DNA from: Intestinibacillus massiliensis
GTDB taxonomy: Bacteria; Bacillota; Clostridia; Oscillospirales; Butyricicoccaceae
Assembly: GCF_900155735.1 (NCBI RefSeq)
Contig: NZ_LT707060.1
Location: forward strand, 195,768-257,774
Length of the DNA: 62,007 nt
Direction of reading: 5' to 3'
Shown here: positions 1 to 62,007 of the stretch, piece after piece
How the letters are laid out: the number at the start of each line of letters is the position of its first letter
How positions within the stretch are numbered: the stretch's first letter is position 1
The notes under the pieces: generated by a model
Told to the model about the DNA's origin: nothing
The model's database searches: none
Seen by the model: only the letters and a program-made list of their open reading frames with translations
Made by a program: the position numbers and the translations under genes

Positions 1-484
1 CGACTTGCGCCCCGGCAAGGCGGAAGCCGTAGGGCGCGCGCCCGCCCATGAAGAAGCCGCGCCGGCTGCGGTCGGCATAGGCGTCGAGCACGCGCCGCTG
101 GATGGTCTCGCGCTCGAGCTGGGCAAAGACGATACAGATGTTAAGCATTGCGCGCCCCATCGGGGCGGAGGTGTCGAAGTGCTCGGTTGAGGACAGGAAT
201 TCGACCTGGTTTTCGCCGAACACCTCCATCATCTGCGCGAAATCCAGGATGGAGCGGCTGATGCGGTCGAGGCGGTATACGATGACCTTGCGCACCAGCC
301 CGGCGCGCACGTCCTGCATCAGGCGCTGGAAGGCCGGGCGGTTGGTGTCCTTGCCGCTGAAGCCGCGATCGACATATTCGCGGCATTCGTTTTGCCCGGC
401 CTCGAAGCGGCAGCGCGCAAGCTGCCCCTCGATAGACAGGCTTTCGTCGCGGTCGACCGACTGGCGGGCGTAAAGCGCATCCAA
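1..484 (-). CDS. Serine recombinase, resolvase family (5' part; runs off the window)
   Basis: Site-specific serine recombinase that would cut and rejoin DNA through a phosphoserine intermediate. The visible part is the N-terminal catalytic domain: ALYARQSVDRDES with the candidate nucleophile Ser9, then FSGKDTNRPAFQRLM, VYRLDRISRS and FAQLERETIQRR, followed by the RAPYGF segment that opens the recombinase domain of large serine recombinases. I chose a TTG start at 484 because an in-frame stop lies at 500-502 and an AAGGGGG Shine-Dalgarno sits just upstream; no better ATG precedes the catalytic motif. The 3' part lies left of the window. It follows a 46-codon gene and probably forms a two-gene unit. 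Family certain; the element it belongs to is unknown. Confidence 0.85.
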   Translation of the reverse strand, partial: MDALYARQSVDRDESLSIEGQLARCRFEAGQNECREYVDRGFSGKDTNRPAFQRLMQDVRAGLVRKVIVYRLDRISRSILDFAQMMEVFGENQVEFLSSTEHFDTSAPMGRAMLNICIVFAQLERETIQRRVLDAYADRSRRGFFMGGRAPYGFRLAGAQV

Positions 485-499
485 TGGCAGCCGCCCCCT

Positions 500-640
500 T
501 TATAATCCGGGTCGGAGGATCGCGGCGAGCGCCAGCCGCGCTTCTTCCAGGCGGCGGGCGCGCTCCTCCGGCGGGAGGGCGGGGCTGCGGGCGGCCACCG
601 TCCATCCGGCGACCGCGCGACGTTTTGCGGGCTTTGACAT
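500..640 (-). CDS. Small protein (46 aa) just upstream of the recombinase
   Basis: Short, Arg/Ala-rich protein beginning MSKPAKRRAVAGW and ending in a predicted helix with PPEERARRLEEARLALAAIL. The ATG at 640 has a good AAAGGTGG ribosome site. The stop at 500-502 leaves 15 bases before the recombinase TTG, so the two are probably co-transcribed. I do not recognise a named family. Small basic proteins directly 5' of serine recombinases are candidates for accessory or directionality functions, but that is inference from position only. It could also be a regulator or a leader peptide. Confidence 0.55.
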   Translation of the reverse strand: MSKPAKRRAVAGWTVAARSPALPPEERARRLEEARLALAAILRPGL

Positions 641-841
641 GGGCTTGCACCACCTTTTCAGGATATGGGGGCGGGAACCCCCTCCCTGATACCTATGCGG
701 CGGATGGGCGTGGCATTTCCCGGCGGGCGGGATTCCCGGTTGCTTTCCGGCGGGGGATATGGTACGGTTAAAAAAATTATGCGGCGCACCTGTCACAGCG
801 GCCGGGTTTGCGTGTCTAATAAAATAGGAGGTGTAAAAAAT

Positions 842-1684
842 ATGGATCATGAAAGGGAGCAAATCGCGCGGGCGGTGTCCGGGGACCGGGACGCGCTCGA
901 AGCCGTCCTGCACAGCGTGCAGGACATGGTGTTCAACCTGTCGCTGCGCATGCTGGGCACGGTGCCGGACGCAGAGGACGCCACGCAGGAAATCCTGCTG
1001 AAGACGATGACGCGGCTGTCGTCCTTCCGCCAGGACAGCAGCCTGTCGACCTGGGTGTTCCGCATCGCGGCCAACCATTTGCAGGCCTACCGCAAGCACA
1101 TGTTCGCCAACGCGCCCCTCAGCCTTGAGATTTACGGTGAGGATATCCTTTCCGGCAGGGAAAAGGACGTGCCCGACATGGGCGGCGGCGTGGACGGCGC
1201 GCTGCTCGAGCGGGAGCTTAAGCTTTCCTGCTCAAACGTCATGCTGCAATGCCTGGACGCGGAAAGCCGCTGCATCTTTATATTGGGCACGATGTTCCGG
1301 CTGGACAGCCGCATCGCTGCGGAGGTGCTCGGGCTTACGCCGGAGGCCTACCGGCAGCGCCTGTCCCGCATCCGCCGGAAGATGGCGGATTTCCTGTCCG
1401 CCTATTGCGGGCTGAGCGGCACGGGCTGCTGCGAATGCGCGCGCAGGGTCAATTACGCGGTGGCGACGCACCGGCTCGACCCCAAACGGCTGGACTTCCA
1501 GCGCCTGGATACGTGCAAATACGAAGAGATCGTCCGCTGTACCGACGCGATGGAGCGGATCGACGACGCTTCCCAGGTGTTTGCGGCGATGCCGGCCTAC
1601 CGCGCGCCGCAAGCGACGGCGGACTGGGTGCGCCGGTGCATCGGCGGGGCGGCATTCTCCGCCGTGATGGAAGGGGGCTGTTAG
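842..1684 (+). CDS. ECF-type sigma-70 family RNA polymerase sigma factor
   Basis: Alternative sigma factor of 280 aa that would direct RNA polymerase to a small regulon. Region 2 is clear (VFNLSLRMLGTVPDAEDATQE, then TRLSSFRQDSSLSTWVFRIAANH). Region 4 follows at about residues 145-180 (CIFILGTMFRLDSRIAAEVL, EAYRQRLSRIRRKM). The last 100 residues are an unusual extension with clustered cysteines (GTGCCECARRVNYA, TCKYEEIVRC); I recall similar tails on some clostridial ECF factors, and no anti-sigma gene is adjacent. The ATG at 842 was chosen because of the AGGAGG at about 826-831; an upstream ATG at 665 lacks one. The stop almost touches the next gene, so the two are probably co-transcribed. 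Confidence 0.88.
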   Translation: MDHEREQIARAVSGDRDALEAVLHSVQDMVFNLSLRMLGTVPDAEDATQEILLKTMTRLSSFRQDSSLSTWVFRIAANHLQAYRKHMFANAPLSLEIYGEDILSGREKDVPDMGGGVDGALLERELKLSCSNVMLQCLDAESRCIFILGTMFRLDSRIAAEVLGLTPEAYRQRLSRIRRKMADFLSAYCGLSGTGCCECARRVNYAVATHRLDPKRLDFQRLDTCKYEEIVRCTDAMERIDDASQVFAAMPAYRAPQATADWVRRCIGGAAFSAVMEGGC

Positions 1685-1685
1685 G

Positions 1686-2366
1686 ATGGAAAAGGCATTG
1701 CAATTCCTATCCGGGCTGTCGCAGAACAACGACCGCGCGTGGTTCCACGCACACAAGGCACAATACCAGGAAGCAACCGCCGCGTTTGAGGCGCTGGTCG
1801 GCCGCCTGATGGACGCGCTGCGCCGCGTGGACGGCAACATCCCGCAGGCGCTGCCGCGGGAGCTGACCTTTAAGCTGATGCGGGACACCCGGTTCAGCCA
1901 CGACAAATCGCCCTACCACCCGGCGTTCCGCGCGCACATCGGCCCGTCGGGCAAGCTGCCCATCCCGGTGGGGTATTACATCATGGTCAGCCCGGGCGGG
2001 CGCTCCTTCATGGGCGGCGGGCTGTTCGCCGATATGTTCAAGGACGCGACCGCGCGCATCCGGGACGCCATTGCGGCGCAGGGGGATGCGTGGGCGCGCA
2101 TCGTGTCGGATCCCGCGTTCCAGGCGTATTTCACCACCGTGCGGGGCACGGCGCTTAAAAATGTGCCGCGCGGCTACGACCCCGCCCACCCGCAGGCGGA
2201 ATATTTCAAATACAAAAGCTTTTACGTGGAATACCCGCTGGCCGACGCGCAGGTGCTGGACGACGGCTTTGTGGCGTCCGCCGTGCAGGTGTTCCAGGCG
2301 ATGCAGCCGTTCCACGCGTTTTTAAACCAGGCGCTCGAAGGTTTCGAGATGCCGAAAAGGGCATAA
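1686..2366 (+). CDS. DUF2461 family protein
   Basis: Protein of 226 aa matching the DUF2461 (TIGR02453) family, whose biochemical role is not known. Family features seen are the N-terminal FLSGLSQNNDRAWFHAHKAQY, the central LTFKLMRDTRFSHDKSPYHPAFRAH and the C-terminal DPAHPQAEYFKYKSFYVEYPL. It has no signal peptide or membrane segment, so it is probably cytoplasmic. The ATG starts one base after the sigma-factor stop, which indicates translational coupling, and a strong terminator follows directly. Family assignment is confident; function is open. Confidence 0.85.
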   Translation: MEKALQFLSGLSQNNDRAWFHAHKAQYQEATAAFEALVGRLMDALRRVDGNIPQALPRELTFKLMRDTRFSHDKSPYHPAFRAHIGPSGKLPIPVGYYIMVSPGGRSFMGGGLFADMFKDATARIRDAIAAQGDAWARIVSDPAFQAYFTTVRGTALKNVPRGYDPAHPQAEYFKYKSFYVEYPLADAQVLDDGFVASAVQVFQAMQPFHAFLNQALEGFEMPKRA

Positions 2367-2369
2367 ATA

Positions 2370-2416
2370 AGGCCGCCGCCCGGGGGGTACCTCCCGGACG
2401 GCGGCCTATTTTTTTA
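2370..2416. terminator. Rho-independent terminator after the DUF2461 gene
   Basis: A near-perfect GC-rich stem (AGGCCGCCG... pairing with ...CGGCGGCCT) around a short GTAC centre is followed by seven Ts. It ends the plus-strand sigma/DUF2461 unit and lies between converging genes, so it may also stop the minus-strand Nudix transcript. Confidence 0.85.
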
Positions 2417-2426
2417 TGATAGGGGG

Positions 2427-2840
2427 TCACCCGGGCAGCCCGCGCAGGCGCGCCAGGATACCGGCGTCCGCTGGGCAGAACGCGTACCCGGGGATTTCCG
2501 CGGGCGTGATCCAGCGCAGGTCCGCGTGCTCGAGCATTTGGGGCGTGCCTTCTGTGATGGTGGCGCAGAACAGCGTCAGGTGCACCGTGATATCCGGGTA
2601 AACATGCGTGGTTTCAAAGAAAACGTCGCCGGGGCGGACGGTGACGGCGAGTTCTTCCCGGCACTCGCGGATAAGCGCCTGCCGGTGCGTCTCGCCAGGC
2701 TCGACCTTGCCGCCCGCAAATTCCCACAGCAGGCCGCGCGCCTTATGCGCCGGGCGGCGGCAAATCAGGAACCGCCTCCGATCCCAGATCAGCGCGGCGA
2801 CCACCTCAACCGGCTTGCGCGTGTTGGTATCCATCAGCAT
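2427..2840 (-). CDS. MutT-like Nudix hydrolase ((deoxy)nucleoside triphosphate pyrophosphohydrolase)
   Basis: Nudix enzyme of 137 aa, probably cleaning oxidised nucleotides such as 8-oxo-dGTP. The Nudix box is visible as GGKVEPGETHRQALIRECRE followed by ELAV, with the metal-binding REC-REE glutamates. The N-terminal VEVVAALIWDRRRFLICRRP and LWEFAGGK segments are typical of the short MutT/CTP pyrophosphohydrolase group. The ATG at 2840 is favoured because AAAGGA lies about 8 bases upstream; a GTG at 2846 overlapping the AraC stop is the alternative and adds two residues. It is co-transcribed with the upstream AraC gene. Substrate is inferred from the family. Confidence 0.85.
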   Translation of the reverse strand: MLMDTNTRKPVEVVAALIWDRRRFLICRRPAHKARGLLWEFAGGKVEPGETHRQALIRECREELAVTVRPGDVFFETTHVYPDITVHLTLFCATITEGTPQMLEHADLRWITPAEIPGYAFCPADAGILARLRGLPG

Positions 2841-2842
2841 GG

Positions 2843-3694
2843 TCACTGTCCTTTCTTGCCCTGGAGGGACTCCAGGTATTGTTTGCGGTACCGGATGGGG
2901 GGCAGGCCGACCGTCTTGGTGAAGATCGCGTTAAAATGGTTCATGCTGCTGTAGCCCACCAGCGCGGCGATCTGGGTCGCGCTGTAGCCGGTCGAGATCA
3001 GCAGGTTCTGCGCCTCGCCGATGCGGCACCGGATCATGTACTGGATGGGGGAAAAGCCCGTGATGTTCTTAAACACGTGCGCCGCGTAGTAGGGCGAAAT
3101 ATTGAGCGCCCGGCCAAGCCCTTCCAGCGTGAGCGGGTCGGTGAAATGGGTCGCGATGTGCTGGCGGATGCGGTTGGCCAGCACGACGTCCGTGTTTTGC
3201 TCCTGGCTGCGGTGGTCGGAGGGGAAAGTCAGCGCAAGCAGCAGCAGCCCAGGGAAGAGCTGGGACAGGATGGCGCGCGCCTGTTGCGTGTCCAACTCCA
3301 TCTGCTCGTAGATCAGCTTGCACAGGGCGTAGATTTCGCTGTAATGCGTGCCGACCGGGCGGACAAAGCCCTCCTGCGCATCCGCCATCTGCCCGTCGGC
3401 ATAGCCGGACAGCGCAAGCCCCGCGATCCCGAAACAAAAGGTGCCGATCTCGTGCGCGGTGGCGGAGGCGACCTCGTGCAGGCCGCCCTGGTTATAGAGC
3501 AGCAGGTCGCCGGGACGGATTTCGTAGCTATAGCCGTCGACGATATAAGTGCCCTCGCCCTGATAAACGAACAGCAGCTCGGACACATCCTCGTGCCGGT
3601 GGATCGGGCGCTGCACCTTGGGGTTCACGATGGCCTGGCGCGTCGCGTAAAGCAACCGGGGCGGGGCCAGGCTACGGAAAGAATATTCTGACAT
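2843..3694 (-). CDS. AraC-family transcriptional regulator
   Basis: Regulator of 283 aa with an N-terminal cupin sensor domain (about residues 18-100, including PIHRHEDVSELLFVYQGEG and IRPGDLLLYN) and a C-terminal pair of helix-turn-helix motifs (about 185-280, GLGRALNISPYYAAHVFKN and AALVGYSSMNHFNAIFTK). The ATG at 3694 has an AAAGGAG site. It is divergent from the inositol-type operon at 3940, so the simplest role is ligand-dependent activation of that operon, probably by a sugar or cyclitol. The Nudix gene downstream overlaps its stop. The family is certain; ligand and targets are inferred. Confidence 0.9.
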   Translation of the reverse strand: MSEYSFRSLAPPRLLYATRQAIVNPKVQRPIHRHEDVSELLFVYQGEGTYIVDGYSYEIRPGDLLLYNQGGLHEVASATAHEIGTFCFGIAGLALSGYADGQMADAQEGFVRPVGTHYSEIYALCKLIYEQMELDTQQARAILSQLFPGLLLLALTFPSDHRSQEQNTDVVLANRIRQHIATHFTDPLTLEGLGRALNISPYYAAHVFKNITGFSPIQYMIRCRIGEAQNLLISTGYSATQIAALVGYSSMNHFNAIFTKTVGLPPIRYRKQYLESLQGKKGQ

Positions 3695-3764
3695 AGGCGC
3701 TCCTTTCTCATACCCCTATTATGACGCATTTTCCGGCAAATCGCAAGAAACCGTAAAGTTTAAA

Positions 3765-3856
3765 AATGCACGCTCATTTTTGTGCACTATTTTCCGGGTT
3801 TTCACACCACAAAGCGCAATAATCGGAAAACAGGGGCGCACCCGGCGGGCTATAAT
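3765..3856 (+). promoter_or_regulatory. Divergent control region with a TATAAT box for the iol-type operon
   Basis: A perfect TATAAT lies at 3851-3856. The matching -35 position (3828-3833, AAACAG) is poor, as expected for an activator-dependent promoter. About 65-85 bases upstream, two related half-sites (AAAATGCACG near 3764 and TTTTTGTGCAC near 3777) resemble the direct-repeat operators bound by AraC proteins. The AraC gene diverges from the other side. The -10 is seen directly; the operator role is inferred. Confidence 0.5.
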
Positions 3857-3939
3857 CTAATCATCAAATGACGAAGCGGCAACCATGCGGCCCGGCAACG
3901 GAGAACCCGCCCGGCTTATATGCGAAAAGGAGAGGAACC

Positions 3940-4866
3940 ATGTCTATTCAAATTTGCGGCGCGCCCTGCTGCTGGGGCGTAGACGACGTAAAAAACCCGT
4001 ATTTACCGCCCTGGACGCGCGTACTGGAGGAAGCGGGCAAGGCCGGCTACAGCGCGATGGAGCTTGGCCCCTATGGCTTCTTGCCAATTGACGTGGCGGC
4101 GGTTTCCACGGAACTGGAGAAAAACGGCCTGTCCATTGTCGCGGGCACGATTTTCGACGACCTGCTCGACGAGGGGAATTATGAAAACCTGCTCAAGCAG
4201 ACCGACGACATCTGCTCCCTGATCACAAAGCTCCCCCCGCTCAAGGTGCACGACGGCCAGCATTTCCCCACGCCGTACATGACCATCATGGACTGGGGGC
4301 ATGACGAGCGCGACTATGCCGCCGGGCACCCCGACCGCGCGCCGCGCCTGTCGCCCGCACAGTGGGAAACCATGATGCGTCATATCCGCGGCGTGTGCGA
4401 GCGCGCCAACAGCTACGGCGTGCGCCCGGTCATCCATCCGCACGCGGGCGGCTACATTGAGTTTGCCGACGAGATCGAAGCGCTGGTGCGCGATATCCCG
4501 TACGAGCTTGCCGGCCTGTGCCTGGACACCGGCCACCTGTATTATTCCGGCATGGATCCGGTGCAGTGGCTCAAAAAGTACGCCAGCCGCCTGGATTACG
4601 TCCATTTCAAGGATGTGGACGAAAAGGTCTACCGCGAGGTGCTGGGCGAGCACATCCGCTTCTTCGAAGGCTGCGGCAAAGGATCGATGTGCCCCATCGG
4701 CACGGGTACGCTCGACTATCCCGCCATCAAGCAGGCGCTCGAGGACATCGGCTACGCCGGCTATATCACGATTGAGCAGGAGCGCGACCCGCGCAACGCG
4801 GACACCAGCCTGCGCGACGTCAAGGCGAGCGTCGACTACCTCAAATCGGTCGGTTACGAAATTTAA
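3940..4866 (+). CDS. Sugar phosphate isomerase/epimerase, TIM barrel (IolE-like)
   Basis: A 308-aa protein of the xylose-isomerase-like TIM-barrel superfamily, which includes inosose dehydratase (IolE) and related cyclitol/sugar epimerases. Metal and substrate-site segments seen are GYSAMELGPYGF, VRPVIHPHAGGYIE, LAGLCLDTGHLYYSG, YVHFKDVD and the C-terminal TIEQERDP glutamate. The ATG at 3940 is preceded by AAAAGGAGAGG, whereas the longer frame from 3868 has no such site. It is the first gene of the operon with the oxidoreductase and IolH, pointing to oxidation-plus-dehydration chemistry on an inositol-like compound. Superfamily sure; the exact reaction is not. Confidence 0.82.
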   Translation: MSIQICGAPCCWGVDDVKNPYLPPWTRVLEEAGKAGYSAMELGPYGFLPIDVAAVSTELEKNGLSIVAGTIFDDLLDEGNYENLLKQTDDICSLITKLPPLKVHDGQHFPTPYMTIMDWGHDERDYAAGHPDRAPRLSPAQWETMMRHIRGVCERANSYGVRPVIHPHAGGYIEFADEIEALVRDIPYELAGLCLDTGHLYYSGMDPVQWLKKYASRLDYVHFKDVDEKVYREVLGEHIRFFEGCGKGSMCPIGTGTLDYPAIKQALEDIGYAGYITIEQERDPRNADTSLRDVKASVDYLKSVGYEI

Positions 4867-4899
4867 ACGGAAATATTTACAGATAAAGGAGAACATATT

Positions 4900-6063
4900 A
4901 TGTATTACGGTGAAAAAAGAGTAGAAAACCCGATCCGCTGGGCGATGGTCGGCGGCGGCAAGGGCAGCCAGATCGGCTATATCCACCGCTCCGCGGCGCT
5001 GCGCGACTTCAACTTTGAACTGGTTGCCGGCGCATTTGATATCGACCCGGAGCGCGGCCGCGCGTTTGGCGCCAGCCTGCACGTCGCGCCGGAGCGCTGC
5101 TACCCGGACTACAAGTCCATGTTTGAAGCCGAGGCGAAGCGCCCGGACGGCATCCAGGCCGTTTCGATCGCGACCCCGAACTTCACGCACTTTGAAATCG
5201 CCAAGGCAGCGCTGGAAGCCGGCCTGCACGTATACCTGGAGAAGCCGATGTGCTTCACGACCACCCAGGCCGAGGAGCTGGAGGCGCTTGTCAAAAAGTC
5301 CGGCAAAATCATGTTCGTTTCCTACGGCTATGCAGGCCACCAGATGATCGAGCAGGCGCGCAAGATGATCGAGGATGGCAAGCTCGGCCCGATCCGCATC
5401 GTCAACATGCAGTTTGCGCACGGCTACCACAACGTTGCGGTGGAGAAGACCGCGGCCTCCACGGCGTGGCGCGTCGACCCGAAGAAGTCCGGCCCGTCCT
5501 ATGTGCTGGGCGACGTCGGCACCCATCCGCTGTACCTGTCCGAGGCCATGATCCCGAACATGAAGATCAAACGCCTGATGTGCTCCAAGCAGGCCTTCGT
5601 TGAGAGCCGCAAGCCGCTCGAGGACAACGCCATGACCATCATGGAATATGATAACGGCGCAATCGGCTACCTGTGGTCGTCCTGCGTCAACGCGGGCGCG
5701 ATGTTCGGCCATAAGATCCGTGTCGTCGGCGAGCTGGCCTCTGTCGAATGGAACGCGGAGTTCCCGAACCAGCTCCTTTATGAGGTACAGGGCGAGCCGC
5801 AGCATGTGCTGCACCGCGACATGGGCTACCTCTATCCGGAAGCCGTAGAGGACGACCGCATCGGTTCCGGCCATCCGGAAGGCCTGTTCGAGGCATGGTC
5901 CAACCTGTACAGCCGCTTTGCCGTCGCAATTGAAAAGTGCGACAAGGGCGAAGAGATCGACTTCTGGTATCCGGGCGTACACGCCGGCGTGCTGGGCGTC
6001 AAGTGGGTTGACAAGTGCGTCGAGTCTGCGGACAACGGCGCAAGCTGGGTCGATTACGAATAA
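4900..6063 (+). CDS. Gfo/Idh/MocA family NAD(P)-dependent oxidoreductase
   Basis: Dehydrogenase of 387 aa that would oxidise or reduce a sugar or cyclitol with NAD(P). The N-terminal Rossmann fold has IRWAMVGGGKGSQIGYIHR, and the family signature EKP is at about residues 114-116 (VYLEKPMCFTTTQ). The C-terminal substrate domain carries SYVLGDVGTHPLYLSEAM with the usual D/H catalytic pair. The start has an AAAGGAG site. The 33-base gap after the IolE-like gene and the downstream iolH place it in one catabolic operon, consistent with an inositol- or inosose-type dehydrogenase. The specific substrate cannot be read from sequence. Confidence 0.88.
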   Translation: MYYGEKRVENPIRWAMVGGGKGSQIGYIHRSAALRDFNFELVAGAFDIDPERGRAFGASLHVAPERCYPDYKSMFEAEAKRPDGIQAVSIATPNFTHFEIAKAALEAGLHVYLEKPMCFTTTQAEELEALVKKSGKIMFVSYGYAGHQMIEQARKMIEDGKLGPIRIVNMQFAHGYHNVAVEKTAASTAWRVDPKKSGPSYVLGDVGTHPLYLSEAMIPNMKIKRLMCSKQAFVESRKPLEDNAMTIMEYDNGAIGYLWSSCVNAGAMFGHKIRVVGELASVEWNAEFPNQLLYEVQGEPQHVLHRDMGYLYPEAVEDDRIGSGHPEGLFEAWSNLYSRFAVAIEKCDKGEEIDFWYPGVHAGVLGVKWVDKCVESADNGASWVDYE

Positions 6064-6141
6064 TTAAGATAAAGCGGGCGGCCGGGCGTACCTATGGGTG
6101 CGCCGCGGCTGCGTCCGCAGTTATTGAAAGGGGCATTCAGG

Positions 6142-7062
6142 ATGAAAGTAGCATTTGACGTAGACGTACTTGCGAAACAGATGAGCATCAACGACATGGT
6201 GCACCAGGTAGCCGACTGGGGCTACAAGTACATCGAGCAGTCGCCGCACCCGCGGATCAACCCGTTCTATAAGCACCCGCTGTTCTCTGAAGAGTGCGAG
6301 GCGGAGTACCGGAAGGCGCTGCGCGAGACCGGTGTGGAGATTTCTTCGTTTATCGTGGTATACCGCTGGAGCGGGCCGACGGAGGAGCAGCGCCAGTTTG
6401 CGGTCGCGAACTGGAAGAAGATCATCGAGATCGCGGTAAAGATGGGCGTACCGGTCATCAATACGGAGCTATCGGGCGACCCGAACCAGCAGGAGATCTG
6501 CAACGGGATGTGGTTCAAGTCGATGGAGGAGCTGCTGCCGATCATCGAGCGCGAGGGCCTGCGTGTGGAGATCCAGTCCCACCCGTACGACTTCTGCGAG
6601 CTGAACAACGAGACGGTCGACATGGTCAAGTCGTTCCGCTCGAAGAACCTGGGCTATGTATATTCTTCGCCGCACGGCTTCTTCTACGACCAGGGCAAGG
6701 GCGACGTACGCTCGATGCTGCGCTACTGCGGCGACGAGCTGACGCACGTGCTGTTTGCGGACACCTTCAACCAGACGCTGGACTGCCGTTATATCGCAAA
6801 CCCGCCCTGGCTGAACGGGCGCGGCAAGGCGGACGTCACGATCCATCAGCACCTGATGATGGGCGAGGGCGACGTGGACTTCCCGGGCATCTATGAGACC
6901 CTGCGCGAGATGGACTTCGCGCACAAGCAGGAGAAGGCGGACGCCCCGAAGGTTGGCGGCGACAACATCGCCTGCGTCTCCATGTTCGGCTTCCCGGAGA
7001 AGATGAACGAGCAGGCGCCGGCCGCGCGCGAGCAGATCGAGCGCGAGCTTCTCGGTAAGTAA
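6142..7062 (+). CDS. iolH: IolH-type TIM-barrel protein of inositol catabolism
   Basis: A 306-aa xylose-isomerase-like barrel protein. It reads very close to what I recall of Bacillus IolH: MKVAFDVDVL near the start, VADWGYKYIEQSPHPRINPF, VEISSFIVVYRWSGP, VINTELSGDPNQ, VEIQSHPYDFCELNNETVD and VSMFGFPEKM. IolH sits in myo-inositol operons and its precise reaction is still not firmly established. The ATG at 6142 was chosen because GAAAGGGG lies just upstream; the in-frame start at 6094 lacks one. It is the last gene of the operon, before a strong terminator. Confident in the family, moderately in the symbol. Confidence 0.82.
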   Translation: MKVAFDVDVLAKQMSINDMVHQVADWGYKYIEQSPHPRINPFYKHPLFSEECEAEYRKALRETGVEISSFIVVYRWSGPTEEQRQFAVANWKKIIEIAVKMGVPVINTELSGDPNQQEICNGMWFKSMEELLPIIEREGLRVEIQSHPYDFCELNNETVDMVKSFRSKNLGYVYSSPHGFFYDQGKGDVRSMLRYCGDELTHVLFADTFNQTLDCRYIANPPWLNGRGKADVTIHQHLMMGEGDVDFPGIYETLREMDFAHKQEKADAPKVGGDNIACVSMFGFPEKMNEQAPAAREQIERELLGK

Positions 7063-7100
7063 AATCCTCACTTTCCTACTTTTTTATAACTTCTCAGCGG

Positions 7101-7137
7101 AAGGCCCAGGGGCGGGGACGCCCTTGGGCCTTTTTAT
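7101..7137. terminator. Terminator after iolH
   Basis: The stem AAGGCCCAGGGGC pairs with GCCCTTGGGCC and is followed by TTTTTAT. It closes the inositol-type operon and faces the converging cotJC 3' end, so it may act in both directions. Confidence 0.85.
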
Positions 7138-7149
7138 GTACGGCGGTGT

Positions 7150-7500
7150 TTATGTTGCATGGCGCGGTTCGCCGAAGCGCTGGAAATGCACGACTTCGCG
7201 TGCCCGCAGGAACTTGATCGGATCGCGCACGTCCGGGTCATCGATCAGGCGCAGCAGGTTATCGTAGGTCGTGCGAGCCTTCTGCTCCGCAGCGAGATCC
7301 TCGAACAGGTCCGTGATCGCGTCGCCCTTGGACTGGAAGGTCATGGCGCTCCACGGCGTGCCGGAAGCGAACTGCGGATAAATGCCGGTCGTGTGGTCGA
7401 CGTAGTAGGCATCGTAGCCGCCGGCCTTGATCTCCTCAGGCGTCAGGTTGCGCGTGAGCTGGTAAACGATTGCGGCAATCATTTCCAGATGAGCCAGTTC
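7150..7500 (-). pseudogene. cotJC: cotJC 3' part (spore-coat manganese-catalase family), split by prophage 1
   Basis: The C-terminal two thirds of CotJC, a manganese-catalase-like spore coat protein. Reading from 7500: ELAHLEMIAAIVYQLTRNL, then YDAYYVDHTTGIYP, SKGDAITDLFEDLAAEQKAR and FLRAREVVHFQRF to the stop at 7150. The metal-ligand pattern ExxH (ELAHLE) and the later EQKAR and REVVH are kept. The 5' side ends exactly at the AGTTC junction with prophage 1, and the preceding codons continue at 50811-50822 (GAT ATC GGT ACC). There is no frameshift or stop, so the gene is separated rather than decayed. It is non-functional as it stands unless the elements excise. Confidence 0.9.
7496..7500. 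other. attL of prophage 1 (AGTTC core)
   Basis: Left attachment junction. Sequence to the left (GATGAGCC) is cotJC; sequence to the right (GTCAGAACATG) is phage, ending 18 bases before the integrase stop codon. The same AGTTC recurs at 40942-40946. The deduced attP (GTGCGCT-AGTTC-GTCAGAAC) is an imperfect dyad, as is usual for serine integrases. Confidence 0.75.
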
Positions 7501-7518
7501 GTCAGAACATGAATGTTA

Positions 7519-9081
7519 TCAGTGATTGCAAGAAAGAGAAAAACGGGGGAAAATCGTTAGTTCCATGTCGTTTTCGGTACTCCAACGGTTGTTTGTAGTC
7601 TTCATATAGATCACCTTTTCTAAGACGGAGGTTAGAAGCCGGTTTTTTTCTTCATCGGTTTCGGCATAGCCGTATACGTCAAGGACATGCTGCACTTTTG
7701 GGATAAGCTGCTTTTTTGTTTCGCGTTCATTCTCAAGGGCGGATACCTGATTTTCAAGATCAGATATAGACGCCTCCAAATTATTACGCTGGGCGGTAAG
7801 CTGCTGCTGACGTTCTAAAAATACGGCGGTTGTATAAACGCCTTGTTCAACGAGTTCATAGGCGCGTTGCTGCATTTTGAATAGCTCGTTTTGCTTCTCA
7901 TATAGGCTGTGCAGGCTTTGCTTTAAGCCCTCAAGCTCCGCGTTTAAGCGCCGGTCGGGGTCAATGCTCGTTTCGGTTTTGTAGTCTTCTAGCCATTTGC
8001 GCAGAGATTCAAGCACGGCCTGTTCCACAATGCGCAGATCAGAAGACACGTTCGCGCAACCGGCTTGCGTACAAATCAAGGTGGCTTGCCGGCCTGAATT
8101 ATACGGACGGCGTTGAAGCTTTCGGCCACACATGCCGCAGACGATCAGGCCAGACAGGGGATTTTGCATAATCTTCTTTTTTGGAACCGGGCGGCGGGGA
8201 TGTAACATAAAAAGCTGCTGAACCCGGTCAAATGTTTCCTCATCAACAAGCGGTTCATGCAACCCTTTTACTTTCTCATAATTTTTTGACCAAGGGCGGC
8301 TTGTAGTGATTTCCCCGTTTTTCATCTGTTTTACATGGGCGCGCCGTCCCCAGATGAGATACCCACAATAAACGGGGTTCTGTAAGATGCGTTGAACGGT
8401 TGATATTGTCCATTCGTTCCCTTTGAAGGTTGGGACGTGTTGCTGGTTTAAGCGCGTGGCAATTTTAGCAACGCCTAAATGGTTTTCCGTATCGGCATAC
8501 CACGCGAATATTTGCCGGACGACCGGCGCTTGCTCGGGATGGGGGGTTAAAATAAATCCCTTTTCCTTTGGAAGCTTTTCGCGCAAATAGCCATAGGGCG
8601 GGATATTTCCGGGGTATTTTCCCTCACGGATAGACGATATGCGCCCGGCCTGCAAACGCCGGTTGATCGTTTTATATTCCCGGCGGGACATGAACAAACC
8701 AAATTCAAAGTATTCCTGGTCATATTCGTTTGTGGGGTCATAGGTTTTCATGGGGGTTACTATCAGGGTATTGGAATAGAAAAACGTTTTTTGTACGCGG
8801 CCTTGATCGCTGGTATCGCCGCGCGCAAGGCGTTCCACTTCCACCACAAGCACGCCGTCCCAAAGACCGGCCTCTACCTCACTTAGAAGCTGCTGCATGA
8901 CGGGGCGGGCGGAAATGGTCTCACCGGAAACCAGCTCGCGGTATATATCCGTTAGGGGGAGCTTTTGCCGCTGGGCAAGGTCTATTAGTATTTTTTCATG
9001 CCGGGCGAAGGTATCGCCCTCCCCGCGCTGCTCGGCTTCCTGGTCGGCGCGGGATTTTCGCAAATAAGCGACGTAAGGCAT
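7519..9081 (-). CDS. Large serine integrase of prophage 1
   Basis: Serine recombinase of 520 aa that would integrate and excise prophage 1 at the nearby attL. It has a catalytic N-terminal domain (YLRKSRADQEAE with Ser10, VEVERLARGD), a recombinase domain (GYLREKLPKEKGF onward), a zinc ribbon (VCGMCGRKL ... CTQAGCANV) and a long C-terminal coiled coil (about residues 390-480). The ATG at 9081 has an AAAGGAAAGG site; the frame upstream to 9135 has none. Its 3' end lies 18 bases from the crossover site, typical for such integrases. It is transcribed away from the repressor region. Confidence 0.92.
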   Translation of the reverse strand: MPYVAYLRKSRADQEAEQRGEGDTFARHEKILIDLAQRQKLPLTDIYRELVSGETISARPVMQQLLSEVEAGLWDGVLVVEVERLARGDTSDQGRVQKTFFYSNTLIVTPMKTYDPTNEYDQEYFEFGLFMSRREYKTINRRLQAGRISSIREGKYPGNIPPYGYLREKLPKEKGFILTPHPEQAPVVRQIFAWYADTENHLGVAKIATRLNQQHVPTFKGNEWTISTVQRILQNPVYCGYLIWGRRAHVKQMKNGEITTSRPWSKNYEKVKGLHEPLVDEETFDRVQQLFMLHPRRPVPKKKIMQNPLSGLIVCGMCGRKLQRRPYNSGRQATLICTQAGCANVSSDLRIVEQAVLESLRKWLEDYKTETSIDPDRRLNAELEGLKQSLHSLYEKQNELFKMQQRAYELVEQGVYTTAVFLERQQQLTAQRNNLEASISDLENQVSALENERETKKQLIPKVQHVLDVYGYAETDEEKNRLLTSVLEKVIYMKTTNNRWSTENDMELTIFPRFSLSCNH

Positions 9082-9170
9082 ACGAACACCTTTCCTTTCA
9101 TTTAAATTTATGCTATTATGAAAGGGCATAGACACCCTTTAAATTGCCTGTTTACGGGGTTATGCACTGG

Positions 9171-9202
9171 CCGCCCGGGGGTAGGATACCGGGCGGTTTT
9201 AT
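9171..9202 (+). terminator. Terminator-like hairpin upstream of the integrase
   Basis: The stem CCGCCCGG pairs with CCGGGCGG and is followed by TTTTATT. Two relatives (9670-9702 and 10458-10497, built on CCGCCCCGGT/ACCGGGGCGG) mark the same position in each copy of the duplicated gene block in this region. Confidence 0.6.
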
Positions 9203-9284
9203 TATGCGCCAGTAGAAAAGTTCAGTAAAAATATAACTGCAATTGAGGGCACAAGGAACGCAAGGAAGCGTAGAATTTTATAAT
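9189..9284. repeat. Direct repeat, copy 1 (3' end of the membrane-protein gene)
   Basis: About 95 bases covering the last 25 or so codons of the 9202-9600 gene plus its flanking hairpin. It recurs at 9691-9776 with one substitution and a short deletion, marking a duplication of the whole gene block. Confidence 0.8.
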
Positions 9285-9600
9285 CTGGGAATAAACGTCG
9301 ATTTCCCAGCAGACTGAACACTAAGAGACATATAAAGCCAGATAACAAAGAAAGAATGACGCATGTTACGATGTTTTTTAAATCCAAAGTAAACATGCCT
9401 GTTTTTGCCATGAAAAAGCCTATTATTAATGCGCCGCATGAGGCAGAAAGCAACTTAATTGTGTTTGTATGACTTTCTTCTTCACTATGGCTTTCTACAT
9501 ATTCCTTAAATTCTGTTAACAATTCATCCTTTTCGGATGCGCTTAAAGAAGAATCGTTTTTTATAGAATCGTACACGTAGTTTAAAATATGCTTTGCCAT
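9202..9600 (-). CDS. Small membrane protein with three predicted helices (prophage 1 lysogeny region)
   Basis: Protein of 132 aa. A charged cytoplasmic N-terminal part (AKHILNYVYDSIKND, EFKEYVESHSEEESH) is followed by three hydrophobic stretches at about residues 55-75, 80-105 and 112-130. I do not recognise the family. The ATG at 9600 has a strong GGGAGG site, so the longer frame to 9687 is not used. The gene is AT-richer than its neighbours. It lies between integrase and repressor on the lysogeny strand, where phages often keep superinfection-exclusion or other lysogenic-conversion genes; that role is inference. A broken second copy lies at 9703-10391. Confidence 0.7.
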   Translation of the reverse strand: MAKHILNYVYDSIKNDSSLSASEKDELLTEFKEYVESHSEEESHTNTIKLLSASCGALIIGFFMAKTGMFTLDLKNIVTCVILSLLSGFICLLVFSLLGNRRLFPDYKILRFLAFLVPSIAVIFLLNFSTGA

Positions 9601-9690
9601 TGTAAAACCTCCCATAATATGATAAAATATTACAAAAGGCGTTGCGGACAGCGCTTTTTTGCTCATAGCCCGCCCCGGTTGTAGCACACC

Positions 9691-9778
9691 GGGGCGGTTT
9701 TATTATGCGCCAGTTGAAAAGTTCAGTAAAAATATAACTGCAATTGAGGGCACAAGGAAGCGTAGAATTTTATAAGTT
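9691..9778 (-). pseudogene. 3' remnant of a second copy of the membrane-protein gene (direct repeat, copy 2)
   Basis: On the minus strand this reads YKILRFLVPSIAVIFLLNFS to the stop at 9703, almost identical to the end of the 9202-9600 product but missing three residues. It is followed upstream by unrelated sequence, and the matching 5' remnant (MGKHLLD then stop) sits at 10368-10391. The middle of this copy has been replaced by an approximately 590-bp segment carrying other phage genes. Confidence 0.75.
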
Positions 9779-9806
9779 GTAATGCGGCGGGGGGTTGACC
9801 TGGGTG

Positions 9807-10115
9807 TTATCCATCTTCCCGTACCCCGTCAATACGAGCACCTAAATCACAATATCCCTGCCCGTCTGCTCTGACTTCACGGCATCCAGATTCGTGGTTA
9901 CACCAGCGCTTTCTGTGCTTTTGGTCATAAATTTGATGTTTACATTCATGACACCGCACCACAAGCACGGCGTCGACAGCAGGAGCATCGTGGATGTGTT
10001 CAAGTATGCAGTCTTTTACTCCCTGCGGAAAGATGTTGCGGCCTGCCATTGTGATTTTCATGCTTGCTATTTCTTCCGCAAGCGTCTCCCGGCTGATAAG
10101 ATCATCCATCATCAT
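9807..10115 (-). CDS. Small cysteine-rich phage protein
   Basis: Protein of up to 102 aa starting MMMDDLISRETLAEEI, followed by APAVDAVLVVRCHECKHQI and further Cys/His (WCNHESGC, GYCD) that could form a zinc site. Proteins with this DLISRE...PAVDAVPVVR layout are common in Firmicute prophage early regions; their function is unknown to me. The start is the first of three consecutive ATGs after GGGGGAGGG. It overlaps the stop of the 58-aa gene upstream. It sits inside the segment that interrupts the duplicated membrane-protein gene and is opposite to the usual early-gene direction. Confidence 0.6.
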   Translation of the reverse strand: MMMDDLISRETLAEEIASMKITMAGRNIFPQGVKDCILEHIHDAPAVDAVLVVRCHECKHQIYDQKHRKRWCNHESGCREVRADGQGYCDLGARIDGVREDG

Positions 10116-10288
10116 CCCTCCCCCAGTTCCTGGCCGTTCTTAATTTCCCGCCGTCTGAGGGTAATCCGGTTCCACATCCACCTGTAAAGGTCGTTTTCGA
10201 TTTCTTTATCCAGCGTGTCGTCATACTCAAGGACGCTCGTCTCGTGTCCCCACTTGGTATCAAGTTCAAATCCAATTCTTCTTGCCAT
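10112..10288 (-). CDS. Small phage protein (58 aa)
   Basis: Starts MARRIGFELDTKWGHETSV and ends LRRREIKNGQELGEG. The ATG at 10288 has AAAGGAG upstream and its TGA overlaps the ATG of the next gene, so the two are translationally coupled. No family is recognised. It is part of the inserted early-gene block at about 9787-10367. Confidence 0.55.
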   Translation of the reverse strand: MARRIGFELDTKWGHETSVLEYDDTLDKEIENDLYRWMWNRITLRRREIKNGQELGEG

Positions 10289-10367
10289 GCTCTGCTCCTT
10301 TCCAGATTGCCAAAGCTACCTCTGCCTCGGCGCGGGTGCGAAAGACGGTTTTTCCGAAAACGTGCAC
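10266..10367 (-). pseudogene. 3' fragment of an early phage gene
   Basis: Short reading frame with RTRAEAEVALAIWKGAE before a stop that overlaps the 58-aa gene. The TxAEAExALA pattern matches the C-terminus of the 234-aa early protein at 15845-16549 (THAEAEAALADK). I read it as the truncated end of a related gene carried in with the inserted block. Confidence 0.45.
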
Positions 10368-10457
10368 TTAGTCTAAAAGATGCTTTCCCATTGTAAGACC
10401 CTCCATAATATGATAAAATATAACAAAAGGCGTTGCGTCCAGCGCTTTTTCGCTTAT

Positions 10458-10497
10458 AGCCCGCCCCGGTGGTAGCACACCGGGGTGGGCTTCTTTT
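10458..10497 (+). terminator. Terminator-like hairpin beside the repressor gene
   Basis: GCCCGCCCCGGTG pairs with CACCGGGGTGGGC and is followed by TTCTTTTTTT. It is the third of three related hairpins in the 9.1-10.5 kb region and lies just after the end of the minus-strand repressor gene, although the T-run suits plus-strand transcripts. Confidence 0.6.
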
Positions 10498-10523
10498 TTT
10501 GCCTGAAAGTCAGCGCGCAGAAG

Positions 10524-10994
10524 TTATGCGCCGCTTTGCTCGGCGGAGGGAGAGGACATTGTCCCTTTTTGCTCGGCTTCCAGTTCCAGGCGATAAGACT
10601 GCAATTCATATTCGATTTCATCCTCGTTTGACTGTTCAGGCGCAAGGCAACCGGCCAATTTCAGCAATTCGGTTTTCATAACCTGACGGTGCGCCGCCGG
10701 CATGGACAGATAGAATTCCATGATCTTTTTATCAAGCGCATCCAAACCGTATTCCCGCACCAGTTCATCCAGTAAGGTAGCATCAGACTGGATAAACATT
10801 TCTCCTTCACCGGTACGGAGCCATTGTTCGTTTACGTTGAATTCTCGGCAAACGTCTGAAATGGTTCTATCCGTTATATTGCGTGTGCCTTTTTCCATAT
10901 TCGTAATGGCACCGCCGGATAAATTAATCTTTTCGCCAAAAGCACGTGTAGTTAAAGATAATTTTGCGCGCAACGTGGCAAGTCGTTCGTTCAC
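10524..10994 (-). CDS. CI-like phage repressor (XRE-family HTH)
   Basis: Lysogeny regulator of 156 aa. The N-terminal helix-turn-helix is seen at about residues 8-62 (LATLRAKLSLTTRAFGEKIN, SGGAITNMEKGTRNITDRT, FNVNEQWLRTGEGEMF). The C-terminal part (DELVREYGLDALDKKIMEF) is helical, and no peptidase domain is visible. I chose the second GTG (10994), eight bases after AGGAGG; the GTG at 11003 overlaps that Shine-Dalgarno. It is transcribed divergently from the early operon, with shared operator-like repeats between, as in classical phage switches. Confidence 0.88.
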   Translation of the reverse strand: MNERLATLRAKLSLTTRAFGEKINLSGGAITNMEKGTRNITDRTISDVCREFNVNEQWLRTGEGEMFIQSDATLLDELVREYGLDALDKKIMEFYLSMPAAHRQVMKTELLKLAGCLAPEQSNEDEIEYELQSYRLELEAEQKGTMSSPSAEQSGA

Positions 10995-11016
10995 TTTGTT
11001 CACCTCCTATATCTGC

Positions 11017-11101
11017 ATCATAGCACATCTTGGTTTCATTGTAAACAAGAAGTTGCGAAAAAGGCTTGACATTGATTTCAAAGAATGATATATTGATTTC
11101 A
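11017..11101. promoter_or_regulatory. Divergent lysis-lysogeny promoters and operators of prophage 1
   Basis: Rightward promoter: TTGACA at 11066-11071, 17-bp spacer, TATATT at 11089-11094. Leftward (repressor) promoter on the minus strand: TTTACA (11045-11040), 17-bp spacer, TATGAT (11022-11017). Three copies of a TTGRTTTCA motif lie at 11030-11038, 11072-11080 and 11093-11101. Two of them sit between or beside the rightward -35 and -10 elements, where repressor binding would block transcription. Confidence 0.8.
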
Positions 11102-11139
11102 CAGAAAACAACAAGAAAGCAGGAAGGAGGACGAGGAAA

Positions 11140-11292
11140 ATGACGGAAGCCATGGAGAAACGGCGGGACGGGCAAGAACTGGCGGTAATCCTGCGGGCAT
11201 TGCCTGAAGACGTGCGCGAAAGGTTCTATTACATGCTGATGGGCGCGTCGGTGCTCAACGAGGGAACGAAGCAGCCCACCAAAGCAAGCTAG
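11140..11292 (+). CDS. Small early phage protein (50 aa)
   Basis: First gene of the rightward early operon. It starts MTEAMEKRRDGQELAVILRA and continues LPEDVRERFYYMLMG. The ATG at 11140 follows GGAAGGAGGACGAGG. I recognise the LPEDVRE(R/K)xYYMLxG pattern from small proteins found next to phage switches in Firmicutes, but no function is assigned. Its position matches where cro-like regulators lie, though no helix-turn-helix is visible. Confidence 0.6.
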   Translation: MTEAMEKRRDGQELAVILRALPEDVRERFYYMLMGASVLNEGTKQPTKAS

Positions 11293-11342
11293 AAATGGGA
11301 CAGCCCGTGCACTGCATAGGATATTGCAAGGAGGTGCGGAAG

Positions 11343-11525
11343 ATGGTTGTTGCAGAGTACATATTACCGAACGCAAAGGTGCGGATTGTAGACGACGCAT
11401 ACAGGGATGCGCCGCCGGAAGAAATTGCCCGGCGGCAGGAATTTTTTGACCAGACGGTGAGGTGCATTCTGACAAACGCGGAACTTAGATTGCGCAAGGC
11501 TGAGATTGAGAAAAGAACAGGATAA
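11343..11525 (+). CDS. Small early phage protein (60 aa)
   Basis: Starts MVVAEYILPNAKVRIVDDAY and continues with PPEEIARRQEFFDQTV. The ATG at 11343 has AAGGAGGTG upstream; an in-frame ATG at 11295 is weaker. No domain is recognised. The C-terminal half looks helical and charged. It is part of the tightly packed early operon. Confidence 0.55.
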   Translation: MVVAEYILPNAKVRIVDDAYRDAPPEEIARRQEFFDQTVRCILTNAELRLRKAEIEKRTG

Positions 11526-11565
11526 ACAACGGGGCGGGACGCCCCACGGGAAAGGATGGACAAGC

Positions 11566-11778
11566 ATGATGAAAAGGATTAAGCACAAGCGGCTGGTGAT
11601 GGTGGTTGCCGGGAGCGTGTTCCTGTGCTGCTGCGTGCTGCTGTTCGCAGTCGCCGTTTTAGCGCTGACGCGAGTATGCGAGCCGACGCCCTGCATGGCC
11701 GCGACCTGCGCGCTCGGCATGTGCGGCATCGTGGCAGGCATGACCATACAGGGCGTTCTTGAGGAGATGCAGCTATGA
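11566..11778 (+). CDS. Small membrane protein (70 aa), early operon
   Basis: Basic N-terminus (MMKRIKHKR) then two hydrophobic helices (VMVVAGSVFLCCCVLLFAVA and MAATCALGMCGIVAGMTI), suggesting an inner-membrane hairpin. AAAGGATG precedes the tandem ATGs. Its stop overlaps the next start (ATGA). No family recognised; small membrane proteins here can act in host takeover or exclusion, but nothing in the sequence shows which. Confidence 0.55.
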   Translation: MMKRIKHKRLVMVVAGSVFLCCCVLLFAVAVLALTRVCEPTPCMAATCALGMCGIVAGMTIQGVLEEMQL

Positions 11779-11957
11779 AACCGAAAGAACGCATGCTCGC
11801 GGAGAGCATCCGCACGCACAACATTATGCAGGCGGAACGGATGATAAAAGCCCGGAGAAAAGCCGCCGGGGCGCGCGGCCGCAAAAAGGCCGAGCCGGTC
11901 ACCTTGCAGCGGCTTACGGCGGCATGGATACGGAGGCAGGCGCGGAAAAATGTGTAA
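11775..11957 (+). CDS. Small basic phage protein (60 aa)
   Basis: Very basic protein (MKPKERMLAESIRTHNIMQA, then KARRKAAGARGRKKAE and AAWIRRQARKN), so likely nucleic-acid binding. Coupled to the membrane-protein gene by a 4-base overlap and to the following gene by an 8-base overlap. No family is recognised. Confidence 0.5.
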   Translation: MKPKERMLAESIRTHNIMQAERMIKARRKAAGARGRKKAEPVTLQRLTAAWIRRQARKNV

Positions 11958-12261
11958 TGCATGGCAAGGGAAGCTGATTAAACCGGTATCACAGTTGACA
12001 AGCCACCCGCCGGTATGGATTGACCGCGCCCGAGTGCGTTTTTACAAGACGCTCGAAGGGGACGGCTATTACATCGTTGAGGGCAGCCGCAGGGGGGCAG
12101 ACCAATGGTACCCGCTGGCGGAGGCGACGCAAGACCCGGACAAGGCCTGGGAGGCAAAAGAGCGCATCGAGCGCGCGCTATGGAAAGACCGGATGGATTT
12201 TAATAGTAACAGGGGTAAGGAACATGGGAAAAGCGGGCAAGGAATGCATGGCGGGGGTTGA
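11950..12261 (+). CDS. Small early phage protein (103 aa)
   Basis: MCNAWQGKLIKPVSQL at the start, then WIDRARVRFYKTLEGDGYYI, which looks like a small beta-rich domain. Overlaps its neighbours on both sides in the early operon, which argues that it is translated. No function is recognised. Confidence 0.5.
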   Translation: MCNAWQGKLIKPVSQLTSHPPVWIDRARVRFYKTLEGDGYYIVEGSRRGADQWYPLAEATQDPDKAWEAKERIERALWKDRMDFNSNRGKEHGKSGQGMHGGG

Positions 12262-12406
12262 TATGCTGGCGCTGGACGCCTACATAGCACACAAGCTGGG
12301 CATAAGCTACGGCGCCTTCCAGGCGTTGCCCGCAAAGCAGCGCAGGCAATTGGAAGACGATCACCTTAAAGCATTCAAGAAACGGGCGCGGCAATATGGC
12401 AAATAA
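12224..12406 (+). CDS. Small early phage protein (60 aa)
   Basis: MGKAGKECMAGVDMLALDAY, then AHKLGISYGAFQALPAKQRR; helical and basic at the C-terminus. The ATG at 12224 follows AGGGGTAAGG. It overlaps the ends of both neighbours. The GISYGxFQAL layout suggests a compact helical DNA-associated fold, but no family is recognised. Confidence 0.5.
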   Translation: MGKAGKECMAGVDMLALDAYIAHKLGISYGAFQALPAKQRRQLEDDHLKAFKKRARQYGK

Positions 12407-12953
12407 AAAGGCCGTTAAAAAGCTGCAACTTTTTAACGGCCACGCCATGCCGGAGCATAGGCAAAATAGGTTCATAACCAGTATACCGCCAAAGGTGGGA
12501 AAAGGCAAGGGTGGAGCTGTGAGAGATACGATTTGCTGGGGCTGCGAAAACGCCGTGCCGGATTTGGAAGGGACGCGCGGTTGCTCATGGAGCCGGGAGC
12601 AGAAGCCCGTGGAGGGCTGGACGGCGGAGCAGGACGGGGGCTATACCGTGAAGGAGTGCCCCTTGTACAAAGGGGCGGGGAAGCCGAAAAAAACGGAGGG
12701 CTTCCGCTCTGTCAAAATGAGCGATTGGCACAGGTTCGGGGCGGCAACGCGCCGGCTGCGCCGCGCCCTATATGGCGAAAAGGAGAAGGACATGAAAATT
12801 ACCATGGTCTGTGCGGCATGCTGGCCGCGTTTCCAGGGCGGGTTCCCCAAAGCGCGAAAGCTGGTGGACAAGCCCTTGCAAGCCTGCAAATGCGAGGTTT
12901 GCGGCAAAAAACGGCTGTGCTATTCCGTAGGAAGGGAGAAAACAGAAAAATGA
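12396..12953 (+). CDS. Cysteine-rich early phage protein (185 aa)
   Basis: Contains two possible zinc sites: CWGCENAVPD with GCSW and KECP in the middle, and CAACWP with CKCEVCGKKRLC near the end. It starts MANKKAVKKLQLFNGH, and the start region lies on a strong hairpin (12410-12441), so an internal start (for example GTG at 12522) is possible. Function unknown; Cys-rich small proteins of this type are frequent in clostridial prophages. Confidence 0.55.
   Translation: MANKKAVKKLQLFNGHAMPEHRQNRFITSIPPKVGKGKGGAVRDTICWGCENAVPDLEGTRGCSWSREQKPVEGWTAEQDGGYTVKECPLYKGAGKPKKTEGFRSVKMSDWHRFGAATRRLRRALYGEKEKDMKITMVCAACWPRFQGGFPKARKLVDKPLQACKCEVCGKKRLCYSVGREKTEK
12410..12441. promoter_or_regulatory. Perfect 13-bp hairpin over the start of the Cys-rich gene
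   Basis: GGCCGTTAAAAAG and CTTTTTAACGGCC are exact inverted repeats around CTGCAA. On the minus strand the stem is followed by TTTTTATTT, which fits a terminator for leftward transcripts; on the plus strand it could hide or expose the downstream start. No minus-strand gene is seen nearby. Confidence 0.55.
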
Positions 12954-13288
12954 ACAAGCTGATATATTTACCCGAGGAGCCGGACGAAATAGAGGAACTC
13001 GCAAAGGCCGTCCATAACGCCTGGATGGCGCAAAAGGCAAAGGACGGGGTCACAAACCACCCGGACATGTTGCCCTATGAACAGCTTGCCGAGCCGGTCA
13101 AGGAATACGCCCGGGCGACGGTGCGGGCGGTGCTGCGCGAACTCTCGTCCCGATGCGTGCGTTGCGGGGACTGCGGCGCACTCCATAACGAGAGCGTGGA
13201 CGGCATTGGCGCGTGCGGGGCATTGCGGCGCGCGACCTTTTGCGATGCGGACGCGAGCGAGTGCAGGTATTTCCGGCGCAAGGGGTGA
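12950..13288 (+). CDS. RyR-domain-containing phage protein
   Basis: Protein of 112 aa whose first 65 residues match the RyR domain found in ryanodine receptors and many phages: IEELAKAVHNAWMAQKAKDG, then HPDMLPYEQLAEPVKEYAR. The C-terminal part has four to five cysteines (CVRCGDCGALHN, ACGA, DASECRYF), a probable zinc-binding end. The ATG at 12950 follows GAAGGGAGAAAAC. In phages the RyR domain has been proposed to bind nucleotide-type ligands; its role here is unknown. It stops eight bases before the methyltransferase start. Confidence 0.7.
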   Translation: MNKLIYLPEEPDEIEELAKAVHNAWMAQKAKDGVTNHPDMLPYEQLAEPVKEYARATVRAVLRELSSRCVRCGDCGALHNESVDGIGACGALRRATFCDADASECRYFRRKG

Positions 13289-13296
13289 CGCAGGGG

Positions 13297-15225
13297 ATGC
13301 GGCACTTGGGGGATATCACAAAGATATCAGGCTACGAAGTACTGCCGGTCGATTGCGTGATCGGCGGAAGCCCGTGCCAAGACCTGTCAGTCGCGGGAAA
13401 GCGCGCAGGATTGGCGGGCGAACGTTCCGGCCTTTTTATGGAACAAATACGGATTGTGAAGGAGATACGTGAGAATGACCGAAAATCTGGAAGGACAGGT
13501 AACCTTGTCAGACCTCGTTTTCTTGTCTGGGAAAACGTGCCCGGCGCACTCAGCAGCAATAAAGGGGAAGACTTCCGGGCGGTGCTCGAAGAAATCTGCC
13601 GCATTGCGGACAAAAGCGCCGTTGTTCCTCGACCTGAGAAATGGCGGGCAATCGGCTGTATCATGGGAAACGGATACAGCGTGGCATGGCGCATACTCGA
13701 CGCACAGTTTTGGGGAGTCCCCCAGCGTCGCCGTCGTATCGCGCTTGTCGCAGATTTTGGAGGACACGCCGCACCGGAAATATTATTTGAGCGCAAAGGC
13801 GTGTGCGGGGATACTCCGGCGGGCGGAGAAACGGGGCAGGGAACTGCCGCCAAGGCTGAAACTGGCGCTGGAACAGCAGATAACTGCCTGACACCGTGGG
13901 ACGTACAATCCAGACGGATATATACAGAAGTTGGGTTATGGCCTGCGCTATACGCTGGAGAAGGCGGGGGACATGGTTATATAGTGAGGCATCTTGACGG
14001 CACTTACAATGCCGGAAACCCAGAAATCGCAAAGCGCTTAAGGGCAAAGGCTAACCTGAATTTCCGGGAGGACAGCGACACGCTGGTGTTGTCCTTTTCC
14101 GGCGGGCAAGGCGCGAAAGCAGGCGGGCTTGGCATTGCTGAGGAGTGCGCGCCGAGCCCCAAAGCTGCGGACAGCGGGAGCAACCGGGTGCCGTGCGTCT
14201 GTATTCCGATAAACGATAAAGCGACCCGTTGTAACGGTGGCGGCGAAACCCGAACCGGAGACGGAGCGGGGAACGGGCTGGGCGTTGGGCGCGACGGGGA
14301 CCCAGCACCGACGCTGACGGCTGGAGACAGGCACGGGGTTGCGGTGTTTGACACCCGGGGGAATGGAACCGGTTCGATCGTACCGACATTGACAGGCGAT
14401 CACCAGCGCGCCATTTCTGACTATACCGCAGTAGAGGTACTGCCATTTGACACAACGCAAATCACCAGTCCGCAAAATGGCAGCAACCCGCATTATGGTG
14501 ACCCATGCCACCCGCTAGCGGCGGGCGCGCACGCGCCGTCGATTGTGATAGGTCGCCGCAACCATCGCACATCTGACGTATCCGGTACGATGCAAGCCAA
14601 TGAAACCAGCGGACAGGACTTGGATTACATAAACCATGTGATGCAGGGATGCGCCGTCCGCCGCCTGACGCCGCTTGAATGCGAGCGGCTCCAAGGATAC
14701 CCGGACGGGTGGACACTGCTGGAACCAATAGAAGATATGCCAGACGGGGCGTACATATTTTGGCGTGAAGTGCTTTTTGAAAAAGCAAAGCGCGAGGAAA
14801 AGGCCAGGCTAAATACGCAAGGCGTATGGGAGGTCTGGCGATATGTAACGCCGGAACACAAGTGTTTTGATTCCACGCATACGGTCGACCAGGATGGCGG
14901 GTATTGGGAAAATACGCATAAGCCGTACAGACATAAAACGCAGAGACAAATGGTGCGATGGTATAACAAGTCTTTTTGCGAGGACACAGACAGCGCACGG
15001 TATAAGGCGCTGGGAAATTCCATCGCCTTACCGCCGTGGAAATGGGTGCTGAAACGCATATCCGCGCTGTACGAACGTGATGCGACGATGGCAAGCCTGT
15101 TTGACGGGATCGGCGGTTTCCCGCTGATATGGGAGCAGCTTAACGGGCGTGGTTCGTGCCTGTGGGCGTCAGAAATCGAGGAGTTCCCCATAGCTGTAAC
15201 AAGGCGGAGGTTTGGGGACGGATGA
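13297..15225 (+). CDS. DNA (cytosine-5-)-methyltransferase, circularly permuted
   Basis: 642-aa C5 methyltransferase with the motifs in permuted order. Motif IV comes first (GGSPCQDLS, catalytic Cys27), then ENV (79-81), QRRRR (143-147), a long variable target-recognition region with repeated APTLTA/VPTLTG-like elements (about 170-470), and motif X (ALGNSIALP, about 571-579). Motif I (MASLFDGIGGF, from 598) is at the very end and would normally be N-terminal. I set the start at ATG 13297, right after the RyR gene. It probably protects phage DNA from host restriction. All catalytic motifs are present, so it may be active. Confidence 0.85.
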   Translation: MRHLGDITKISGYEVLPVDCVIGGSPCQDLSVAGKRAGLAGERSGLFMEQIRIVKEIRENDRKSGRTGNLVRPRFLVWENVPGALSSNKGEDFRAVLEEICRIADKSAVVPRPEKWRAIGCIMGNGYSVAWRILDAQFWGVPQRRRRIALVADFGGHAAPEILFERKGVCGDTPAGGETGQGTAAKAETGAGTADNCLTPWDVQSRRIYTEVGLWPALYAGEGGGHGYIVRHLDGTYNAGNPEIAKRLRAKANLNFREDSDTLVLSFSGGQGAKAGGLGIAEECAPSPKAADSGSNRVPCVCIPINDKATRCNGGGETRTGDGAGNGLGVGRDGDPAPTLTAGDRHGVAVFDTRGNGTGSIVPTLTGDHQRAISDYTAVEVLPFDTTQITSPQNGSNPHYGDPCHPLAAGAHAPSIVIGRRNHRTSDVSGTMQANETSGQDLDYINHVMQGCAVRRLTPLECERLQGYPDGWTLLEPIEDMPDGAYIFWREVLFEKAKREEKARLNTQGVWEVWRYVTPEHKCFDSTHTVDQDGGYWENTHKPYRHKTQRQMVRWYNKSFCEDTDSARYKALGNSIALPPWKWVLKRISALYERDATMASLFDGIGGFPLIWEQLNGRGSCLWASEIEEFPIAVTRRRFGDG

Positions 15226-15245
15226 GGGCAGGGAAGGAGCAAGGC

Positions 15246-15614
15246 ATGACGGAGATTGAGAAAGCAATTACGGCTTTTGAAGCGGTTCAAGAGGATGAAG
15301 GAAATCCAATTTTAACATTCGGCACACTAAAGTTCTTCGCTGTTGCAGAACCGGCTTGCAAAGAAGCCCTTGCCGCCCTCCGCGAGAAACAGGAGCGGGA
15401 CGTAAATCCGCCGCTGACGCTGGAGGAGCTGCGGGGGATGGACGGGGAGCCGGTTTATCTTGTCGGCATGGAGCCGATAGAGTACGGATGGAGAAATCAA
15501 TATTTGCTGATTGATACGGACGAAGATCTTGCATATAACGGGTCATACCAGTTTGATCTATCGCGGTGCGCTGGGTTTGCTTACCGCCGCCCGCCGGAAG
15601 GAGACGATAGGTAA
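15246..15614 (+). CDS. Phage protein of unknown function (122 aa)
   Basis: Starts MTEIEKAITAFEAVQEDEGN and continues with ACKEALAALREKQERD and LTLEELRGMDGEPVYLVG. This layout is frequent in Firmicute prophages, where a short conserved N-terminal helix region is joined to varied C-terminal domains. The ATG at 15246 follows GGGAAGGAGC. Its stop overlaps the next ATG by one base. No function known. Confidence 0.55.
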   Translation: MTEIEKAITAFEAVQEDEGNPILTFGTLKFFAVAEPACKEALAALREKQERDVNPPLTLEELRGMDGEPVYLVGMEPIEYGWRNQYLLIDTDEDLAYNGSYQFDLSRCAGFAYRRPPEGDDR

Positions 15615-15841
15615 TGGCAACTGTGTTGCAGAAGATAGAGCGATCAAGGTTTGGTGCACCGACACCCGAAGAAATTTTACATGATGGAATGGCGAAACGG
15701 CACTTCCTAAAGTATTGTGACAGTGGAAAATGTATCCGTGGACGTGAACACGCTCAAAAAGCAAATTGGCACAGCGGGGCTTGTTGCGAATGTGCTTTTA
15801 ACCCATACAACATGAGACAGCCCGCGCAGGAGGAGGTGTAG
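15614..15841 (+). CDS. Small cysteine-containing phage protein (75 aa)
   Basis: Has four to five Cys (YCDSGKCIRG, GACCECAF) with nearby His, suggesting a small metal site. Translationally coupled to the preceding gene. No family recognised. Followed three bases later by the 234-aa gene. Confidence 0.5.
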   Translation: MATVLQKIERSRFGAPTPEEILHDGMAKRHFLKYCDSGKCIRGREHAQKANWHSGACCECAFNPYNMRQPAQEEV

Positions 15842-15844
15842 ACG

Positions 15845-16549
15845 ATGGATAGATTGACAAATGACAACCCACAGGGGAATTTTGAAACAATGCTTAACTA
15901 TGTGTTTGGAAAAGACGGGTACGCTTATATCCGCAGTGACGGGGAAAGCGACGAGCCGGTCTTGCTGACGGAATGGGCGCGCAAGCAGTGCTTGGAGCGG
16001 CACTGTGACGTAGCCCCGGACGGGACACCAGATGACGTTGACCAATCGATATGCGACTGTGCCTTTTATCGTCCAGAATGCCCGATATTCTTGGCCTATA
16101 CTTTTGCGTGTCAGGCGGTACATATGCGTGATCGCTGCAAAGCCTACGAGGATGCAATCCCGTTTCCCGACCTTCTCCGCGCCGCCGAGCTGGTCAAGGC
16201 GGATGACAAGGGGCTGTGCGTGGTGCTGCCGTGCAAGGTGGGTAGCACAGTTTACACCATCTTTGAGAATTACTTTGAGTGTGAAAACTGCGAGCATAAG
16301 AATGAAACGCAGTACAACAAAATCGTTGGGCGTATGTGCTGTGCCCTTACAGGTGGCCGTCATTGTCCGTATCAAATCAAGGAACATGTGGTTGAAGGAT
16401 TTGAGGTTGGTCAAAATGAAGAGACTGGCAAGCTGTTTCTGAGCGCGCCGGGAATGTGGGGATGTGAAGGGCTAGAACCATTCGTTGGTGTTGATGGCCG
16501 CTGGTATCCCACCCACGCCGAGGCAGAAGCGGCTTTAGCGGACAAATAA
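15845..16549 (+). CDS. Phage protein of unknown function with Cys-rich middle (234 aa)
   Basis: N-terminal MDRLTNDNPQGNFETMLNYV, a middle with many cysteines (QSICDCAFYRPECP, CENCEHKN, RMCCALTGGRHCP) and a C-terminus ending YPTHAEAEAALADK. This modular N-cap / Cys block / AEAEAAL tail is familiar from clostridial prophage early regions. The function is unknown; the Cys pattern suggests zinc binding. The ribosome site GGAGGAGG is strong. A similar C-terminal fragment occurs at 10266-10367. Confidence 0.55.
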   Translation: MDRLTNDNPQGNFETMLNYVFGKDGYAYIRSDGESDEPVLLTEWARKQCLERHCDVAPDGTPDDVDQSICDCAFYRPECPIFLAYTFACQAVHMRDRCKAYEDAIPFPDLLRAAELVKADDKGLCVVLPCKVGSTVYTIFENYFECENCEHKNETQYNKIVGRMCCALTGGRHCPYQIKEHVVEGFEVGQNEETGKLFLSAPGMWGCEGLEPFVGVDGRWYPTHAEAEAALADK

Positions 16550-16631
16550 TCCCCGGCGCTATCCGGGGAACCAACAAACCATAGAGGCACCGGTATAATG
16601 AGCGCTCGCCTCTCAGACGTGGGAGGGAACT

Positions 16632-17729
16632 ATGGTAACAGCTGAAAAACTAAAAGAGATGCAGGGATACAGCCCGGAGTTTAAACACCATCTTTCGGTA
16701 TCGAAAATCTACCAGGCGTGTTTGAAAACAGGCTATAAAATCGCAGTATCCTTTTCGGGCGGGAAGGACAGCACTGTACTGCTCGATATCACGGCGCGGG
16801 TTTGGTCTAAGACCCGTAAGGATCATGGGGATATCCCGCTGCCGGTCGTCTACGCCAATACCAGCAATGAGTTTAGCGGCATGGAGGTATTTGTCCGGCA
16901 GTATTGCGCCTATATCGGGCATAAACACGGGATCGGTATTGACCTGCATGTTGTGCGTGGCGAGCAGACCTATTACGACGTGCTGCGCACGGAGGGGTAT
17001 CCGGTTGCCAGCAAAAAGACCGCCCGGAAGGTGCGCGAGGTACGGTCATGGCTGCAGGAATCCGGTGTGCGATGGGATGATATCAAAGGCCGCCTGAAAG
17101 ATGGGATACAGTCGGCCAATATGCTCCGCGCGATGGGCGCGCCGGATACGATCGTACTCGACCTGACGGGGATTAAGAGCGACAACAAGGTTTCAACGTA
17201 CAACAAGCTGGCGCTAAAGTGGAGGCCGCTGATCACAGCCCCGTTTAAGGTGTCGGAAAAATGCTGCGATATCCTCAAAAAGGCACCGATCAAAATAATT
17301 GAACGTGAACTCGGCCTCAGCCCAGTGATCGCCGAAATGGCTTCCGACAGCGAGACGCGTAAACAGTCGTATTTGAAAACGGGCTGCAATGCCTTCAAGG
17401 GCAACCACGTGAAATCAAAACCAATGGGCTTCTGGCTGGAACAAGACGTGCTTTGGTATATCGACAGGTATAAGCTGCCGACAGCGCCGATGTATGGCGA
17501 CCTGGTGCGGCAAGCGGACGGCACGTTAAAGTTTAGCGGTGAGCAGCGGACGGGATGTAAGCTGTGCCTGTTTGGGTGCCAATTCGACCCGGAACGGTTG
17601 GAGCGCCTCAAGGGGATGGAGCCGCAGACGATAGATTTCGCTTTGCGTGGCTTGGAGCAGGGTGGGCTTGGATACCGGGAGGTCGTTGAGTATATCAATG
17701 AGAATTGCAAATGCAAAATGAAGATATGA
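16632..17729 (+). CDS. PAPS-reductase-like protein (adenine nucleotide alpha-hydrolase fold)
   Basis: 365-aa protein of the phosphoadenosine phosphosulfate reductase superfamily. The PP-loop is SGGKDST at residues 42-48 (KIAVSFSGGKDSTVLLDI). A C-terminal cysteine cluster (GCKLCLFGCQFD) could hold a metal or Fe-S cluster. Cellular relatives reduce activated sulfate; phage versions are common and some may serve sulfur-based DNA modification or nucleotide chemistry (DndC belongs to this superfamily). No dnd partner genes are nearby. The ATG at 16632 has GGGAGGGAAC. A TATAAT at about 16602-16607 could be a local promoter. Confidence 0.8.
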   Translation: MVTAEKLKEMQGYSPEFKHHLSVSKIYQACLKTGYKIAVSFSGGKDSTVLLDITARVWSKTRKDHGDIPLPVVYANTSNEFSGMEVFVRQYCAYIGHKHGIGIDLHVVRGEQTYYDVLRTEGYPVASKKTARKVREVRSWLQESGVRWDDIKGRLKDGIQSANMLRAMGAPDTIVLDLTGIKSDNKVSTYNKLALKWRPLITAPFKVSEKCCDILKKAPIKIIERELGLSPVIAEMASDSETRKQSYLKTGCNAFKGNHVKSKPMGFWLEQDVLWYIDRYKLPTAPMYGDLVRQADGTLKFSGEQRTGCKLCLFGCQFDPERLERLKGMEPQTIDFALRGLEQGGLGYREVVEYINENCKCKMKI

Positions 17730-17758
17730 CATCCGGCCAGGAGCCGGAGGAGGGAAAT

Positions 17759-18067
17759 GTGAATATTGCTTTTTATATTCCGAAAGAACAGACGATTCCA
17801 ACTCAGCTGCGCATAAGAGTAGACAATGAAATTGACGTCTACTATGAACGCCTGAAAGATGCTTTCGGGTTTAAGTTTGAGTTCTTCAAGCATCAGGGCG
17901 TCACGATGGAAATGGCGACAGAAATCGTGAATGAGATTGTCTCCAGAATGGTGTCGCAGTCCTATGACCATGGCGCACATTGGAGAGAATGTTGCGTTCG
18001 GGAAATTGAAAACGCTGAATTTGAATTGAGTATCACGGTGTTTTTCCGCGTCCGTGATGCTGGATGA
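17759..18067 (+). CDS. Phage protein of unknown function (about 102 aa)
   Basis: Reads NIAFYIPKEQTIPTQLRIRV, then FGFKFEFFKHQGVTMEMATE, and ends with LSITVFFRVRDAG. No family recognised. I favour the GTG at 17759 because GGAGGAGGG lies just upstream; an ATG at 17726 overlapping the previous stop (ATGA) would add 11 residues. It lies between the PAPS-reductase-like gene and the Rep region. Confidence 0.5.
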   Translation: MNIAFYIPKEQTIPTQLRIRVDNEIDVYYERLKDAFGFKFEFFKHQGVTMEMATEIVNEIVSRMVSQSYDHGAHWRECCVREIENAEFELSITVFFRVRDAG

Positions 18068-18084
18068 AGGGAGGCCCAGCATGA

Positions 18085-18387
18085 ATGACTGAGTGGGTCA
18101 GCGTCAAGGACAGGCTGCCGCTGGCGGGAAGAGAAGATCCCCTGGGGGATTTTGAAGCGGCGTGCGCCTGCTTTCGGGAAAAGAACAAGCTGGACTGTTT
18201 GGGCTATAACGCCCGGCTCCTGCTTAAGGCGTTGCGGCAGGGGCTTAGTGCCGGGGGTGCGGCGCAGGCCATAGAAGCGGCAGGGACGTGCGCGGGGCTG
18301 CTGGATGAAGCATATACCGAAAGGCTGCACAAAGAGTTGGCGCGGCGCTGGAAAGCGGAGCGGAGGAAAAGCCGCCCTATTAAATAG
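18085..18387 (+). CDS. Small phage protein with a DUF551-like N-terminus (100 aa)
   Basis: Begins MTEWVSVKDRLPLAG, the short start typical of DUF551-type phage proteins, then changes to an Ala/Leu/Arg-rich helical region (NARLLLKALRQG, LHKELARRWKAERRK). This looks like a fusion of a common N-cap with a different C-terminal part. The ATG at 18085 has GAAGGGAGG; a nested ATG at 18081 stops after three codons. A GC hairpin (AGCCGCCCTATT/AATAGGGCGGCT) covers its stop codon. Confidence 0.5.
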   Translation: MTEWVSVKDRLPLAGREDPLGDFEAACACFREKNKLDCLGYNARLLLKALRQGLSAGGAAQAIEAAGTCAGLLDEAYTERLHKELARRWKAERRKSRPIK

Positions 18388-18428
18388 GGCGGCTATATCC
18401 GCATTTGAAACAAAAGGCGGGGTGAAGG

Positions 18429-19223
18429 GTGGCAAAAATAAAAAAAGAACTGGCGTCCGGCCAGTTATATGAAGGGTATACCTATAAAACGTTTATTATG
18501 CCGCAAGATACGCCAAAAGTACGGGCGAAAAAGCAAAAGGCAACAAGTGACGCAAAGCGGGAGATCAACCGCATACAAACCACGTTGAAAATGATGCGGC
18601 TGATTTGCCTTAACTTTAGGGCGGGCAAGGATTTGTTCCTAGGGCTGGATATTGCGGGCGAGCCGCCGGAGCGGGAACAGGTGAAAGCAAATTTGCGTAG
18701 GTTCCTGCGGGAAATGCGGGACGAATATAAAAAAATAAACCTGCCTTTTAAATATATTTGGGTGATCGAAGAACATGACCGCGAGGGAATCGGGGTGCGT
18801 GAGCATGTACATATGATTATTAATTCAGCAGGATATGATGAAAAAGGGAAGCGAAGGGATTTTGATATTCTGGCGCGGTGCTGGAAGGCCGGGGATTGGA
18901 CGGCGCGCCGGTTGGCCGGTGCGGACGAAAACTTTGCCGACACCGTGGAATACCTTCTGAAAACCTATAAAGACAAGCCGATGAATGCGCGGAGTTGGTC
19001 ACACTCGAAGAACCTAAAAAAGCCGGACAAGCCAACACGCACGATAGTTGCGGACAGCACAAGGTTAGAAGCGCCCCCAGGGGTTAAAATCCTACGCCTG
19101 CGCGGAGACCAGAACGAATTTGGCGGATATGAATACCTAATTGGGCGCATTATTGACGCGGCGGCATTTAAACGCTACTGCGATAAACGGGACAGGATAC
19201 GCGGCAAACGGATGCGGGAATAA
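18429..19223 (+). CDS. HUH-type rolling-circle replication initiator (Rep)
   Basis: 264-aa candidate replication initiator. The features of the viral/plasmid HUH Rep group are visible: FKYIWVIEEHDREG (strand before motif 2), REHVHMII with the metal-binding His-x-His at 126-128, a motif-3 tyrosine candidate Tyr175 in VEYLLKTYKDKP, and the downstream RSWSHSKNLKKP segment seen in inovirus- and microvirus-like Reps. It would nick one strand at an origin and start rolling-circle synthesis. No helicase, primase or DnaC-like gene is nearby, so this is probably the phage replication protein. GTG start after GGGGTGAAGG. Confidence 0.72.
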   Translation: MAKIKKELASGQLYEGYTYKTFIMPQDTPKVRAKKQKATSDAKREINRIQTTLKMMRLICLNFRAGKDLFLGLDIAGEPPEREQVKANLRRFLREMRDEYKKINLPFKYIWVIEEHDREGIGVREHVHMIINSAGYDEKGKRRDFDILARCWKAGDWTARRLAGADENFADTVEYLLKTYKDKPMNARSWSHSKNLKKPDKPTRTIVADSTRLEAPPGVKILRLRGDQNEFGGYEYLIGRIIDAAAFKRYCDKRDRIRGKRMRE

Positions 19224-19529
19224 CCCCGCATTATGGGCTAGGAAACCGTCTATCTTTCGGACAGGGCAAAATAGCGGCGAACGGGACAGCATGGGACGGG
19301 GGTAGCAGCCTCCGCGGGGAAACTGGGAAAGCAAGGAAAACGATTAGGGCGGGAATCGGCGGATAGACCGTGAACCCGAGCCGATCAGTAAGCATATGCA
19401 AGTGCATATATTAAAATCACAAAAATATTTTCTTTTTTTCTCTAAGCCGTGCGAAATCTGAGCAGAGGTGCAGCCGGGCAAGCGCGGGACAGACACGCGG
19501 GATGCGTCCCATATGAGGAGGCGGCGAGA
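19224..19529. other. Gene-free stretch after rep with an AT-rich tract and palindrome (possible origin)
   Basis: No convincing gene. The left part is GC-rich; the right part is AT-rich (about 19400-19445). A perfect palindrome ATATGCA-AG-TGCATAT lies at 19394-19409. Because it directly follows the Rep gene it is a candidate double-strand origin, but no nick site can be named from sequence alone. Confidence 0.35.
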
Positions 19530-19913
19530 TTGACGAAAAATGAGCTAAAGCAATTCCTAAAGCTTAAAGATGAAATTATTGTGTTGGAATATGAATTGGA
19601 AAGCTTGCAGAACCGCGCGGATGAAGATAGCCGCATTTATGGCGTTTATTCCCTTACCGAAGACCCGGACGCGGAGATAAGCAGGCGGGAAGATGAAATA
19701 AAGCGGCGGCGCGCAGAGTATACACGGGAGCTGCACAGGATTGAAGAATTTATTGACGGCATCAACGACAGCCAGGCGCGCACGGTTTTCCGGTTAAGGT
19801 ATCTCGAGGGGTGGCGGTGGTTGCCGATAGCTTATCGGATTGGGTACGCCGACGAGCAGCGCCCCCGCAAGCTGCATGATATGTATCTGATACCCCAAAG
19901 CATGCGTGCGTAA
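19530..19913 (+). CDS. Late-gene transcriptional regulator, sigma-factor-like (ArpU/DUF1492 type)
   Basis: 127-aa protein. An N-terminal coiled coil (LTKNELKQFLKLKDEIIVLE and following) leads to a short region-4-like helix-turn-helix segment (DSQARTVFRLRYLEGW, then LPIAYRIGYADEQRPRKLHD). Proteins of this shape end the early region of many Firmicute phages and control late transcription. I chose a TTG start at 19530 after GGAGGCGGCGAGA; the frame from 19449 has no such site. The downstream palindrome (19906-19931) overlaps the stop codon. Family call moderate. Confidence 0.6.
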   Translation: MTKNELKQFLKLKDEIIVLEYELESLQNRADEDSRIYGVYSLTEDPDAEISRREDEIKRRRAEYTRELHRIEEFIDGINDSQARTVFRLRYLEGWRWLPIAYRIGYADEQRPRKLHDMYLIPQSMRA

Positions 19914-20028
19914 AGGTACACCTTTACGCACAGTGAAAAAGCAAGGTTATTTTTATGTTTATCGTGTCCGAAAAGGTGGTGTATTGCCATTACGGACGTT
20001 CGCAAAGCGATAGGGGCATTTACGGACG
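19906..20028. promoter_or_regulatory. Palindrome and short direct repeats before the resolvase gene
   Basis: A perfect 12-bp inverted repeat, GTGCGTAAAGGT/ACCTTTACGCAC, spans 19906-19931, overlapping the late-regulator stop. Downstream, TTACGGACG occurs twice (19990-19998 and 20020-20028), 30 bases apart. These could be operator, res-site or origin elements; the neighbouring resolvase and Rep genes make all three plausible. Confidence 0.4.
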
Positions 20029-20062
20029 AAAACCCGGTAATTTGACAAGTGAGGTATAAGGC

Positions 20063-20671
20063 ATGGTAAAAATTTATGGATACGCGCGGGTCAGCTCGAA
20101 GGAACAGAACCTTGACCGGCAGATGATAGCGCTACGGGAGTATGTGCAGGACGAGCGGGATATTATCACGGATAAGGAAAGCGGGAAAAACTTTGACCGC
20201 CCCGGCTACAGGTCATTACGCGATGCGTTGCTCCGGCACGGGGATACGCTGGTTATCAAAAGCCTAGACCGGTTAGGGCGCAACAAAGAACAGGTAAAGG
20301 CCGAACTTGAATATTTCAAGGCGCAGGGCATCCGGCTTAAAATTATAGACCTGCCCACGACTATGACGGAGCTACCAGAGGGGCAAAGCTGGATTATTGA
20401 TATGATCAACAATATTTTAATTGAGGTGCTTTCCAGCATTGCCGAGCAGGAACGGGAGACAATCCGCCAGCGGCAGGCCGAGGGGATCGCCGCGGCGAAG
20501 GAGAAGGGGAAGCACCTGGGGCGGCGGTGCGTGGGATACCCGGAGCGCTGGGACACAGTATACCAAGCGTGGGTAAGAAAAAATATTACCGCGATACAAG
20601 CCATGCAGGAATTAGGGGTTAAAAAGTCAACCTTCTATAAACTCGCCCGGCAGTACAAAGAAGAAACGTAA
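20063..20671 (+). CDS. Small serine resolvase/invertase
   Basis: 202-aa member of the Tn3/Hin-type resolvase family. The N-terminal catalytic domain has YGYARVSSKEQNLDRQ (Ser11 candidate), ESGKNFDRPGY, VIKSLDRLGRN and IAEQERETIRQRQAEGI. The C-terminal helix-turn-helix is TAIQAMQELGVKKSTFYKLA. Such proteins resolve multimers or invert short segments; in a phage this may separate replication concatemers. No inverted-repeat pair flanking a switchable segment was seen. It lies between the early block and the packaging genes and is followed by two terminators. Confidence 0.88.
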   Translation: MVKIYGYARVSSKEQNLDRQMIALREYVQDERDIITDKESGKNFDRPGYRSLRDALLRHGDTLVIKSLDRLGRNKEQVKAELEYFKAQGIRLKIIDLPTTMTELPEGQSWIIDMINNILIEVLSSIAEQERETIRQRQAEGIAAAKEKGKHLGRRCVGYPERWDTVYQAWVRKNITAIQAMQELGVKKSTFYKLARQYKEET

Positions 20672-20675
20672 TAAG

Positions 20676-20736
20676 AGCCGCCCTTTATGGGCGGCTTTTT
20701 ACTGCCCCAAAACCCCAAGCGTTTGGGGCGCTTTTT
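20676..20736 (+). terminator. Tandem terminators between early and late genes
   Basis: The first stem AGCCGCCC/GGGCGGCT is followed by TTTTT (20676-20700). The second stem CCCCAA/TTGGGG around GCGT (20713-20728) is followed by CGCTTTTT. Together they isolate the early operon from the packaging genes. Confidence 0.85.
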
Positions 20737-20819
20737 CAAAAAAATAAAAAAGGACGAAAAAGACGATTTTTTTATTTTACGCTAGAAAGCAGGAACAACA
20801 GATTAAGGAGGGCTGCAAG

Positions 20820-21308
20820 ATGGCAAAGAAGCCGCATAACGAAGAAGTCAAACAGCGGGCGCTGGCCATGCTTGCCGCTGGCGTCGGCGTTTCGGAAGTC
20901 GCCGCGCGCCTGGGCGTGCCGAAGCAGACGGTCAGCCGATGGAAAGCCGAGGGGACGAACGACGCGGTTTTTGCAGAGCAACAGCGCAAGAACAAGGCTC
21001 GGCTGGTTGATACGGCATGGGAAGCAATCCACGACGCAACCGAGATTACGGCCAAGCGCCTGCGCACCGCACGCGAAGATGAAAAAGCTTTCGCCGTACT
21101 GCTGGATGAAATCGAGGGCGCGGAACACATCACCGAAGACCAGCGGGCGGCGCTTTTCCGCAAGTTTCAAAAGCTGAAGGTCACAGACCTGGGCGAGCTG
21201 TCCCGCGTGATCGGCACACTGTACGACAAACAGGCGCTTGCCGCCTCGGAAGCGACGGCCATTGTCGGCGGCACAGGCAAGCTTGACGTTACGCTAAAGG
21301 TGGTTTGA
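20820..21308 (+). CDS. Terminase small subunit
   Basis: 162-aa DNA-recognition subunit of the packaging motor. The N-terminal helix-turn-helix is seen as EVKQRALAMLAAGVGVSEVA, then ARLGVPKQTVSRWKAEG. The central helical region follows, and the C-terminus (TGKLDVTLKVV) resembles terS tails. The position immediately before the large subunit, with a 3-base gap from its stop to the next ATG, supports the call. The ribosome site is AAGGAGGGC. Confidence 0.8.
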   Translation: MAKKPHNEEVKQRALAMLAAGVGVSEVAARLGVPKQTVSRWKAEGTNDAVFAEQQRKNKARLVDTAWEAIHDATEITAKRLRTAREDEKAFAVLLDEIEGAEHITEDQRAALFRKFQKLKVTDLGELSRVIGTLYDKQALAASEATAIVGGTGKLDVTLKVV

Positions 21309-21310
21309 AT

Positions 21311-22651
21311 ATGGAACTTCACCTTGAGATTACACAAAAACAGCGCCTATTCATTGAGGCCACGACGGAAGAAGTGCTTTTCGGCGGTGCGGCGGGCGGC
21401 GGGAAAAGCTATGTGCAGGTATTGGACGCGCTGATTAAGGCGCTGCAATATCCGGGCATCAAGCAATTATTATTGCGCAATACCTTCCCGGAACTGAAAC
21501 GCTCGCTGATTTTAACTTCACTTGAGATCTTCCCGCGCGAGGTCGCGAGATATAACCAGTCAAACCATATTTGGGAGTTTTCCAACGGTTCCCGCATAGA
21601 GTTTGGCTATGTAAACAGCATGGCCGACGTAGGCCAATACCAGTCAGCGGAATACGACATTATACGGTTTGATGAACTGACGCATTTTATCAAGGACGTG
21701 TATATTTACATGCTCTCCCGTATCAGAGGCGCGAACAGCTACCCCAAACAGGTTAAAAGCTCTACGAACCCCGGAAATGTAGGGCATATGTGGGTAAAAG
21801 AACGGTTTATAGATGCGGGAATGCCTTGCACGGAATACCCGGTTAAGAATGAAGACGGGGCGATTACATCCCACGTCATTTTTATACCGTCGTTCGTGCA
21901 GGAAAACAAATTTTTGATGAAAGACGACCCTGGATATATTAAACGCCTTCAAAACCTCTCCAAAGATAACCGCAAAGCGCTTTTAGACGGCGACTGGGAT
22001 ATATGGGAAGGGCAATATTTCACCGAATGGGATAGAAACATTCATGTAATAGAGCCGTTTGTAATCCCTGATGACTGGCGGCGCTATGTCGCCCTTGACT
22101 ATGGGCTGGATATGCTTGCGTGCTACTGGGTTGCAATGGATTACCAAGGGCGCGCCTATGTATACCGCGAGGTATATGAACCTAACCTGATTATCCCGGA
22201 GGCCGCCGACCGTATTTTTAGCATGACGCCGGAGGGAGAAGAAATATATAGCTATTTTGCCCCGAAAGACCTTTGGAACCGGCGGCAGGACACGGGCGAG
22301 AGCGTGGCGGACGGCTTTGAAAACAAGGGGATTTCTCTTGAAAAGGTGTCTAACCCGCGTGTGGCCGGGTGGCTGAAACTCAAAGAGTGGTTAAAACCAT
22401 TTTCTGATGAATTTGGTTATAAGTGCGCACGGCTACGTATCTTTGCCACTTGCCGCAACCTAATACGGACGCTTCCGGCGCTTACGCATGATCAAAAGCA
22501 TGTGAACGACGTAGCGACGGAACCGCATGAGTTGACACACGCGCCGGATGCAATCCGGTATTTCATAGATGGGCAACCGATGCCAGCCGAGAGGCAACCG
22601 CACTATGAGGACGAAGCGCCGGGCGTGGAGTTTTGGGAGTTTGGAGGATAA
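21311..22651 (+). CDS. Terminase large subunit
   Basis: 446-aa packaging ATPase/nuclease. Walker A is GAAGGGKS at residues 26-33 (EVLFGGAAGGGKSYVQ); Walker B is YDIIRFDELTHF at about 115. The coupling segment SSTNPGNVGHMWVKERF follows. The nuclease domain begins near WRRYVALDYGLDMLACYW with an acidic residue, and later DVATEPHELTHAPDAIRYF ends the fold. It starts at the ATG at 21311. The order terS-terL-portal is standard. Confidence 0.93.
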   Translation: MELHLEITQKQRLFIEATTEEVLFGGAAGGGKSYVQVLDALIKALQYPGIKQLLLRNTFPELKRSLILTSLEIFPREVARYNQSNHIWEFSNGSRIEFGYVNSMADVGQYQSAEYDIIRFDELTHFIKDVYIYMLSRIRGANSYPKQVKSSTNPGNVGHMWVKERFIDAGMPCTEYPVKNEDGAITSHVIFIPSFVQENKFLMKDDPGYIKRLQNLSKDNRKALLDGDWDIWEGQYFTEWDRNIHVIEPFVIPDDWRRYVALDYGLDMLACYWVAMDYQGRAYVYREVYEPNLIIPEAADRIFSMTPEGEEIYSYFAPKDLWNRRQDTGESVADGFENKGISLEKVSNPRVAGWLKLKEWLKPFSDEFGYKCARLRIFATCRNLIRTLPALTHDQKHVNDVATEPHELTHAPDAIRYFIDGQPMPAERQPHYEDEAPGVEFWEFGG

Positions 22652-22654
22652 CCG

Positions 22655-22879
22655 ATGCAAGTATTTGTTGTATTACTGGCATGTCTGGCCGGTGTTGTGA
22701 CCGGGGCGGCAATCCAGCGGCGCGCAATGCGGGAAGCGGCGGACAGGCCGCGCCGCGTGTTTAAGATACGCGAGCGGGAGCCGCCCGGCGCACAAAGCGA
22801 TGCGGATGAAGACTTTATGCGCGAATTGCGCGCCTTAATGTCTTATGACGGCAGGCCGCAGGAGGACGGGGACGAATGA
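22655..22879 (+). CDS. Small membrane-anchored phage protein (74 aa)
   Basis: N-terminal hydrophobic helix (VFVVLLACLAGVVTGAA) followed by a basic then acidic tail (RREAADRPRRVFKIRERE-type, ending PQEDGDE). It overlaps the portal start by four bases. No family is recognised; a membrane-anchored small protein between terL and portal is common in some Firmicute phages, role unknown. Confidence 0.5.
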   Translation: MQVFVVLLACLAGVVTGAAIQRRAMREAADRPRRVFKIREREPPGAQSDADEDFMRELRALMSYDGRPQEDGDE

Positions 22880-24552
22880 TACAGATTAAGAAGCAGCCCG
22901 CCGCCGTTTGGGACGAATACCAAGCAGGCGTACAGTTTAACGACAGCATTAACTTATATGAAGATGTAAAACAGAATGAAAACTTTTTTATCGGGCGTCA
23001 GTGGGAAGGTGTTAAGGCAAAGAACCTTATCAAGCCGCAGTTCAATATCCTAAAACGCGTCGTTAATTACTTTATTTCTATGGTGGTTTCCGACGATATC
23101 GCGGCAAATATCCGACCGTTTTTATCCGAGGACGGCGAGCAGGCCGCGATATTTACAAAAATCCTTTCGGCAGAGTTTGACCGCATTTTTGAAATGTGCA
23201 AGTTGCGGGATATCAACCGGTACACTTTGCGAAATGCGGCGGTGCATGGCGATGCATCCTTATACCTATACCACAACCCGGACGCGGAAAGCGGCCAAGA
23301 GGCCGAAGGGCGCGTTGACGTGGAGCTGATTGATACGACCGAGCTAATTCCGGCAAATATGCGGTCGGCAGACATTCAGAAGCAGCGGTATTTGCTGATT
23401 GTCGCCCGCCGCGAGGTGGATGAAGTGAAGGAGGAAGCAAAGGCGAACGGCGTGCCGGACGAGCAAATCGAACGTATACAGCCGGATATGGGCGGTGAAA
23501 CGCGCACCGAATGGGGACAGCAGGACACAAACCGTGTGACTGTGATTTTGAAGCTATGGAAAGAAAACGGCACAGTGCACGCGATGAAAACAACACAAGA
23601 TTGCGTGGTTATGCCGGAGCGTGATACGGAATATACGCTTTATCCGGTAGCCTATTTGCGGTGGGAGCCGATGCGAGACCAATTCCACGGTATGGGCGCA
23701 ATCGCTGGCGAAATACCAAACCAAATATTCATCAACAAAATGTTTGCCTACACAATGGCGAGTATTGAACGCAGTGCATTCCCGGTCACGGTTTACAACC
23801 GAAGGAAGTTGCCGAACGGCCTTTCACGTGACCCCACAGCCGCATATGGCGTAGACGGCACGCCAACAGAGGCACTTTTTGTACAGCAGGGCGGACAGGA
23901 GATTTCCGCACAAGTTGCACAATTTGTGGATAAGACCCTGGAATACACGCGCGACACGATGGGCGCGTCAGATGCGGCGCTCGGCAATATCAGGCCGGAC
24001 AACAATTCTGCGATTATCGCCGTACAAAAAGCCAGCGCCGCGCCGTTAGAACTGCAAAAAATGGCGTTCTATCAATTCGTTGAAGACTATGTGCGGATTA
24101 TCATGGACATTGTTTCAACGGATTACGGCGTACGTAAAGTCAGTTATACGGATGAAAACGGCGAGGAAGCCATACAGGATTTTGATTTTTCCCAGCTTAA
24201 GGGGATGCACCTAAAGGTTAACGTAGATATCGGCGCGGCCTCCATGTGGTCGGAGGTCACGCAAATGCAAACCATGGACAACCTGTTTGCACAAAAGATT
24301 ATCGACGATCCAATCGTATATTTGGAGAGCATCCCGGACGGCGTACTGTCTAATAGGGGCGCGTTAATCACACATCTGAAACAGCAGCGCGCCCAGCAAG
24401 AACAGATGATGCGGGCACAGCAGGCCGCACAGGCCGGGCAAGGCGGGGCGATAGACCCGGCGCGTGTGCTCGCACAGCTTTCCGACGAAGAACGGGCACA
24501 GCTTGAGGCAAACCCGGAGATAACAGCGCAAGTTTTCGGCACGGAAGAATAG
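22876..24552 (+). CDS. Portal protein (short-tailed phage type)
   Basis: 558-aa portal that would form the DNA channel at one capsid vertex. Recognised by position after terL and by family-like segments: NENFFIGRQWEGV, LIKPQFNILKRVVNYFISMV, YPVAYLRWEPMRDQFHGMGA, IPNQIFINKMFAYTMASIER, ASDAALGNIRPDNNSAIIAV and a Gln-rich C-terminal coil. The long form with DNSAI-like text resembles P22/podovirus-type portals of gut phages. It is followed by a structured gap and the scaffold gene. Confidence 0.85.
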   Translation: MIQIKKQPAAVWDEYQAGVQFNDSINLYEDVKQNENFFIGRQWEGVKAKNLIKPQFNILKRVVNYFISMVVSDDIAANIRPFLSEDGEQAAIFTKILSAEFDRIFEMCKLRDINRYTLRNAAVHGDASLYLYHNPDAESGQEAEGRVDVELIDTTELIPANMRSADIQKQRYLLIVARREVDEVKEEAKANGVPDEQIERIQPDMGGETRTEWGQQDTNRVTVILKLWKENGTVHAMKTTQDCVVMPERDTEYTLYPVAYLRWEPMRDQFHGMGAIAGEIPNQIFINKMFAYTMASIERSAFPVTVYNRRKLPNGLSRDPTAAYGVDGTPTEALFVQQGGQEISAQVAQFVDKTLEYTRDTMGASDAALGNIRPDNNSAIIAVQKASAAPLELQKMAFYQFVEDYVRIIMDIVSTDYGVRKVSYTDENGEEAIQDFDFSQLKGMHLKVNVDIGAASMWSEVTQMQTMDNLFAQKIIDDPIVYLESIPDGVLSNRGALITHLKQQRAQQEQMMRAQQAAQAGQGGAIDPARVLAQLSDEERAQLEANPEITAQVFGTEE

Positions 24553-24561
24553 TATGATCTT

Positions 24562-24660
24562 TCGGCGTTCCGGCAAGCGGGGGATAGCCGACCCTGCTTG
24601 AAACCTCCTATCCATACATTGCAGGCACGCCGCTTTGCGGCGCGCTTGCCGGAACGCCGA
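24562..24660. repeat. Perfect 18-bp inverted repeat enclosing a second hairpin, between portal and scaffold genes
   Basis: TCGGCGTTCCGGCAAGCG (24562-24579) and its exact complement (24643-24660) face each other across 63 bases. That loop itself holds CGCCGCTTTGCGGCG (about 24629-24643). No gene is seen inside. There is no T-run, so it is not a simple terminator; it could be an mRNA structure tuning scaffold/capsid expression, an RNA processing site or a small non-autonomous insert. Confidence 0.8.
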
Positions 24661-24685
24661 ACGGCAGAAAGTGAGGATAAAAGGC

Positions 24686-25576
24686 ATGAATACAAAAGGG
24701 AAGCATGGCGCGGAGCTGCGCCGCATGATCGGCATCCAATTCTTTGCGGAAGGTGCGGGCGACGATGGCACGGCCTTTGCGCCGGAGGATACCACCCCGC
24801 CGGATACCGGCGGGCAGGAGGGCGCGGAGCCCGGGCAGGGCGTAATCCCCGAAAACGACCTGGAAAGCATTTTCGGGGATGAGGAAGACTGGGCGGGCGC
24901 GGATGGCGTGCTGGAGGATGACGGGGAACCCAGCCCGCCCGAGGGCACGGCGCAAGAGGCCACCTATCCCGTGCAGATCGACGGCGAAACGGTACAGCTT
25001 ACGCCGTCGCAGATGGCGGAACGGCTGGCAACGGGCGTTGCCCCTAACCCGGAGCAGATCAACCAGATTGTTCAGCAACAGCTTTCACAGCACCCGGCAA
25101 TGCAGCTTGTTGAAAGTAAGGCGCGGGCGTCCGGCATGACGGTTGACCAGTATTTGCAGGCCATGCAGCAGCAAGAAAAGGTAGCAGAGGTGCAGCAGAT
25201 CATGCAGCAGACCGGGCTATCCAAAGAACTGGCGCAAGAACTGGCGGAAAGCCGTGCGTTCCGCGAGCGGATGCAGCAGCAAGAGCAGGAAGCCGCGAAA
25301 CAGCAGGAACAAAACCAGATGTACGCCGCATTCATTGAGAATTTCCCGGATATGCCCGCGAAGGATATACCGCAAGAGGTATGGCAGCAGGTAGAGCGCG
25401 GCATGGACTTAACCGCAGCCTATGCGCTGCACCGCGTAAAAGCGCTGGAAGCGGAAAACCAGACCTTAAGGCAAAACGCACATGTGCGGGGAAAAGCAAT
25501 CGGTTCCGCGACGGGGGTTGAGCAGTCAGGCGGGCGTGACCCGGTGATTGATGGCCTGAACGGGAAACTGTGGTAA
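24686..25576 (+). CDS. Scaffold (head assembly) protein
   Basis: 296-aa acidic, Gln-rich, mostly helical protein directly before the capsid gene, which is the position and composition of phage scaffolds. The N-terminal third is low-complexity acidic (EGAGDDGTAF, NDLESIFGDEEDWAG). A helical region rich in QQ follows (MQQQEKVAEVQQIMQQTGLS), and the C-terminus has GRDPVIDGLNGKLW. The ATG at 24686 has GTGAGGATAAAAGG. It would be removed or proteolysed during head maturation; no protease gene is seen. Confidence 0.75.
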   Translation: MNTKGKHGAELRRMIGIQFFAEGAGDDGTAFAPEDTTPPDTGGQEGAEPGQGVIPENDLESIFGDEEDWAGADGVLEDDGEPSPPEGTAQEATYPVQIDGETVQLTPSQMAERLATGVAPNPEQINQIVQQQLSQHPAMQLVESKARASGMTVDQYLQAMQQQEKVAEVQQIMQQTGLSKELAQELAESRAFRERMQQQEQEAAKQQEQNQMYAAFIENFPDMPAKDIPQEVWQQVERGMDLTAAYALHRVKALEAENQTLRQNAHVRGKAIGSATGVEQSGGRDPVIDGLNGKLW

Positions 25577-25610
25577 GAAGTTAATATTTTTAGAAAGAAG
25601 GGGCTTATAA

Positions 25611-26690
25611 ATGGCAACGATTAACCTTGCGGCAAAATATGCGTCGCAGATCGAAAACGTATTTGGGGCAAGCAGCTTTGTTAAACCGAACACAGATGAA
25701 CACATTGACTTTTCCGGCGCACAGGAGGTCAAGGTCTATACCTTGCAGACCAACAAGCCCACCACGTACAAGCGCAACGGCGGGAGCCGGTACGGCAACC
25801 TGGAGGAAATCGGGGAAACCGTGCAGAACCTCAGAATGTCACAGGATACGGCGTTTTGCGGTACGGTGGACAAGGGCAATGCAGCAGACCAGCCGATTAA
25901 AAACAAGGCTTCCGCCTGGATTCGTGAAGAAATCAGGCTCGAAATTACACCGATGGCCGACAAATACGCGCTGTCCCGTTTTATCAGGTTCGGCCATGTG
26001 GCAACCGTTACGGCGGAGCCGACTAAAACCAATATCCACGATGAACTTACAAAGTGCGTTGAGTATTTTGACGATCACCTTGTACCGGAATCCGACCGCG
26101 TGTTGTATGTGACCGCAAAGATGTACAGCTATATCCGGATGGCGCCGGAATTTCTCGGCGTTGATAAACTGGGGGAAGCCTCCCTGTCGCGCGGCACAGT
26201 GGGCGAGGTGCACGGGATGAAGGTGGTCAAAGTCCCTGCAAGTTACCTCCCGGCAAACTGCTACTTTGTGGCGACGAACAAGAAATCTGTAATTTTCCCA
26301 TACAAAATCAACGAAACAAAGGTACATACCGACCCGGTTGGCGTATCCGGTGCGGTGGTGGAAGGCCGCCAATATTACGACGCCTTTGTTATGGCGGCAA
26401 AGTGCGACGGCGTGTATGCGCTGGTTAAGGCTTCCGAAAAGCTGGCCGCGCCGACGCTGGAATGTGCGACGCCCGGTACGACGCCGGTTACGGTAAAGTG
26501 CAGCGGCGCAAACGAAATCAGATATACAACGGACGGAAGCGACCCGCGTTTTTCCGATTCTGCGAAGCTGACAAGCGGGAGCGTGGGGACGACGGGATGG
26601 CAGGCTGGTGATACGGTGTTCCGTGCGGTCGGCTTTGCTGACGGCAAATTCACTTCCGACGTAGCAGAACAGACCTTTACCAAGGCGTAA
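25611..26690 (+). CDS. Major capsid protein with C-terminal Ig-like (CHB_HEX-type) domain
   Basis: 359-aa coat protein. It starts ATINLAAKYASQIENVFGAS and carries DEHIDFSGAQEVKVYTLQTN and EEIRLEITPMADKYALSRF, matching a capsid group common in gut podoviruses. From about residue 280 there is a separate domain with the chitobiase/hexosaminidase C-terminal pattern (NEIRYTTDGSDPRFSDSAKL, then FRAVGFADGKFTSDVAEQTF). Such Ig-like domains sit on the outside of capsids and can bind glycans or mucus. Strong AGAAAGAAGGGG site. High confidence in capsid from position and composition. Confidence 0.82.
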   Translation: MATINLAAKYASQIENVFGASSFVKPNTDEHIDFSGAQEVKVYTLQTNKPTTYKRNGGSRYGNLEEIGETVQNLRMSQDTAFCGTVDKGNAADQPIKNKASAWIREEIRLEITPMADKYALSRFIRFGHVATVTAEPTKTNIHDELTKCVEYFDDHLVPESDRVLYVTAKMYSYIRMAPEFLGVDKLGEASLSRGTVGEVHGMKVVKVPASYLPANCYFVATNKKSVIFPYKINETKVHTDPVGVSGAVVEGRQYYDAFVMAAKCDGVYALVKASEKLAAPTLECATPGTTPVTVKCSGANEIRYTTDGSDPRFSDSAKLTSGSVGTTGWQAGDTVFRAVGFADGKFTSDVAEQTFTKA

Positions 26691-26745
26691 CGGCTGGCGG
26701 GGCGGCTATCACGCCGCCCCGCTGATTTTATAGGAGGGGATTTAT

Positions 26746-27141
26746 ATGGATGGAACAGCAAAGGGGAACACGGCAAACGATATTTACATGACCGCGCTTT
26801 CCATGATGTACGAGAACACCAAGAACACCAAGGATTACGACCCGTACTTATTCCATGTCCTTAATATGCTGCTCGCGGAAAACTTTGACCTCAACAACAC
26901 TTACTGCCAGGCATACGGCAAGGAGCCGTTGGAAGCTATCCCGTATATCACCAGCAAGCAGGACGTGATTCCATACGAGCCGGTATTTTGGCGCATGATT
27001 TTGCCGTTTGGGCTTGCAGCACACTTCTTTATGGATGATTCCATGAGCAAGCACGCTGATTTTTTCGCGCAGTACAACAATGCGCGGGTAGACGCTGAAC
27101 GCGCGGTGATCACATCGTACTATGTCGGGGAGGATGGCTGA
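26746..27141 (+). CDS. Probable head-tail connector (adaptor) protein
   Basis: 131-aa protein right after the capsid gene. NDIYMTALSMMYENTKNTKD, then DYDPYLFHVLNMLLAENF and PFGLAAHFFMDDSMSKHADF; helical, small, and soluble. Position and size suit a head-completion/adaptor protein (P22 gp4-like), but sequence support is weak. It is followed three bases later by the tail hub gene. Strong TAGGAGGGG site. Confidence 0.55.
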   Translation: MDGTAKGNTANDIYMTALSMMYENTKNTKDYDPYLFHVLNMLLAENFDLNNTYCQAYGKEPLEAIPYITSKQDVIPYEPVFWRMILPFGLAAHFFMDDSMSKHADFFAQYNNARVDAERAVITSYYVGEDG

Positions 27142-27144
27142 CGC

Positions 27145-28977
27145 ATGGGTAAAAAAATGACCATGCCGACCTATGCGGACGACCCGATATATACATGGTC
27201 TTGCGAGGCGCTCAACGGCGGGTTGAACCTGGAAGACCTGGAATTTAAACTGAAAGACCATCAATCCCCGGATGTGCTGAATATGTGGTATAGGAACCGG
27301 ACGCTTTGCAAGCGGTTCGGACAGGACTGGTTTACGGAAGATATCGGTGCGGCGGTGCTGGCCGTGTATCACAAGCCATACAAGGGCGAATTTGTATTGC
27401 ACGCAGGCACAAAGATGCTGACCGTCAGCCGGGACGGGAAAACCGTAACGGAACGCAAAACAGGACTGACGGAGCAAGGGGGAAGCTTCCTCTTATTCGG
27501 CGGCAAGCTGTGGTATAGGAACGGCGCGGAGTACCTTGTATTTGACGGCGAGACCTGCAAAGACGTAGTGCCGACAATCCCAAATGTCGTAATTAACCGC
27601 ACGCCGGACGGCAGCAAAGGCGACTTGACAGACGGTTATAACCTGCTCGGCGCTGGATTTTCCAACACCTTCAACGGTGATGGCACTGCCACGGCCTACA
27701 CACTGACCGAAAAGGGGCTGGATGCAACGGCGGTGAAGGCGACGGTAGGGACTACGGAAATCACGGAGGGCAGCGGCTTAACGGTGAACCGGACAAACGG
27801 CGTGGTTACATTTTCCACAGCCCCGGCAAAGGGGCAAAACAATGTGGTGATAACGGCCTATAAATCCTCTAAGGAGGAACGGGAGAAGGTCATAAAGTGC
27901 CGTTATGCGGCGACATATGGCGGGCAGAACAATAGCCGCGTTGTGATCGGCGGCAACGGTTCCAGCACGTTCTATATTTCAGAAGTCCTTGACCCTGCAT
28001 ATTTCCCGGCGGACAGCGATTTTACCGTTTCCAATAATAGCAGCGACATATACGGGTTTGGGGAGCAATATGACATTCTCTGCGTATTCCTAGAACGTTC
28101 TATTTACGGCCTGTCCTACAGCTTTGCAGACAGCGAGGGGCGTTTTTCGACCGTCTGCATTAACCCGGACGTTGGGTGCGATATGCCGGGGACAATCCAG
28201 CTTATCGAAAACCGGCTTGTATGGTGCAACACCTACGGCGGAGCATATACGCTGGTTTCCACCCAGATTGAAAACGAGCGCAATGTACAGCCGATCAGCC
28301 GCAACATACGCGGGAATGCATTGCGCCCAGGGCTGTTGCAGGAAGACGGGCTTAAATCCGCGTTTTCATGTGACTTTGAAAACCGGTACTGGCTGTGCGT
28401 GAATGGGCGCGCGTATGTGTGGGATTACGGGGTAAGCCCGTATGCCTACAGCGGAGAAACAGACGCGGACGCCGCGCGCTTATCCTGGTGGCGGTTTGAC
28501 AATATCCACGGCGTGGGGTTCTGCGAGGATGACGGCACGCTGTACATCGTGCGAGATAACCGTATGGTGCGCTTTCAAAATGATTTTGAGGATTTCGGCG
28601 GCGCAATCATGTGCCGGTATCAAATGCCATTACGTGATTTTGGGCTACAAAACTATCTTAAAACCGTAATGGAATGTTGGATTACAGCGCGGGCAGACAC
28701 GGCAAGCCGCATCCGTATTAAGTATATAACCGAGAACGAGCCAAACGGGGAGTACGACACGGAAGATATCCGGGTGCCTGCAAAAATGTGGGGTGGGTTC
28801 TTATGGAATACATTCCTATGGACGGTTATTAATTTTGCAAAGTCATTCCGAAGGAAGCCGAATAAAAAGAAGGTGTTCCTTTTCGGGTTGCTACTCGAGA
28901 ACAACGAAAAGAGCCGCGATATGAGCATATCGGCAATTACTTTGACGTGGCGCGGCGCAAAAAAGGTTAAATCATAG
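27145..28977 (+). CDS. Tail hub / nozzle-type protein of a short-tailed phage
   Basis: 610-aa beta-rich protein with repeated bladelike segments (FVLHAGTKMLTVSRDGKTVT, GGSFLLFGGKLWYRNGAEYL, IYGFGEQYDILCVFLERSIYG, GTIQLIENRLVWCNTYGG, DDGTLYIVRDNRMVRFQND), resembling a beta-propeller as in podovirus nozzle proteins (P22 gp10 / T7 gp12 type). A small Ig-like insert is at about residues 180-245. Position after the adaptor supports the call. No tape-measure gene follows, consistent with a short tail. Confidence 0.65.
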   Translation: MGKKMTMPTYADDPIYTWSCEALNGGLNLEDLEFKLKDHQSPDVLNMWYRNRTLCKRFGQDWFTEDIGAAVLAVYHKPYKGEFVLHAGTKMLTVSRDGKTVTERKTGLTEQGGSFLLFGGKLWYRNGAEYLVFDGETCKDVVPTIPNVVINRTPDGSKGDLTDGYNLLGAGFSNTFNGDGTATAYTLTEKGLDATAVKATVGTTEITEGSGLTVNRTNGVVTFSTAPAKGQNNVVITAYKSSKEEREKVIKCRYAATYGGQNNSRVVIGGNGSSTFYISEVLDPAYFPADSDFTVSNNSSDIYGFGEQYDILCVFLERSIYGLSYSFADSEGRFSTVCINPDVGCDMPGTIQLIENRLVWCNTYGGAYTLVSTQIENERNVQPISRNIRGNALRPGLLQEDGLKSAFSCDFENRYWLCVNGRAYVWDYGVSPYAYSGETDADAARLSWWRFDNIHGVGFCEDDGTLYIVRDNRMVRFQNDFEDFGGAIMCRYQMPLRDFGLQNYLKTVMECWITARADTASRIRIKYITENEPNGEYDTEDIRVPAKMWGGFLWNTFLWTVINFAKSFRRKPNKKKVFLFGLLLENNEKSRDMSISAITLTWRGAKKVKS

Positions 28978-28988
28978 GAGGTGCACCC

Positions 28989-29957
28989 ATGGCGCTTGAA
29001 AGGATGGCGTTCAACCCGGAACAGGGGTTTGCAGACGCCGCCGCATACCCAGACCCAACAAATGAGGAAGAAGTACGGGAACAGCTTATGCGCCCGCAGA
29101 TGCAATTGCGGGACTATATCAATACGGTTTTACTGACTGCGCTGGAAAGCGCCGCCGGCGCGGCCAACATCGGCGGGGCGGCGGTCGGGAAGCTTCCGGC
29201 GGGGAATATGCAGGGGCTATTGCAAGCGCTCTACGACTGGTTCACGGAGGCGGGCGGCGCGGGGCGCGTGGGCGTGAAGGCGGTCAAGGATGTGCAAGGC
29301 GACACGGTACAAACGGCGCTGGAAGGGGTGCAGGCGAACCTCGTCGCATACCGGCAGCAGCTCCAGGGGAGCCAGGGCGCGCGAGCGATAGGCGTAAGCC
29401 AATACCCAGGCATACCGGAAGGGACGTTGCAGGCGGTGCTTGAAAGCCTTGCGGGGCAGATCAGGGATGTAAACGCAGGCATTATCCCTGATTTCGGGGT
29501 AACATGGGCAAAGCTTGCGCAGGACGTGGCGGATATGATAGAGGCCGTGTCCGCGTCGCAAACATCGGGCGAACTGGATGATTACCGGATGGAAACGGGG
29601 ACGTTCCAGAATGCCGGGGCAGGCTGGAACACGTTCCGGTTTCGGGAAGCTTTTGATGAAGCGCCCCGAGTAACGGTGACGGCATACGATTTTGCGGGCT
29701 TCGTGATGGTAAAGGGCGTGACGGCGGAAGGGTTCCTGTACTGCCTGCGCATCCCAGGCTGGTCAGGCGGAACGCCGGGCAGCGTGAGCAGTGAAAAGGT
29801 GTTTGTGGGCGCGGCGACGGGGACAAGCCCGGCGCATAACGAAAAGACAGTAGTGACAGCGGTAAATCTCCCGACGATGCAGACGGCAACGACGGCGACG
29901 ACATCGGCGGCGGTGGAAATCGGGTATATCGCGGTAGAGTATGGAGGGGATATATAA
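28989..29957 (+). CDS. Tail fibre/spike-associated protein
   Basis: 322-aa protein with an N-terminal helix region (MALERMAFNPEQGFADAAAY, then PTNEEEVREQLMRPQMQLRD) typical of fibre base-attachment parts. Repeats about one third in (VKAVKDVQGDTVQTALEGVQ) and a C-terminal beta domain (YRMETGTFQNAGAGWNTFRF, ending VEIGYIAVEYGGDI) follow. It overlaps structurally with the fibre gene downstream, which starts on the next base. Probably the proximal fibre; receptor unknown. Confidence 0.65.
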   Translation: MALERMAFNPEQGFADAAAYPDPTNEEEVREQLMRPQMQLRDYINTVLLTALESAAGAANIGGAAVGKLPAGNMQGLLQALYDWFTEAGGAGRVGVKAVKDVQGDTVQTALEGVQANLVAYRQQLQGSQGARAIGVSQYPGIPEGTLQAVLESLAGQIRDVNAGIIPDFGVTWAKLAQDVADMIEAVSASQTSGELDDYRMETGTFQNAGAGWNTFRFREAFDEAPRVTVTAYDFAGFVMVKGVTAEGFLYCLRIPGWSGGTPGSVSSEKVFVGAATGTSPAHNEKTVVTAVNLPTMQTATTATTSAAVEIGYIAVEYGGDI

Positions 29958-31703
29958 ATGCTCGGGAAACAGCAGCAGGATTTTTCGTACTATTCCCACG
30001 AATTCAAGGACAATTACCGGAAAGGGGTGTTCCGTCTACGGGCGATCTTGGGGAGCCGGACGCAGGCGGAGCAGTTTTGCGGGAACGCCGGAGGGGTAAG
30101 CGTGATACTTGCGCACCCGGCAGGGCATCCCGACCGGAACAGCGGGGAATTATACAGCATCTTGACAGGCAGCCCATATTGTGACGCGGCGGTGCAAACC
30201 TTTATGCTGGCGCTATACCCGGCGTGCGCGGATGATAACGCATTGTATGGGGATAGGGAACGGGCGGAAGCGATCTATGCAGACCCTATTATGTCCCGCG
30301 CCGTAGGCGCAGGCCGCGTAAGCGCGGGCAAATGGATTGCGACTTTGGCCAGCCAAAATTGCAATTCATTTGAGGACATAAACGCGGTGGCCGCCTCGTC
30401 CACTGCTATGGGCGCGGTGGCCGCCTCGTCCACTGCTATGGGCGCGGTGGCCGCCTCGTCCACTGCTATGGGCGCGGTGGCCGCCTCGTCCACTGCTATG
30501 GGCGCGGTGGCCGCCTCGTCCACTGCTATGGGCGCGGTGGCCGCAAGTTGGGTTGCGATTGCAGCAATCCATAAATCAGCAATGGCCTATAAAATGGTTG
30601 CAGAAAATGAATCCGCGTGGGCGGCGTTTATCGCCGCAGACGGGATTGCCGTAGGCAAGGCCGTCGTAAGTCTGGCGGGTTTAGACCCGACAGACTACGC
30701 GGATTTGCAAGCAGTCTGTGCGAGCGAGCTCGCATTGCAAGCAGTCTGTGCGAGCGAGCTCGCATTGCAAGCAGTCTGTGCGAGCGAGCTCGCATTGCAA
30801 GCAGTCTGTGCGAGCGAGCTCGCATTGCAAGCAGTCTGTGCGAGCGAGCTCGCATTGCAAGCAGTCTGTGCGAGTTCTCTTGCGGTTGCAGCGGTTTGGG
30901 GGAATACCCTTTCAAAAGATAAGTTCCTCAAGGACAGCAGGCTAAAGGCGAAGCTGACAGGCGTAACGGGCGACGTGGGCATGCTGGCGTGTGCGAAGTT
31001 GAGCGGTTTGGACATTGCGAAATATGCGGACGGGAAAGCGGTTGTAGCAGATTACAGCGCAATTGTGGCAATCTTTAATACACCGGTTGCACGTGAGGCA
31101 TTGAGTGCAACGACAGCAGCAGCCGCGGTAATGGCCGCGGCAGGCGGGGTTGCCATTGGCAAAGCCGCCGTCAAATTGGCAGGTCTCAATCCTGACAATT
31201 TTGCTGATGTCGCGGCCGTTGCGGCGAGCAGCACGGCCATGCAGGCCGTTGCGGCGAGTGGGGTAGCGCTGAACGCGGTTTTGAAAAATGATACTGCGCG
31301 GACAAAGCTTGCGGGTTCGTCGTACCTTAACGCCCAGTTTGACAAGATGCTTTCCACTGTTAACAACACAACGTATTTTTCTAAGTCCTTTTCTTATATT
31401 GATAGCGGTGCAAAGCGCGCGATTGCGAACGGTACGACGGATTCCACGCCCACGCCGAACCAGTCTGTTTTTCTCTGCAAAAAGATCGGTGCGTGGTCAA
31501 ATGGAACAAATGTTACCGGTACAGCCAACCACCTGCAAACCGGAACGGCTGCTGGCAGTGCTACGACATCCGTCGGCGGCGGTAAGGATACGGACGACTA
31601 TACCACAGGCGGCGTGCAGGCAAAGTGCGTATGCATTGGCGGCGGTAAATTTACCGAGACCGGCGACGCCTATTGCAACGGCATCTTTGCCTATGCCATT
31701 TGA
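29958..31703 (+). CDS. Tail fibre / receptor-binding protein with tandem 10-residue repeats
   Basis: 581-aa protein. It contains five exact copies of a 10-residue AVAASSTAMG unit (about residues 143-192), and later five exact copies of an LQAVCASELA unit (about 250-299). Degenerate copies follow elsewhere (AVAASSTAMQAVAASGVALN). The C-terminal domain (TYFSKSFSYIDSGAKRAIAN, TTSVGGGKDTDDYTTGGVQA) is beta-rich and likely the receptor-contacting head. Exact DNA repetition (30-bp units) suggests length variation by slippage. The position at the end of the tail genes supports adhesion. The receptor cannot be inferred. Confidence 0.7.
   Translation: MLGKQQQDFSYYSHEFKDNYRKGVFRLRAILGSRTQAEQFCGNAGGVSVILAHPAGHPDRNSGELYSILTGSPYCDAAVQTFMLALYPACADDNALYGDRERAEAIYADPIMSRAVGAGRVSAGKWIATLASQNCNSFEDINAVAASSTAMGAVAASSTAMGAVAASSTAMGAVAASSTAMGAVAASSTAMGAVAASWVAIAAIHKSAMAYKMVAENESAWAAFIAADGIAVGKAVVSLAGLDPTDYADLQAVCASELALQAVCASELALQAVCASELALQAVCASELALQAVCASELALQAVCASSLAVAAVWGNTLSKDKFLKDSRLKAKLTGVTGDVGMLACAKLSGLDIAKYADGKAVVADYSAIVAIFNTPVAREALSATTAAAAVMAAAGGVAIGKAAVKLAGLNPDNFADVAAVAASSTAMQAVAASGVALNAVLKNDTARTKLAGSSYLNAQFDKMLSTVNNTTYFSKSFSYIDSGAKRAIANGTTDSTPTPNQSVFLCKKIGAWSNGTNVTGTANHLQTGTAAGSATTSVGGGKDTDDYTTGGVQAKCVCIGGGKFTETGDAYCNGIFAYAI
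30384..30544 (+). repeat. Five perfect 30-bp tandem repeats in the tail-fibre gene (tract 1)
   Basis: The unit starts GCGGTGGCCGCCTCGTCCAC and is repeated five times without change (30384-30533), plus 11 bases of a sixth. The length is a multiple of three, so copy-number change keeps the frame; all six frames stay open, which creates spurious reading frames. Confidence 0.95.
30705..30874 (+). repeat. Five perfect 30-bp tandem repeats in the tail-fibre gene (tract 2)
   Basis: The unit starts TTGCAAGCAGTCTGTGCGAG and is repeated five times identically (30705-30854), plus 20 bases of a sixth. It is a different sequence from tract 1 but has the same period and encodes the same kind of 10-residue unit. 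Confidence 0.95.
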
Positions 31704-31717
31704 GAAAGGGGAGCCAG

Positions 31718-32089
31718 ATGAAAGCGAATGGAATTACTTGCACGGACTATGCGGCGCAGGACGGCAAGCTGTTGCTTGTCCTGTGTGACACGGAATTAGA
31801 CACGGTTTTAGGGATGGATACGGCGGTTATTAAGATTACGACCGACGCGGGCGATGTGGCGGAGGTATTCCCCGGCTATCAGGCGGTGGAAAGCGTGCAA
31901 TACGTGACAGCCACAAAAGCATATAAAGCCGTGTTGACGCGCGACGCTAACAACGCAATGAACGAAATTGCCGACCGGCTGGCGAAGGAAAGCAAAATAC
32001 TTTTCGCACAGGTCAAGGCGACCGCCGACCGGCTGGATTTTATCGAAGACTGTATCGCAGAAATGGCCGTACAAGTTTATCCCGAATGA
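31718..32089 (+). CDS. Phage protein after the fibre gene (123 aa)
   Basis: Starts MKANGITCTDYAAQDGKLLL, has an Asp-rich beta segment (DTAVIKITTDAGDVAEVFPG) and a helical C-terminus (NNAMNEIADRLAKESKILFA). Fibre-adjacent small proteins of this type may be chaperones or baseplate-associated pieces; no clear family. The ATG at 31718 follows GAAAGGGGAGC. It overlaps the next frame by four bases. Confidence 0.5.
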   Translation: MKANGITCTDYAAQDGKLLLVLCDTELDTVLGMDTAVIKITTDAGDVAEVFPGYQAVESVQYVTATKAYKAVLTRDANNAMNEIADRLAKESKILFAQVKATADRLDFIEDCIAEMAVQVYPE

Positions 32090-32136
32090 ATACCGTTATA
32101 AAACGGGTTCAAATTTATATTGAAAGGATGTTATTT

Positions 32137-32289
32137 ATGATGGCTATGTTTTTCGCACAGCGGGTTATCCTCGGAAAGACGGCGTTTGCGGAGGTTTCGT
32201 CCGCGCTTAAGGTGGGTTGTGCCGAAGTGCTGATTGACAGCGGACTGTCAGACCTTGTGCCCGAGGCGTACAGGCACCCGGCGTCGTAA
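32137..32289 (+). CDS. Small phage protein (50 aa, CD1375-like)
   Basis: MMAMFFAQRVILGKTAFAEV, then GCAEVLIDSGLSDLVPEAYR. It resembles the short CD1375-type proteins (small, after tail genes) but the match is weak. The start at 32137 is chosen for GAAAGG about nine bases upstream; a start at 32086 overlapping the previous gene is possible. Confidence 0.45.
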   Translation: MMAMFFAQRVILGKTAFAEVSSALKVGCAEVLIDSGLSDLVPEAYRHPAS

Positions 32290-32291
32290 AC

Positions 32292-32324
32292 AGTAAGGGC
32301 GGCGCAACCATGGCGCCGCCCTTA
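32292..32324. terminator. Bidirectional terminator-like hairpin
   Basis: GTAAGGGCGGCGC and GCGCCGCCCTTAC form a perfect 13-bp stem. It ends the tail operon on the plus strand and overlaps the stop of the minus-strand gene at 32322, so it can serve both. Confidence 0.7.
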
Positions 32325-32576
32325 CCAATTATTTAAATCAATGATTAGATAGCTGTTTTTTGCGCCGCGAAAAGAGGCGCGGCAATCTGTGGGGTCGAAG
32401 ATCAGGAGCATGTCAAAATTTTCTCCACGCTCACGGGTGCACTTAATGGGCGCGCCCTCCGGAAATTCGCCCCACCACAGATATTCATCAATAGCCTTTA
32501 CCGCGTCATTGTCCTGCATCAAGGATTTATGCACCAGCACTTTAACAACGGGTAACATATCATCAATAGAAAGCAA
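32322..32576 (-). CDS. Antisense accessory (moron) gene between tail and lysis modules (84 aa)
   Basis: Small soluble protein: SIDDMLPVVKVLVHKSLMQD, then AVKAIDEYLWWGEFPEGAPI, and a C-terminus FRGAKNSYLIIDLNNW. No family recognised. It uses a TTG start after AAGGATG, and has its own promoter on the minus strand (TGTACA, 17-bp spacer, TATACT at about 32602-32630) and a terminator shared with the tail operon. An independent unit against the late operon is the mark of a moron, often expressed in lysogens. Confidence 0.6.
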   Translation of the reverse strand: MLSIDDMLPVVKVLVHKSLMQDNDAVKAIDEYLWWGEFPEGAPIKCTRERGENFDMLLIFDPTDCRASFRGAKNSYLIIDLNNW

Positions 32577-32672
32577 GGTATCACATCCTTATGCAGACAG
32601 TATAGCGTAAGAAAAGGGTTTTGTACAGGAGGTCATAAGCATGGGTAAACGTTCAAAAAGGGGCGGTGCGCA

Positions 32673-32765
32673 ATGCTGAAAATACTGGACGGGTTTTTAG
32701 ACCGCATATTTGGCGACAAGCTTTGGCGGCTGTTCGTAATTCGGGGGGATGGGGTTGACATTTGA
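32673..32765 (+). CDS. Very small phage protein (30 aa)
   Basis: MLKILDGFLDRIFGDKLWRL and ten more residues, overlapping the start of the next gene by 17 bases. Helical, hydrophobic faces. It may be a leader peptide or a small lysis-related protein. An even shorter frame starts at 32641 (11 codons). Low certainty. Confidence 0.35.
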   Translation: MLKILDGFLDRIFGDKLWRLFVIRGDGVDI

Positions 32766-33102
32766 ACAGATTGCGGCGGCGGTGATCGGCGCGGTGGTTG
32801 GCGGCGGCGGGCTGACCGGGCTGTTGTTCCGGTATCTCTCGCGGTACATTGACCGCAAGCTGGAAACGGCGGAAGCGGAGGAAGCCGAAAAACAGAAGAT
32901 GCGCCTGCGCCGCCGCCAGATCGACGACAAGATCGGGCACGCGCAGGGGCGGGTATTCTTCTGGATTATTAAGGCGCTGCACGACCAGAGCGAGCCGCCG
33001 CCCATGGAAGAACTGGATAAGGCTTTCGCGGAATTGCAGGAAGCCGAGGAACGCGGGAAAGACTTGGATCGTGAAATTATCGCCAGGGCACAGGAGGAAT
33101 GA
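32749..33102 (+). CDS. Membrane-anchored coiled-coil protein, lysis region (117 aa)
   Basis: N-terminal hydrophobic helix (IAAAVIGAVVGGGGLTGLLF) followed by a long charged coiled coil (ETAEAEEAEKQKMRLRRRQI onwards). Membrane anchor plus coiled coil near the holin and amidase suggests a lysis-accessory or spanin-like role, but this host is Gram-positive, so that role is uncertain. The start overlaps the 30-aa frame. Confidence 0.5.
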   Translation: MGLTFEQIAAAVIGAVVGGGGLTGLLFRYLSRYIDRKLETAEAEEAEKQKMRLRRRQIDDKIGHAQGRVFFWIIKALHDQSEPPPMEELDKAFAELQEAEERGKDLDREIIARAQEE

Positions 33103-33106
33103 CGGC

Positions 33107-33355
33107 ATGGAAGAAAAAAAGGCAGTGGACACGCTGGCTGGGGAAGACACCTCAAAGGCATGGGGCGAACTGGGAAGAAAGGTTACCGACCGTATCGCCC
33201 GGCTGTTCGACGTGAAAAGCTTGGTTACATTGACGCTGACCGGCGCGATGGTCGGCATCCTGTTCGGCGGCGTGGAAGTACGGCAGGAAGCGCTGGCGCT
33301 GTTCTGCACAAGCTACGGCGCAATCATTACATACTTTTTCACAAGGAAGGAGTAG
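33107..33355 (+). CDS. Probable holin (82 aa)
   Basis: Charged N-terminal half (EEKKAVDTLAGEDTSKAWGE), then a hydrophobic helix (LVTLTLTGAMVGILFGGVEV) and a second one (LALFCTSYGAIITYFFT) ending in RKE. Two helices, small size and position before virion/amidase genes fit a class II-type holin, as do similar clostridial phage proteins. The ATG at 33107 follows CAGGAGGAATG. Confidence 0.6.
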   Translation: MEEKKAVDTLAGEDTSKAWGELGRKVTDRIARLFDVKSLVTLTLTGAMVGILFGGVEVRQEALALFCTSYGAIITYFFTRKE

Positions 33356-33361
33356 CGGGAT

Positions 33362-34780
33362 ATGGGTTTATTTGGGGCAGCGGTCAGCGCGGCGATTGGG
33401 TCGGCGGTTAAGGCCGCGAGTACGGCATCAAAGACGCAGGGGAATAAGGGCGGCGGCTCTTCCGGTTCCGGAAGCTCCGGCGGGGGTTCGTCCAGCTCGC
33501 CTTATAAGGGCGGCTATTACGATAAGGACACGGACTATGAGGCAAAAATTAAAGAGGCCGCAGACGCAGGGAATTTTTCAGTTGCCGCGCAGTATGAGCA
33601 ATTCCGAAACAACAAAATCAAAGGCGAGGGGCTAAACTATAGCCCTACTAGCCGGTATTCTCAATATTTGCCGAAAGACCCGGTAACAGCGGGCGGAATG
33701 GAAGACAATGGCGCCGGGTATGTGCCCGGCCAATCGTGGAAATCCGGCCAAGAATACATTGACCGGATGTACGAGGCGCAGAGACAGGCGCAAATTGCCG
33801 CGCTGGACAAGCAGTTTGAAAGTTTTAAGGCGCAGAACCAGGCGCAGGCGGCGGAACTGCCAAAACAGTACCAGACATCCCGTGACCAAAGCGAACTAGA
33901 GCGCTACAAGGCGCAAAAGGCGCTAAAGGAGCAGATGGCAGACAGCGGTACGACCTACAGCGGCCAGGGGAGGCAGGATACCTTAAACAATGAGAACGCC
34001 GCCGCAAACCGGCTGAATAGCATAAACACTTCTGAACAGGATGCATTAAGCAAATTGCGGCAGGGTCTTGCCGCGGCACAGCTTGCGCGTGATACAGGCG
34101 TAGCACAGGCGAACGCAAATATCGACGCGGCGCAGGCACAGGCCACGCTTAACGACCTGTACCGGCAGCAGGAAGCGCAGCGGCAGGATTATTGGAATCA
34201 AAAGAATTTTGGACTTAGTGAGGCGGGCGTAACCGGCCTCTATCAGGGCACGCCGACGATGCAAAAGCAATATCAGGATTACCAGATGCAAGCCGATACG
34301 CGAGATTATGAACTGCGAAAGAAGGAACTGGATGACCAGTTATTGACCAATCAGATTACCCGCGCGCAGTATGAGGAGCAACTTAAGGCTTTGCAGCGTG
34401 ACAACCGTATCGGTGACCTATACGATGAAAAAATGGCGGAGCAGGAATACAAAAATTTGCAGTTAGCGGCGAGCCGTGCAAGATCGGGTTCGGGTAAGAC
34501 GGACACCGGCTCATATGAGCGCAGCAGCCCGGCATTTGATGGGACAGAAATTTTACAGGGGGTCAGAAACGGCCTAAACGAAGTTAGAGCGGCGCTTCCC
34601 ATCCAAGCGGCGGGCACCCAACCAAACACCCAGGGGACGACCGAAGACAAGGGGTGGGCTTATGTCGAAGGCTACGGGCGCAGATCATGGACAGAGCTAG
34701 AAGCCCTGATTAATAACGGCTATGTAAAAGAGGTTTATGAACCTTCAACCGGGCGGACGCGATTTAAGAAGATCAAGTAA
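33362..34780 (+). CDS. Internal virion protein (ejection-type), Gly-rich N-terminus
   Basis: 472-aa protein. Hydrophobic Ala/Gly start (GLFGAAVSAAIGSAVKAAST), Gly/Ser linker (GGGSSGSGSSGGGSSSS), then a long Gln-rich coiled-coil (QRQAQIAALDKQFESFKAQN and similar) and a C-terminal segment GWAYVEGYGRRSWTELEALI. Its placement with an even longer coiled-coil protein matches the ejection proteins of short-tailed phages, which form a channel for DNA delivery. Inference from shape and order. Confidence 0.6.
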   Translation: MGLFGAAVSAAIGSAVKAASTASKTQGNKGGGSSGSGSSGGGSSSSPYKGGYYDKDTDYEAKIKEAADAGNFSVAAQYEQFRNNKIKGEGLNYSPTSRYSQYLPKDPVTAGGMEDNGAGYVPGQSWKSGQEYIDRMYEAQRQAQIAALDKQFESFKAQNQAQAAELPKQYQTSRDQSELERYKAQKALKEQMADSGTTYSGQGRQDTLNNENAAANRLNSINTSEQDALSKLRQGLAAAQLARDTGVAQANANIDAAQAQATLNDLYRQQEAQRQDYWNQKNFGLSEAGVTGLYQGTPTMQKQYQDYQMQADTRDYELRKKELDDQLLTNQITRAQYEEQLKALQRDNRIGDLYDEKMAEQEYKNLQLAASRARSGSGKTDTGSYERSSPAFDGTEILQGVRNGLNEVRAALPIQAAGTQPNTQGTTEDKGWAYVEGYGRRSWTELEALINNGYVKEVYEPSTGRTRFKKIK

Positions 34781-34792
34781 GGAGGCAGCGGC

Positions 34793-37700
34793 ATGGCAAG
34801 CGAGTACGTGCGCAAAATGGCCGAAAAACAGGCGAAAAAGGTCGATAAACAATTTGGGAAGGGCGCATATGGCGGCAGCCAGTGGCGCGAGGAAACGGCT
34901 AAAAAAAGCCGCCCGACACAGCAGGGGCTTGCAGATTATCAAAAATCCATTTCAGCCAGGGCACCGGCTTCCAGCTATGCCGCCGCAGCCGGAAACTATA
35001 GGACACCGATTGCACCTTTAACGCCACAGAGCGCGGCGATTTCCGGGGTGAAAAATCCGGAAACCCAGAAAAAGGTGCAAAAGGGGATGCAGACAGCCGC
35101 CGCCAAAGATAAGGAAGCACGCGGTAAACCGTTTTGGGAGGATATGTTCGCGCAGGACGAAACCTACGTAGACCTTGCCAAGAAGGGGGATTTTGCAGGT
35201 GCGGCGGCGAACTTTATCGGCTCAGGCGTGCAAGCACTCCAAAGCGGTTATTTAAACGCCATAAATGCGGGGGATTCCCTGCTGCACGGGCAAGGGCTTC
35301 CGGAATTTCACTACAATATGTCAAAAGAGGATTATGACAAGGAAGTTGTGAAACGGTTGGGCGGCGGAAAGACCATTGGGGAGCACATCAGCGAGCTAAA
35401 CCCAGGGCTGGGCATGGCCTACGGCATTGTAAACGAAACGCTTTCAGACCCCACAACGTTCCTTTCCGGCGGCGAGGTCTACGACGCAGTAGAACGGGCT
35501 GGCCGGGCAAAGGCCGGAGGCGGGAATTACGCCAAGGCGCTGCAAAATGGGACGTTCAGCCAAGTGCCAAGGGTGAACACAGCGAAACAAGGCGCGCAGG
35601 GGGCGCAGGACGCACGAGGCGCGGGTCAGGGCATAGAGGAATTGCCGGTAATGCAAAAGCCCGCAGAGGGCGTACAGGAGGCCGCAACCGCCACGCAGGC
35701 CGGCAAGGCCGCGACAGAGACGCCGGAACAAGTGAAATCCGTCGCGGAGAAATTGCAGGACGATTTACGCGCCGCACAGGAGCAGCTTGAAGAAGCCATG
35801 TCCGGAACCCGGCAATATTACGCGGAATACCGCAGCACAGCGCCGGAGACGCGCCGGGCGGGATTGCTTGACGATTACCGGGCGGCTGACCAGCGAGTGA
35901 AGCGGACGCAAGCCCAGGTTGATAAGCTGAAAAAAGAGATACAGACGCTTGCGGAAAATGAAGCAGCACAGAAAGCGGCAGCACGCGAAGCGGAAAAAGC
36001 CGCGCAAGCTTCAAAAATGCGATACGATCAGGTGCTACAGGTTGCGGACGGCATAGACGCAAAGACGGTGCACCGCGCAGACCTGGACGCCCTGCACGAA
36101 ATCGGGGAAACCTCCCCGGAAATTGCGGCCATGGGACAAAAATACCGCATGGCCGAAGAATTACAGGCCAAGCTTTACGGCAAGGCGGCTATGGAGCCGG
36201 AAAATCAGGTTGTAGGGCTGTACAAGCAACTCGAAAACGCGGATTCCATCCAAGATGCACTGAAAATCCAAGATCAGATTACAGAAACCGAAAAGGAGCT
36301 TGAAAATATTCGGGGCGTGCTTGATCAGGCTACACAAGCTTTTCAAAAAAACGCCAGGGAGGGCAAGCCGTTAATACATAAAGCAGACATCCTAACGGAC
36401 GCGGGGCTTACACCGGGCGAATTACCTCCTGTGGCCGATTATGCCGAAGCATTCGGCGGCTTCCGCCCAGGCGAAAGGGTGCGCGCGGGAGACCGGGGGA
36501 ATTATGGCGTGATTGACAGAAAGAACGCCTCCGGTACTTATGACGTTACCTTCCGTGATAGCAAAACAGGCAGCACCAAGACCGTGGAGTTTGACGGGGA
36601 TATGCTGCAACGGGTAGAACATGTCGAAGATATTGCCAAGCCAAAGCTGGAAGACTTGCCGGACTTTGCATCATCCAAAGGCGTTTATGAGCAGGACACA
36701 CCAAGGTTGGAAGAACTGCCTGTGATGCGTCAAGAACCCCAAGCGTTTGGGGGCGGTTTAGAGGTGGCCAGCGCGCCGCGTGGCATGGACGATGTGCCGC
36801 CGACAAGCACTGCCAGAGCACCGGCAAACGAGGTGCAGGCGGCAGAAAAAGCTAAAATTGCGGCAAAGAATGCCCGGGAGAAATCTCCACTTGAGTTGGA
36901 TGGGGCAAAGGAACTAACCGACGGTATTGATTACGAAATGAAAAGCGGGCTGGAAACACTGGGGGCGGACGACTATTACAAGCTGAATAACCCCAGCGGT
37001 GCATATAACAAGGACGTTTCCCGTGTGATGGACGCGGCGGCGGGCAAGGACAAGACGCTGCGCCAAAAGCTGAAGGAAGTTTTTGAAATACCGCTGTGGG
37101 AAGCTAAAAAGCGGTTTGCACAAGGCGTGAAAAACAAGCTTGACCAGTATTACGAAGCCTGCAAAGAACTGGGCATTAAGCAGGGGAGCCGGGAAAGCGC
37201 CGCCGTGCAATGGTACGGCGAGGGCTATCGCGTGGTGAAGGGTGAAAAAGTACCCTATGGGCTGGCAGAGCTGCAACGGGATTTCCCGGACACATGGAAG
37301 AATATTCAGAAAATGGACGGCATCAACCGCAGGCTGTATGATTCGTATTTACAGCGGCTTAACGCGGCGCTTGAAAAAATCTATCCCAATGTCGAAGAAA
37401 CGGCAAAACATCAGCTTACCGTATTGCAGGCACGCCGGGACGGGCTGCAAAGCAAGGTAAAGGCTTTGCAAGAGGGGATGCAGGCGGCGCCGGGGAATAC
37501 CCAGTACGCGGACGAACTAAAACGCATGATGCAGAGCGTCAAGGAAAATGACGATGAAATTATAAAGCTGCAACAGGCGATTGAGGACGGCAGCATATTT
37601 AAAAACAAGCGCGTACAGGCGCGCCGGGACTATTACCACCATTGGCGAGAGATGGACGACGGCCTAAGTGCTGTAAAAAACATCTTTCAAACATCGGCGG

Positions 37701-40030
37701 ATATCGACCCGCGCCTTGTCGGTGTATCCGACTGGACAAAGCCCAAAAGCAAATGGGCGGGATTTATGCAACGGCGGCACGGCATCGACGATGCGCAGGA
37801 TTCCGTGGGCGGCATGGTGAAATACATCCAAGCGGCGGAGTACAAAATTAATATTGATCCGGAAATTGCGCGGCTGCGCGTTGCGGTGCGAGACCTGCAA
37901 AACGGTACGGCGGACACCAAGAACGCCAACCGCTTTATTGAATGGCTGACGGATTTTACAAATGACCTTGCGGGCAAAACAAACCCCATTGACCGGGCAT
38001 TTCAAAAAGCAGCACCGGGCGGACGGAAAACCATGAAAGCATTTCGGTGGTTAAACAATCGGTTAAAAGGCAGCGCAGTTGTTGGCAACTTAAGTTCGGT
38101 TGTATCCCAGGTCTATAACCTGCCAAACGCAGTCGCATACATCAAAAATCCGGCAGACCTGGCGGCAGGTGCGATAGACGCCACGCGCGTCTCGCTGGGC
38201 AGCAAAAAGGCAAAAAATTTGCTTTCGCAAAGTGGGTTTTTAACGGAACGCTATTTAGATCATTCTGTAAGACAGTTTGACGAAGGGGTTTTAAAAGCGC
38301 CGGGAAAATTTGCGGGTTGGCTGATGGAGATCGGTGATCGGAAGGTTGCCGAAATGTCATGGTTTGCCGCATATCGGCAAGCGGAACGCAAAGGGATAGC
38401 CGACGCCGCCACATACGCCGATGATATCACGCGGCGCGCCATTGCCGGGCGCGGCATCGGAGAAGTGCCGCTAATGCAGAAATCGGAGATTGTAAAGCTA
38501 TTTGCACCTTTCCAGGTGGAAGTCAATAACGCATACCAGCTCCTAAAGGAGCGTGTGAAGCAAAAGGACGCGCTGGGGCTAGTTGAAATGTTCGCTACAA
38601 CATGGCTTATGAACGAGGTGCGTAAAAACTTTATAGACGGGCGGGAAACAGGGTTCGACCCAATCCACGCGGCGCAGGACACTTATAAAGAAATTGCTGC
38701 ACAAGAGGAAAAATCCGGTGAAAAAATGTCGGCCATGGAGAAGACGGGGAAATATGCAGGCAGGCTTTCCGGCGAACTTCTTTCCAATATGCCAGCAGGC
38801 GACCAAATCGCTAGAACGCTGCTCGGCATAAATGAGAGCACCGCAGAAAAATTTTTTGGGGAAGGCGACCCGACGCGCTTTGGCACCGGGAATATTGGCC
38901 TTTCAGCACTGACAACGCCTATCACAAGCTTTGTAAATGGCCAGCAGGTGGACTATTTAGAACCCATCACAAATATCCTACCTCCATTCGGCGGCGCACA
39001 GCTCAACCGTAGCCGCAAGGCGGCGGAAGACTTAGACTTGCTTCCAAAACTGCGCCTTGACCAGGAAAACGGGTTTACAGTACGCCGTCAACCCGTGCCG
39101 GGCGCTTACACGGCGGACAATAAGCGCTTAAAATATCCAATTGACACGGACGACAAGGGAAATGCAGCAAAGGCGCTGCTTTTTGGCACCACCTCTACAA
39201 AGGAAGGACAGCAATATTTAGACGGCGGTGCAAAGATGCTTTCCGAAAAGGGGACGCAGAACTTTAACGCGCTGGCATCTATGGATATCGACCCACAGAC
39301 CGCTTTCAGCCTTGTGAATCAGGTAAATGCCCTAAAACCGATTAAGGATAAGGACGGCAAGACGATCGAAACCCAAAACGAACAGGCGCGCCGCTTGATT
39401 ATGGATATGGACGCACCGGCGGGCGTAAAGCAGCGGATAGACCAGCAGCTTGTAGCCGGAACAGAACCGAATGAAGACGGCGAGTTGCCGCGAACGCCGG
39501 ATTATTTATCAGAAGGGGAGCTATTGGCGTTTGACCGGCTTTCTGAGGCGACTTACCAAAAGGCGAAGCAGGCGAAAATGTTCAACGGCGTGCCTTATGA
39601 AAATTTTGTAGAGGCATATGACACTTTGCGGGCGGTGGACAAGAAAAAGGAAGCCGGGCAAATTGCGTCAAAGGACGTAAACCACGAAAAACGGCGCGCA
39701 CTGGCAAGCATGGATATTCCGAATGCGCAGAAAAACGTAATTGATGATATGTTAATAAACGATATGACCATCATCCCGAAAGAAATAAACGCAGATTATA
39801 GCACCCCGGAAACGCTGCGCATTTCACAAATGAGCGAAGCGGCGCAAAAGAAATGGACAAAAGCAAAAAAAGCCGGTTTTAATTCAACAGAATTCAATCG
39901 GGCGTGGGAAGCACTAGGAAAAATAAAAAAAGGAGGGCGAAAAGCGCGCATTGCAGCAATACAGGATTTAGGATATTCGTATGCGGATGCAGCTTTTTTC
40001 GCAGACTTATACACGGAACGGGCAAAGTAA
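34793..40030 (+). CDS. Very large internal virion / ejection protein (1745 aa)
   Basis: The biggest gene of the window. Mostly helical with long coiled coils (about residues 320-410 and 880-950). Middle: a MuF-like or structural segment with WYGEGYRVVKGEKVPYGLAE and FMQRRHGIDDAQDSVGGMVK. Near residue 1230: GEVPLMQKSEIVKLFAPFQV, then NNAYQLLKERVKQKDAL. Similar xELPVMxK/R text occurs three times. Size, order and composition match the giant internal proteins of podoviruses (T7 gp16-like). No transglycosylase motif was recognised. AAGGAGG start site. Confidence 0.6.
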   Translation: MASEYVRKMAEKQAKKVDKQFGKGAYGGSQWREETAKKSRPTQQGLADYQKSISARAPASSYAAAAGNYRTPIAPLTPQSAAISGVKNPETQKKVQKGMQTAAAKDKEARGKPFWEDMFAQDETYVDLAKKGDFAGAAANFIGSGVQALQSGYLNAINAGDSLLHGQGLPEFHYNMSKEDYDKEVVKRLGGGKTIGEHISELNPGLGMAYGIVNETLSDPTTFLSGGEVYDAVERAGRAKAGGGNYAKALQNGTFSQVPRVNTAKQGAQGAQDARGAGQGIEELPVMQKPAEGVQEAATATQAGKAATETPEQVKSVAEKLQDDLRAAQEQLEEAMSGTRQYYAEYRSTAPETRRAGLLDDYRAADQRVKRTQAQVDKLKKEIQTLAENEAAQKAAAREAEKAAQASKMRYDQVLQVADGIDAKTVHRADLDALHEIGETSPEIAAMGQKYRMAEELQAKLYGKAAMEPENQVVGLYKQLENADSIQDALKIQDQITETEKELENIRGVLDQATQAFQKNAREGKPLIHKADILTDAGLTPGELPPVADYAEAFGGFRPGERVRAGDRGNYGVIDRKNASGTYDVTFRDSKTGSTKTVEFDGDMLQRVEHVEDIAKPKLEDLPDFASSKGVYEQDTPRLEELPVMRQEPQAFGGGLEVASAPRGMDDVPPTSTARAPANEVQAAEKAKIAAKNAREKSPLELDGAKELTDGIDYEMKSGLETLGADDYYKLNNPSGAYNKDVSRVMDAAAGKDKTLRQKLKEVFEIPLWEAKKRFAQGVKNKLDQYYEACKELGIKQGSRESAAVQWYGEGYRVVKGEKVPYGLAELQRDFPDTWKNIQKMDGINRRLYDSYLQRLNAALEKIYPNVEETAKHQLTVLQARRDGLQSKVKALQEGMQAAPGNTQYADELKRMMQSVKENDDEIIKLQQAIEDGSIFKNKRVQARRDYYHHWREMDDGLSAVKNIFQTSADIDPRLVGVSDWTKPKSKWAGFMQRRHGIDDAQDSVGGMVKYIQAAEYKINIDPEIARLRVAVRDLQNGTADTKNANRFIEWLTDFTNDLAGKTNPIDRAFQKAAPGGRKTMKAFRWLNNRLKGSAVVGNLSSVVSQVYNLPNAVAYIKNPADLAAGAIDATRVSLGSKKAKNLLSQSGFLTERYLDHSVRQFDEGVLKAPGKFAGWLMEIGDRKVAEMSWFAAYRQAERKGIADAATYADDITRRAIAGRGIGEVPLMQKSEIVKLFAPFQVEVNNAYQLLKERVKQKDALGLVEMFATTWLMNEVRKNFIDGRETGFDPIHAAQDTYKEIAAQEEKSGEKMSAMEKTGKYAGRLSGELLSNMPAGDQIARTLLGINESTAEKFFGEGDPTRFGTGNIGLSALTTPITSFVNGQQVDYLEPITNILPPFGGAQLNRSRKAAEDLDLLPKLRLDQENGFTVRRQPVPGAYTADNKRLKYPIDTDDKGNAAKALLFGTTSTKEGQQYLDGGAKMLSEKGTQNFNALASMDIDPQTAFSLVNQVNALKPIKDKDGKTIETQNEQARRLIMDMDAPAGVKQRIDQQLVAGTEPNEDGELPRTPDYLSEGELLAFDRLSEATYQKAKQAKMFNGVPYENFVEAYDTLRAVDKKKEAGQIASKDVNHEKRRALASMDIPNAQKNVIDDMLINDMTIIPKEINADYSTPETLRISQMSEAAQKKWTKAKKAGFNSTEFNRAWEALGKIKKGGRKARIAAIQDLGYSYADAAFFADLYTERAK

Positions 40031-40044
40031 TTGGAGGGATAATT

Positions 40045-40842
40045 ATGGCGAAGGTTTTTATTGGCGTCGGCCACGGCGGCAAGGACAGTGGCGCGGTGGC
40101 CGGCGGGCTGCGCGAGAGTGACGTAAACCTGACGATGGCGCTTGCCATGCGCGATGAGCTGCGGCGGCATGGCGTGACAGTCGGTATCAGCCGCACCACG
40201 GACGAAGACGACCGGCTCTCGGAGGAAATACAGGAGTGTAACGCATTCGCTCCAGATTTTGCCGTTGAGGTACATAACAACAGCGGCGGCGGCGACGGGT
40301 TCGAGGTATTCGTATACCCAGGCAGCGGGCAGGCGCGGCGGCTGGCCGAAGCGATCGAGGACGAGGTAAAAGGCATCGGCCAGAACAGCCGGGGGATTAA
40401 AACAAGTACGGCGCTGGGCTGGGTGCGCGAGGTGAAAGCGCCCGCCGTGCTGTGTGAAGGGTTCTTTTTGGACAATGCCACAGACCGGCTTATCGCGGAC
40501 ACGGCGGCCAAACAGCGCGCCTTTGGCGCGGCCTATGCGCGCGGCGTGCTGCGTATGCTGGGGATTGCATATATACCGCAGGGCGGTGACCTGGACGTAC
40601 TGTGCGCACAAGTAAAGGCGCGGTACGGATTTGACGATGACACAATGCAAGAGCTGCGCAAGCATCCATACCCTGATGCGCTGATGAAAAAATTAGCGGA
40701 CAAACCGCGACCGGCGGGCGGCGGCATTGGAGTGAACGGCGAAGCCGTGCAGCAGATTTTTGGATTTGAAAACGAAACCATGCGCTTTTTAATGAACCAT
40801 CAATATTCAGACGCTTTATTTGTGAAAATGATTGAAAAATAG
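40045..40842 (+). CDS. N-acetylmuramoyl-L-alanine amidase (endolysin), Amidase_3 type
   Basis: 265-aa peptidoglycan hydrolase that would cleave the MurNAc-L-Ala bond at lysis. Zinc-site residues appear in order: His in VFIGVGHGGKDSGA, Glu in GGLRESDVN, His in AVEVHNNSGG, and catalytic Glu in VLCEGFFLDN. After about residue 180 there are two repeats of a short helical unit (DDTMQELRKHPYPDALMKKL and NETMRFLMNHQYSDALFVKM), probably the cell-wall-binding part. No signal peptide, so it depends on a holin. The ATG at 40045 has TTGGAGGG. Confidence 0.88.
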   Translation: MAKVFIGVGHGGKDSGAVAGGLRESDVNLTMALAMRDELRRHGVTVGISRTTDEDDRLSEEIQECNAFAPDFAVEVHNNSGGGDGFEVFVYPGSGQARRLAEAIEDEVKGIGQNSRGIKTSTALGWVREVKAPAVLCEGFFLDNATDRLIADTAAKQRAFGAAYARGVLRMLGIAYIPQGGDLDVLCAQVKARYGFDDDTMQELRKHPYPDALMKKLADKPRPAGGGIGVNGEAVQQIFGFENETMRFLMNHQYSDALFVKMIEK

Positions 40843-40882
40843 CGAAAAGCACCGCAGAAAATAAACTGCGGTGCTTTTCGCT
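40841..40882. terminator. Terminator at the right end of prophage 1
   Basis: AGCGAAAAGCACCGCAG and its exact complement form a 17-bp stem around an A-rich loop. The A/T-rich arms suit termination in both directions, between the amidase and the converging recombinase of element 3. Confidence 0.8.
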
Positions 40883-40919
40883 GTTATAGGGGCAAATACA
40901 ATGGACAGGCCGGAAATTT

Positions 40920-42584
40920 TCATTGATAAAGTTCGTGCGCTAGTTCTTCGGTACCTACCGAGGATGCAAAATGGCCACGGGCGGCCGCCTTCGCTTCGGG
41001 AGGGGCGGCGTCCCAGCCCTTTTGCAGGGCTTGCGGATCGGCGACCAGGTAGCGCGCGCTTTGGGGCAGCATTTGCAAACGGATTTCCAGGACGCCGCCG
41101 GGCAGGACGGTGATCCTGTCGAGGAGGCGGCGGTAAAAAGCGTCGTCCCACACGTCGCCGCTCATGAGCGCGCGGATGTACGCTTCGGCCTGCCCGTAGG
41201 GCGCATCCGTGCAGCCATCTTGCGCCCCGCGCCGGGCAAGCGCTTCTTGTTCCGCCGCCAACCCGGCCGCTTCGGCATCGCACCGCGCGGCCATACGCTG
41301 GAATTCGGCCTTGGAAATGTCCTGGTTTAAGTAAAGCTCCAGCAGGGACTGCCGCTTTTCCGCAAGCCGCTGCAATTTGCCCGCCAGCTTTTCCGGGCGG
41401 CAGCCCTCCCCGCCGGGCTTCATGGCCGGCCGGATGATGCGCCCGAGGGTTGCGGCCAACGCGGCTTTGTCCAGCGGCAGGTTTTTCACCACTTGCCGCA
41501 GCACCAGCCGCAGGCAGTCCTCGCTGACGGCGCGGCCGTCGCAGCCGACGGCGTTGCCCGCGGGATCGGTTTTGCACCTGCCGTGGCTTGCCGACCGGCT
41601 GCACCGCCAGGCCTTGTATACGCTGCCGTCCCGCCGCTTTTTTGTGCGGGCGACATAGGAGCTGCCGCAAAGCCCGCATTTGACCTTGCCAGAAAAGCAG
41701 TAGCGGTTGGAGTGCTTGGCCTTCTGGCTGCCGGAAGGGGAACGGCGCGCAAGCTCCTGCTGCGCCTGGCCGAACAGTTCCCGGCTGATAATGGGTTCGT
41801 GGTGGTCCCGCAGGACGACAAATTCCTCCTCACCCCGGTTGTATTTTTTCTCATGGGTCAAATAGTTGGGGGTAATGGTCTTTTTCTGGATCAGGTCGCC
41901 GCAGTATTTCTCGTTGCGGAGGATGCGCAGGACGACCGTGCCTGACCACTGCTTCATATAGGTGGCAGTGGGGATGCCGCCCTCCTGCAATTCCCGGGCG
42001 ATCGTGTGCGCGCCTTTCCCCTCTTGTACAAATTTATGGAAGATCAGGCGGACGGTTTTCGCCCCGGCCTCGTTCCGATATAGCTTACCGTCCCGCACGT
42101 CGTATCCCAGCAGGTCCCGGCCGAAAACCACGCCCTGCTCCATGCGGCGTTTTTGCCCCCACTTTACCCGGTCGGAGGTTTTGCGGCTTTCCTCCTGCGC
42201 GATGGAGGACATGATGGTCAGCCGCAGCTCCGCGTCCGGGTCGAGGGTGTTGATATTGTCGTTCATGAAGATCACGCCCACGCCAAGCCCTTTCAGCTTG
42301 CGGGTGTAGAGGATGCTGTCCAGCGTGTTGCGGGCGAAGCGGCTGATCTCCTTGGTGACGACCAGGTCGAAGCGGCGTGCCTGCGCGTCAGCGATCATGC
42401 GGTTGAAGGCGGCGCGCTTTTTCGTGGACGTACCGGTAACGCCCTCGTCCGCGTAGACCTCGGCCAATTCCCACTCGGGGTTGCGGCCGATATATTCGGC
42501 AAAATACCGTTTTTGGCTCTCCAGGGAGCCGGCCTGGTCGTCCTTGTCGGTGGACACCCGGCAGTAGGCCGCCACGCGCGTCAC
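40920..42584 (-). CDS. Large serine recombinase of element 3
   Basis: 554-aa serine recombinase. Catalytic domain VTRVAAYCRVSTDKDDQAGS (Ser11), TKKRAAFNRMIADA, VTKEISRFARNTLDS; recombinase domain RDLLGYDVRDGKLYRNEAGA; zinc ribbon KCGLCGSSYVARTK; coiled coil near the end. GTG start at 42584 overlapping the upstream stop (GTGA) with AAGGGGG before it; frames further upstream are not needed. Oddity: the last residues GTEELA come from cotJC and HELYQ from prophage 1. The native tail, reconstructed from the other end, would be GTVVSKLPPA, so the reading frame crosses its own attachment site. Confidence 0.9.
   Translation of the reverse strand: MTRVAAYCRVSTDKDDQAGSLESQKRYFAEYIGRNPEWELAEVYADEGVTGTSTKKRAAFNRMIADAQARRFDLVVTKEISRFARNTLDSILYTRKLKGLGVGVIFMNDNINTLDPDAELRLTIMSSIAQEESRKTSDRVKWGQKRRMEQGVVFGRDLLGYDVRDGKLYRNEAGAKTVRLIFHKFVQEGKGAHTIARELQEGGIPTATYMKQWSGTVVLRILRNEKYCGDLIQKKTITPNYLTHEKKYNRGEEEFVVLRDHHEPIISRELFGQAQQELARRSPSGSQKAKHSNRYCFSGKVKCGLCGSSYVARTKKRRDGSVYKAWRCSRSASHGRCKTDPAGNAVGCDGRAVSEDCLRLVLRQVVKNLPLDKAALAATLGRIIRPAMKPGGEGCRPEKLAGKLQRLAEKRQSLLELYLNQDISKAEFQRMAARCDAEAAGLAAEQEALARRGAQDGCTDAPYGQAEAYIRALMSGDVWDDAFYRRLLDRITVLPGGVLEIRLQMLPQSARYLVADPQALQKGWDAAPPEAKAAARGHFASSVGTEELAHELYQ
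40942..40946. other. attR of prophage 1 (AGTTC core)
   Basis: Right attachment junction. To its left is phage sequence (GTTCGTGCGCT); to its right TTCGGTACC, which is cotJC sequence followed by element 3. The core is the same AGTTC as at 7496-7500. Confidence 0.75.
40949..40955. other. Left attachment junction of element 3 (CGGTACC)
   Basis: cotJC sequence TTC-GGTACC on the left meets element sequence TACCGAGGATGC on the right. The hexamer GGTACC is itself palindromic. It lies inside the 3' end of the recombinase reading frame, and only three bases from the prophage 1 core. Confidence 0.75.
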
Positions 42585-42769
42585 AGGGCGCCCCCTTCCC
42601 ACGGCTTGTGGAGCCCATCGAGGCAAAGGCCAAACTGCCGCTTTGTCAGCAGCCCCTGCCCGAGGAGCGCCAGCAAAACGGCAGCCTGGAAGTTTTCCGT
42701 GAAGTTTTGGCCGGCGGGGCCGGACGGCGGAGCGGTCAGCTCGACCATATAAAGCGGTCGCTTTTTCAT
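42581..42769 (-). CDS. Small protein coupled to the element 3 recombinase (62 aa)
   Basis: MKKRPLYMVELTAPPSGPAG, then QAAVLLALLGQGLLTKRQFG, a hydrophobic helix followed by a SHOCT-like LTKRQFxxxL end. Its stop overlaps the recombinase GTG, so translation is coupled. GGGAGGTGCC precedes its ATG. Small proteins of this type accompany clostridial recombinases; a regulatory or directionality role is possible but not shown. Confidence 0.6.
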   Translation of the reverse strand: MKKRPLYMVELTAPPSGPAGQNFTENFQAAVLLALLGQGLLTKRQFGLCLDGLHKPWEGGAL

Positions 42770-42888
42770 TGCGGCACCTCCCTTGCAACAAGGGTATGCG
42801 CGCCGCCGCCAGAAATGCCTGAAAACCGCGGGCAACAAGGAAGCCGGGCGCATATTGCGTCCGGCTTCCCCAGGATCCCTTATAAGCG

Positions 42889-43101
42889 CTAGGCGTTTTG
42901 TTCGTAAAACAGCGTCCAGTCCATTTCCAGCACCTGTGCGATGCGCTTGGCGGTTTCAACCGGGACCTTATGGTCGCCGTTTTCGATGCGTGTATAGTAG
43001 CTGCGGGCAATCCCCGCGGCCTCCGCCACCTGTTCCTGCGTCAAGCCTTTTTCACGGCGCTTTGCCAGCAGCCAAAGGCGCGCGTTTTCCTTGTCCTTCA
43101 T
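42889..43101 (-). CDS. XRE-family HTH regulator (70 aa)
   Basis: Compact helix-turn-helix protein: ARLWLLAKRREKGLTQEQVA, then AGIARSYYTRIENGDHKVPV and AKRIAQVLEMDWTLFYEQ. It consists of the DNA-binding domain only. AAAGGAGAG precedes the ATG. It probably represses the recombinase operon; the upstream region carries two exact 23-bp repeats that could be its operators. Confidence 0.85.
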   Translation of the reverse strand: MKDKENARLWLLAKRREKGLTQEQVAEAAGIARSYYTRIENGDHKVPVETAKRIAQVLEMDWTLFYEQNA

Positions 43102-43161
43102 CGCGTTCTCTCCTTTGATTAAAAACTGGATAAATACACCTTTTAAGGCTGGTAAGCTCTG

Positions 43162-43322
43162 AAAAGGTATACTTTACCGCAGCGCAAATTTTTGAGACGG
43201 CTGTAGGGCATCCTGCTGCCCTGCTCGTTCTATTTTACCACCGAAATTGTGAAAAGTATAGTGGCAAATCCTTTCTTCCGAAAATTTCAGAAAACTGCAA
43301 AAAGGTATACTTTACCGCAGCG
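43162..43322. promoter_or_regulatory. Two exact 23-bp direct repeats upstream of the XRE gene (candidate operators)
   Basis: AAAAGGTATACTTTACCGCA plus GCG occurs at 43162-43184 and again at 43300-43322. Its core GGTA-TACTT-TACC is an inverted repeat. Located in the 370-base gene-free gap between the XRE gene and the divergent EamA gene, where a switch regulator would bind. The gap otherwise holds A/T-rich sequence and the EamA -10 box (TATAAT, 43419-43424). Confidence 0.6.
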
Positions 43323-43472
43323 TTTTCTACTTTAAGACATTTTTCCCAATCCATGCGAAGCCGGCGGGACGGGGAAAATAATCCCTGCCGGGGCATTAAA
43401 AAAAGCGGGGCGCTGTGGTATAATGGGAAACAAACCGGTGCGCGCACCGCGCGCCGCAAGGGGGATTTTATC

Positions 43473-44369
43473 ATGAAGGACTCACGCAGGGTTTACCTGC
43501 TACTTATCCTGACCACTGCGCTCTGGGGCAGCCTGTACGTGGCGAACAAGTTTGTGCTCGGCTACCTGCCGACCTTTACGATCCTGTTTTTCCGGTACCT
43601 GTTTGCCGCGGCTTCGCTGACCATTATTTTACGGGCGCGCAACCCCCAGCATGTGGAGAAACCAGTTAAAATAGGGCGCAAGGATTATAAATATGTGGTG
43701 CTGCTCGGCCTTGGCGGCTATGTGGGTTCGATCATGTTCCAGCAGCTCGGCACCAAGATCGCGGGCGCGTCCATGGCGTCGCTCATCAATTCCATGAACC
43801 CGATCTTTATCGTGCTGCTGGCCGTGCTGATCCTGCATGAAAAGCTGACGGTAAAGAAGGCCGTCTGCGTGGCCTGCGCGGTGGCGGGCGCGGCCTTTAT
43901 TGTCGGCGGCAACGCGGCGGTCGGCAATGCCGCGGGCGTGCTGCTTTCGCTGCTGTCCGTGCTGGTCTGGTCGGTCGTCAGCGTGCTGGTGCGGCGCGTG
44001 ACGCAGCATTACGACCCGCTGACGCTCACGACCTACGGCATTTATATCGCGGCGGTCGTGACGCTGCCGCTCTGCATATACGAAATCGCGACGACGCCCG
44101 GCCTGCCGCTGCTGCAGCCCAAAATCCTGCTGCCGCTGCTGTATATCGGCACGCTGTGCACGGCGGGCGCGCATACGCTGTGGAATTACTGCCTGTCCAA
44201 GATGGAGGCAAGCACCTGCGCGCTGTTTTACCCGATCCAGCCGCTGACCTCCGTGGTGCTCGGCATCCTGCTGCTCGGCGAGCAGGTCACGCCATCCTTC
44301 CTTGCCGGCGCGGCGCTGATCGTGGGTGGCGTGCTGTATTCCTCCCTTGGCGGCAAAAAAAGGGCCTGA
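43473..44369 (+). CDS. EamA-family (DMT) transporter
   Basis: 298-aa inner-membrane protein with about ten hydrophobic helices and two EamA repeats, beginning YLLLILTTALWGSLYVANKF and, in the second half, LLSLLSVLVWSVVSVLVRRV. The typical GxKxxGASxASLINSxxPIF text is present (GTKIAGASMASLINSMNPIF). It would move small metabolites across the membrane; substrate unknown. The ATG at 43473 follows AAGGGGG. A TATAAT lies about 50 bases upstream. It is followed by a terminator, so it is a single-gene unit. Confidence 0.88.
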   Translation: MKDSRRVYLLLILTTALWGSLYVANKFVLGYLPTFTILFFRYLFAAASLTIILRARNPQHVEKPVKIGRKDYKYVVLLGLGGYVGSIMFQQLGTKIAGASMASLINSMNPIFIVLLAVLILHEKLTVKKAVCVACAVAGAAFIVGGNAAVGNAAGVLLSLLSVLVWSVVSVLVRRVTQHYDPLTLTTYGIYIAAVVTLPLCIYEIATTPGLPLLQPKILLPLLYIGTLCTAGAHTLWNYCLSKMEASTCALFYPIQPLTSVVLGILLLGEQVTPSFLAGAALIVGGVLYSSLGGKKRA

Positions 44370-44370
44370 A

Positions 44371-44418
44371 AACAGGGCGTCCCGTGGTGCCTGGCATCAT
44401 GGGCCGCCCTGTTTTTGT
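44371..44418 (+). terminator. Terminator after the EamA gene
   Basis: ACAGGGCG pairs with CGCCCTGT, with a second pairing CCCGTG/CATGGG inside, followed by TTTTTG. Confidence 0.8.
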
Positions 44419-44442
44419 CGAACTCTTAAGAAAAGCTTACAA

Positions 44443-44508
44443 TTTGTGTATGTGCCTTGCGTCACACATGTCAAAAGCATAGAATAACTTTGTGTAGAGT
44501 TTGTGTAG
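44443..44508 (+). promoter_or_regulatory. TTTGTGTAG repeats upstream of the efflux operon
   Basis: TTTGTGTAG occurs at 44489-44497 and 44500-44508, exactly 11 bases apart, with a TTTGTGTA at 44443-44450. Tandem sites with helical spacing are typical of OmpR/PhoB-type response regulators. A TATACAAT near 44543 could be the -10. No such regulator is in the window. Confidence 0.45.
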
Positions 44509-44619
44509 TTTTTTTGAAACGAAAGGCAACCCACAAACGTCTTATACAATATAGGGGCGTTGACGGTTCCCAGCCGCCGCGCCGTATGCGTGACAAACAA
44601 ACACCGGAGGAATGAAAAT

Positions 44620-46455
44620 ATGGAAGACAACACCCCAAAAATGCCAACAGTGCCGGCAGGCGCCACGCCGCAGGCCGCCCCTGATACCAAAGCGCCCACC
44701 ACGCCGCAGGTGGCGCGCAATAAATATGCGGACAAAATGAACCGCCCCAAGAAAAAGCTGCCGAAGCCGGTAAAGGTCGGCCTGATCGTGCTGGTCGCCG
44801 CCGCGGTGGTCGCGGGCGGTATTTTCCTGGTCAAGATGACCCGTGAAAAGACGGATACCGGCAGTGATGCGGAGCAAACCGGGATCGCGACGCGCGGCAT
44901 GCTGGAAACCTATGTGGAAGGCAGCGGCCGCACGGCGGCGAAAAACAAGGTAGACCTGGGCAAGGACATCAAGGGCGAAGTCACTGAAGTAAACGCGGAG
45001 GTCGGGCAAACCGTCCACGCGGGCGATATCCTGTTCATCGTCGACCCCAAGGAGACGCGCAAGGAGCTGGACGACGCCAATTCCGAGCTGGACGACGCCA
45101 TGCGCGCCGTCGACGAGGCGAATTCCGGGCTGAACACCGCGCAGAAAAACCTGAACAACCTGACTGTCACCGCGCCCTTTACCGGCAAGGTGATCCCGCG
45201 CACCGACGACAAGGGGGTTTCCGTCGATTACAAGGTCGGGCAGAACCTGTCCGAAGGCACGGTGCTGGGCACCATGGTGGACGACAGCACCATGCGCCTG
45301 TCTTTATATATCAATTACACGTACATAGACGCGGTGAAACCCGGGGCTTCCGCAACCGTGACGATCCCGGCCAGCATGTCGAACGTGCCCGGCAAGGTGG
45401 AATCGGTCGAGCGGGTGCAGAAGGTTTCCGACGACGGCGCGATGCTGTTCCGCGTGACCCTTTCGATGAAGAACCCGGGCACCCTGAAAAAGGACATGGT
45501 GGCGACCGCCTCTATCGCGACGTCCGCCGGCGCGGTCATGCCCGCGGAGTCGGGCAAGCTGGAATACACCCGCGAAGAGGATATCACCGTCAAATCGTCC
45601 GGCGAGATCGCCTCGATCGGCAGCCTGGACTATTACCGCTACAGCGCGGGCGACGTGCTGTGCCGCCTGAAGAACGAGGATACGCAGACCGCCGTCGGCA
45701 CGGCGCAGCGTTCGCTCGAGGGCGCGCAGAAAGCGTTGCAGACCAAGCAGGAGCGCATCGCAGAACTGGAGAAGCTGATCCAGGACTCGACCGTCCGTTC
45801 GACGATCGACGGCATCGTGACGAACCTTTCGGTGACGGTGGGCGACAAGCTTGAGGGCAATACGACGCCCTGCACCGTGGCCGACCTGTCCTCGATCGTA
45901 GTCAACGTCGATATTTCCGAGCTGGACATCGATAAGGTACAGTCCGGCATGCCCGCCATCATCACGATGGACATGGACGAGAGCCAGATGTATACCGGCA
46001 CGGTCTCGAGCGTCAGCATGCAGGCCACCCAGAACCAGAACCAACAGGGCGGCGGCGGTGGCAGCAGCGCCGTCACTTTCCCCGCGGTCATCCAGCTTGA
46101 CGATACGGCGGGCTCGCTCGCGCCAGACCGCGGCGTGTCCTTCAAGATCATTTCGGCCTCGAAGGACGACTGCATCATGGTGCCGTCCACCGCGGTCGTC
46201 TACACCGAGCAGGGCGCGGCGGTTTACGCCAAGCCAGCAGAGGGGCAGACTTTTGAAAACACGCTGCCCGCGATCGAAGGCAGCGACGTGCCGGAGGGCT
46301 TCGTACTCGTCGCGGTCGAGACCGGCATTTTTGACGACACCAATACCGAGATCGTTTCCGGCATCGACGAGGGCACCGAGGTCTTCCTCGCAGGCCCGCA
46401 GGATGCGTACGCCAATATGGGCGGCATGGGCGGCATGTCCGTCGCCGTCGGTTAA
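44620..46455 (+). CDS. Efflux periplasmic-adaptor-like (HlyD/MacA family) protein
   Basis: 611-aa membrane-fusion protein. A cytoplasmic Pro-rich N-terminus is followed by one membrane helix (VGLIVLVAAAVVAGGIFLV). Then come a lipoyl/barrel-sandwich half (VEGSGRTAAKNKVDLGKDIK, then AEVGQTVHAGDILFIVDP), a coiled-coil hairpin, the other half (VTAPFTGKVIPRTDDKGVSV) and beta-barrel parts. A second lipoyl-like module occurs later (TVRSTIDGIVTNLSVTVGDK), so it is longer than standard MacA. It works with the ABC genes that follow. In a Gram-positive host it probably exports peptides or drugs through the single membrane. Confidence 0.85.
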   Translation: MEDNTPKMPTVPAGATPQAAPDTKAPTTPQVARNKYADKMNRPKKKLPKPVKVGLIVLVAAAVVAGGIFLVKMTREKTDTGSDAEQTGIATRGMLETYVEGSGRTAAKNKVDLGKDIKGEVTEVNAEVGQTVHAGDILFIVDPKETRKELDDANSELDDAMRAVDEANSGLNTAQKNLNNLTVTAPFTGKVIPRTDDKGVSVDYKVGQNLSEGTVLGTMVDDSTMRLSLYINYTYIDAVKPGASATVTIPASMSNVPGKVESVERVQKVSDDGAMLFRVTLSMKNPGTLKKDMVATASIATSAGAVMPAESGKLEYTREEDITVKSSGEIASIGSLDYYRYSAGDVLCRLKNEDTQTAVGTAQRSLEGAQKALQTKQERIAELEKLIQDSTVRSTIDGIVTNLSVTVGDKLEGNTTPCTVADLSSIVVNVDISELDIDKVQSGMPAIITMDMDESQMYTGTVSSVSMQATQNQNQQGGGGGSSAVTFPAVIQLDDTAGSLAPDRGVSFKIISASKDDCIMVPSTAVVYTEQGAAVYAKPAEGQTFENTLPAIEGSDVPEGFVLVAVETGIFDDTNTEIVSGIDEGTEVFLAGPQDAYANMGGMGGMSVAVG

Positions 46456-46466
46456 GGGGGCGGCTT

Positions 46467-47210
46467 ATGAAACGACAGAGATCCCCGGCCGATACGCCGC
46501 CCGAGCACCTGATCGTGGTCGAGCACCTGAGCAAGATCTATAACGAGGGCAAGGAGAATGAGGTGCGCGCGCTCGAGGACATCAATTTGACGATTGATTA
46601 CGGCGAGTTCGTGTGCTTCCTCGGCCAGTCCGGTTCGGGCAAGTCCACGCTGATGAACATCCTGGGCTGCCTCGACCTGCCGACCTACGGGCGCTTCGTG
46701 CTGAACGGCACGCCGGTCAGCGAAATCCGCCCCTCGGTGCTGTCGGGCATCCGGAACCGGGAAATCGGCTTTATCTTCCAGGGCTTCAACCTGATCCCCG
46801 GCCTGACCGCGCTGGAAAACGTGGAGCTGCCCCTGATTTACCGCGGCGTGGGGCGTTCGGAGCGGCGGCGGCTCGCGGAATCCGCGCTGACGGACGTCGG
46901 CCTCGGCAACCGCATGGGGCACCTGCCCGCGGAGATGTCCGGCGGCCAGCAGCAGCGCGTCGCGATCGCCCGTGCCATGGCGGCCAGCCCGCCGATCATC
47001 ATGGCGGACGAGCCGACCGGCAACCTGGACTCCAAGTCCGGCCATGAAATCATGACACGCCTGCGCAAGCTGAACGACGAGACCGGCACCACGGTCATCC
47101 TCATCACGCACGACAGCCACTTGGCTACGATGGCAAAGCGCGTCGTCACGATCACGGACGGGCACATTATGGGAGACCAGATCTATACAGGAGGGAAGCT
47201 GGAAGCATGA
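46467..47210 (+). CDS. ABC transporter ATP-binding protein (MacB/LolD type)
   Basis: 247-aa ATPase. Walker A GQSGSGKSTLMN, Q-loop FIFQGFNLIPGLTALENV, signature MSGGQQQRVAIARAM, Walker B IIMADEPTGNLDSKS, H-loop ILITHDSHLA. The NLDSKSG and GLTALENVELPLIYRG text is typical of the MacB/FtsE-like subgroup. It overlaps the permease start by four bases and follows the adaptor by 11 bases: a three-gene exporter operon. Confidence 0.93.
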   Translation: MKRQRSPADTPPEHLIVVEHLSKIYNEGKENEVRALEDINLTIDYGEFVCFLGQSGSGKSTLMNILGCLDLPTYGRFVLNGTPVSEIRPSVLSGIRNREIGFIFQGFNLIPGLTALENVELPLIYRGVGRSERRRLAESALTDVGLGNRMGHLPAEMSGGQQQRVAIARAMAASPPIIMADEPTGNLDSKSGHEIMTRLRKLNDETGTTVILITHDSHLATMAKRVVTITDGHIMGDQIYTGGKLEA

Positions 47211-48445
47211 GCATAACCCAAACGCTGGCGATGGCTTTCAAGGCCATCGGGAACAACAAGCTGCGCTCCTTCCTGACCATGCTGGGCATCATCATCGGCG
47301 TGGCCGCGGTCATCACGCTCGTGTCCGTCACGCAGGGGCAGAGCCAGATGTACATGATGCAGATGGAGGCGCAGGGTGCAAACCGCATCGACATGTACTT
47401 CTATGTCAACAGCTCTAAGGCGCGGGACGCCATCCTGGATTATGCGGAAAAGGAGGTCGGCAAACGGATCGTCGCGATCACGCCGATGTCCCAGAACCAG
47501 GTGACGCTCAAATACCGCACCAAGAATATGAACGACGTGCGGATTTCCTTCGGCAACGAGCAGTACGGCCTTTGTACCTCGAACAATATTTCCGCCGGGC
47601 GCGATATTAGCAAGAGCGACGTCAAGAACCGCGCGCGCGTGTGCGTGATCGGCGAGGCGGTGCGCAAGAACTTTTTCGGCGCGATGAGCCCGATCGGGCA
47701 GACGATCAAGATCGGCAACTCATGGTCGCAGTCGTACCAGCCGTATACCGTCATCGGCGTGTATAACGGCAAGTTCGGCGGCAAGCTCAACACGGACGAC
47801 CAGATGGTCCTCGTGCCCAACACGCTGCAGATGCGTATCATGGGCTGGGAGGACAACTCGAGCTATGCCATGCGCGCGACCGACACCGACGCGGCAAAGA
47901 GCTTCACAGACGATATCACCGCGTTTGCAAATACCAAGATCGACCCGAACAACGACTATTTCCAGGCTTATGCAAACGCGCAGTTCCAGGAACAGATGCA
48001 GAGCGCGACCGACCAGCAGAGCATCACGATGGCGATCATCGCCGGCATCTCGCTGCTCGTCGGCGGCATCGGCATTATGAACATCATGCTGGTCACCGTG
48101 ACCGAGCGCACGCGCGAGATCGGTATCCGTATGGCGATCGGCGCGCGGCGGCGCGACATCATCGGGCAGTTCCTGATCGAGGCCAGCGTCGTTTCCGCCA
48201 TTGGCGGCCTGTTCGGCATCGGCCTCGGCTATTTCGGCGCGGCGGTGCTCGGCAACATCATGCTGGCGCCGGTGGCAAGCTCGCCCTGGATGCCCGCGGC
48301 GGCGGCGGACATGGTCGTTTCGCCCAGCCTGCCGCTTGTGATCGGCGCGTTCCTGTTCTCGGTGGTGCTGGGCATCGTGTTCGGCATCTACCCCGCGAAC
48401 AAGGCTTCCAAGCTGCAGCCGGTCGAAGCGCTGCGCACCCAATAA
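47207..48445 (+). CDS. ABC transporter permease (MacB/FtsX family)
   Basis: 412-aa permease. One N-terminal helix (NNKLRSFLTMLGIIIGVAAV), a large extracellular domain of about 220 residues, then three C-terminal helices of the FtsX domain (MAIIAGISLLVGGIGIMNIM; EIGIRMAIGARRRDIIGQFL; SLPLVIGAFLFSVVLGIVFG). The usual GIYPANKASKLQPVEALR ending is present. Mechanotransmission-type exporter with the ATPase and adaptor upstream. Substrate unknown. Confidence 0.92.
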   Translation: MSITQTLAMAFKAIGNNKLRSFLTMLGIIIGVAAVITLVSVTQGQSQMYMMQMEAQGANRIDMYFYVNSSKARDAILDYAEKEVGKRIVAITPMSQNQVTLKYRTKNMNDVRISFGNEQYGLCTSNNISAGRDISKSDVKNRARVCVIGEAVRKNFFGAMSPIGQTIKIGNSWSQSYQPYTVIGVYNGKFGGKLNTDDQMVLVPNTLQMRIMGWEDNSSYAMRATDTDAAKSFTDDITAFANTKIDPNNDYFQAYANAQFQEQMQSATDQQSITMAIIAGISLLVGGIGIMNIMLVTVTERTREIGIRMAIGARRRDIIGQFLIEASVVSAIGGLFGIGLGYFGAAVLGNIMLAPVASSPWMPAAAADMVVSPSLPLVIGAFLFSVVLGIVFGIYPANKASKLQPVEALRTQ

Positions 48446-48461
48446 AGGGAGGTACCTCAAA

Positions 48462-50750
48462 ATGAAAAGACAACTGATCAGCGGCGCGCTGGCGCTGTCC
48501 ATGCTGCTCGGCAGCGCCGCGGCTTTTTCCGACATTACGGATCCAAAGGTCCGCCAGGCGGCGGCGGTGCTCAATAACCTGGAAATCATGCAGGGCGAGG
48601 GCGGCGACCGCTTTAACCCGAACGGGCAGCTCACCCGCGCGCAGTTTTGCAAGCTCGCGGTGACGGCGCTCGGCATCCAGGACGTGTCGGCCTACCGCAA
48701 TTACACGATTTTCCCAGACGTGCCCTACAGCCACTGGGCGGCGGGCTACATCAACGCCGCCGTCAAGCAGACCACCATCCGCGACCGGCAGATCATCCGC
48801 GGGTTTGCGGACGGCACCTTCGGCCCTGACCAGACCATCAGCTACGGCGAGGTATGCACAATGCTGCTGCGCATGCTGGGCTATACGGTCGAGGACGTCG
48901 GCCCCTTCTGGCCGAACGACTACATTGCCAAGGCGGAGGCGCTGCGCCTCAACGAGGGGGCGGCATCCTACGGCGCGAACGACGTGGTAAAGCGCGGCGA
49001 CGCGGCGGTGATGCTGCTCAACACCCTGCAGGCAAGCCCCAAGGAGGGCGACAAGCTGCTGATGCACAGCGTCGCCTCCAACAGCATCGACAACAGCATC
49101 CTGCTCGCGACTTATGAGACGGACAGCGACCTGCGCAACGGCCAGGCCAGCTTCTATGAGGGCGGCACGATCATCAACCGGCCGATGGAGGGCACGCTCG
49201 ACAAATCGGTCGTCGGCACCCGCGGCACGGTGCTTTTCGACAAGACCACGACCTCCAAGGTGCGCGCGTTCGTGCCGGACAGCGGCAATGTGGAAACGGT
49301 CGACGTCAAGCAGGCGCGCGTCGATTCGCTCGAGAGCGAGGGCGGGCAGAAATATAAGGTGCCGCGCAAGACCCAGGTCGTGCTGGACGGCGAGCTGCTC
49401 GATTACGGCGAAACCTACTTCGACCTGAGCGACCGCACGCTCAATCTGTACTACGACAGCGGCCATCAGCTCGAGCTGATCTCCGTGGCGTACGAGGGCG
49501 CGGAATCGGGCGCGTTTGTATACGGCACCGCCGCTTCGGGCAATATCCCGCAGGGCTACACCGTGATCAAAAACGGTGTGGAGATCGGGCGTGAGGAGAT
49601 CAAAAAGTACGACCTCGTCACGGTCAACCCGGAAACACGCACCGTTACGGTATCCGACCGCCGCGTGACCGGCTGCCTGGAAGACGCTTCCCCGGCCTAC
49701 GGGTATCCGGAAAAGGTGAAGCTGCTGGGGCGCGAATTTAACGTGGCCGAAGGCGCGTCCGGATACTTCAAGAACATGAAGCATAATGACAAGGTGACGC
49801 TGCTGCTCGATACCTACGGCAACGTGCAGGCGGCGTTCCCGGCCTCCGAGGTTTCGGGCGCGATGGTCGGCGTTTACACCAAGAAGAACGGCACGGACGT
49901 TACGGTCGAGCTGCTGAACGGCGTCAAGGTTTCCGGCAAGGCGGACAAGGACACGGCGGACAACCTGGTCGGCCAGATGGTCTCAGTGACCGGCGGTACG
50001 GACGGCAAAATCTATCTGTCCCGCTACAATATGTCCAGCCGTATCAGCGGCGACTGGTCGATCGAGGCCGGTACAATCGGCAGCAAAAAGGTCGCTTCCA
50101 ACGTCAAGATTTACGAAATGGTCGCGGACAAGGCGCCGGTGACCGCGATCGACGCGGACGACATCCTGCGCGGCACGGTAAAGTCGGGCGAAATCCGCAC
50201 GACGCTGACCGACACCTCCGGCAATGTAATCGGCATCGTGCTCGATGACGTAACCGGCTACGGCTGGCAGTACGGCATTGCGAGCATTAACAGCACAAAG
50301 GGCGACATCATTGGGAAGTTCGAAGACGAAGGCGGCGAGCCCGAATACAATTACAATTATTCGGTTTCCCTGACCTGCTGGGCGGAAAACGACGACGGCG
50401 AATACGCTTCCGCAAAGAAGACCTACCAGGTGCTGTCGACGCCCTCCGGCATGTCCGGCCCGGTCGGTATCCCGCGCGGCATGGATCAGTATGCAGACAC
50501 GAAGATCTTCCTGCCGGTCAAGAAGCTTACGGCCGCAGGCTCGGTCGGCCTGGACGCGTTCGATGCCTCGGACGGCGTGAAGACGCGTGACGGCTACTAT
50601 CCGCTGCAAAAGGATATCGGCGTCTATGTATCGGACTATAAAAAGATGATTTCGCTGCGGGAAGCCAAGGCGAACTTTAAGGAATTTACCCTATATGCGG
50701 ACGCAAAGCCGGAAGACGGCGGTATGATCCGTATGATTATTGCAAAATAA
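48462..50750 (+). CDS. SLH-domain surface protein
   Basis: 762-aa exported protein. The signal peptide is MKRQLISGALALSMLLGSAA-AF. Two to three S-layer homology repeats follow (FSDITDPKVRQAAAVLNNLE; FPDVPYSHWAAGYINAAVKQ; IIRGFADGTFGPDQTISYGE; WPNDYIAKAEALRLNE), anchoring it to cell-wall polymer. The rest is beta-rich without a named domain. It sits 16 bases after the permease, so the exporter may be linked to its surface role. Strong GGGAGG site. A terminator follows. Confidence 0.88.
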   Translation: MKRQLISGALALSMLLGSAAAFSDITDPKVRQAAAVLNNLEIMQGEGGDRFNPNGQLTRAQFCKLAVTALGIQDVSAYRNYTIFPDVPYSHWAAGYINAAVKQTTIRDRQIIRGFADGTFGPDQTISYGEVCTMLLRMLGYTVEDVGPFWPNDYIAKAEALRLNEGAASYGANDVVKRGDAAVMLLNTLQASPKEGDKLLMHSVASNSIDNSILLATYETDSDLRNGQASFYEGGTIINRPMEGTLDKSVVGTRGTVLFDKTTTSKVRAFVPDSGNVETVDVKQARVDSLESEGGQKYKVPRKTQVVLDGELLDYGETYFDLSDRTLNLYYDSGHQLELISVAYEGAESGAFVYGTAASGNIPQGYTVIKNGVEIGREEIKKYDLVTVNPETRTVTVSDRRVTGCLEDASPAYGYPEKVKLLGREFNVAEGASGYFKNMKHNDKVTLLLDTYGNVQAAFPASEVSGAMVGVYTKKNGTDVTVELLNGVKVSGKADKDTADNLVGQMVSVTGGTDGKIYLSRYNMSSRISGDWSIEAGTIGSKKVASNVKIYEMVADKAPVTAIDADDILRGTVKSGEIRTTLTDTSGNVIGIVLDDVTGYGWQYGIASINSTKGDIIGKFEDEGGEPEYNYNYSVSLTCWAENDDGEYASAKKTYQVLSTPSGMSGPVGIPRGMDQYADTKIFLPVKKLTAAGSVGLDAFDASDGVKTRDGYYPLQKDIGVYVSDYKKMISLREAKANFKEFTLYADAKPEDGGMIRMIIAK

Positions 50751-50755
50751 AGGGA

Positions 50756-50785
50756 AAGCCCCCTGCTTGCGGCAGGGGGCTTTTT
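50756..50785 (+). terminator. Terminator after the SLH gene
   Basis: AAAGCCCCCTGC pairs with GCAGGGGGCTTT around TTGCG, with a T-run. It is the last feature inside element 3 before its right junction. Confidence 0.9.
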
Positions 50786-50809
50786 ACGCAGGGGGCAATT
50801 TTGATACCA

Positions 50810-50816
50810 CGGTACC
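50810..50816. other. Right attachment junction of element 3 (CGGTACC)
   Basis: Element sequence TTGATACCA on the left meets cotJC GGTACCGATATCGG on the right. Read leftwards, the cotJC frame runs DIGT and then into the element as VVSKLPPA and a stop, which is the native C-terminus of the element 3 recombinase. Confidence 0.78.
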
Positions 50817-50915
50817 GATATCGGTCAGGATACCTTTGGTCTCCTTATAGGGCATCGTATAGCGCTGGTTCAGGTAGCGCATGGATGCGCCGAGCTCGCC
50901 GTCCGGACCGCCAAA
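50811..50915 (-). pseudogene. cotJC: cotJC internal segment, isolated between two elements
   Basis: Thirty-five codons of CotJC: FGGPDGELGASMRYLNQRYT followed by MPYKETKGILTDIGT. They correspond to about residues 30-65 of the full protein, just before the segment at 7150-7500. Both ends are cut: on the left by element 3 at GGTACC, on the right by the third element near the FGG codons (the upstream codons read DYLFLR and are foreign). The frame is intact. The missing first 30 or so codons should lie beyond position 62007. Confidence 0.88.
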
Positions 50916-50919
50916 TCGT

Positions 50920-50963
50920 AAAAAGAGATAGTCCGAAGAATGTTTCGGATTATCTCTTTTTTT
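50920..50963. terminator. Strong bidirectional terminator after the third-element integrase
   Basis: AAAAAGAGATAGTCCGAA pairs with TTTCGGATTATCTCTTTTT (one G-T mismatch); A- and T-runs on both sides. It ends the minus-strand integrase and isolates it from the cotJC fragment. Confidence 0.85.
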
Positions 50964-52434
50964 ATGCGTAATATTGGATTTGGAAGCAATTATTCTTGCG
51001 GTCAAAAATGATGCATCGGATGAAACGGCGCAGGGCGTCGTTTTTGTCCGCGTCCGTGACGCCTTCGTCACGCAGTTTTTGGAGGGCGTCCTGGTGCGCG
51101 GCGGCGAATGCCGCCGGGGTGACCGCTTCCCCCGGCGCGGGCGCGCTTTCACGAAGGGCGGCGATGCGTCCCTCGATCGCGGCCTTGCGCGCGCGGTATT
51201 CCTCCAGGGTATCGACGCCGGCCTCATACGCTTCGCGGATGCGTTCCAGCTTCTGTTCCTCGCGGGCAATCTGCCGGCCGAGGAGCTGGGCGGCGTTGCT
51301 GCTTTTCATCCGTTGCCCGTCGGCCGCCATCACGCCAAAGTTGAGAGTCTGGAAATCCTGCTCGATCCGGTCGAATACGGCCTCGGTAATGGCCGCAAGC
51401 TGGATGCTGTGCGATTCCGGGCATTGGCCGCGCGCATACCGGTGGCACTGCACCGAGGGGCCGCCCTTCGCCGTGCGGGTCTTGGACGAGAGCACGAGCG
51501 TAGACCCGCAGCTCGAGCAGCGCAGCAAGCCCTTGAGGGCGAACATGTGCCCGTCCCGGCGGCCGTGCGGGGCGTATTTACGCTTCTGCTCGTCAAGCAG
51601 GTGCTGCACCTCGTCATACAGCCCGCGCGGGATGAGGGGCGCGTGCGTGCCGTCAACGGTGATGGTATCGGGGTTATCCCAGTCGCGCCGCGTGCGGCCG
51701 GTCGGCGTCCAGCGCACCTTCCCGATATAAACCGGGTTGCGCAGGATGTACTCCACGGAGCGGTTCTCCAGCGGGTTGCCGAAGCGGGTGCGGATGCCGA
51801 TCGCGTTCAGCTCGCGGGCGATGGTGACCAGCGGCTTGCCGCCGGCGAAGTCCTCAAAGATTTTACGGACGACCGGCGCGGCATCCGGGTCTTCTGCATA
51901 TTCGCCGTCCTGCATCCGATATCCCATGGGCGCGTAGGTGTTCGGCTTGCCCTCCTTGGCGCGCTGCGTCATACCGCGGCGCACCTCGCCCGCAAGGTTG
52001 ATGCTGTAATATTCGTCCATGGCTTCGATCATGGCCTCGATGATGATGGACATGCCCTCGTCGCCGATCGGCTCGCTGACGGACACGACCTCGATGCCCA
52101 GCTCGCGCCGGAGCATGGACTTATACAGGATGCTGTCCTCGCGGTTGCGGGCGAAACGGGAGAACTTCCAGAGCAGCACCACGTCGAAGGGGCGGGGCTT
52201 GGTCTTGGCAACGCCGATCATGCGCATGAACCCGTCGCGCTTGTTCGTGGACTTGCCGCTGATGCCCTCGTCCACGAAGACATATTCATCCGGGATAACG
52301 ATGTTGTTCGCCTTGGCGTATTTCCGGATTTCTACGAGCTGCGATTCGGGGGAGTATTCCACCTGGTCGTCGGTCGAGACGCGGATATAAGCCGCGCCGA
52401 TGCGGATATCGTCAGGGGTGGGGGTGGGTTGCAT
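50962..52434 (-). CDS. Large serine integrase of the third element
   Basis: 490-aa serine recombinase. Catalytic domain GAAYIRVSTDDQVEYSPESQ (Ser20), GISGKSTNKRDGFMRMI, LLWKFSRFARNREDS; recombinase domain PMGYRMQDGEYAEDPDAAPV; zinc ribbon LRCSSCGSTLV ... QCHRYARGQCPES; coiled coil at about 400-450. The ATG at 52434 has GGAAGGAGG nine bases upstream; the frame to 52524 is not needed. Its first 43 codons are present twice more, truncated, at 54176-54316 and 55740-55883. Confidence 0.92.
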   Translation of the reverse strand: MQPTPTPDDIRIGAAYIRVSTDDQVEYSPESQLVEIRKYAKANNIVIPDEYVFVDEGISGKSTNKRDGFMRMIGVAKTKPRPFDVVLLWKFSRFARNREDSILYKSMLRRELGIEVVSVSEPIGDEGMSIIIEAMIEAMDEYYSINLAGEVRRGMTQRAKEGKPNTYAPMGYRMQDGEYAEDPDAAPVVRKIFEDFAGGKPLVTIARELNAIGIRTRFGNPLENRSVEYILRNPVYIGKVRWTPTGRTRRDWDNPDTITVDGTHAPLIPRGLYDEVQHLLDEQKRKYAPHGRRDGHMFALKGLLRCSSCGSTLVLSSKTRTAKGGPSVQCHRYARGQCPESHSIQLAAITEAVFDRIEQDFQTLNFGVMAADGQRMKSSNAAQLLGRQIAREEQKLERIREAYEAGVDTLEEYRARKAAIEGRIAALRESAPAPGEAVTPAAFAAAHQDALQKLRDEGVTDADKNDALRRFIRCIIFDRKNNCFQIQYYA

Positions 52435-52488
52435 GGCGTGGCCTCCTTCCGGTGTGAAAATGCCCGCCCAGGTGGGCGGGCGGTTTTT
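52303..52488. repeat. Integrase 5'-end repeat, copy R1 (part of the intact gene)
   Basis: Covers integrase codons 1 to about 43, its ribosome site and an upstream GC hairpin (GCCCGCC/GGCGGGC with a T-run). The same block recurs at 54128-54368 and 55692-55905. Confidence 0.85.
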
Positions 52489-52489
52489 A

Positions 52490-53674
52490 TTATTGGTTCG
52501 CACTCGAATACAGTGCGTAGACATAGGGCACGGTTTTGTTTGACCCTAGTACGGTTACATATGTAATAGTTCCCGAATAGGTTCCATAAAATTCGATTTT
52601 ATCATTTTCAAGTATTTTAGGATCACTTTTTTGCTTTCCAACGTAACTGACATAAATAATGTCTATATCACCAGCGTCAACCAATATAGTATCCCCATCT
52701 ACTTGTAGTACGGAACCAGATATTTTAATGTTTTTACCCTTATAATCTTCCGGCCTACGTGCGAGTTCCTCATAGGAATAGGTTTCACAGGTTTGTATAA
52801 AAGCTTTACGCTTTTCGTTGTATGCTTTTACCCAGTCGGCCGTGGTATTTTCTGACGCTTCTTTGGCGGCATCTCCAACTGACTCTAAAAAGCAATCATT
52901 TAAATCCAATGTTCCTTGAAAAGGAACTCCGACCCCCGTCACTACGCCAGAGATTATAACATATTCACCATCGGCACATTGTGCTTTCATTTCAAGTGGG
53001 AAGCCGGAAAAAGAAATATTTAATGCTGATTCTCCTGTTTGCCGTTCTAGAAAGGAGAATGTGGAAAAGTAGTCGCTCATGTTGGATATTTGTCCGGCGA
53101 CACGTACGCGGGTTTTATTATATTTATCTGGATTTTCTGTGATTTCCATATAATCTGTTAATGGCAAGGTGCTTGCAATGCTTTCATTTTTTAACCGCCA
53201 TTGTTGTGTTTGCTCTTGTACAATTTCTTGAGCCTGATTTCCACTGTTGATGACAGAAGCGTTTCGGAGATAATAAGATGAAGTCCATTCTCCGCTGACT
53301 AAAATACAATCATTGACCGCATAAACATCTTTTGCCTTCTTCTGGTATTGATCCGGTAATATATCAACAGCAAAGCTTGATAGGCTGGACTTAGTGCGTT
53401 CTTTGAAAACGGCCTTGCCACCAAAATCAAAATCTGAAATCCGCCCGGCTACTTTGATTTTCTGTCCAACGTAGGCATCCGGGTCGTCCAACACGTCGAT
53501 ATAGTCGAGAAGAGTATCGCTTGTTTGGTTTTCCGCCGCTTTATTGTCCTCAGGTGCTGCCGGGGCTGGTTCTACCGTATTAGTTTCTAAATCCGCGCTT
53601 TCAGGTGCTTGGGTACAAGCTGTTAAACTGCAAAGGATTGACAAAGCAGCTAGCAGCGCAACGATTCGTTTCAT
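52490..53674 (-). CDS. Lipoprotein with three OB-fold-like repeats (cargo gene A)
   Basis: 394-aa exported lipoprotein. Signal peptide MKRIVALLAALSILCSLTAC with lipobox LTAC, then an acidic linker. Three similar units follow: DDPDAYVGQKIKVAGRISDF, ENPDKYNKTRVRVAGQISNM and RRPEDYKGKNIKISGSVLQV, each beginning a beta-rich OB-like domain. The gene is AT-richer than the elements around it. It lies directly upstream of the integrase on the same strand, the place where temperate phages of Gram-positive hosts often keep superinfection-exclusion lipoproteins; that role is inference. Confidence 0.75.
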   Translation of the reverse strand: MKRIVALLAALSILCSLTACTQAPESADLETNTVEPAPAAPEDNKAAENQTSDTLLDYIDVLDDPDAYVGQKIKVAGRISDFDFGGKAVFKERTKSSLSSFAVDILPDQYQKKAKDVYAVNDCILVSGEWTSSYYLRNASVINSGNQAQEIVQEQTQQWRLKNESIASTLPLTDYMEITENPDKYNKTRVRVAGQISNMSDYFSTFSFLERQTGESALNISFSGFPLEMKAQCADGEYVIISGVVTGVGVPFQGTLDLNDCFLESVGDAAKEASENTTADWVKAYNEKRKAFIQTCETYSYEELARRPEDYKGKNIKISGSVLQVDGDTILVDAGDIDIIYVSYVGKQKSDPKILENDKIEFYGTYSGTITYVTVLGSNKTVPYVYALYSSANQ

Positions 53675-53801
53675 AGATGACCCTCCTCACATACGCATCC
53701 ATTAATTAAGTTTTATTTAACTGTAGTAACGATTTTTCCGGAAAGTCTATTCCATACAAGTTCAATTGGTATATCACCAGTCATTTTAATATCTAGATAT
53801 G

Positions 53802-54107
53802 TTAATCTAAATGAGCTTTTAAACTCAATTCAATGGTTTGATCATCAATAGGCAAGTTTACTGTTTCAGTATGACCGTTTTCGATAGAAAGCCTGATTGA
53901 ATTATCAATAATTACCTTAATCGGAGGGTTGCCTAAATATACTTGACTCGAACGATCAATTGTAAGCTTAAAGTCGGTATGCACAACAGTACCTGAAACA
54001 ACGGATGCCCCGCAGGACGAACAGAAGCTGCCATCGTCAGAAATGCTTTCCCCGCATTCCCTAAAAACGTAGTGCAGCAGCCTTTCTGAATAAATATAAT
54101 GAAGCAT
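53802..54107 (-). pseudogene. Remnant of a zinc-ribbon protein
   Basis: Reads RECGESISDDGSFCSSCGAS, a zinc-ribbon start whose first Cys is lost (FRECG where CxxCG is expected), followed by LTIDRSSQVYLGNPPIKVII and LPIDDQTIELSLKAHLD. The frame ends early, with possibly related sequence beyond it. It looks like a decaying second gene of cargo block A. It could still be expressed from the 101-codon frame, but without a good ribosome site. Confidence 0.45.
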
Positions 54108-54127
54108 CTTTATGTGTACCAGTTTAA

Positions 54128-54368
54128 CATAACAAGGGAGGATTTACCAGAATGATCCCTCAAATTCCCCAGGTCTTAACAAAATTCCATGATGTTATTC
54201 GCCTTTGCGTATTTCCGGATTTCTACGAGCTGTGATTCGGGGGAGTATTCCACCTGGTCGTCGGTCGAGACGCGGATATAAGCCGCGCCGATGCGGATGC
54301 CGTCAGGGGGGTGCATGGCGTGGCCTTTTTCCGGTGTGAAAATGCCCGCCCGGGTGGGCGGGCGGTTG
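54128..54368. repeat. Integrase 5'-end repeat, copy R2
   Basis: Contains the truncated integrase start (54176-54316), the GC hairpin (54344-54366) and about 50 bases beyond the break that are also shared with R3 (AACAAGGGAGGATTTACCAG region). Lies between cargo blocks A and B. Confidence 0.85.
54176..54316 (-). pseudogene. Truncated integrase 5' end (46 codons), copy 2
   Basis: Starts MHPPDGIRIGAAYIRVSTDD and follows the intact integrase to KYAKANNI, then ends MEFC and stop. The catalytic serine is present but the rest of the protein is gone. The ribosome site is weakened (GGAAAAAGG). Confidence 0.8.
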
Positions 54369-54369
54369 G

Positions 54370-55635
54370 TTATGCCAGAATATGCAAAACTACTTGCGTA
54401 TCTGTAACGTTATATACCCATGTAGCTGTTGTTCCTACAGATACGGCATTTCTTTCCGTAGTAATATCACTAAGGGCGAGCTCATCCTCGATTTTGTCCT
54501 GTGTAGTGGTATCGTACTCAAACATCAGTAGCATGCAGGCTAATGTCGCACCAGAAAATTTTTGGGCTTCAGTACTCTCAAGCTTATTTTTTTCAATAAT
54601 GTACGCAACGTTATATAAATCCCCGGTGCTATCCTGGGTAGAAGTGGAGATTTTAATGCCTGGAATCAAATTATAATACGTGACGGTTGTCGCTGGTAAA
54701 GATGCGGTAGCTTCTATTTTTTCGGGATTTGCTTCAGGGGTAAGATTGACAGTAAACCCATATTTAGATTCTGTATCCATTCCGCTGTAAACGGTACTAA
54801 GTGTAGATAGAAATGACTCGGCAGATACACCAAACGTAGCAAAATTAGGGTAATTTTGTTTATCATCTCCGGTAGTTGTCCCTTGTGAACTATTCTGGTC
54901 GTTGACAGACGGATCTGCAGTGAAGGAATAGCTTAGAATTTCATAGTCCAAAACATAGCCCGCATCAAGAGGGACGGCAAGTACTTTTGAAGCAGAACTG
55001 CTGAAAGGCTTACTATTCTCTGCGGTATAGGTTGTCGAATCTAAAATTGTGCCAGAAGCATCTTTGGCAACGATTCGCACTTCGCCAGTGAAGTATTTAT
55101 CGGTACGATTATAAACATCTACACCTAATTCACGTTTGCTGTGGTCATAAGAATAGACCCCGTAATCGGTGGAAGTAATGCGAATGTATTGCTTTACGTT
55201 TGTGTCATTTACCTCAGGTGTGGTGGCAAATGTTTCTGAAAATTTGTAATCGACAATATCATAGCTGAAATTATATTCCGAACTTCTTTCAGCAAGAAAT
55301 GGCGTAGATGTGTAATCCTTTGGGTTCATATTGTCCAAAAAAACAGTATGTTCACCAATCTGTTTCCCGCTTTGGTCTGTAACGGTTAAGTGGAGTTCAG
55401 CGGTTAAATACTGGTCAGAGTTGTTGGTGATACTGGCCGCCACATGCTCGAAATTGTCTAGTGTGGATTGTAAATCTGAAAACCGAACATCAATATTTTT
55501 ATCAGTAGGCGTTGCTGCCATTGATTCTGAAGAATGATTAGGAATTGTCCCTTCATCGGCTGCAGGCGCCTGCCCACATGCTGCGAGAGATATTAGCAGC
55601 GATAGTGCTGCGAGTAATGCCACAAATTTTTTCAT
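54370..55635 (-). CDS. Lipoprotein with Ig-like (FxLYD-type) domains (cargo gene B)
   Basis: 421-aa exported lipoprotein. The signal peptide MKKFVALLAALSLLISLAAC is nearly the same as in cargo A, lipobox LAAC. Two beta-sandwich units resemble FxLYD/DUF-type Ig folds (AASITNNSDQYLTAELHLTV and GVDVYNRTDKYFTGEVRIVA). A different C-terminal domain follows (FGVSAESFLSTLSTVYSGMD, ending TQVVLHILA). Shared signal peptide with unrelated mature part suggests cassette-style exchange. Position next to the integrase suggests lysogenic conversion or superinfection exclusion (inference). Confidence 0.72.
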   Translation of the reverse strand: MKKFVALLAALSLLISLAACGQAPAADEGTIPNHSSESMAATPTDKNIDVRFSDLQSTLDNFEHVAASITNNSDQYLTAELHLTVTDQSGKQIGEHTVFLDNMNPKDYTSTPFLAERSSEYNFSYDIVDYKFSETFATTPEVNDTNVKQYIRITSTDYGVYSYDHSKRELGVDVYNRTDKYFTGEVRIVAKDASGTILDSTTYTAENSKPFSSSASKVLAVPLDAGYVLDYEILSYSFTADPSVNDQNSSQGTTTGDDKQNYPNFATFGVSAESFLSTLSTVYSGMDTESKYGFTVNLTPEANPEKIEATASLPATTVTYYNLIPGIKISTSTQDSTGDLYNVAYIIEKNKLESTEAQKFSGATLACMLLMFEYDTTTQDKIEDELALSDITTERNAVSVGTTATWVYNVTDTQVVLHILA

Positions 55636-55691
55636 AGATATAACCCCCTATGCCTATTCCATTATCAATAGATTTATAAGTATCATTTTAA

Positions 55692-55905
55692 CATAGCAAG
55701 GGAGGATTTACCAGGACAATTCCTTATATTCTCCAGGTCTTAACAAAATTCTGTGATGCTGTTCGTCTTTTCGTATTTCCCAATTTCTACGAGCTGCGAT
55801 TCGGGGGAGTATTCCACCTGGTCGTCGGTCGAGACGCGGATATAGGCCGCGCCGATGCGGATGCCGTCAGGGGTGGGGTGCATGGCGTGGCCTCCTTCCG
55901 GTTAT
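55692..55905. repeat. Integrase 5'-end repeat, copy R3
   Basis: Third copy, with the truncated integrase start at 55740-55883 and the shared downstream tail. The GC hairpin is missing; instead the sequence runs into GGTTATTTATAGGGC. It marks the far end of the cargo array. Outside this copy, the gaps 55636-55691 and 55906-56003 hold no recognisable gene. Confidence 0.8.
55740..55883 (-). pseudogene. Truncated integrase 5' end (47 codons), copy 3
   Basis: Starts MHPTPDGIRIGAAYIRVSTD, diverges after LVEI (GKYEKTNSI instead of RKYAKANNI) and ends TEFC-stop at the same break as copy 2. The divergence suggests it derives from a related, not identical, integrase or has decayed longer. Confidence 0.8.
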
Positions 55906-56003
55906 TTATAGGGCAAAAGTTTAGCCCTGCCTCTATATTTAAGTTCAAAAGGCTCTAAATATGCTGTACTGGGGTAGTGGCGGAAAATTATAAAAATTAG
56001 GGC

Positions 56004-56056
56004 TTTACAATATGCGCTGTACATGCTATTATATTAAATACAAACAGATGTTCTGT
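56004..56056 (+). promoter_or_regulatory. Promoter and operator-like palindrome of the tail operon
   Basis: TTTACA at 56004-56009, 17-bp spacer, TATTAT at 56027-56032. Just downstream, ACAGA-TGT-TCTGT (56044-56056) is a perfect palindrome over the expected transcription start, a good place for repression. No local repressor gene is visible, so an external regulator is implied. Confidence 0.65.
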
Positions 56057-56156
56057 ATTTTAAACCGTGCCGCGATCCCGTTAGAGGTGAAGGAAGCGGC
56101 AGAAGGGAAAGGCACTAGGCCGCGCAAAACGGGAACGATTGCATAGGAGGATCTGT

Positions 56157-56315
56157 ATGATGAAAAACGGCTGGTATTGCTGCCCAAAGTGTGGGAGGAA
56201 GCTGTTCCCGGTTGGAAAAACCACGTATATCCGGGATCTTGCTTACAAGTGCAAACACTGCAAAGAAAATTTCACAGTACAAGTTGAGCCACGAGCCTTT
56301 GAGCCAGGAGCCTGA
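56157..56315 (+). CDS. Com-like zinc-finger protein (52 aa)
   Basis: Small zinc protein with two CxxC pairs: WYCCPKCGRKLFPV and AYKCKHCKENFTV. Matches the Com family of Mu-like and PBSX-like elements; Mu Com is an RNA-binding translational activator of mom. Here there is no mom-like gene next to it, so its role may be control of the tail operon. TAGGAGG precedes the tandem ATGs. First gene of the rightward operon. Confidence 0.75.
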   Translation: MMKNGWYCCPKCGRKLFPVGKTTYIRDLAYKCKHCKENFTVQVEPRAFEPGA

Positions 56316-56427
56316 ACGCAAGCCGGATTGACCGGCCTGCGCCCAGGCTCTTTTGTTTTGCGGGAAGGGGGGATTACATGAGGGCAGTAAATAGGCAAAG
56401 GGGATGCCGCACGGAAAAGGGGGCTGT

Positions 56428-56880
56428 ATGATCTCAAAAAAGGAAATCTGGGAGGCACTGGAGAGGGTGCTTGCTGGACGTTTCCCGGGTATACGAATAT
56501 ACCGGGGCACGCCCCCAGACGGCTTTGACCGGCCTGCACTTGCGCTCCTATCCGGCAAGCGGAAAGCCGTGCTGGGCGGGTGTGAGGATACGGCAGATGT
56601 CGTACAGGCGGTTATCATCCAGTGTATTGGGGAAACGGGGGCGGACGGCTTAGACGACACCGCCGACGCTGTGGAAGCGCTATTTTTACACGACGGCCTC
56701 CGCGTAGGCGGCCGCGTACTGCCGGTGCGGGATGTGCGCACAGTATGTGCGCCCAATACTGCGGATACCATCCTTGTTACGGTTAAATTACATTATTTAG
56801 ACGACCGCCCGCCGGCGGCGGAGGTGTTCCCACCAGCGGCGGAGGTCGTCGCAAACATTACTGCGAAGGAGGCACATTGA
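56428..56880 (+). CDS. Tail terminator-family protein (DUF6838-like, 150 aa)
   Basis: Starts MISKKEIWEALERVLAGRFP, has PDGFDRPALALLSGKRKAVL and the ending TADTILVTVKLHYLDDRPPA, fitting phage tail-terminator/completion proteins that cap the sheath-tube. The ATG at 56428 follows GGAAAAGGGGG; an earlier ATG at 56404 is less likely. The next gene (sheath) starts one base after its stop. The call rests on gene order plus weak family text. Confidence 0.6.
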   Translation: MISKKEIWEALERVLAGRFPGIRIYRGTPPDGFDRPALALLSGKRKAVLGGCEDTADVVQAVIIQCIGETGADGLDDTADAVEALFLHDGLRVGGRVLPVRDVRTVCAPNTADTILVTVKLHYLDDRPPAAEVFPPAAEVVANITAKEAH

Positions 56881-56881
56881 T

Positions 56882-57940
56882 ATGCCGTTACCAACCATCA
56901 ATATTGCATTCAAGGAAGCCGCGTCCGACGCGATCAAGCGGTCGCAGAAGGGGACTGTGGCGCTTATCCTCAAGGATGCCGCGGCGAGCGGGGCGCTGAC
57001 GCTGACAAGCGCCGCACAGATCCCGAAGGCGCTGGCCGCGGACAATGCGTCCTACATCGCGCGGGCGTTCCTCGGCCATACGAACGCGCCGCGCCGTGTG
57101 CTCGCCTATGTGCTGGGCGCGGACGCCGCGAACCTGGACGACGCGCTGGCCTGGCTCGGCACGCAGACATTCGACTACCTGTGTGCGCCGCCGGACGTAA
57201 CGGCGGAGCAGGCCGGGGCGGTCAAGGCATGGATTTTGGAACAGCGCGCCGAGCACCGCATTTACAAGGCCGTACTGCCGCACCTGGCCGCGGATACGGA
57301 GGCCGTGGTAAACCTGACCACGGACGGGTGCAAGGTCGGCGGTGTGACGCTGGACGCGGCCGCCATGTGTTCCCGCATTGCCGGGCTGATTGCGGGTACG
57401 CCGATGGCGAACAGCTGCACCTACGCGCCGCTGCCCGAGCTGGCGGATATCGGGCGGCTGACACAGGCCGCGGGCGACGCAGCGGTCGACAACGGGGAGT
57501 TTATCCTGATCCATGACGGCGTGAAGGTCAAGGTCGGCCGCGCGGTGAACAGCCTGAAAACCCTGCCGGCCAGCAAAAGCAAGGTCTATAAAAAGATCAA
57601 GATCGTCGAGCTGCTGGACATGATCGACAACGACATCCGCGTAACGGCGGCGGATACCTATATCGGCCGGGGCAACAGCTACCAGAACAAGCTGGTACTG
57701 GTAACGGCGATCACGACCTATTTCCAGCAGCTTGAATCCGAAGGGCTGTTACAGCCGGGCAGCACGGTGGACATCGACGTGGAAGCGACGCGCGAATACC
57801 TGGTGCAGCAGGGCGTGGACGTTTCCGAGCTGGCCGACCAGCAGATCAAGGAGCACAGCACGGACGACAAGGTATTCCTGACCGCGTCGATCGTGCCGCT
57901 GGACGCGATCGAGGACGTTAGCCTCAATATCATGATCTAA
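56882..57940 (+). CDS. Contractile tail sheath protein
   Basis: 352-aa sheath subunit. MPLPTINIAFKEAASDAIKR at the start and KRSQKGTVALILKDAAASG are typical of the clostridial (PBSX/phiCD-like) short sheath group. The C-terminal domain has DNDIRVTAADTYIGRGNSYQNK and LTASIVPLDAIEDVSLNIMI. It would form the contractile outer cylinder. Its length is normal for this group. Followed by a terminator-like hairpin and the toxin-antitoxin locus rather than directly by the tube gene, which is unusual. Confidence 0.92.
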   Translation: MPLPTINIAFKEAASDAIKRSQKGTVALILKDAAASGALTLTSAAQIPKALAADNASYIARAFLGHTNAPRRVLAYVLGADAANLDDALAWLGTQTFDYLCAPPDVTAEQAGAVKAWILEQRAEHRIYKAVLPHLAADTEAVVNLTTDGCKVGGVTLDAAAMCSRIAGLIAGTPMANSCTYAPLPELADIGRLTQAAGDAAVDNGEFILIHDGVKVKVGRAVNSLKTLPASKSKVYKKIKIVELLDMIDNDIRVTAADTYIGRGNSYQNKLVLVTAITTYFQQLESEGLLQPGSTVDIDVEATREYLVQQGVDVSELADQQIKEHSTDDKVFLTASIVPLDAIEDVSLNIMI

Positions 57941-57945
57941 AACGG

Positions 57946-57972
57946 AAAAGCCCCGCCGGGAAGGCGGGGCGG
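57946..57972 (+). terminator. Hairpin after the sheath gene
   Basis: GCCCCGCC and GGCGGGGC form a stem around GGGAA, followed by GGGAATTTG; weak T-run, so partial termination or mRNA stability element between sheath and tube genes. Confidence 0.45.
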
Positions 57973-57976
57973 GAAT

Positions 57977-58004
57977 TTGACAAGAACGGCGTCTTTGCTA
58001 TAAT
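57977..58004 (+). promoter_or_regulatory. Promoter of the small hydrophobic peptide (toxin) mRNA
   Basis: TTGACA at 57977-57982, 16-bp spacer, TATAAT at 57999-58004: a consensus housekeeping promoter inside the late tail operon. The transcript would start near 58011 and have a 70-base leader before the peptide start. Confidence 0.8.
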
Positions 58005-58009
58005 AAAAG

Positions 58010-58266
58010 CAAGGCGCTGTCATAGACGGCGGTCAGTCATTTCCCCCAGCGCATTTTATGCGGAGGGAGGTGATAGCGGATGTGGAAGAAAATCGCGAGA
58101 TTTTTGTTATGCACAGTGGTTTTGCTGTACATATTTACCATAAACGCGCGTTGACCGCCCGGCTGGTACCCGAGCGGTCAACTTGATTGACTGAACGTGA
58201 GGCTGGCCGCCATATGGCAGCGCCCTTTTGTATTTTTATGATAGCATAGCGCCGCGCCGAAGTCAA
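58010..58266 (-). ncRNA. Probable antisense RNA (antitoxin) to the small peptide mRNA
   Basis: A minus-strand promoter, TTGACT (58266-58261), 17-bp spacer, TATCAT (58243-58238), starts a transcript near 58231 that would run leftwards through the toxin 3' region and coding part. A hairpin GTTGACCGC/GCGGTCAAC at 58151-58183 lies in the overlap. The toxin mRNA could end at the hairpin plus T-rich tract near 58205-58237. The 3' end of the antisense RNA is not clear, so the left limit is approximate. Confidence 0.55.
58080..58154 (+). CDS. Small hydrophobic peptide (24 aa), probable type I toxin
   Basis: MWKKIARFLLCTVVLLYIFT-INAR: basic start, one membrane helix, polar end, the standard shape of type I toxins (TxpA/BsrG/Fst class). 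It is preceded by GGAGGGAGGTGATAG, a strong ribosome site. It has its own consensus promoter and is overlapped by an antisense promoter from the right. It lies between sheath and tube genes, unrelated to tail building. Toxic action (membrane damage) is inferred from the class; the sequence itself is not a named family to me. Confidence 0.6.
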   Translation: MWKKIARFLLCTVVLLYIFTINAR

Positions 58267-58312
58267 GGCGGGGCGCTTTTTCGCGCCCGGGATGATAGGA
58301 AGGATAGATATT

Positions 58313-58744
58313 ATGGATTCTGCAAAAAGGGTAATGAGCGGCACGCACGGCCACCTGTGGCTTGAGGGCGAAAAGGTCGGCGAGTGCAGCGCCTTTCAGG
58401 CCAAGATGGCGTTTAACAAGGAAGACGTGAGCATGGACGGCGAAATGGCCGTCGACGTCAAGGTGACTTCCACCAAGGGCACCGGCAGCATGACGCTTTA
58501 CAAGGTGTCCTCCCGTATGGCGCAGTTCATTGGAAGCCGCATCATGGACGGGCAGGATGTGCGCTTCACGCTGATCTCCGAACTGGACGACCCGGACGCC
58601 TACGGCGCGGAGCGCGTCTCTATCGGCAACGTGTCCATGGACGACCTGACGCTGGCGGACTGGAAGCGCGCTTCCATCGGCACGGTGGAATGCCCGTTCA
58701 CATTCACACGCTTCAAGTTCCTAGATGAGGTGGACGCACGATGA
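58313..58744 (+). CDS. Tail tube protein (XkdM-like)
   Basis: 143-aa inner-tube subunit. MDSAKRVMSGTHGHLWLEGE, then GECSAFQAKMAFNKEDVSMD, KVTSTKGTGSMTLYKVSSRM and SRIMDGQDVRFTLISELDDP, typical of the PBSX XkdM tube family. The ATG at 58313 follows AGGAAGG; an upstream ATG at 58292 is weaker. Overlaps the chaperone gene by four bases. Confidence 0.9.
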   Translation: MDSAKRVMSGTHGHLWLEGEKVGECSAFQAKMAFNKEDVSMDGEMAVDVKVTSTKGTGSMTLYKVSSRMAQFIGSRIMDGQDVRFTLISELDDPDAYGAERVSIGNVSMDDLTLADWKRASIGTVECPFTFTRFKFLDEVDAR

Positions 58745-59142
58745 GCACCGGGACGCAGCGCAATGCGCTGGAAATCCTGCTCGGGATGGAACCGCCGAAG
58801 GCGCGCACGGCGCGCGTGAAGCTGCTGCAGCTTTCCGAAACGGCGGGCGAGGACGTATATTTTGATATCCGGGCGCTAGGCTATGACCGCGTGCGCGAGA
58901 TACAGCGCATGGAATCCGGCGCGGAAGGCAATTTCCAAGCCGCGGTGATTTTAGCCGGCGTGACGCAGCCGAACCTGAGCGACCCCGAACTGCTGGAAAA
59001 GTACGGTGCGCCGACCCCTTATGAGGTGCTGCCGAAATTCCTGTCCGCGGGCGAGATCGAGGAGCTGTGCCGCCGCATCGAATTGCTGTCCGGTTACCGG
59101 CAGAACGTGACCGAACTCGTGAAGGACGTTAAAAAAAAGTAA
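58741..59142 (+). CDS. Tail assembly chaperone (XkdN-like), short form
   Basis: 133-aa chaperone that would coat the tape measure during tail assembly. NALEILLGMEPPKARTARVK, then FDIRALGYDRVREIQRMESG and VLPKFLSAGEIEELCRRIEL. It ends in NVTELVKDVKKK on an A-rich slippery sequence. A longer form is made by frameshifting (see the next entry). Coupled to the tube gene by an ATGA overlap. Confidence 0.85.
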   Translation: MSTGTQRNALEILLGMEPPKARTARVKLLQLSETAGEDVYFDIRALGYDRVREIQRMESGAEGNFQAAVILAGVTQPNLSDPELLEKYGAPTPYEVLPKFLSAGEIEELCRRIELLSGYRQNVTELVKDVKKK

Positions 59143-59285
59143 CGGCGGACGCGGACGCGCAGCTCATGTACTGGGCGTTTGACCGGCACCACATCCTGCC
59201 GTCTGCGTTCGCCGCCCTGCCGGACAGCGACAAGGTGGTTTTGCGGGGCTTTTTTGAACTTTGGCTGGACATGCAAAAGGCATAG
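58741..59285 (+). CDS. Tail assembly chaperone, long form made by -1 ribosomal frameshift
   Basis: At 59127-59136 the message reads GTT-AAA-AAA-AAG-TAA; the heptamer A-AAA-AAG is a classic -1 slippery site right before the stop. In the -1 frame translation goes on for about 48 codons: VTADADAQLMYWAFDRHHIL, then LPDSDKVVLRGFFELWLDMQ-KA and stop at 59285. This matches the G/GT-type chaperone pair in long-tailed phages. The extension has no start of its own and good coding character, which supports the frameshift. Confidence 0.78.
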
Positions 59286-59326
59286 GAAAAGACCGGCGCA
59301 AGGCCGCCGGGCTGGAATGCAAGGTA

Positions 59327-59449
59327 TCAATGGAAGAGCGATAACATCCAGATTGTGATCAGCAAACAAACGATGAGCATGCCGCCGACAAGCCAGAAGT
59401 ATACCGTATTGTTTCGGTAACACTGCTTTAATTGTTGCAAAAGGCTCAT
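59327..59449 (-). CDS. Antisense small membrane protein (40 aa) in the tail operon
   Basis: MSLLQQLKQCYRNNTVYFWL, then VGGMLIVCLLITIWMLSLFH: a short polar start and one long membrane helix. It is on the strand opposite the tail genes, between chaperone and tape measure. It has its own promoter (TTGTTC, 16-bp spacer, TATAAT, at about 59470-59500 on the minus strand) and an AAAGGCGG ribosome site. An independent unit of this kind is a moron. Possible roles are exclusion of other phages or a toxin-like peptide; neither is shown. Confidence 0.65.
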   Translation of the reverse strand: MSLLQQLKQCYRNNTVYFWLVGGMLIVCLLITIWMLSLFH

Positions 59450-59513
59450 TAAACCGCCGCCTTTCTATTTTTATTATATCACACTATGCGCCCAGAACAA
59501 GGGGGGATGTAAT

Positions 59514-61553
59514 ATGCCGGATACAAGCATCGCGATTGCCGCGAAGGATAGCACGGAAGCGCTCCGTGGCATACAGAGGACGGTAGAACCGCTCAATAAG
59601 GGGATAGGTGAAGTACAGTCCAAACTGGATGTGCTGAGCCGGACGAAGGTTACGTTGAATATCGGCTTTGGCGCTGCTCAAAAAGAGCTCGCCGGTATGC
59701 GGCAAGCATTTTCAGAAGTGAAAACAAGCGCAGGCAATTTGCAAAACACGAACCTATCTGTGGATCACCTGACGGGGGCGTTAGGATCGGTCGGTAGCAC
59801 GGCGCGTGTGGCAAGGTCGGAGCTGAAAGATACGCTTGGGATGTTTTCCAAAGCTACGGCGCAAATTGGCACGGGTCCTAGGGACACTTTAGCTGGGCTC
59901 GGCAAACGGATGCGTGACGCAGGTGCGCTCGATTGGATCGAACAGGCTGGGCTACAGGCGGCTGACCTCCATCTGAAAAGCGCGCTTGGACAGGCAGACG
60001 CCGCGCCCGTATCCGGCGCGATGTCCGGAGCACTTTCCGGTGCGGCGATGGGGACGGCAATCGGCGGCCCGGGAGTTGGGACGTTGGTAGGCGCGGTGGC
60101 GGGCGGCCTGCTCGGGGCTGCGCAGGGCGCTATGCAAGAGAACCAAGCAAAGGATGATGCGTTTAAAGCGTATGTGAAGGAACAGGCGGAAGCGCGGTTT
60201 GCCGAACGGGACGAAATGGTGGTATCCGGCTCAGCAGAAGCGGCGCAGCGTGAAGACGACCGCATTATCTTTTCCCAAATGCTTGGGGAAGAAGCAGCAG
60301 GCAGTTTCCAGCGCGGGCTGGAAGACAGGGCGAAGGCCGGCGCGGTACAGTATGGCGAATTAGCGGCAATCAGTAAATCGATGCGCGGTTACGACTACGA
60401 TGAGCGCGGGCTTTTAAGTACATTGGATGCAGTAAGTAGCGCCGGGCTAGCGCTAGGGATGGATACAGGGCAAATGGCCGGCATCGCCCAGGCGCTCGGC
60501 AGCATAAAAAACATGGGCACCGTGACAGATGCCGCGCTGGCGGGACTTCATGCCTATGGCATCGATGCATATGGGATTCTCGCTGCGGCGCGCGGCACGA
60601 GCCGGGAAGCGCTGAAGGGACAGTCAGCCAGAGGGGAGCTGGGCGGCAGCGCTACGGCAGCCGATCTCATAACCGGGATAGACGCTGCTTACAGCCCGGC
60701 GGCACAGGCAAGGTCGCAAAGCTTTTCCGGGTTGTCTGCACGCCTTGCCAGCCTAGAGCGGGAACAGCAGAATGCGGCGGGCGAGGGATTCAACGAATTA
60801 CGGTCGGCCGGCCTTGAAAAACAAATCGAATGGTACGGCGGCGAAGGCGGCATAAAAATGGAAGAGGTCAACCGGGCGATGGGGGCATTCGCCGCCAGCC
60901 AGGAAAACGACCGGGAAGGCCGGATCCGCGGCGCAATGGACGTCATGATGGCGTCCGATGAGTTTGTTGAAGCCCAGAAGACGGCGAACAACCCGGAAGC
61001 TTCTACAGAGGAACAGCAGGCCGCGTGGGCAAAGATGGGCGAAGTGCTTGCACGCGCCAAAACAATGGGCATTAATCAGTATAACGCCTCCGAAGGGGCG
61101 CAGCTCATGAGGCAAAGCGAGGAGGCACTGATTGGGGAAATCCGTGAGGATGCGTCGGCGGACCAAGCGTATTGGGATGCGGGTTATGCACGCAGCCAGA
61201 ACTACTCCAAAGGGCTGGCGGCGGGGATGCTTGATGCGAATATCCGGGCGCTTGCAAACGGTGCGGTGGAAACGCTTGACCCCAAAACGGCATATTATCA
61301 GTACGGCATAACGCCAACCGGCCACGCCGCCGGGCTCCCGCGCGTGCCGTATGACAATTACCCGGCGCTGCTGCACCAGGGCGAGCGCGTGCTCACCGCC
61401 CGCGAGGCACGGCAGCAGGACGCGGGCGGCGCGGGAAGCGTGGTCGTCAATGTCAGCGGCCTTACCGTGCGCGAGGAGGCCGACATCGGCAAGGTCGCGC
61501 AGGAACTGGCACGGCTCATTACGCTGGGCAAGGCCGCCCGCGCGCCGCAGTAA
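59514..61553 (+). CDS. Tail tape measure protein
   Basis: 679-aa tape measure that sets tail length. Starts MPDTSIAIAAKDSTEALRGI, a coiled-coil N-terminus, a Gly/Ala-rich hydrophobic segment (GAMSGALSGAAMGTAIGGPG, about 165-205), long Ala/Glu helices, and the C-terminus HAAGLPRVPYDNYPALLHQG-ERVLTA, common to clostridial tape measures. Short compared with PBSX XkdO, so a tail of roughly 100 nm would be expected. GGGGGGATG start site. Confidence 0.85.
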   Translation: MPDTSIAIAAKDSTEALRGIQRTVEPLNKGIGEVQSKLDVLSRTKVTLNIGFGAAQKELAGMRQAFSEVKTSAGNLQNTNLSVDHLTGALGSVGSTARVARSELKDTLGMFSKATAQIGTGPRDTLAGLGKRMRDAGALDWIEQAGLQAADLHLKSALGQADAAPVSGAMSGALSGAAMGTAIGGPGVGTLVGAVAGGLLGAAQGAMQENQAKDDAFKAYVKEQAEARFAERDEMVVSGSAEAAQREDDRIIFSQMLGEEAAGSFQRGLEDRAKAGAVQYGELAAISKSMRGYDYDERGLLSTLDAVSSAGLALGMDTGQMAGIAQALGSIKNMGTVTDAALAGLHAYGIDAYGILAAARGTSREALKGQSARGELGGSATAADLITGIDAAYSPAAQARSQSFSGLSARLASLEREQQNAAGEGFNELRSAGLEKQIEWYGGEGGIKMEEVNRAMGAFAASQENDREGRIRGAMDVMMASDEFVEAQKTANNPEASTEEQQAAWAKMGEVLARAKTMGINQYNASEGAQLMRQSEEALIGEIREDASADQAYWDAGYARSQNYSKGLAAGMLDANIRALANGAVETLDPKTAYYQYGITPTGHAAGLPRVPYDNYPALLHQGERVLTAREARQQDAGGAGSVVVNVSGLTVREEADIGKVAQELARLITLGKAARAPQ

Positions 61554-61567
61554 GGGAGGGGCCTGCC

Positions 61568-62007
61568 ATGCTACGCAAATACATATTCAAAAACAACGTG
61601 ACCGGGCAGGAGGTCGTCCTCCCGGTGACGCCGGGTAGCTTCCAGATTGACCGCGGCGTGCCGGTCGAGACCGTAGACCTGCACGGTTTCGGCGAATACG
61701 CGATGGCGGGCGCAGGGATGCAGCTTTTTTCCGAAACGCTGGAGTTTATGCTGCCGCGGCATGATTACCCGTTCAATCAGCCGGGCACAAACCTTGACCC
61801 GTACTATTACATCGAGTTTTTCCAGCTCACGTCCGACCGCCGGCAGACCTGCCGCTTTGTCATCTCGGACACGCCGACCATCTGCGACGTGCTGCTCGAA
61901 AACCTGCAATACGGCGAGCGGGACGGCACGAACGACGTGTACTGCGTGCTGACCATGCACCGCTGGCGGCCGCTCGGCGCGGTGCGCACCGTGGGGGCGG
62001 CGGCAGG
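61568..62007 (+). CDS. LysM-type baseplate/tail protein (XkdP-like), partial
   Basis: The first 146 codons of a tail protein: MLRKYIFKNNVTGQEVVLPV, then TPGSFQIDRGVPVETVDLHG and YYYIEFFQLTSDRRQTCRFV. This N-terminal domain fits the XkdP / gp53-like family, which normally ends in a LysM domain beyond the window edge. It begins 14 bases after the tape measure stop with GGGAGGGG before it. Confidence 0.7.
   Translation, partial: MLRKYIFKNNVTGQEVVLPVTPGSFQIDRGVPVETVDLHGFGEYAMAGAGMQLFSETLEFMLPRHDYPFNQPGTNLDPYYYIEFFQLTSDRRQTCRFVISDTPTICDVLLENLQYGERDGTNDVYCVLTMHRWRPLGAVRTVGAAA

Follow-up and report, generated by a model that had tools for sequence, protein, structure and literature searches.

Copies of the start of a large serine integrase gene alternate with lipoprotein cargo in an element inserted in cotJC

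Organization of the locus

The window, the whole 62,007-nucleotide stretch of Intestinibacillus massiliensis DNA that was analysed, holds the integrase side of a 24.5 kb element that interrupts the spore-coat gene cotJC. The features are, in order:

50811..50900, minus strand: att junction, where the element's integrase side meets cotJC (from about codon 30 onward)
50962..52434, minus strand: large serine integrase of 490 residues with Resolvase, Recombinase and zinc-ribbon domains (Pfam and PHROG)
52300..52485, minus strand: R1, the first 45 of the 490 integrase codons, preceded by a ribosome site and, upstream, a leader with a GC hairpin (repeat search and alignment)
52490..53674, minus strand: lipoprotein A, 394 residues, lipobox, 41% GC
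53700..54107, minus strand: frameshifted zinc-ribbon gene, 36% GC, a relative of the zinc-ribbon gene adjoining the repressor in locus L010
54125..54190, minus strand: post-break segment common to both cassettes, R2 copy, 38% GC
54191..54316, minus strand: R2, truncated integrase 5' end, 42 codons, degraded ribosome site (repeat search and alignment)
54370..55635, minus strand: lipoprotein B, 421 residues, lipobox, 41% GC
55689..55754, minus strand: post-break segment common to both cassettes, R3 copy, 36% GC
55755..55895, minus strand: R3, truncated integrase 5' end, 43 codons (55755-55883), intact ribosome site, without hairpin leader
56404..62007, plus strand: contractile tail module of the same element with sheath, tube, chaperone and a long putative tape-measure gene, extending past the window

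The integrase matches Pfam PF00239, PF07508 and PF13408 and the integrase family phrog_95. Att junctions were located at both ends of the element, at ~50.88 and ~75.38 kb, the far one (~75380 in window numbering) lying to the right of the window; cotJC is split after ITQLGG. The att site flanks the integrase on its 3' side and the truncated integrase starts (stubs) are internal to the element, so they did not arise from the att site. An att-site origin was rejected because it is the 3' end of the integrase gene, rather than the start, that borders the split cotJC. Nor did the stub breaks resemble the att region, with shuffle fractions of 0.07 to 0.84 in six comparisons of 300 shuffles each. 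The tape-measure label in the tail module rests on position and length, and no recognised head gene lies between 50.9 and 75.4 kb. The element is best explained as the head-less remnant of a temperate phage.

Three copies of the integrase start

The 5' end of the integrase gene is present in three direct copies, R1, R2 and R3, and a search of the whole genome returned no further copy. With R1 as the query, R2 was recovered at 89% identity (E 1.2e-57) and R3 at 90% identity (E 7.8e-56), in agreement with a preliminary description of one intact and two truncated starts. In R1, the start is at 52434, the break at 52300 and the stem of the leader hairpin at 52461-52482. A leader of ~50 bases with the GC hairpin precedes both R1 and R2, where it runs on to ~54367, and R3 is without it. 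The preliminary description had assigned a ribosome site to each copy; R1 and R3 have it intact, but the R2 version is degraded, reading AAAAAGG instead of AAGGAGG.

The break falls at one and the same codon in R2 and R3 (NNI/NSI), bearing out the earlier observation that they end at the same base. Both then continue with one differing residue, EFC and a stop, and both stubs are open frames of 46-47 codons. The tract common to R2 and R3 past the break is real and, at 65-80 bases, somewhat longer than the ~50 bases originally given; the match runs at 84% over 86 bases, including the final few stub bases (E 2.4e-20). The post-break segment, which might at a guess be a promoter, has only weak matches in 86 other genomes of the family (best E 0.003), and in IMG/VR the only match to its exact 19-base core was the element itself. 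The one junction common to R2 and R3 implies a single founding event, multiplied later; the window alone thus proves one illegitimate event, not two.

At the codon level, R1 and R2 show three differences in 36 codons, all synonymous. R1 and R3 show seven differences, and four codons are non-synonymous; these fall among the last ten codons of R3, whose 3' end has drifted. The divergence between R2 and R3 is 8/108 nt. Taken together, the R1-R2 and R1-R3 differences fit a younger R2 that would derive from a working integrase.

Cargo genes and the repressor-integrase slot

Between the repeats, as first described, stubs flank the zinc-ribbon gene and lipoprotein A in one cassette and lipoprotein B in the other. 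The cargo has a GC content of 36-41%, compared with 63% for the integrase and 60% for the stubs. Both lipoproteins carry a signal peptide with a lipobox, identified by pattern and sequence inspection. Their signals are alike in 15 of 20 residues up to the cysteine, and the mature parts differ, as had been claimed, apart from a weak local match (27% over 146 columns, signal included). In Pfam, lipoprotein A matches DUF5818 and Slp barely over the cut-off and tRNA_anti-like under it; in the 86 other family genomes it has no match at E 0.001. Lipoprotein B matches two neighbouring lipoproteins in the prophage of G045. PADLOC gave no match for A or for B, and AlphaFold2 models of both were too poor for use (pLDDT ~34).

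Variable cargo between repressor and integrase was found, among the slots listed, in G006, L010, L011, G045, L090 and L020, and also in phages StB20, AP45 and A403; the repressors of the first five were confirmed by HTH_3. Three of these slots carry lipoprotein genes and no stubs: G006 has the order repressor, lipoprotein, zinc ribbon, integrase; G045 has a repressor, three tandem lipoproteins with like signals, including the two that match lipoprotein B, and a tyrosine integrase; and StB20 has a regulator, a DUF5067 lipoprotein and a serine integrase. In the window's own element, the interval from R3 to the tail genes contains no called repressor, and a small HTH gene (HTH_26) lies at the opposite end; the missing repressor has presumably been deleted. 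Because no repressor was called beyond R3, the array is assigned by analogy with these relatives, the best explanation being that it represents a repressor-integrase cargo slot where surface lipoproteins may have piled up. Lipoproteins are not the usual cargo of this slot: a crude lipobox pattern picks out one of the two nearest upstream genes in at least 7 of the 97 loci surveyed below, and only three of these look real by eye.

Stubs in related loci

Of the 113 loci entered in the stub test, 97 unique ones were kept; four (L080, L182, L183, L197) were dropped as duplicates, and 12 because the integrase start was incomplete or fewer than 800 upstream bases were present. The set entered did not include L078, whose identity is 23%, second copies of L007-L012 or, their contigs being short, the loci of G429 and G081. 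Same-strand copies of the integrase 5' end lie upstream in 6/97 loci by threshold, four of them clear: L020, L042, L075 and L079, the last being the window's own element; the other two are L060 and L090. An intermediate run on 74 loci gave the identical six upstream matches. Three other integrase segments of equal length recur upstream in 0/97 loci each. In these loci the remnants derive only from the end of the integrase that adjoins the cargo. Sequence for a downstream control was present in 71 of the 97 loci.

Several matches were rejected as stubs. In L060, an 18-base match inside an ftsH-like frame was judged to be chance; in L090, what matches is a second copy of the leader hairpin, next to a YoeB-type toxin; and in L022, a 71-base copy is inverted and downstream. 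An additional 16-base match in L075 was not counted, being on the reverse strand. From the first whole-locus run, on 80 loci, neither inverted hairpin matches adjoining the start (L033, L034) nor N-termini of other recombinases (L009, L023, L026) were counted.

The three stub-bearing relatives, whose integrases are only 47-49% identical, have the same design with other cargo, which upholds the earlier idea of cargo growing behind a constant integrase start. Between stub and integrase, one of them carries ToxN/AbiQ, accompanied by a 36-nt tandem repeat, another PemK together with SocA/Panacea, and another a gene with an NYN domain. Cargo is lower in GC than integrase in L075 (45 vs 59%), L042 (54 vs 61%) and L020 (35 vs 40%, a small contrast). 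In alignments read by eye and in each gene's own numbering, the break falls at codon 42-43 in the window, ~25 in L075, ~19 in L042, where the stub is short (22 exact bases), and ~4 in L020, where it is mostly leader. Differing break points had been named beforehand as evidence against a common array; they do differ among relatives, but R2 and R3 keep one junction.

No stubs were found in ten named phages, nine with distant serine integrases, hand-picked among 45 records listed of 559. Scans of IMG/VR returned no close relative of the L075 integrase, and for that of L020 one match at 28% identity, likewise not a close relative. Among the loci surveyed, no pre-acquisition relative was found, and the homologous end of the event is for this reason not visible; non-homologous junctions are visible in four loci, with differing break points.

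Origin of the stubs

We favour, at a probability of roughly 0.6, a one-sided gain of cargo together with integrase, anchored by integrase homology, with the stub array later enlarged by recombination. Incoming phage DNA carrying cargo and integrase would recombine with a resident phage, the homologous end of the exchange lying inside the integrase gene and the opposite end joining illegitimately within the first codons of the resident integrase. Each time, the outcome would be one whole integrase with new cargo immediately upstream, while the former integrase 5' end would stay as a stub, with older cargo farther upstream. In the window, the R2/R3 junction would have been founded once; two phages that carried this stub but differed in cargo would then have recombined by unequal homologous exchange at the integrase start, which doubled it.

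Local tandem duplication of an integrase-start and lipoprotein unit within one phage, with the lipoproteins diverging afterwards, would also account for the common break and post-break bases of R2 and R3, and for the like signals and weak local match of lipoproteins A and B; the tandem lipoproteins of G045 fit it as well. The lipoproteins, however, at 27% local identity, are far more diverged than the stubs, the zinc-ribbon gene is additional in one cassette only, and L075, L020 and L042, with unrelated cargo types between stub and integrase, are left unexplained, which makes this origin unlikely. Less probable again is serial decay of several full integrase genes by deletions that spared one intact copy and the 5' ends: although the element is clearly reduced and R3 has drifted at its 3' end, middle or 3' fragments would be expected too, against 0/97 loci for the three segments tested, and two separate deletions would not stop at the same base in R2 and R3.

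That shared end base is what commends site-specific insertion of circular cassettes near integrase codon 43, or serial integration of related elements, and archaeal SSV-type elements do split their own integrase gene upon integration. Here, however, the att site is on the integrase 3' side, in cotJC, the break varies among relatives and is without similarity to the att region, and the post-break segment matches only weakly in the 86 other family genomes, its core only the element itself in IMG/VR, so that we regard this origin as very improbable; the serial integration and loss, and the recombination site at the break, that the preliminary description had entertained are likewise not supported. 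We give equally little credence to stubs kept as functional short integrase peptides or leader elements regulating integrase or cargo. The 3/3 synonymous differences between R1 and R2 (~0.013 if changes were random) and the open frames of both stubs speak for such a role, but the ribosome site of R2 is degraded, R3 has its four non-synonymous codons, the L020 stub has only ~4 codons, and synonymous-only change is also expected if R2 recently belonged to a working integrase.

If cargo is indeed gained together with integrase, the integrase start might, as a tentative extension that we consider somewhat doubtful, act as a ratchet for accessory and defence cargo, by which the ability to integrate would never be lost and the stubs would form an ordered record of gains. 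Read in that way, when related phages meet, cargo plus integrase would replace the resident integrase from within.

Comparison with known systems

Insertion of a serine-recombinase or prophage-like element in a sporulation gene, here cotJC, recalls skin and gin (PMC5025042, PMC5595907), a likeness that concerns the integration site, not the stubs. The closest parallel to the favoured one-sided gain comes from T6SS immunity-gene and Rhs orphan arrays, for which homology-facilitated illegitimate recombination was proposed (Kirchberger et al. 2017, PMC5361080): there, anchored one-sided recombination leaves pieces of the displaced gene. Those pieces are displaced 3' ends with immunity genes at a bacterial locus, whereas here they are 5' ends of a phage integrase.

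Ltp of phage TP-J34 is a superinfection-exclusion lipoprotein whose gene, of moron character, lies in the lysogeny module beside int (PMC3952083), and the lipoprotein genes of the window are similarly placed near an integrase. By this analogy, lipoproteins A and B would most likely be Ltp-like superinfection-exclusion proteins of the lysogen. They differ from the Ltp gene in being two in tandem with integrase stubs between, and neither Pfam nor PHROG nor PADLOC matched them to a known exclusion protein or its domain.

Defence hotspots between repressor and integrase are already known. Vibrionaceae P2-related prophages have an anti-phage hotspot between cI and integrase, alongside the P2/P4 defence hotspots (Rousset et al. 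2022, PMC9122126), and the likeness lies in a small repressor-integrase interval with high defence-gene turnover; the present element differs in its large serine integrase and its lipoproteins. The available part of that study suggests cos ends as recombination substrate for the P2/P4 hotspots, does not describe integrase stubs, and leaves the route of cargo gain open. Integrase stubs would be scars that give direction and order of gain; any phage collection can be screened for them, which makes the mechanism of cargo gain directly testable. They also mark candidate defence genes by position: in 3/3 stub-bearing relatives, known toxin, antitoxin or nuclease-like domains occur in the genes that separate stub from integrase, a pattern suggesting that genes of this kind are added successively next to the integrase.

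Three copies of the integrase 5' end

The first codons of a large serine integrase, together with the ribosome-site region, are present three times, and the arrangement put forward in the preliminary description, one intact copy (R1) and two truncated copies or stubs (R2 and R3), was located as follows.

50962-52434, minus strand: large serine integrase of 490 aa, the prophage's integrase end in the window
Start of the intact integrase gene, minus strand: R1, first codons and ribosome-site region
54191-54316, minus strand: R2, integrase first codons, stub
55755-55883, minus strand: R3, integrase first codons, stub

A search of the 2.84-Mb genome found no integrase 5' copies beyond these, with R2 and R3 matching the R1 query at 89% and 90% identity. 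The minus-strand order is R3 stub, lipoprotein B, R2 stub, zinc-ribbon remnant, lipoprotein A and whole integrase, and GC content is 36-41% in the cargo, 60% in the stubs and 63% in the integrase. Integrase similarity ends at the same codon in R2 and R3, with EFC-stop a few residues on; past this break, the stubs have 65-80 bases in common (84% over 86 bases, E 2.4e-20), confirming the common truncation point and lengthening the shared extension, initially put at about 50 bases.

R1 and R2, but not R3, have in common a ~50-base leader that contains a GC hairpin and lies immediately 5' of the ribosome site; the ribosome site is lost in R2. In an alignment of 36 codons, three bases separate R1 from R2, all synonymous, and seven bases in six codons separate R1 from R3; four of these codons are non-synonymous, each within the last ten. 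The synonymous share of random single changes is 0.235, giving a chance of ~0.013 for three out of three. The pattern fits R2 having belonged to a functional integrase until a later time than R3.

The host element and its cotJC site

An interruption after roughly codon 31 (ITQLGG) divides the spore-coat gene cotJC: the gene's remainder starts directly past the integrase, at ~50.88 kb, and what we take, by recognising CotJ sequences, to be cotJA, cotJB and the start of cotJC lie at ~75.4-76.0 kb (window numbering, beyond the window). The element is ~24.5 kb long, and an IMG/VR contig of 24,194 bases, near that size, encodes an integrase and lipoproteins 100% identical to those of the element. 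The att sites are on the integrase 3' side; the stubs are therefore internal and not products of integration events, and serial integration, one of the two origins suggested at the outset, is not supported as their source.

A second cut in cotJC lies at ILTDIGT, the next gene part being 43 kb off (window 7162-7506 versus 50811-50882) and adjoining another large serine recombinase (7519-9135, minus strand), as if a second element, of 43 kb, or a rearrangement had made this split. Relatives inserted in cotJC occur in opposite orientations (loci L008, L010 and L011 versus L007, L009, L012, L136 of genome G006, and the window), the integrase 3' end adjoining the cotJC 5' part and cotJB in some and the cotJC 3' part in others.

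The element, which has its own integrase and a restriction-modification set, includes genes for a contractile tail (sheath, tube, chaperone, baseplate proteins and fibres; 56404 to ~68000, running beyond the window). Its other genes encode Vsr, an Eco47II-type endonuclease, a C5 methylase and a GGDEF-EAL protein, and a small HTH gene lies at its far end. No head, portal or terminase genes were recognised among its called and scanned genes, and two fibre-like proteins have weaker 'virion structural' family matches beside tail-fibre or unknown-family ones. The element is a tail-only remnant or tailocin-like island, or a decayed prophage. A small Cys-rich protein (~56158-56316, plus strand), which we take to resemble Mu Com, has a close relative, MIKNGWYCCPQCGRK, in the G006 phage early region.

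Stubs and cargo in related loci

Among 113 related integrase loci drawn from GTDB genomes and IMG/VR, 97 were unique and had 800 bases or more of sequence before a complete integrase start; at each locus the integrase was matched against the 5 kb upstream of that same gene. A same-strand upstream copy of the 5' segment (-70 to +290) was seen in 6/97 loci, and of three other integrase segments of equal length in 0/97 each; one locus had a reverse-strand match (16 bases), and 1 of 71 with enough sequence a downstream match (L022, inverted 71 bases). Alignment gave clear stubs in four of the six: the window's own element (L079), L075 (91 bases, 96%, leader and ~25 codons), L020 (46 bases, 93%, largely leader and ~4 codons) and L042 (22 exact bases inside ~44 similar, ending near codon 19). 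The L090 match, a duplicated leader hairpin, and the L060 match, which looks like chance, were set aside. Break points are unlike one another among the four clear loci.

The proposal of cargo accumulating behind a constant integrase start was supported by the presence of other cargo at three of these loci. The stub-integrase interval of L075 (GC 45%, integrase 59%) carries an opposite-strand ToxN/AbiQ toxin (E 8e-46, 8e-42) and, ahead of it, a 36-nt tandem repeat (2.9 copies) of the type expected for ToxI antitoxin RNA; that of L042 (54%, integrase 61%) holds a PemK-like toxin and a SocA/Panacea antitoxin, and that of L020 (35%, integrase 40%) an NYN-domain gene; on the far, upstream side of the L020 stub is a PD-Lambda-1 gene. 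Stub-free slots between repressor and integrase read repressor, lipoprotein, zinc ribbon, integrase in G006; repressor, zinc ribbon, HSDR_N protein, integrase in L010; and regulator, DUF5067 lipoprotein, serine integrase in Staphylococcus phage StB20. A crude pattern placed a lipoprotein among the two nearest upstream genes in 7/97 loci, three of which look real by eye; lipoproteins are the exception, not the rule, as slot cargo.

Lipoproteins A and B

Lipoproteins A (394 aa) and B (421 aa) both have a lipobox and, as originally noted, a common signal, with 15/20 residues identical up to the cysteine. Pfam gave DUF5818 and Slp marginally over cut-off and tRNA_anti-like under it for A, and no match above cut-off for B; PADLOC matched neither. 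The window's zinc-ribbon gene matches, across two frames, the one adjoining the repressor in L010, an Agathobaculum prophage. Residues 1-217 and 241-421 of lipoprotein B each match one of two adjacent lipoproteins in a G045 prophage (23-26% identity; E 2.0e-7 and 2.5e-9, genome search), whose sheath is the closest relative found in the family (55%). The G045 slot holds three lipoproteins with like signals, including a near-identical pair; the two that match the halves of lipoprotein B are among the three.

G045:C14:26135-28489 (= L223:8135-10489): three tandem lipoproteins, between HTH repressor and tyrosine integrase

Because these stand beside a tyrosine integrase, the slot can hold tandem lipoproteins with a common signal and differing mature parts under any integrase type. 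A third small lipoprotein (94 aa, 74693-74977, beyond the window), near the element's other end, has a signal resembling that of lipoprotein B.

In our view, lipoproteins A and B most likely act in superinfection exclusion, at little better than even odds, because Ltp of phage TP-J34, a lipoprotein from the lysogeny module that the prophage expresses, is described in excerpts of its report as stopping DNA entry (PMC3952083). Pfam, PHROG and PADLOC gave no match of A or B to a known exclusion protein. The two may instead serve the tail module, for instance by shielding the producer cell.

Formation of the array

The simplest reading would be one-sided acquisition of cargo together with integrase, because a whole integrase is restored each time, the remnants are of its 5' end alone and the cargo has lower GC. 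Donor DNA bearing both would pair with the resident integrase, and its other end would join illegitimately within the resident's first codons. Since their junction is common, R2 and R3 go back to one founding event. The second cassette, we think, arose when two phages that carried the same stub but different cargo underwent ordinary homologous recombination at the start of the integrase; such an exchange would place hairpin leaders and shared segments in the order observed. No pre-acquisition relative was found, and the founding event's homologous end is thus not seen.

Among titles and abstract beginnings in the open-licence PMC literature on truncated or remnant integrases beside cargo, and on morons with partial duplication or illegitimate recombination, we recognised no description of serial integrase stubs. 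A like pathway, homology-facilitated illegitimate recombination, was proposed by Kirchberger et al. for T6SS immunity arrays, according to excerpts of that work (PMC5361080); the window would present it mirrored, at the 5' end of a phage gene.
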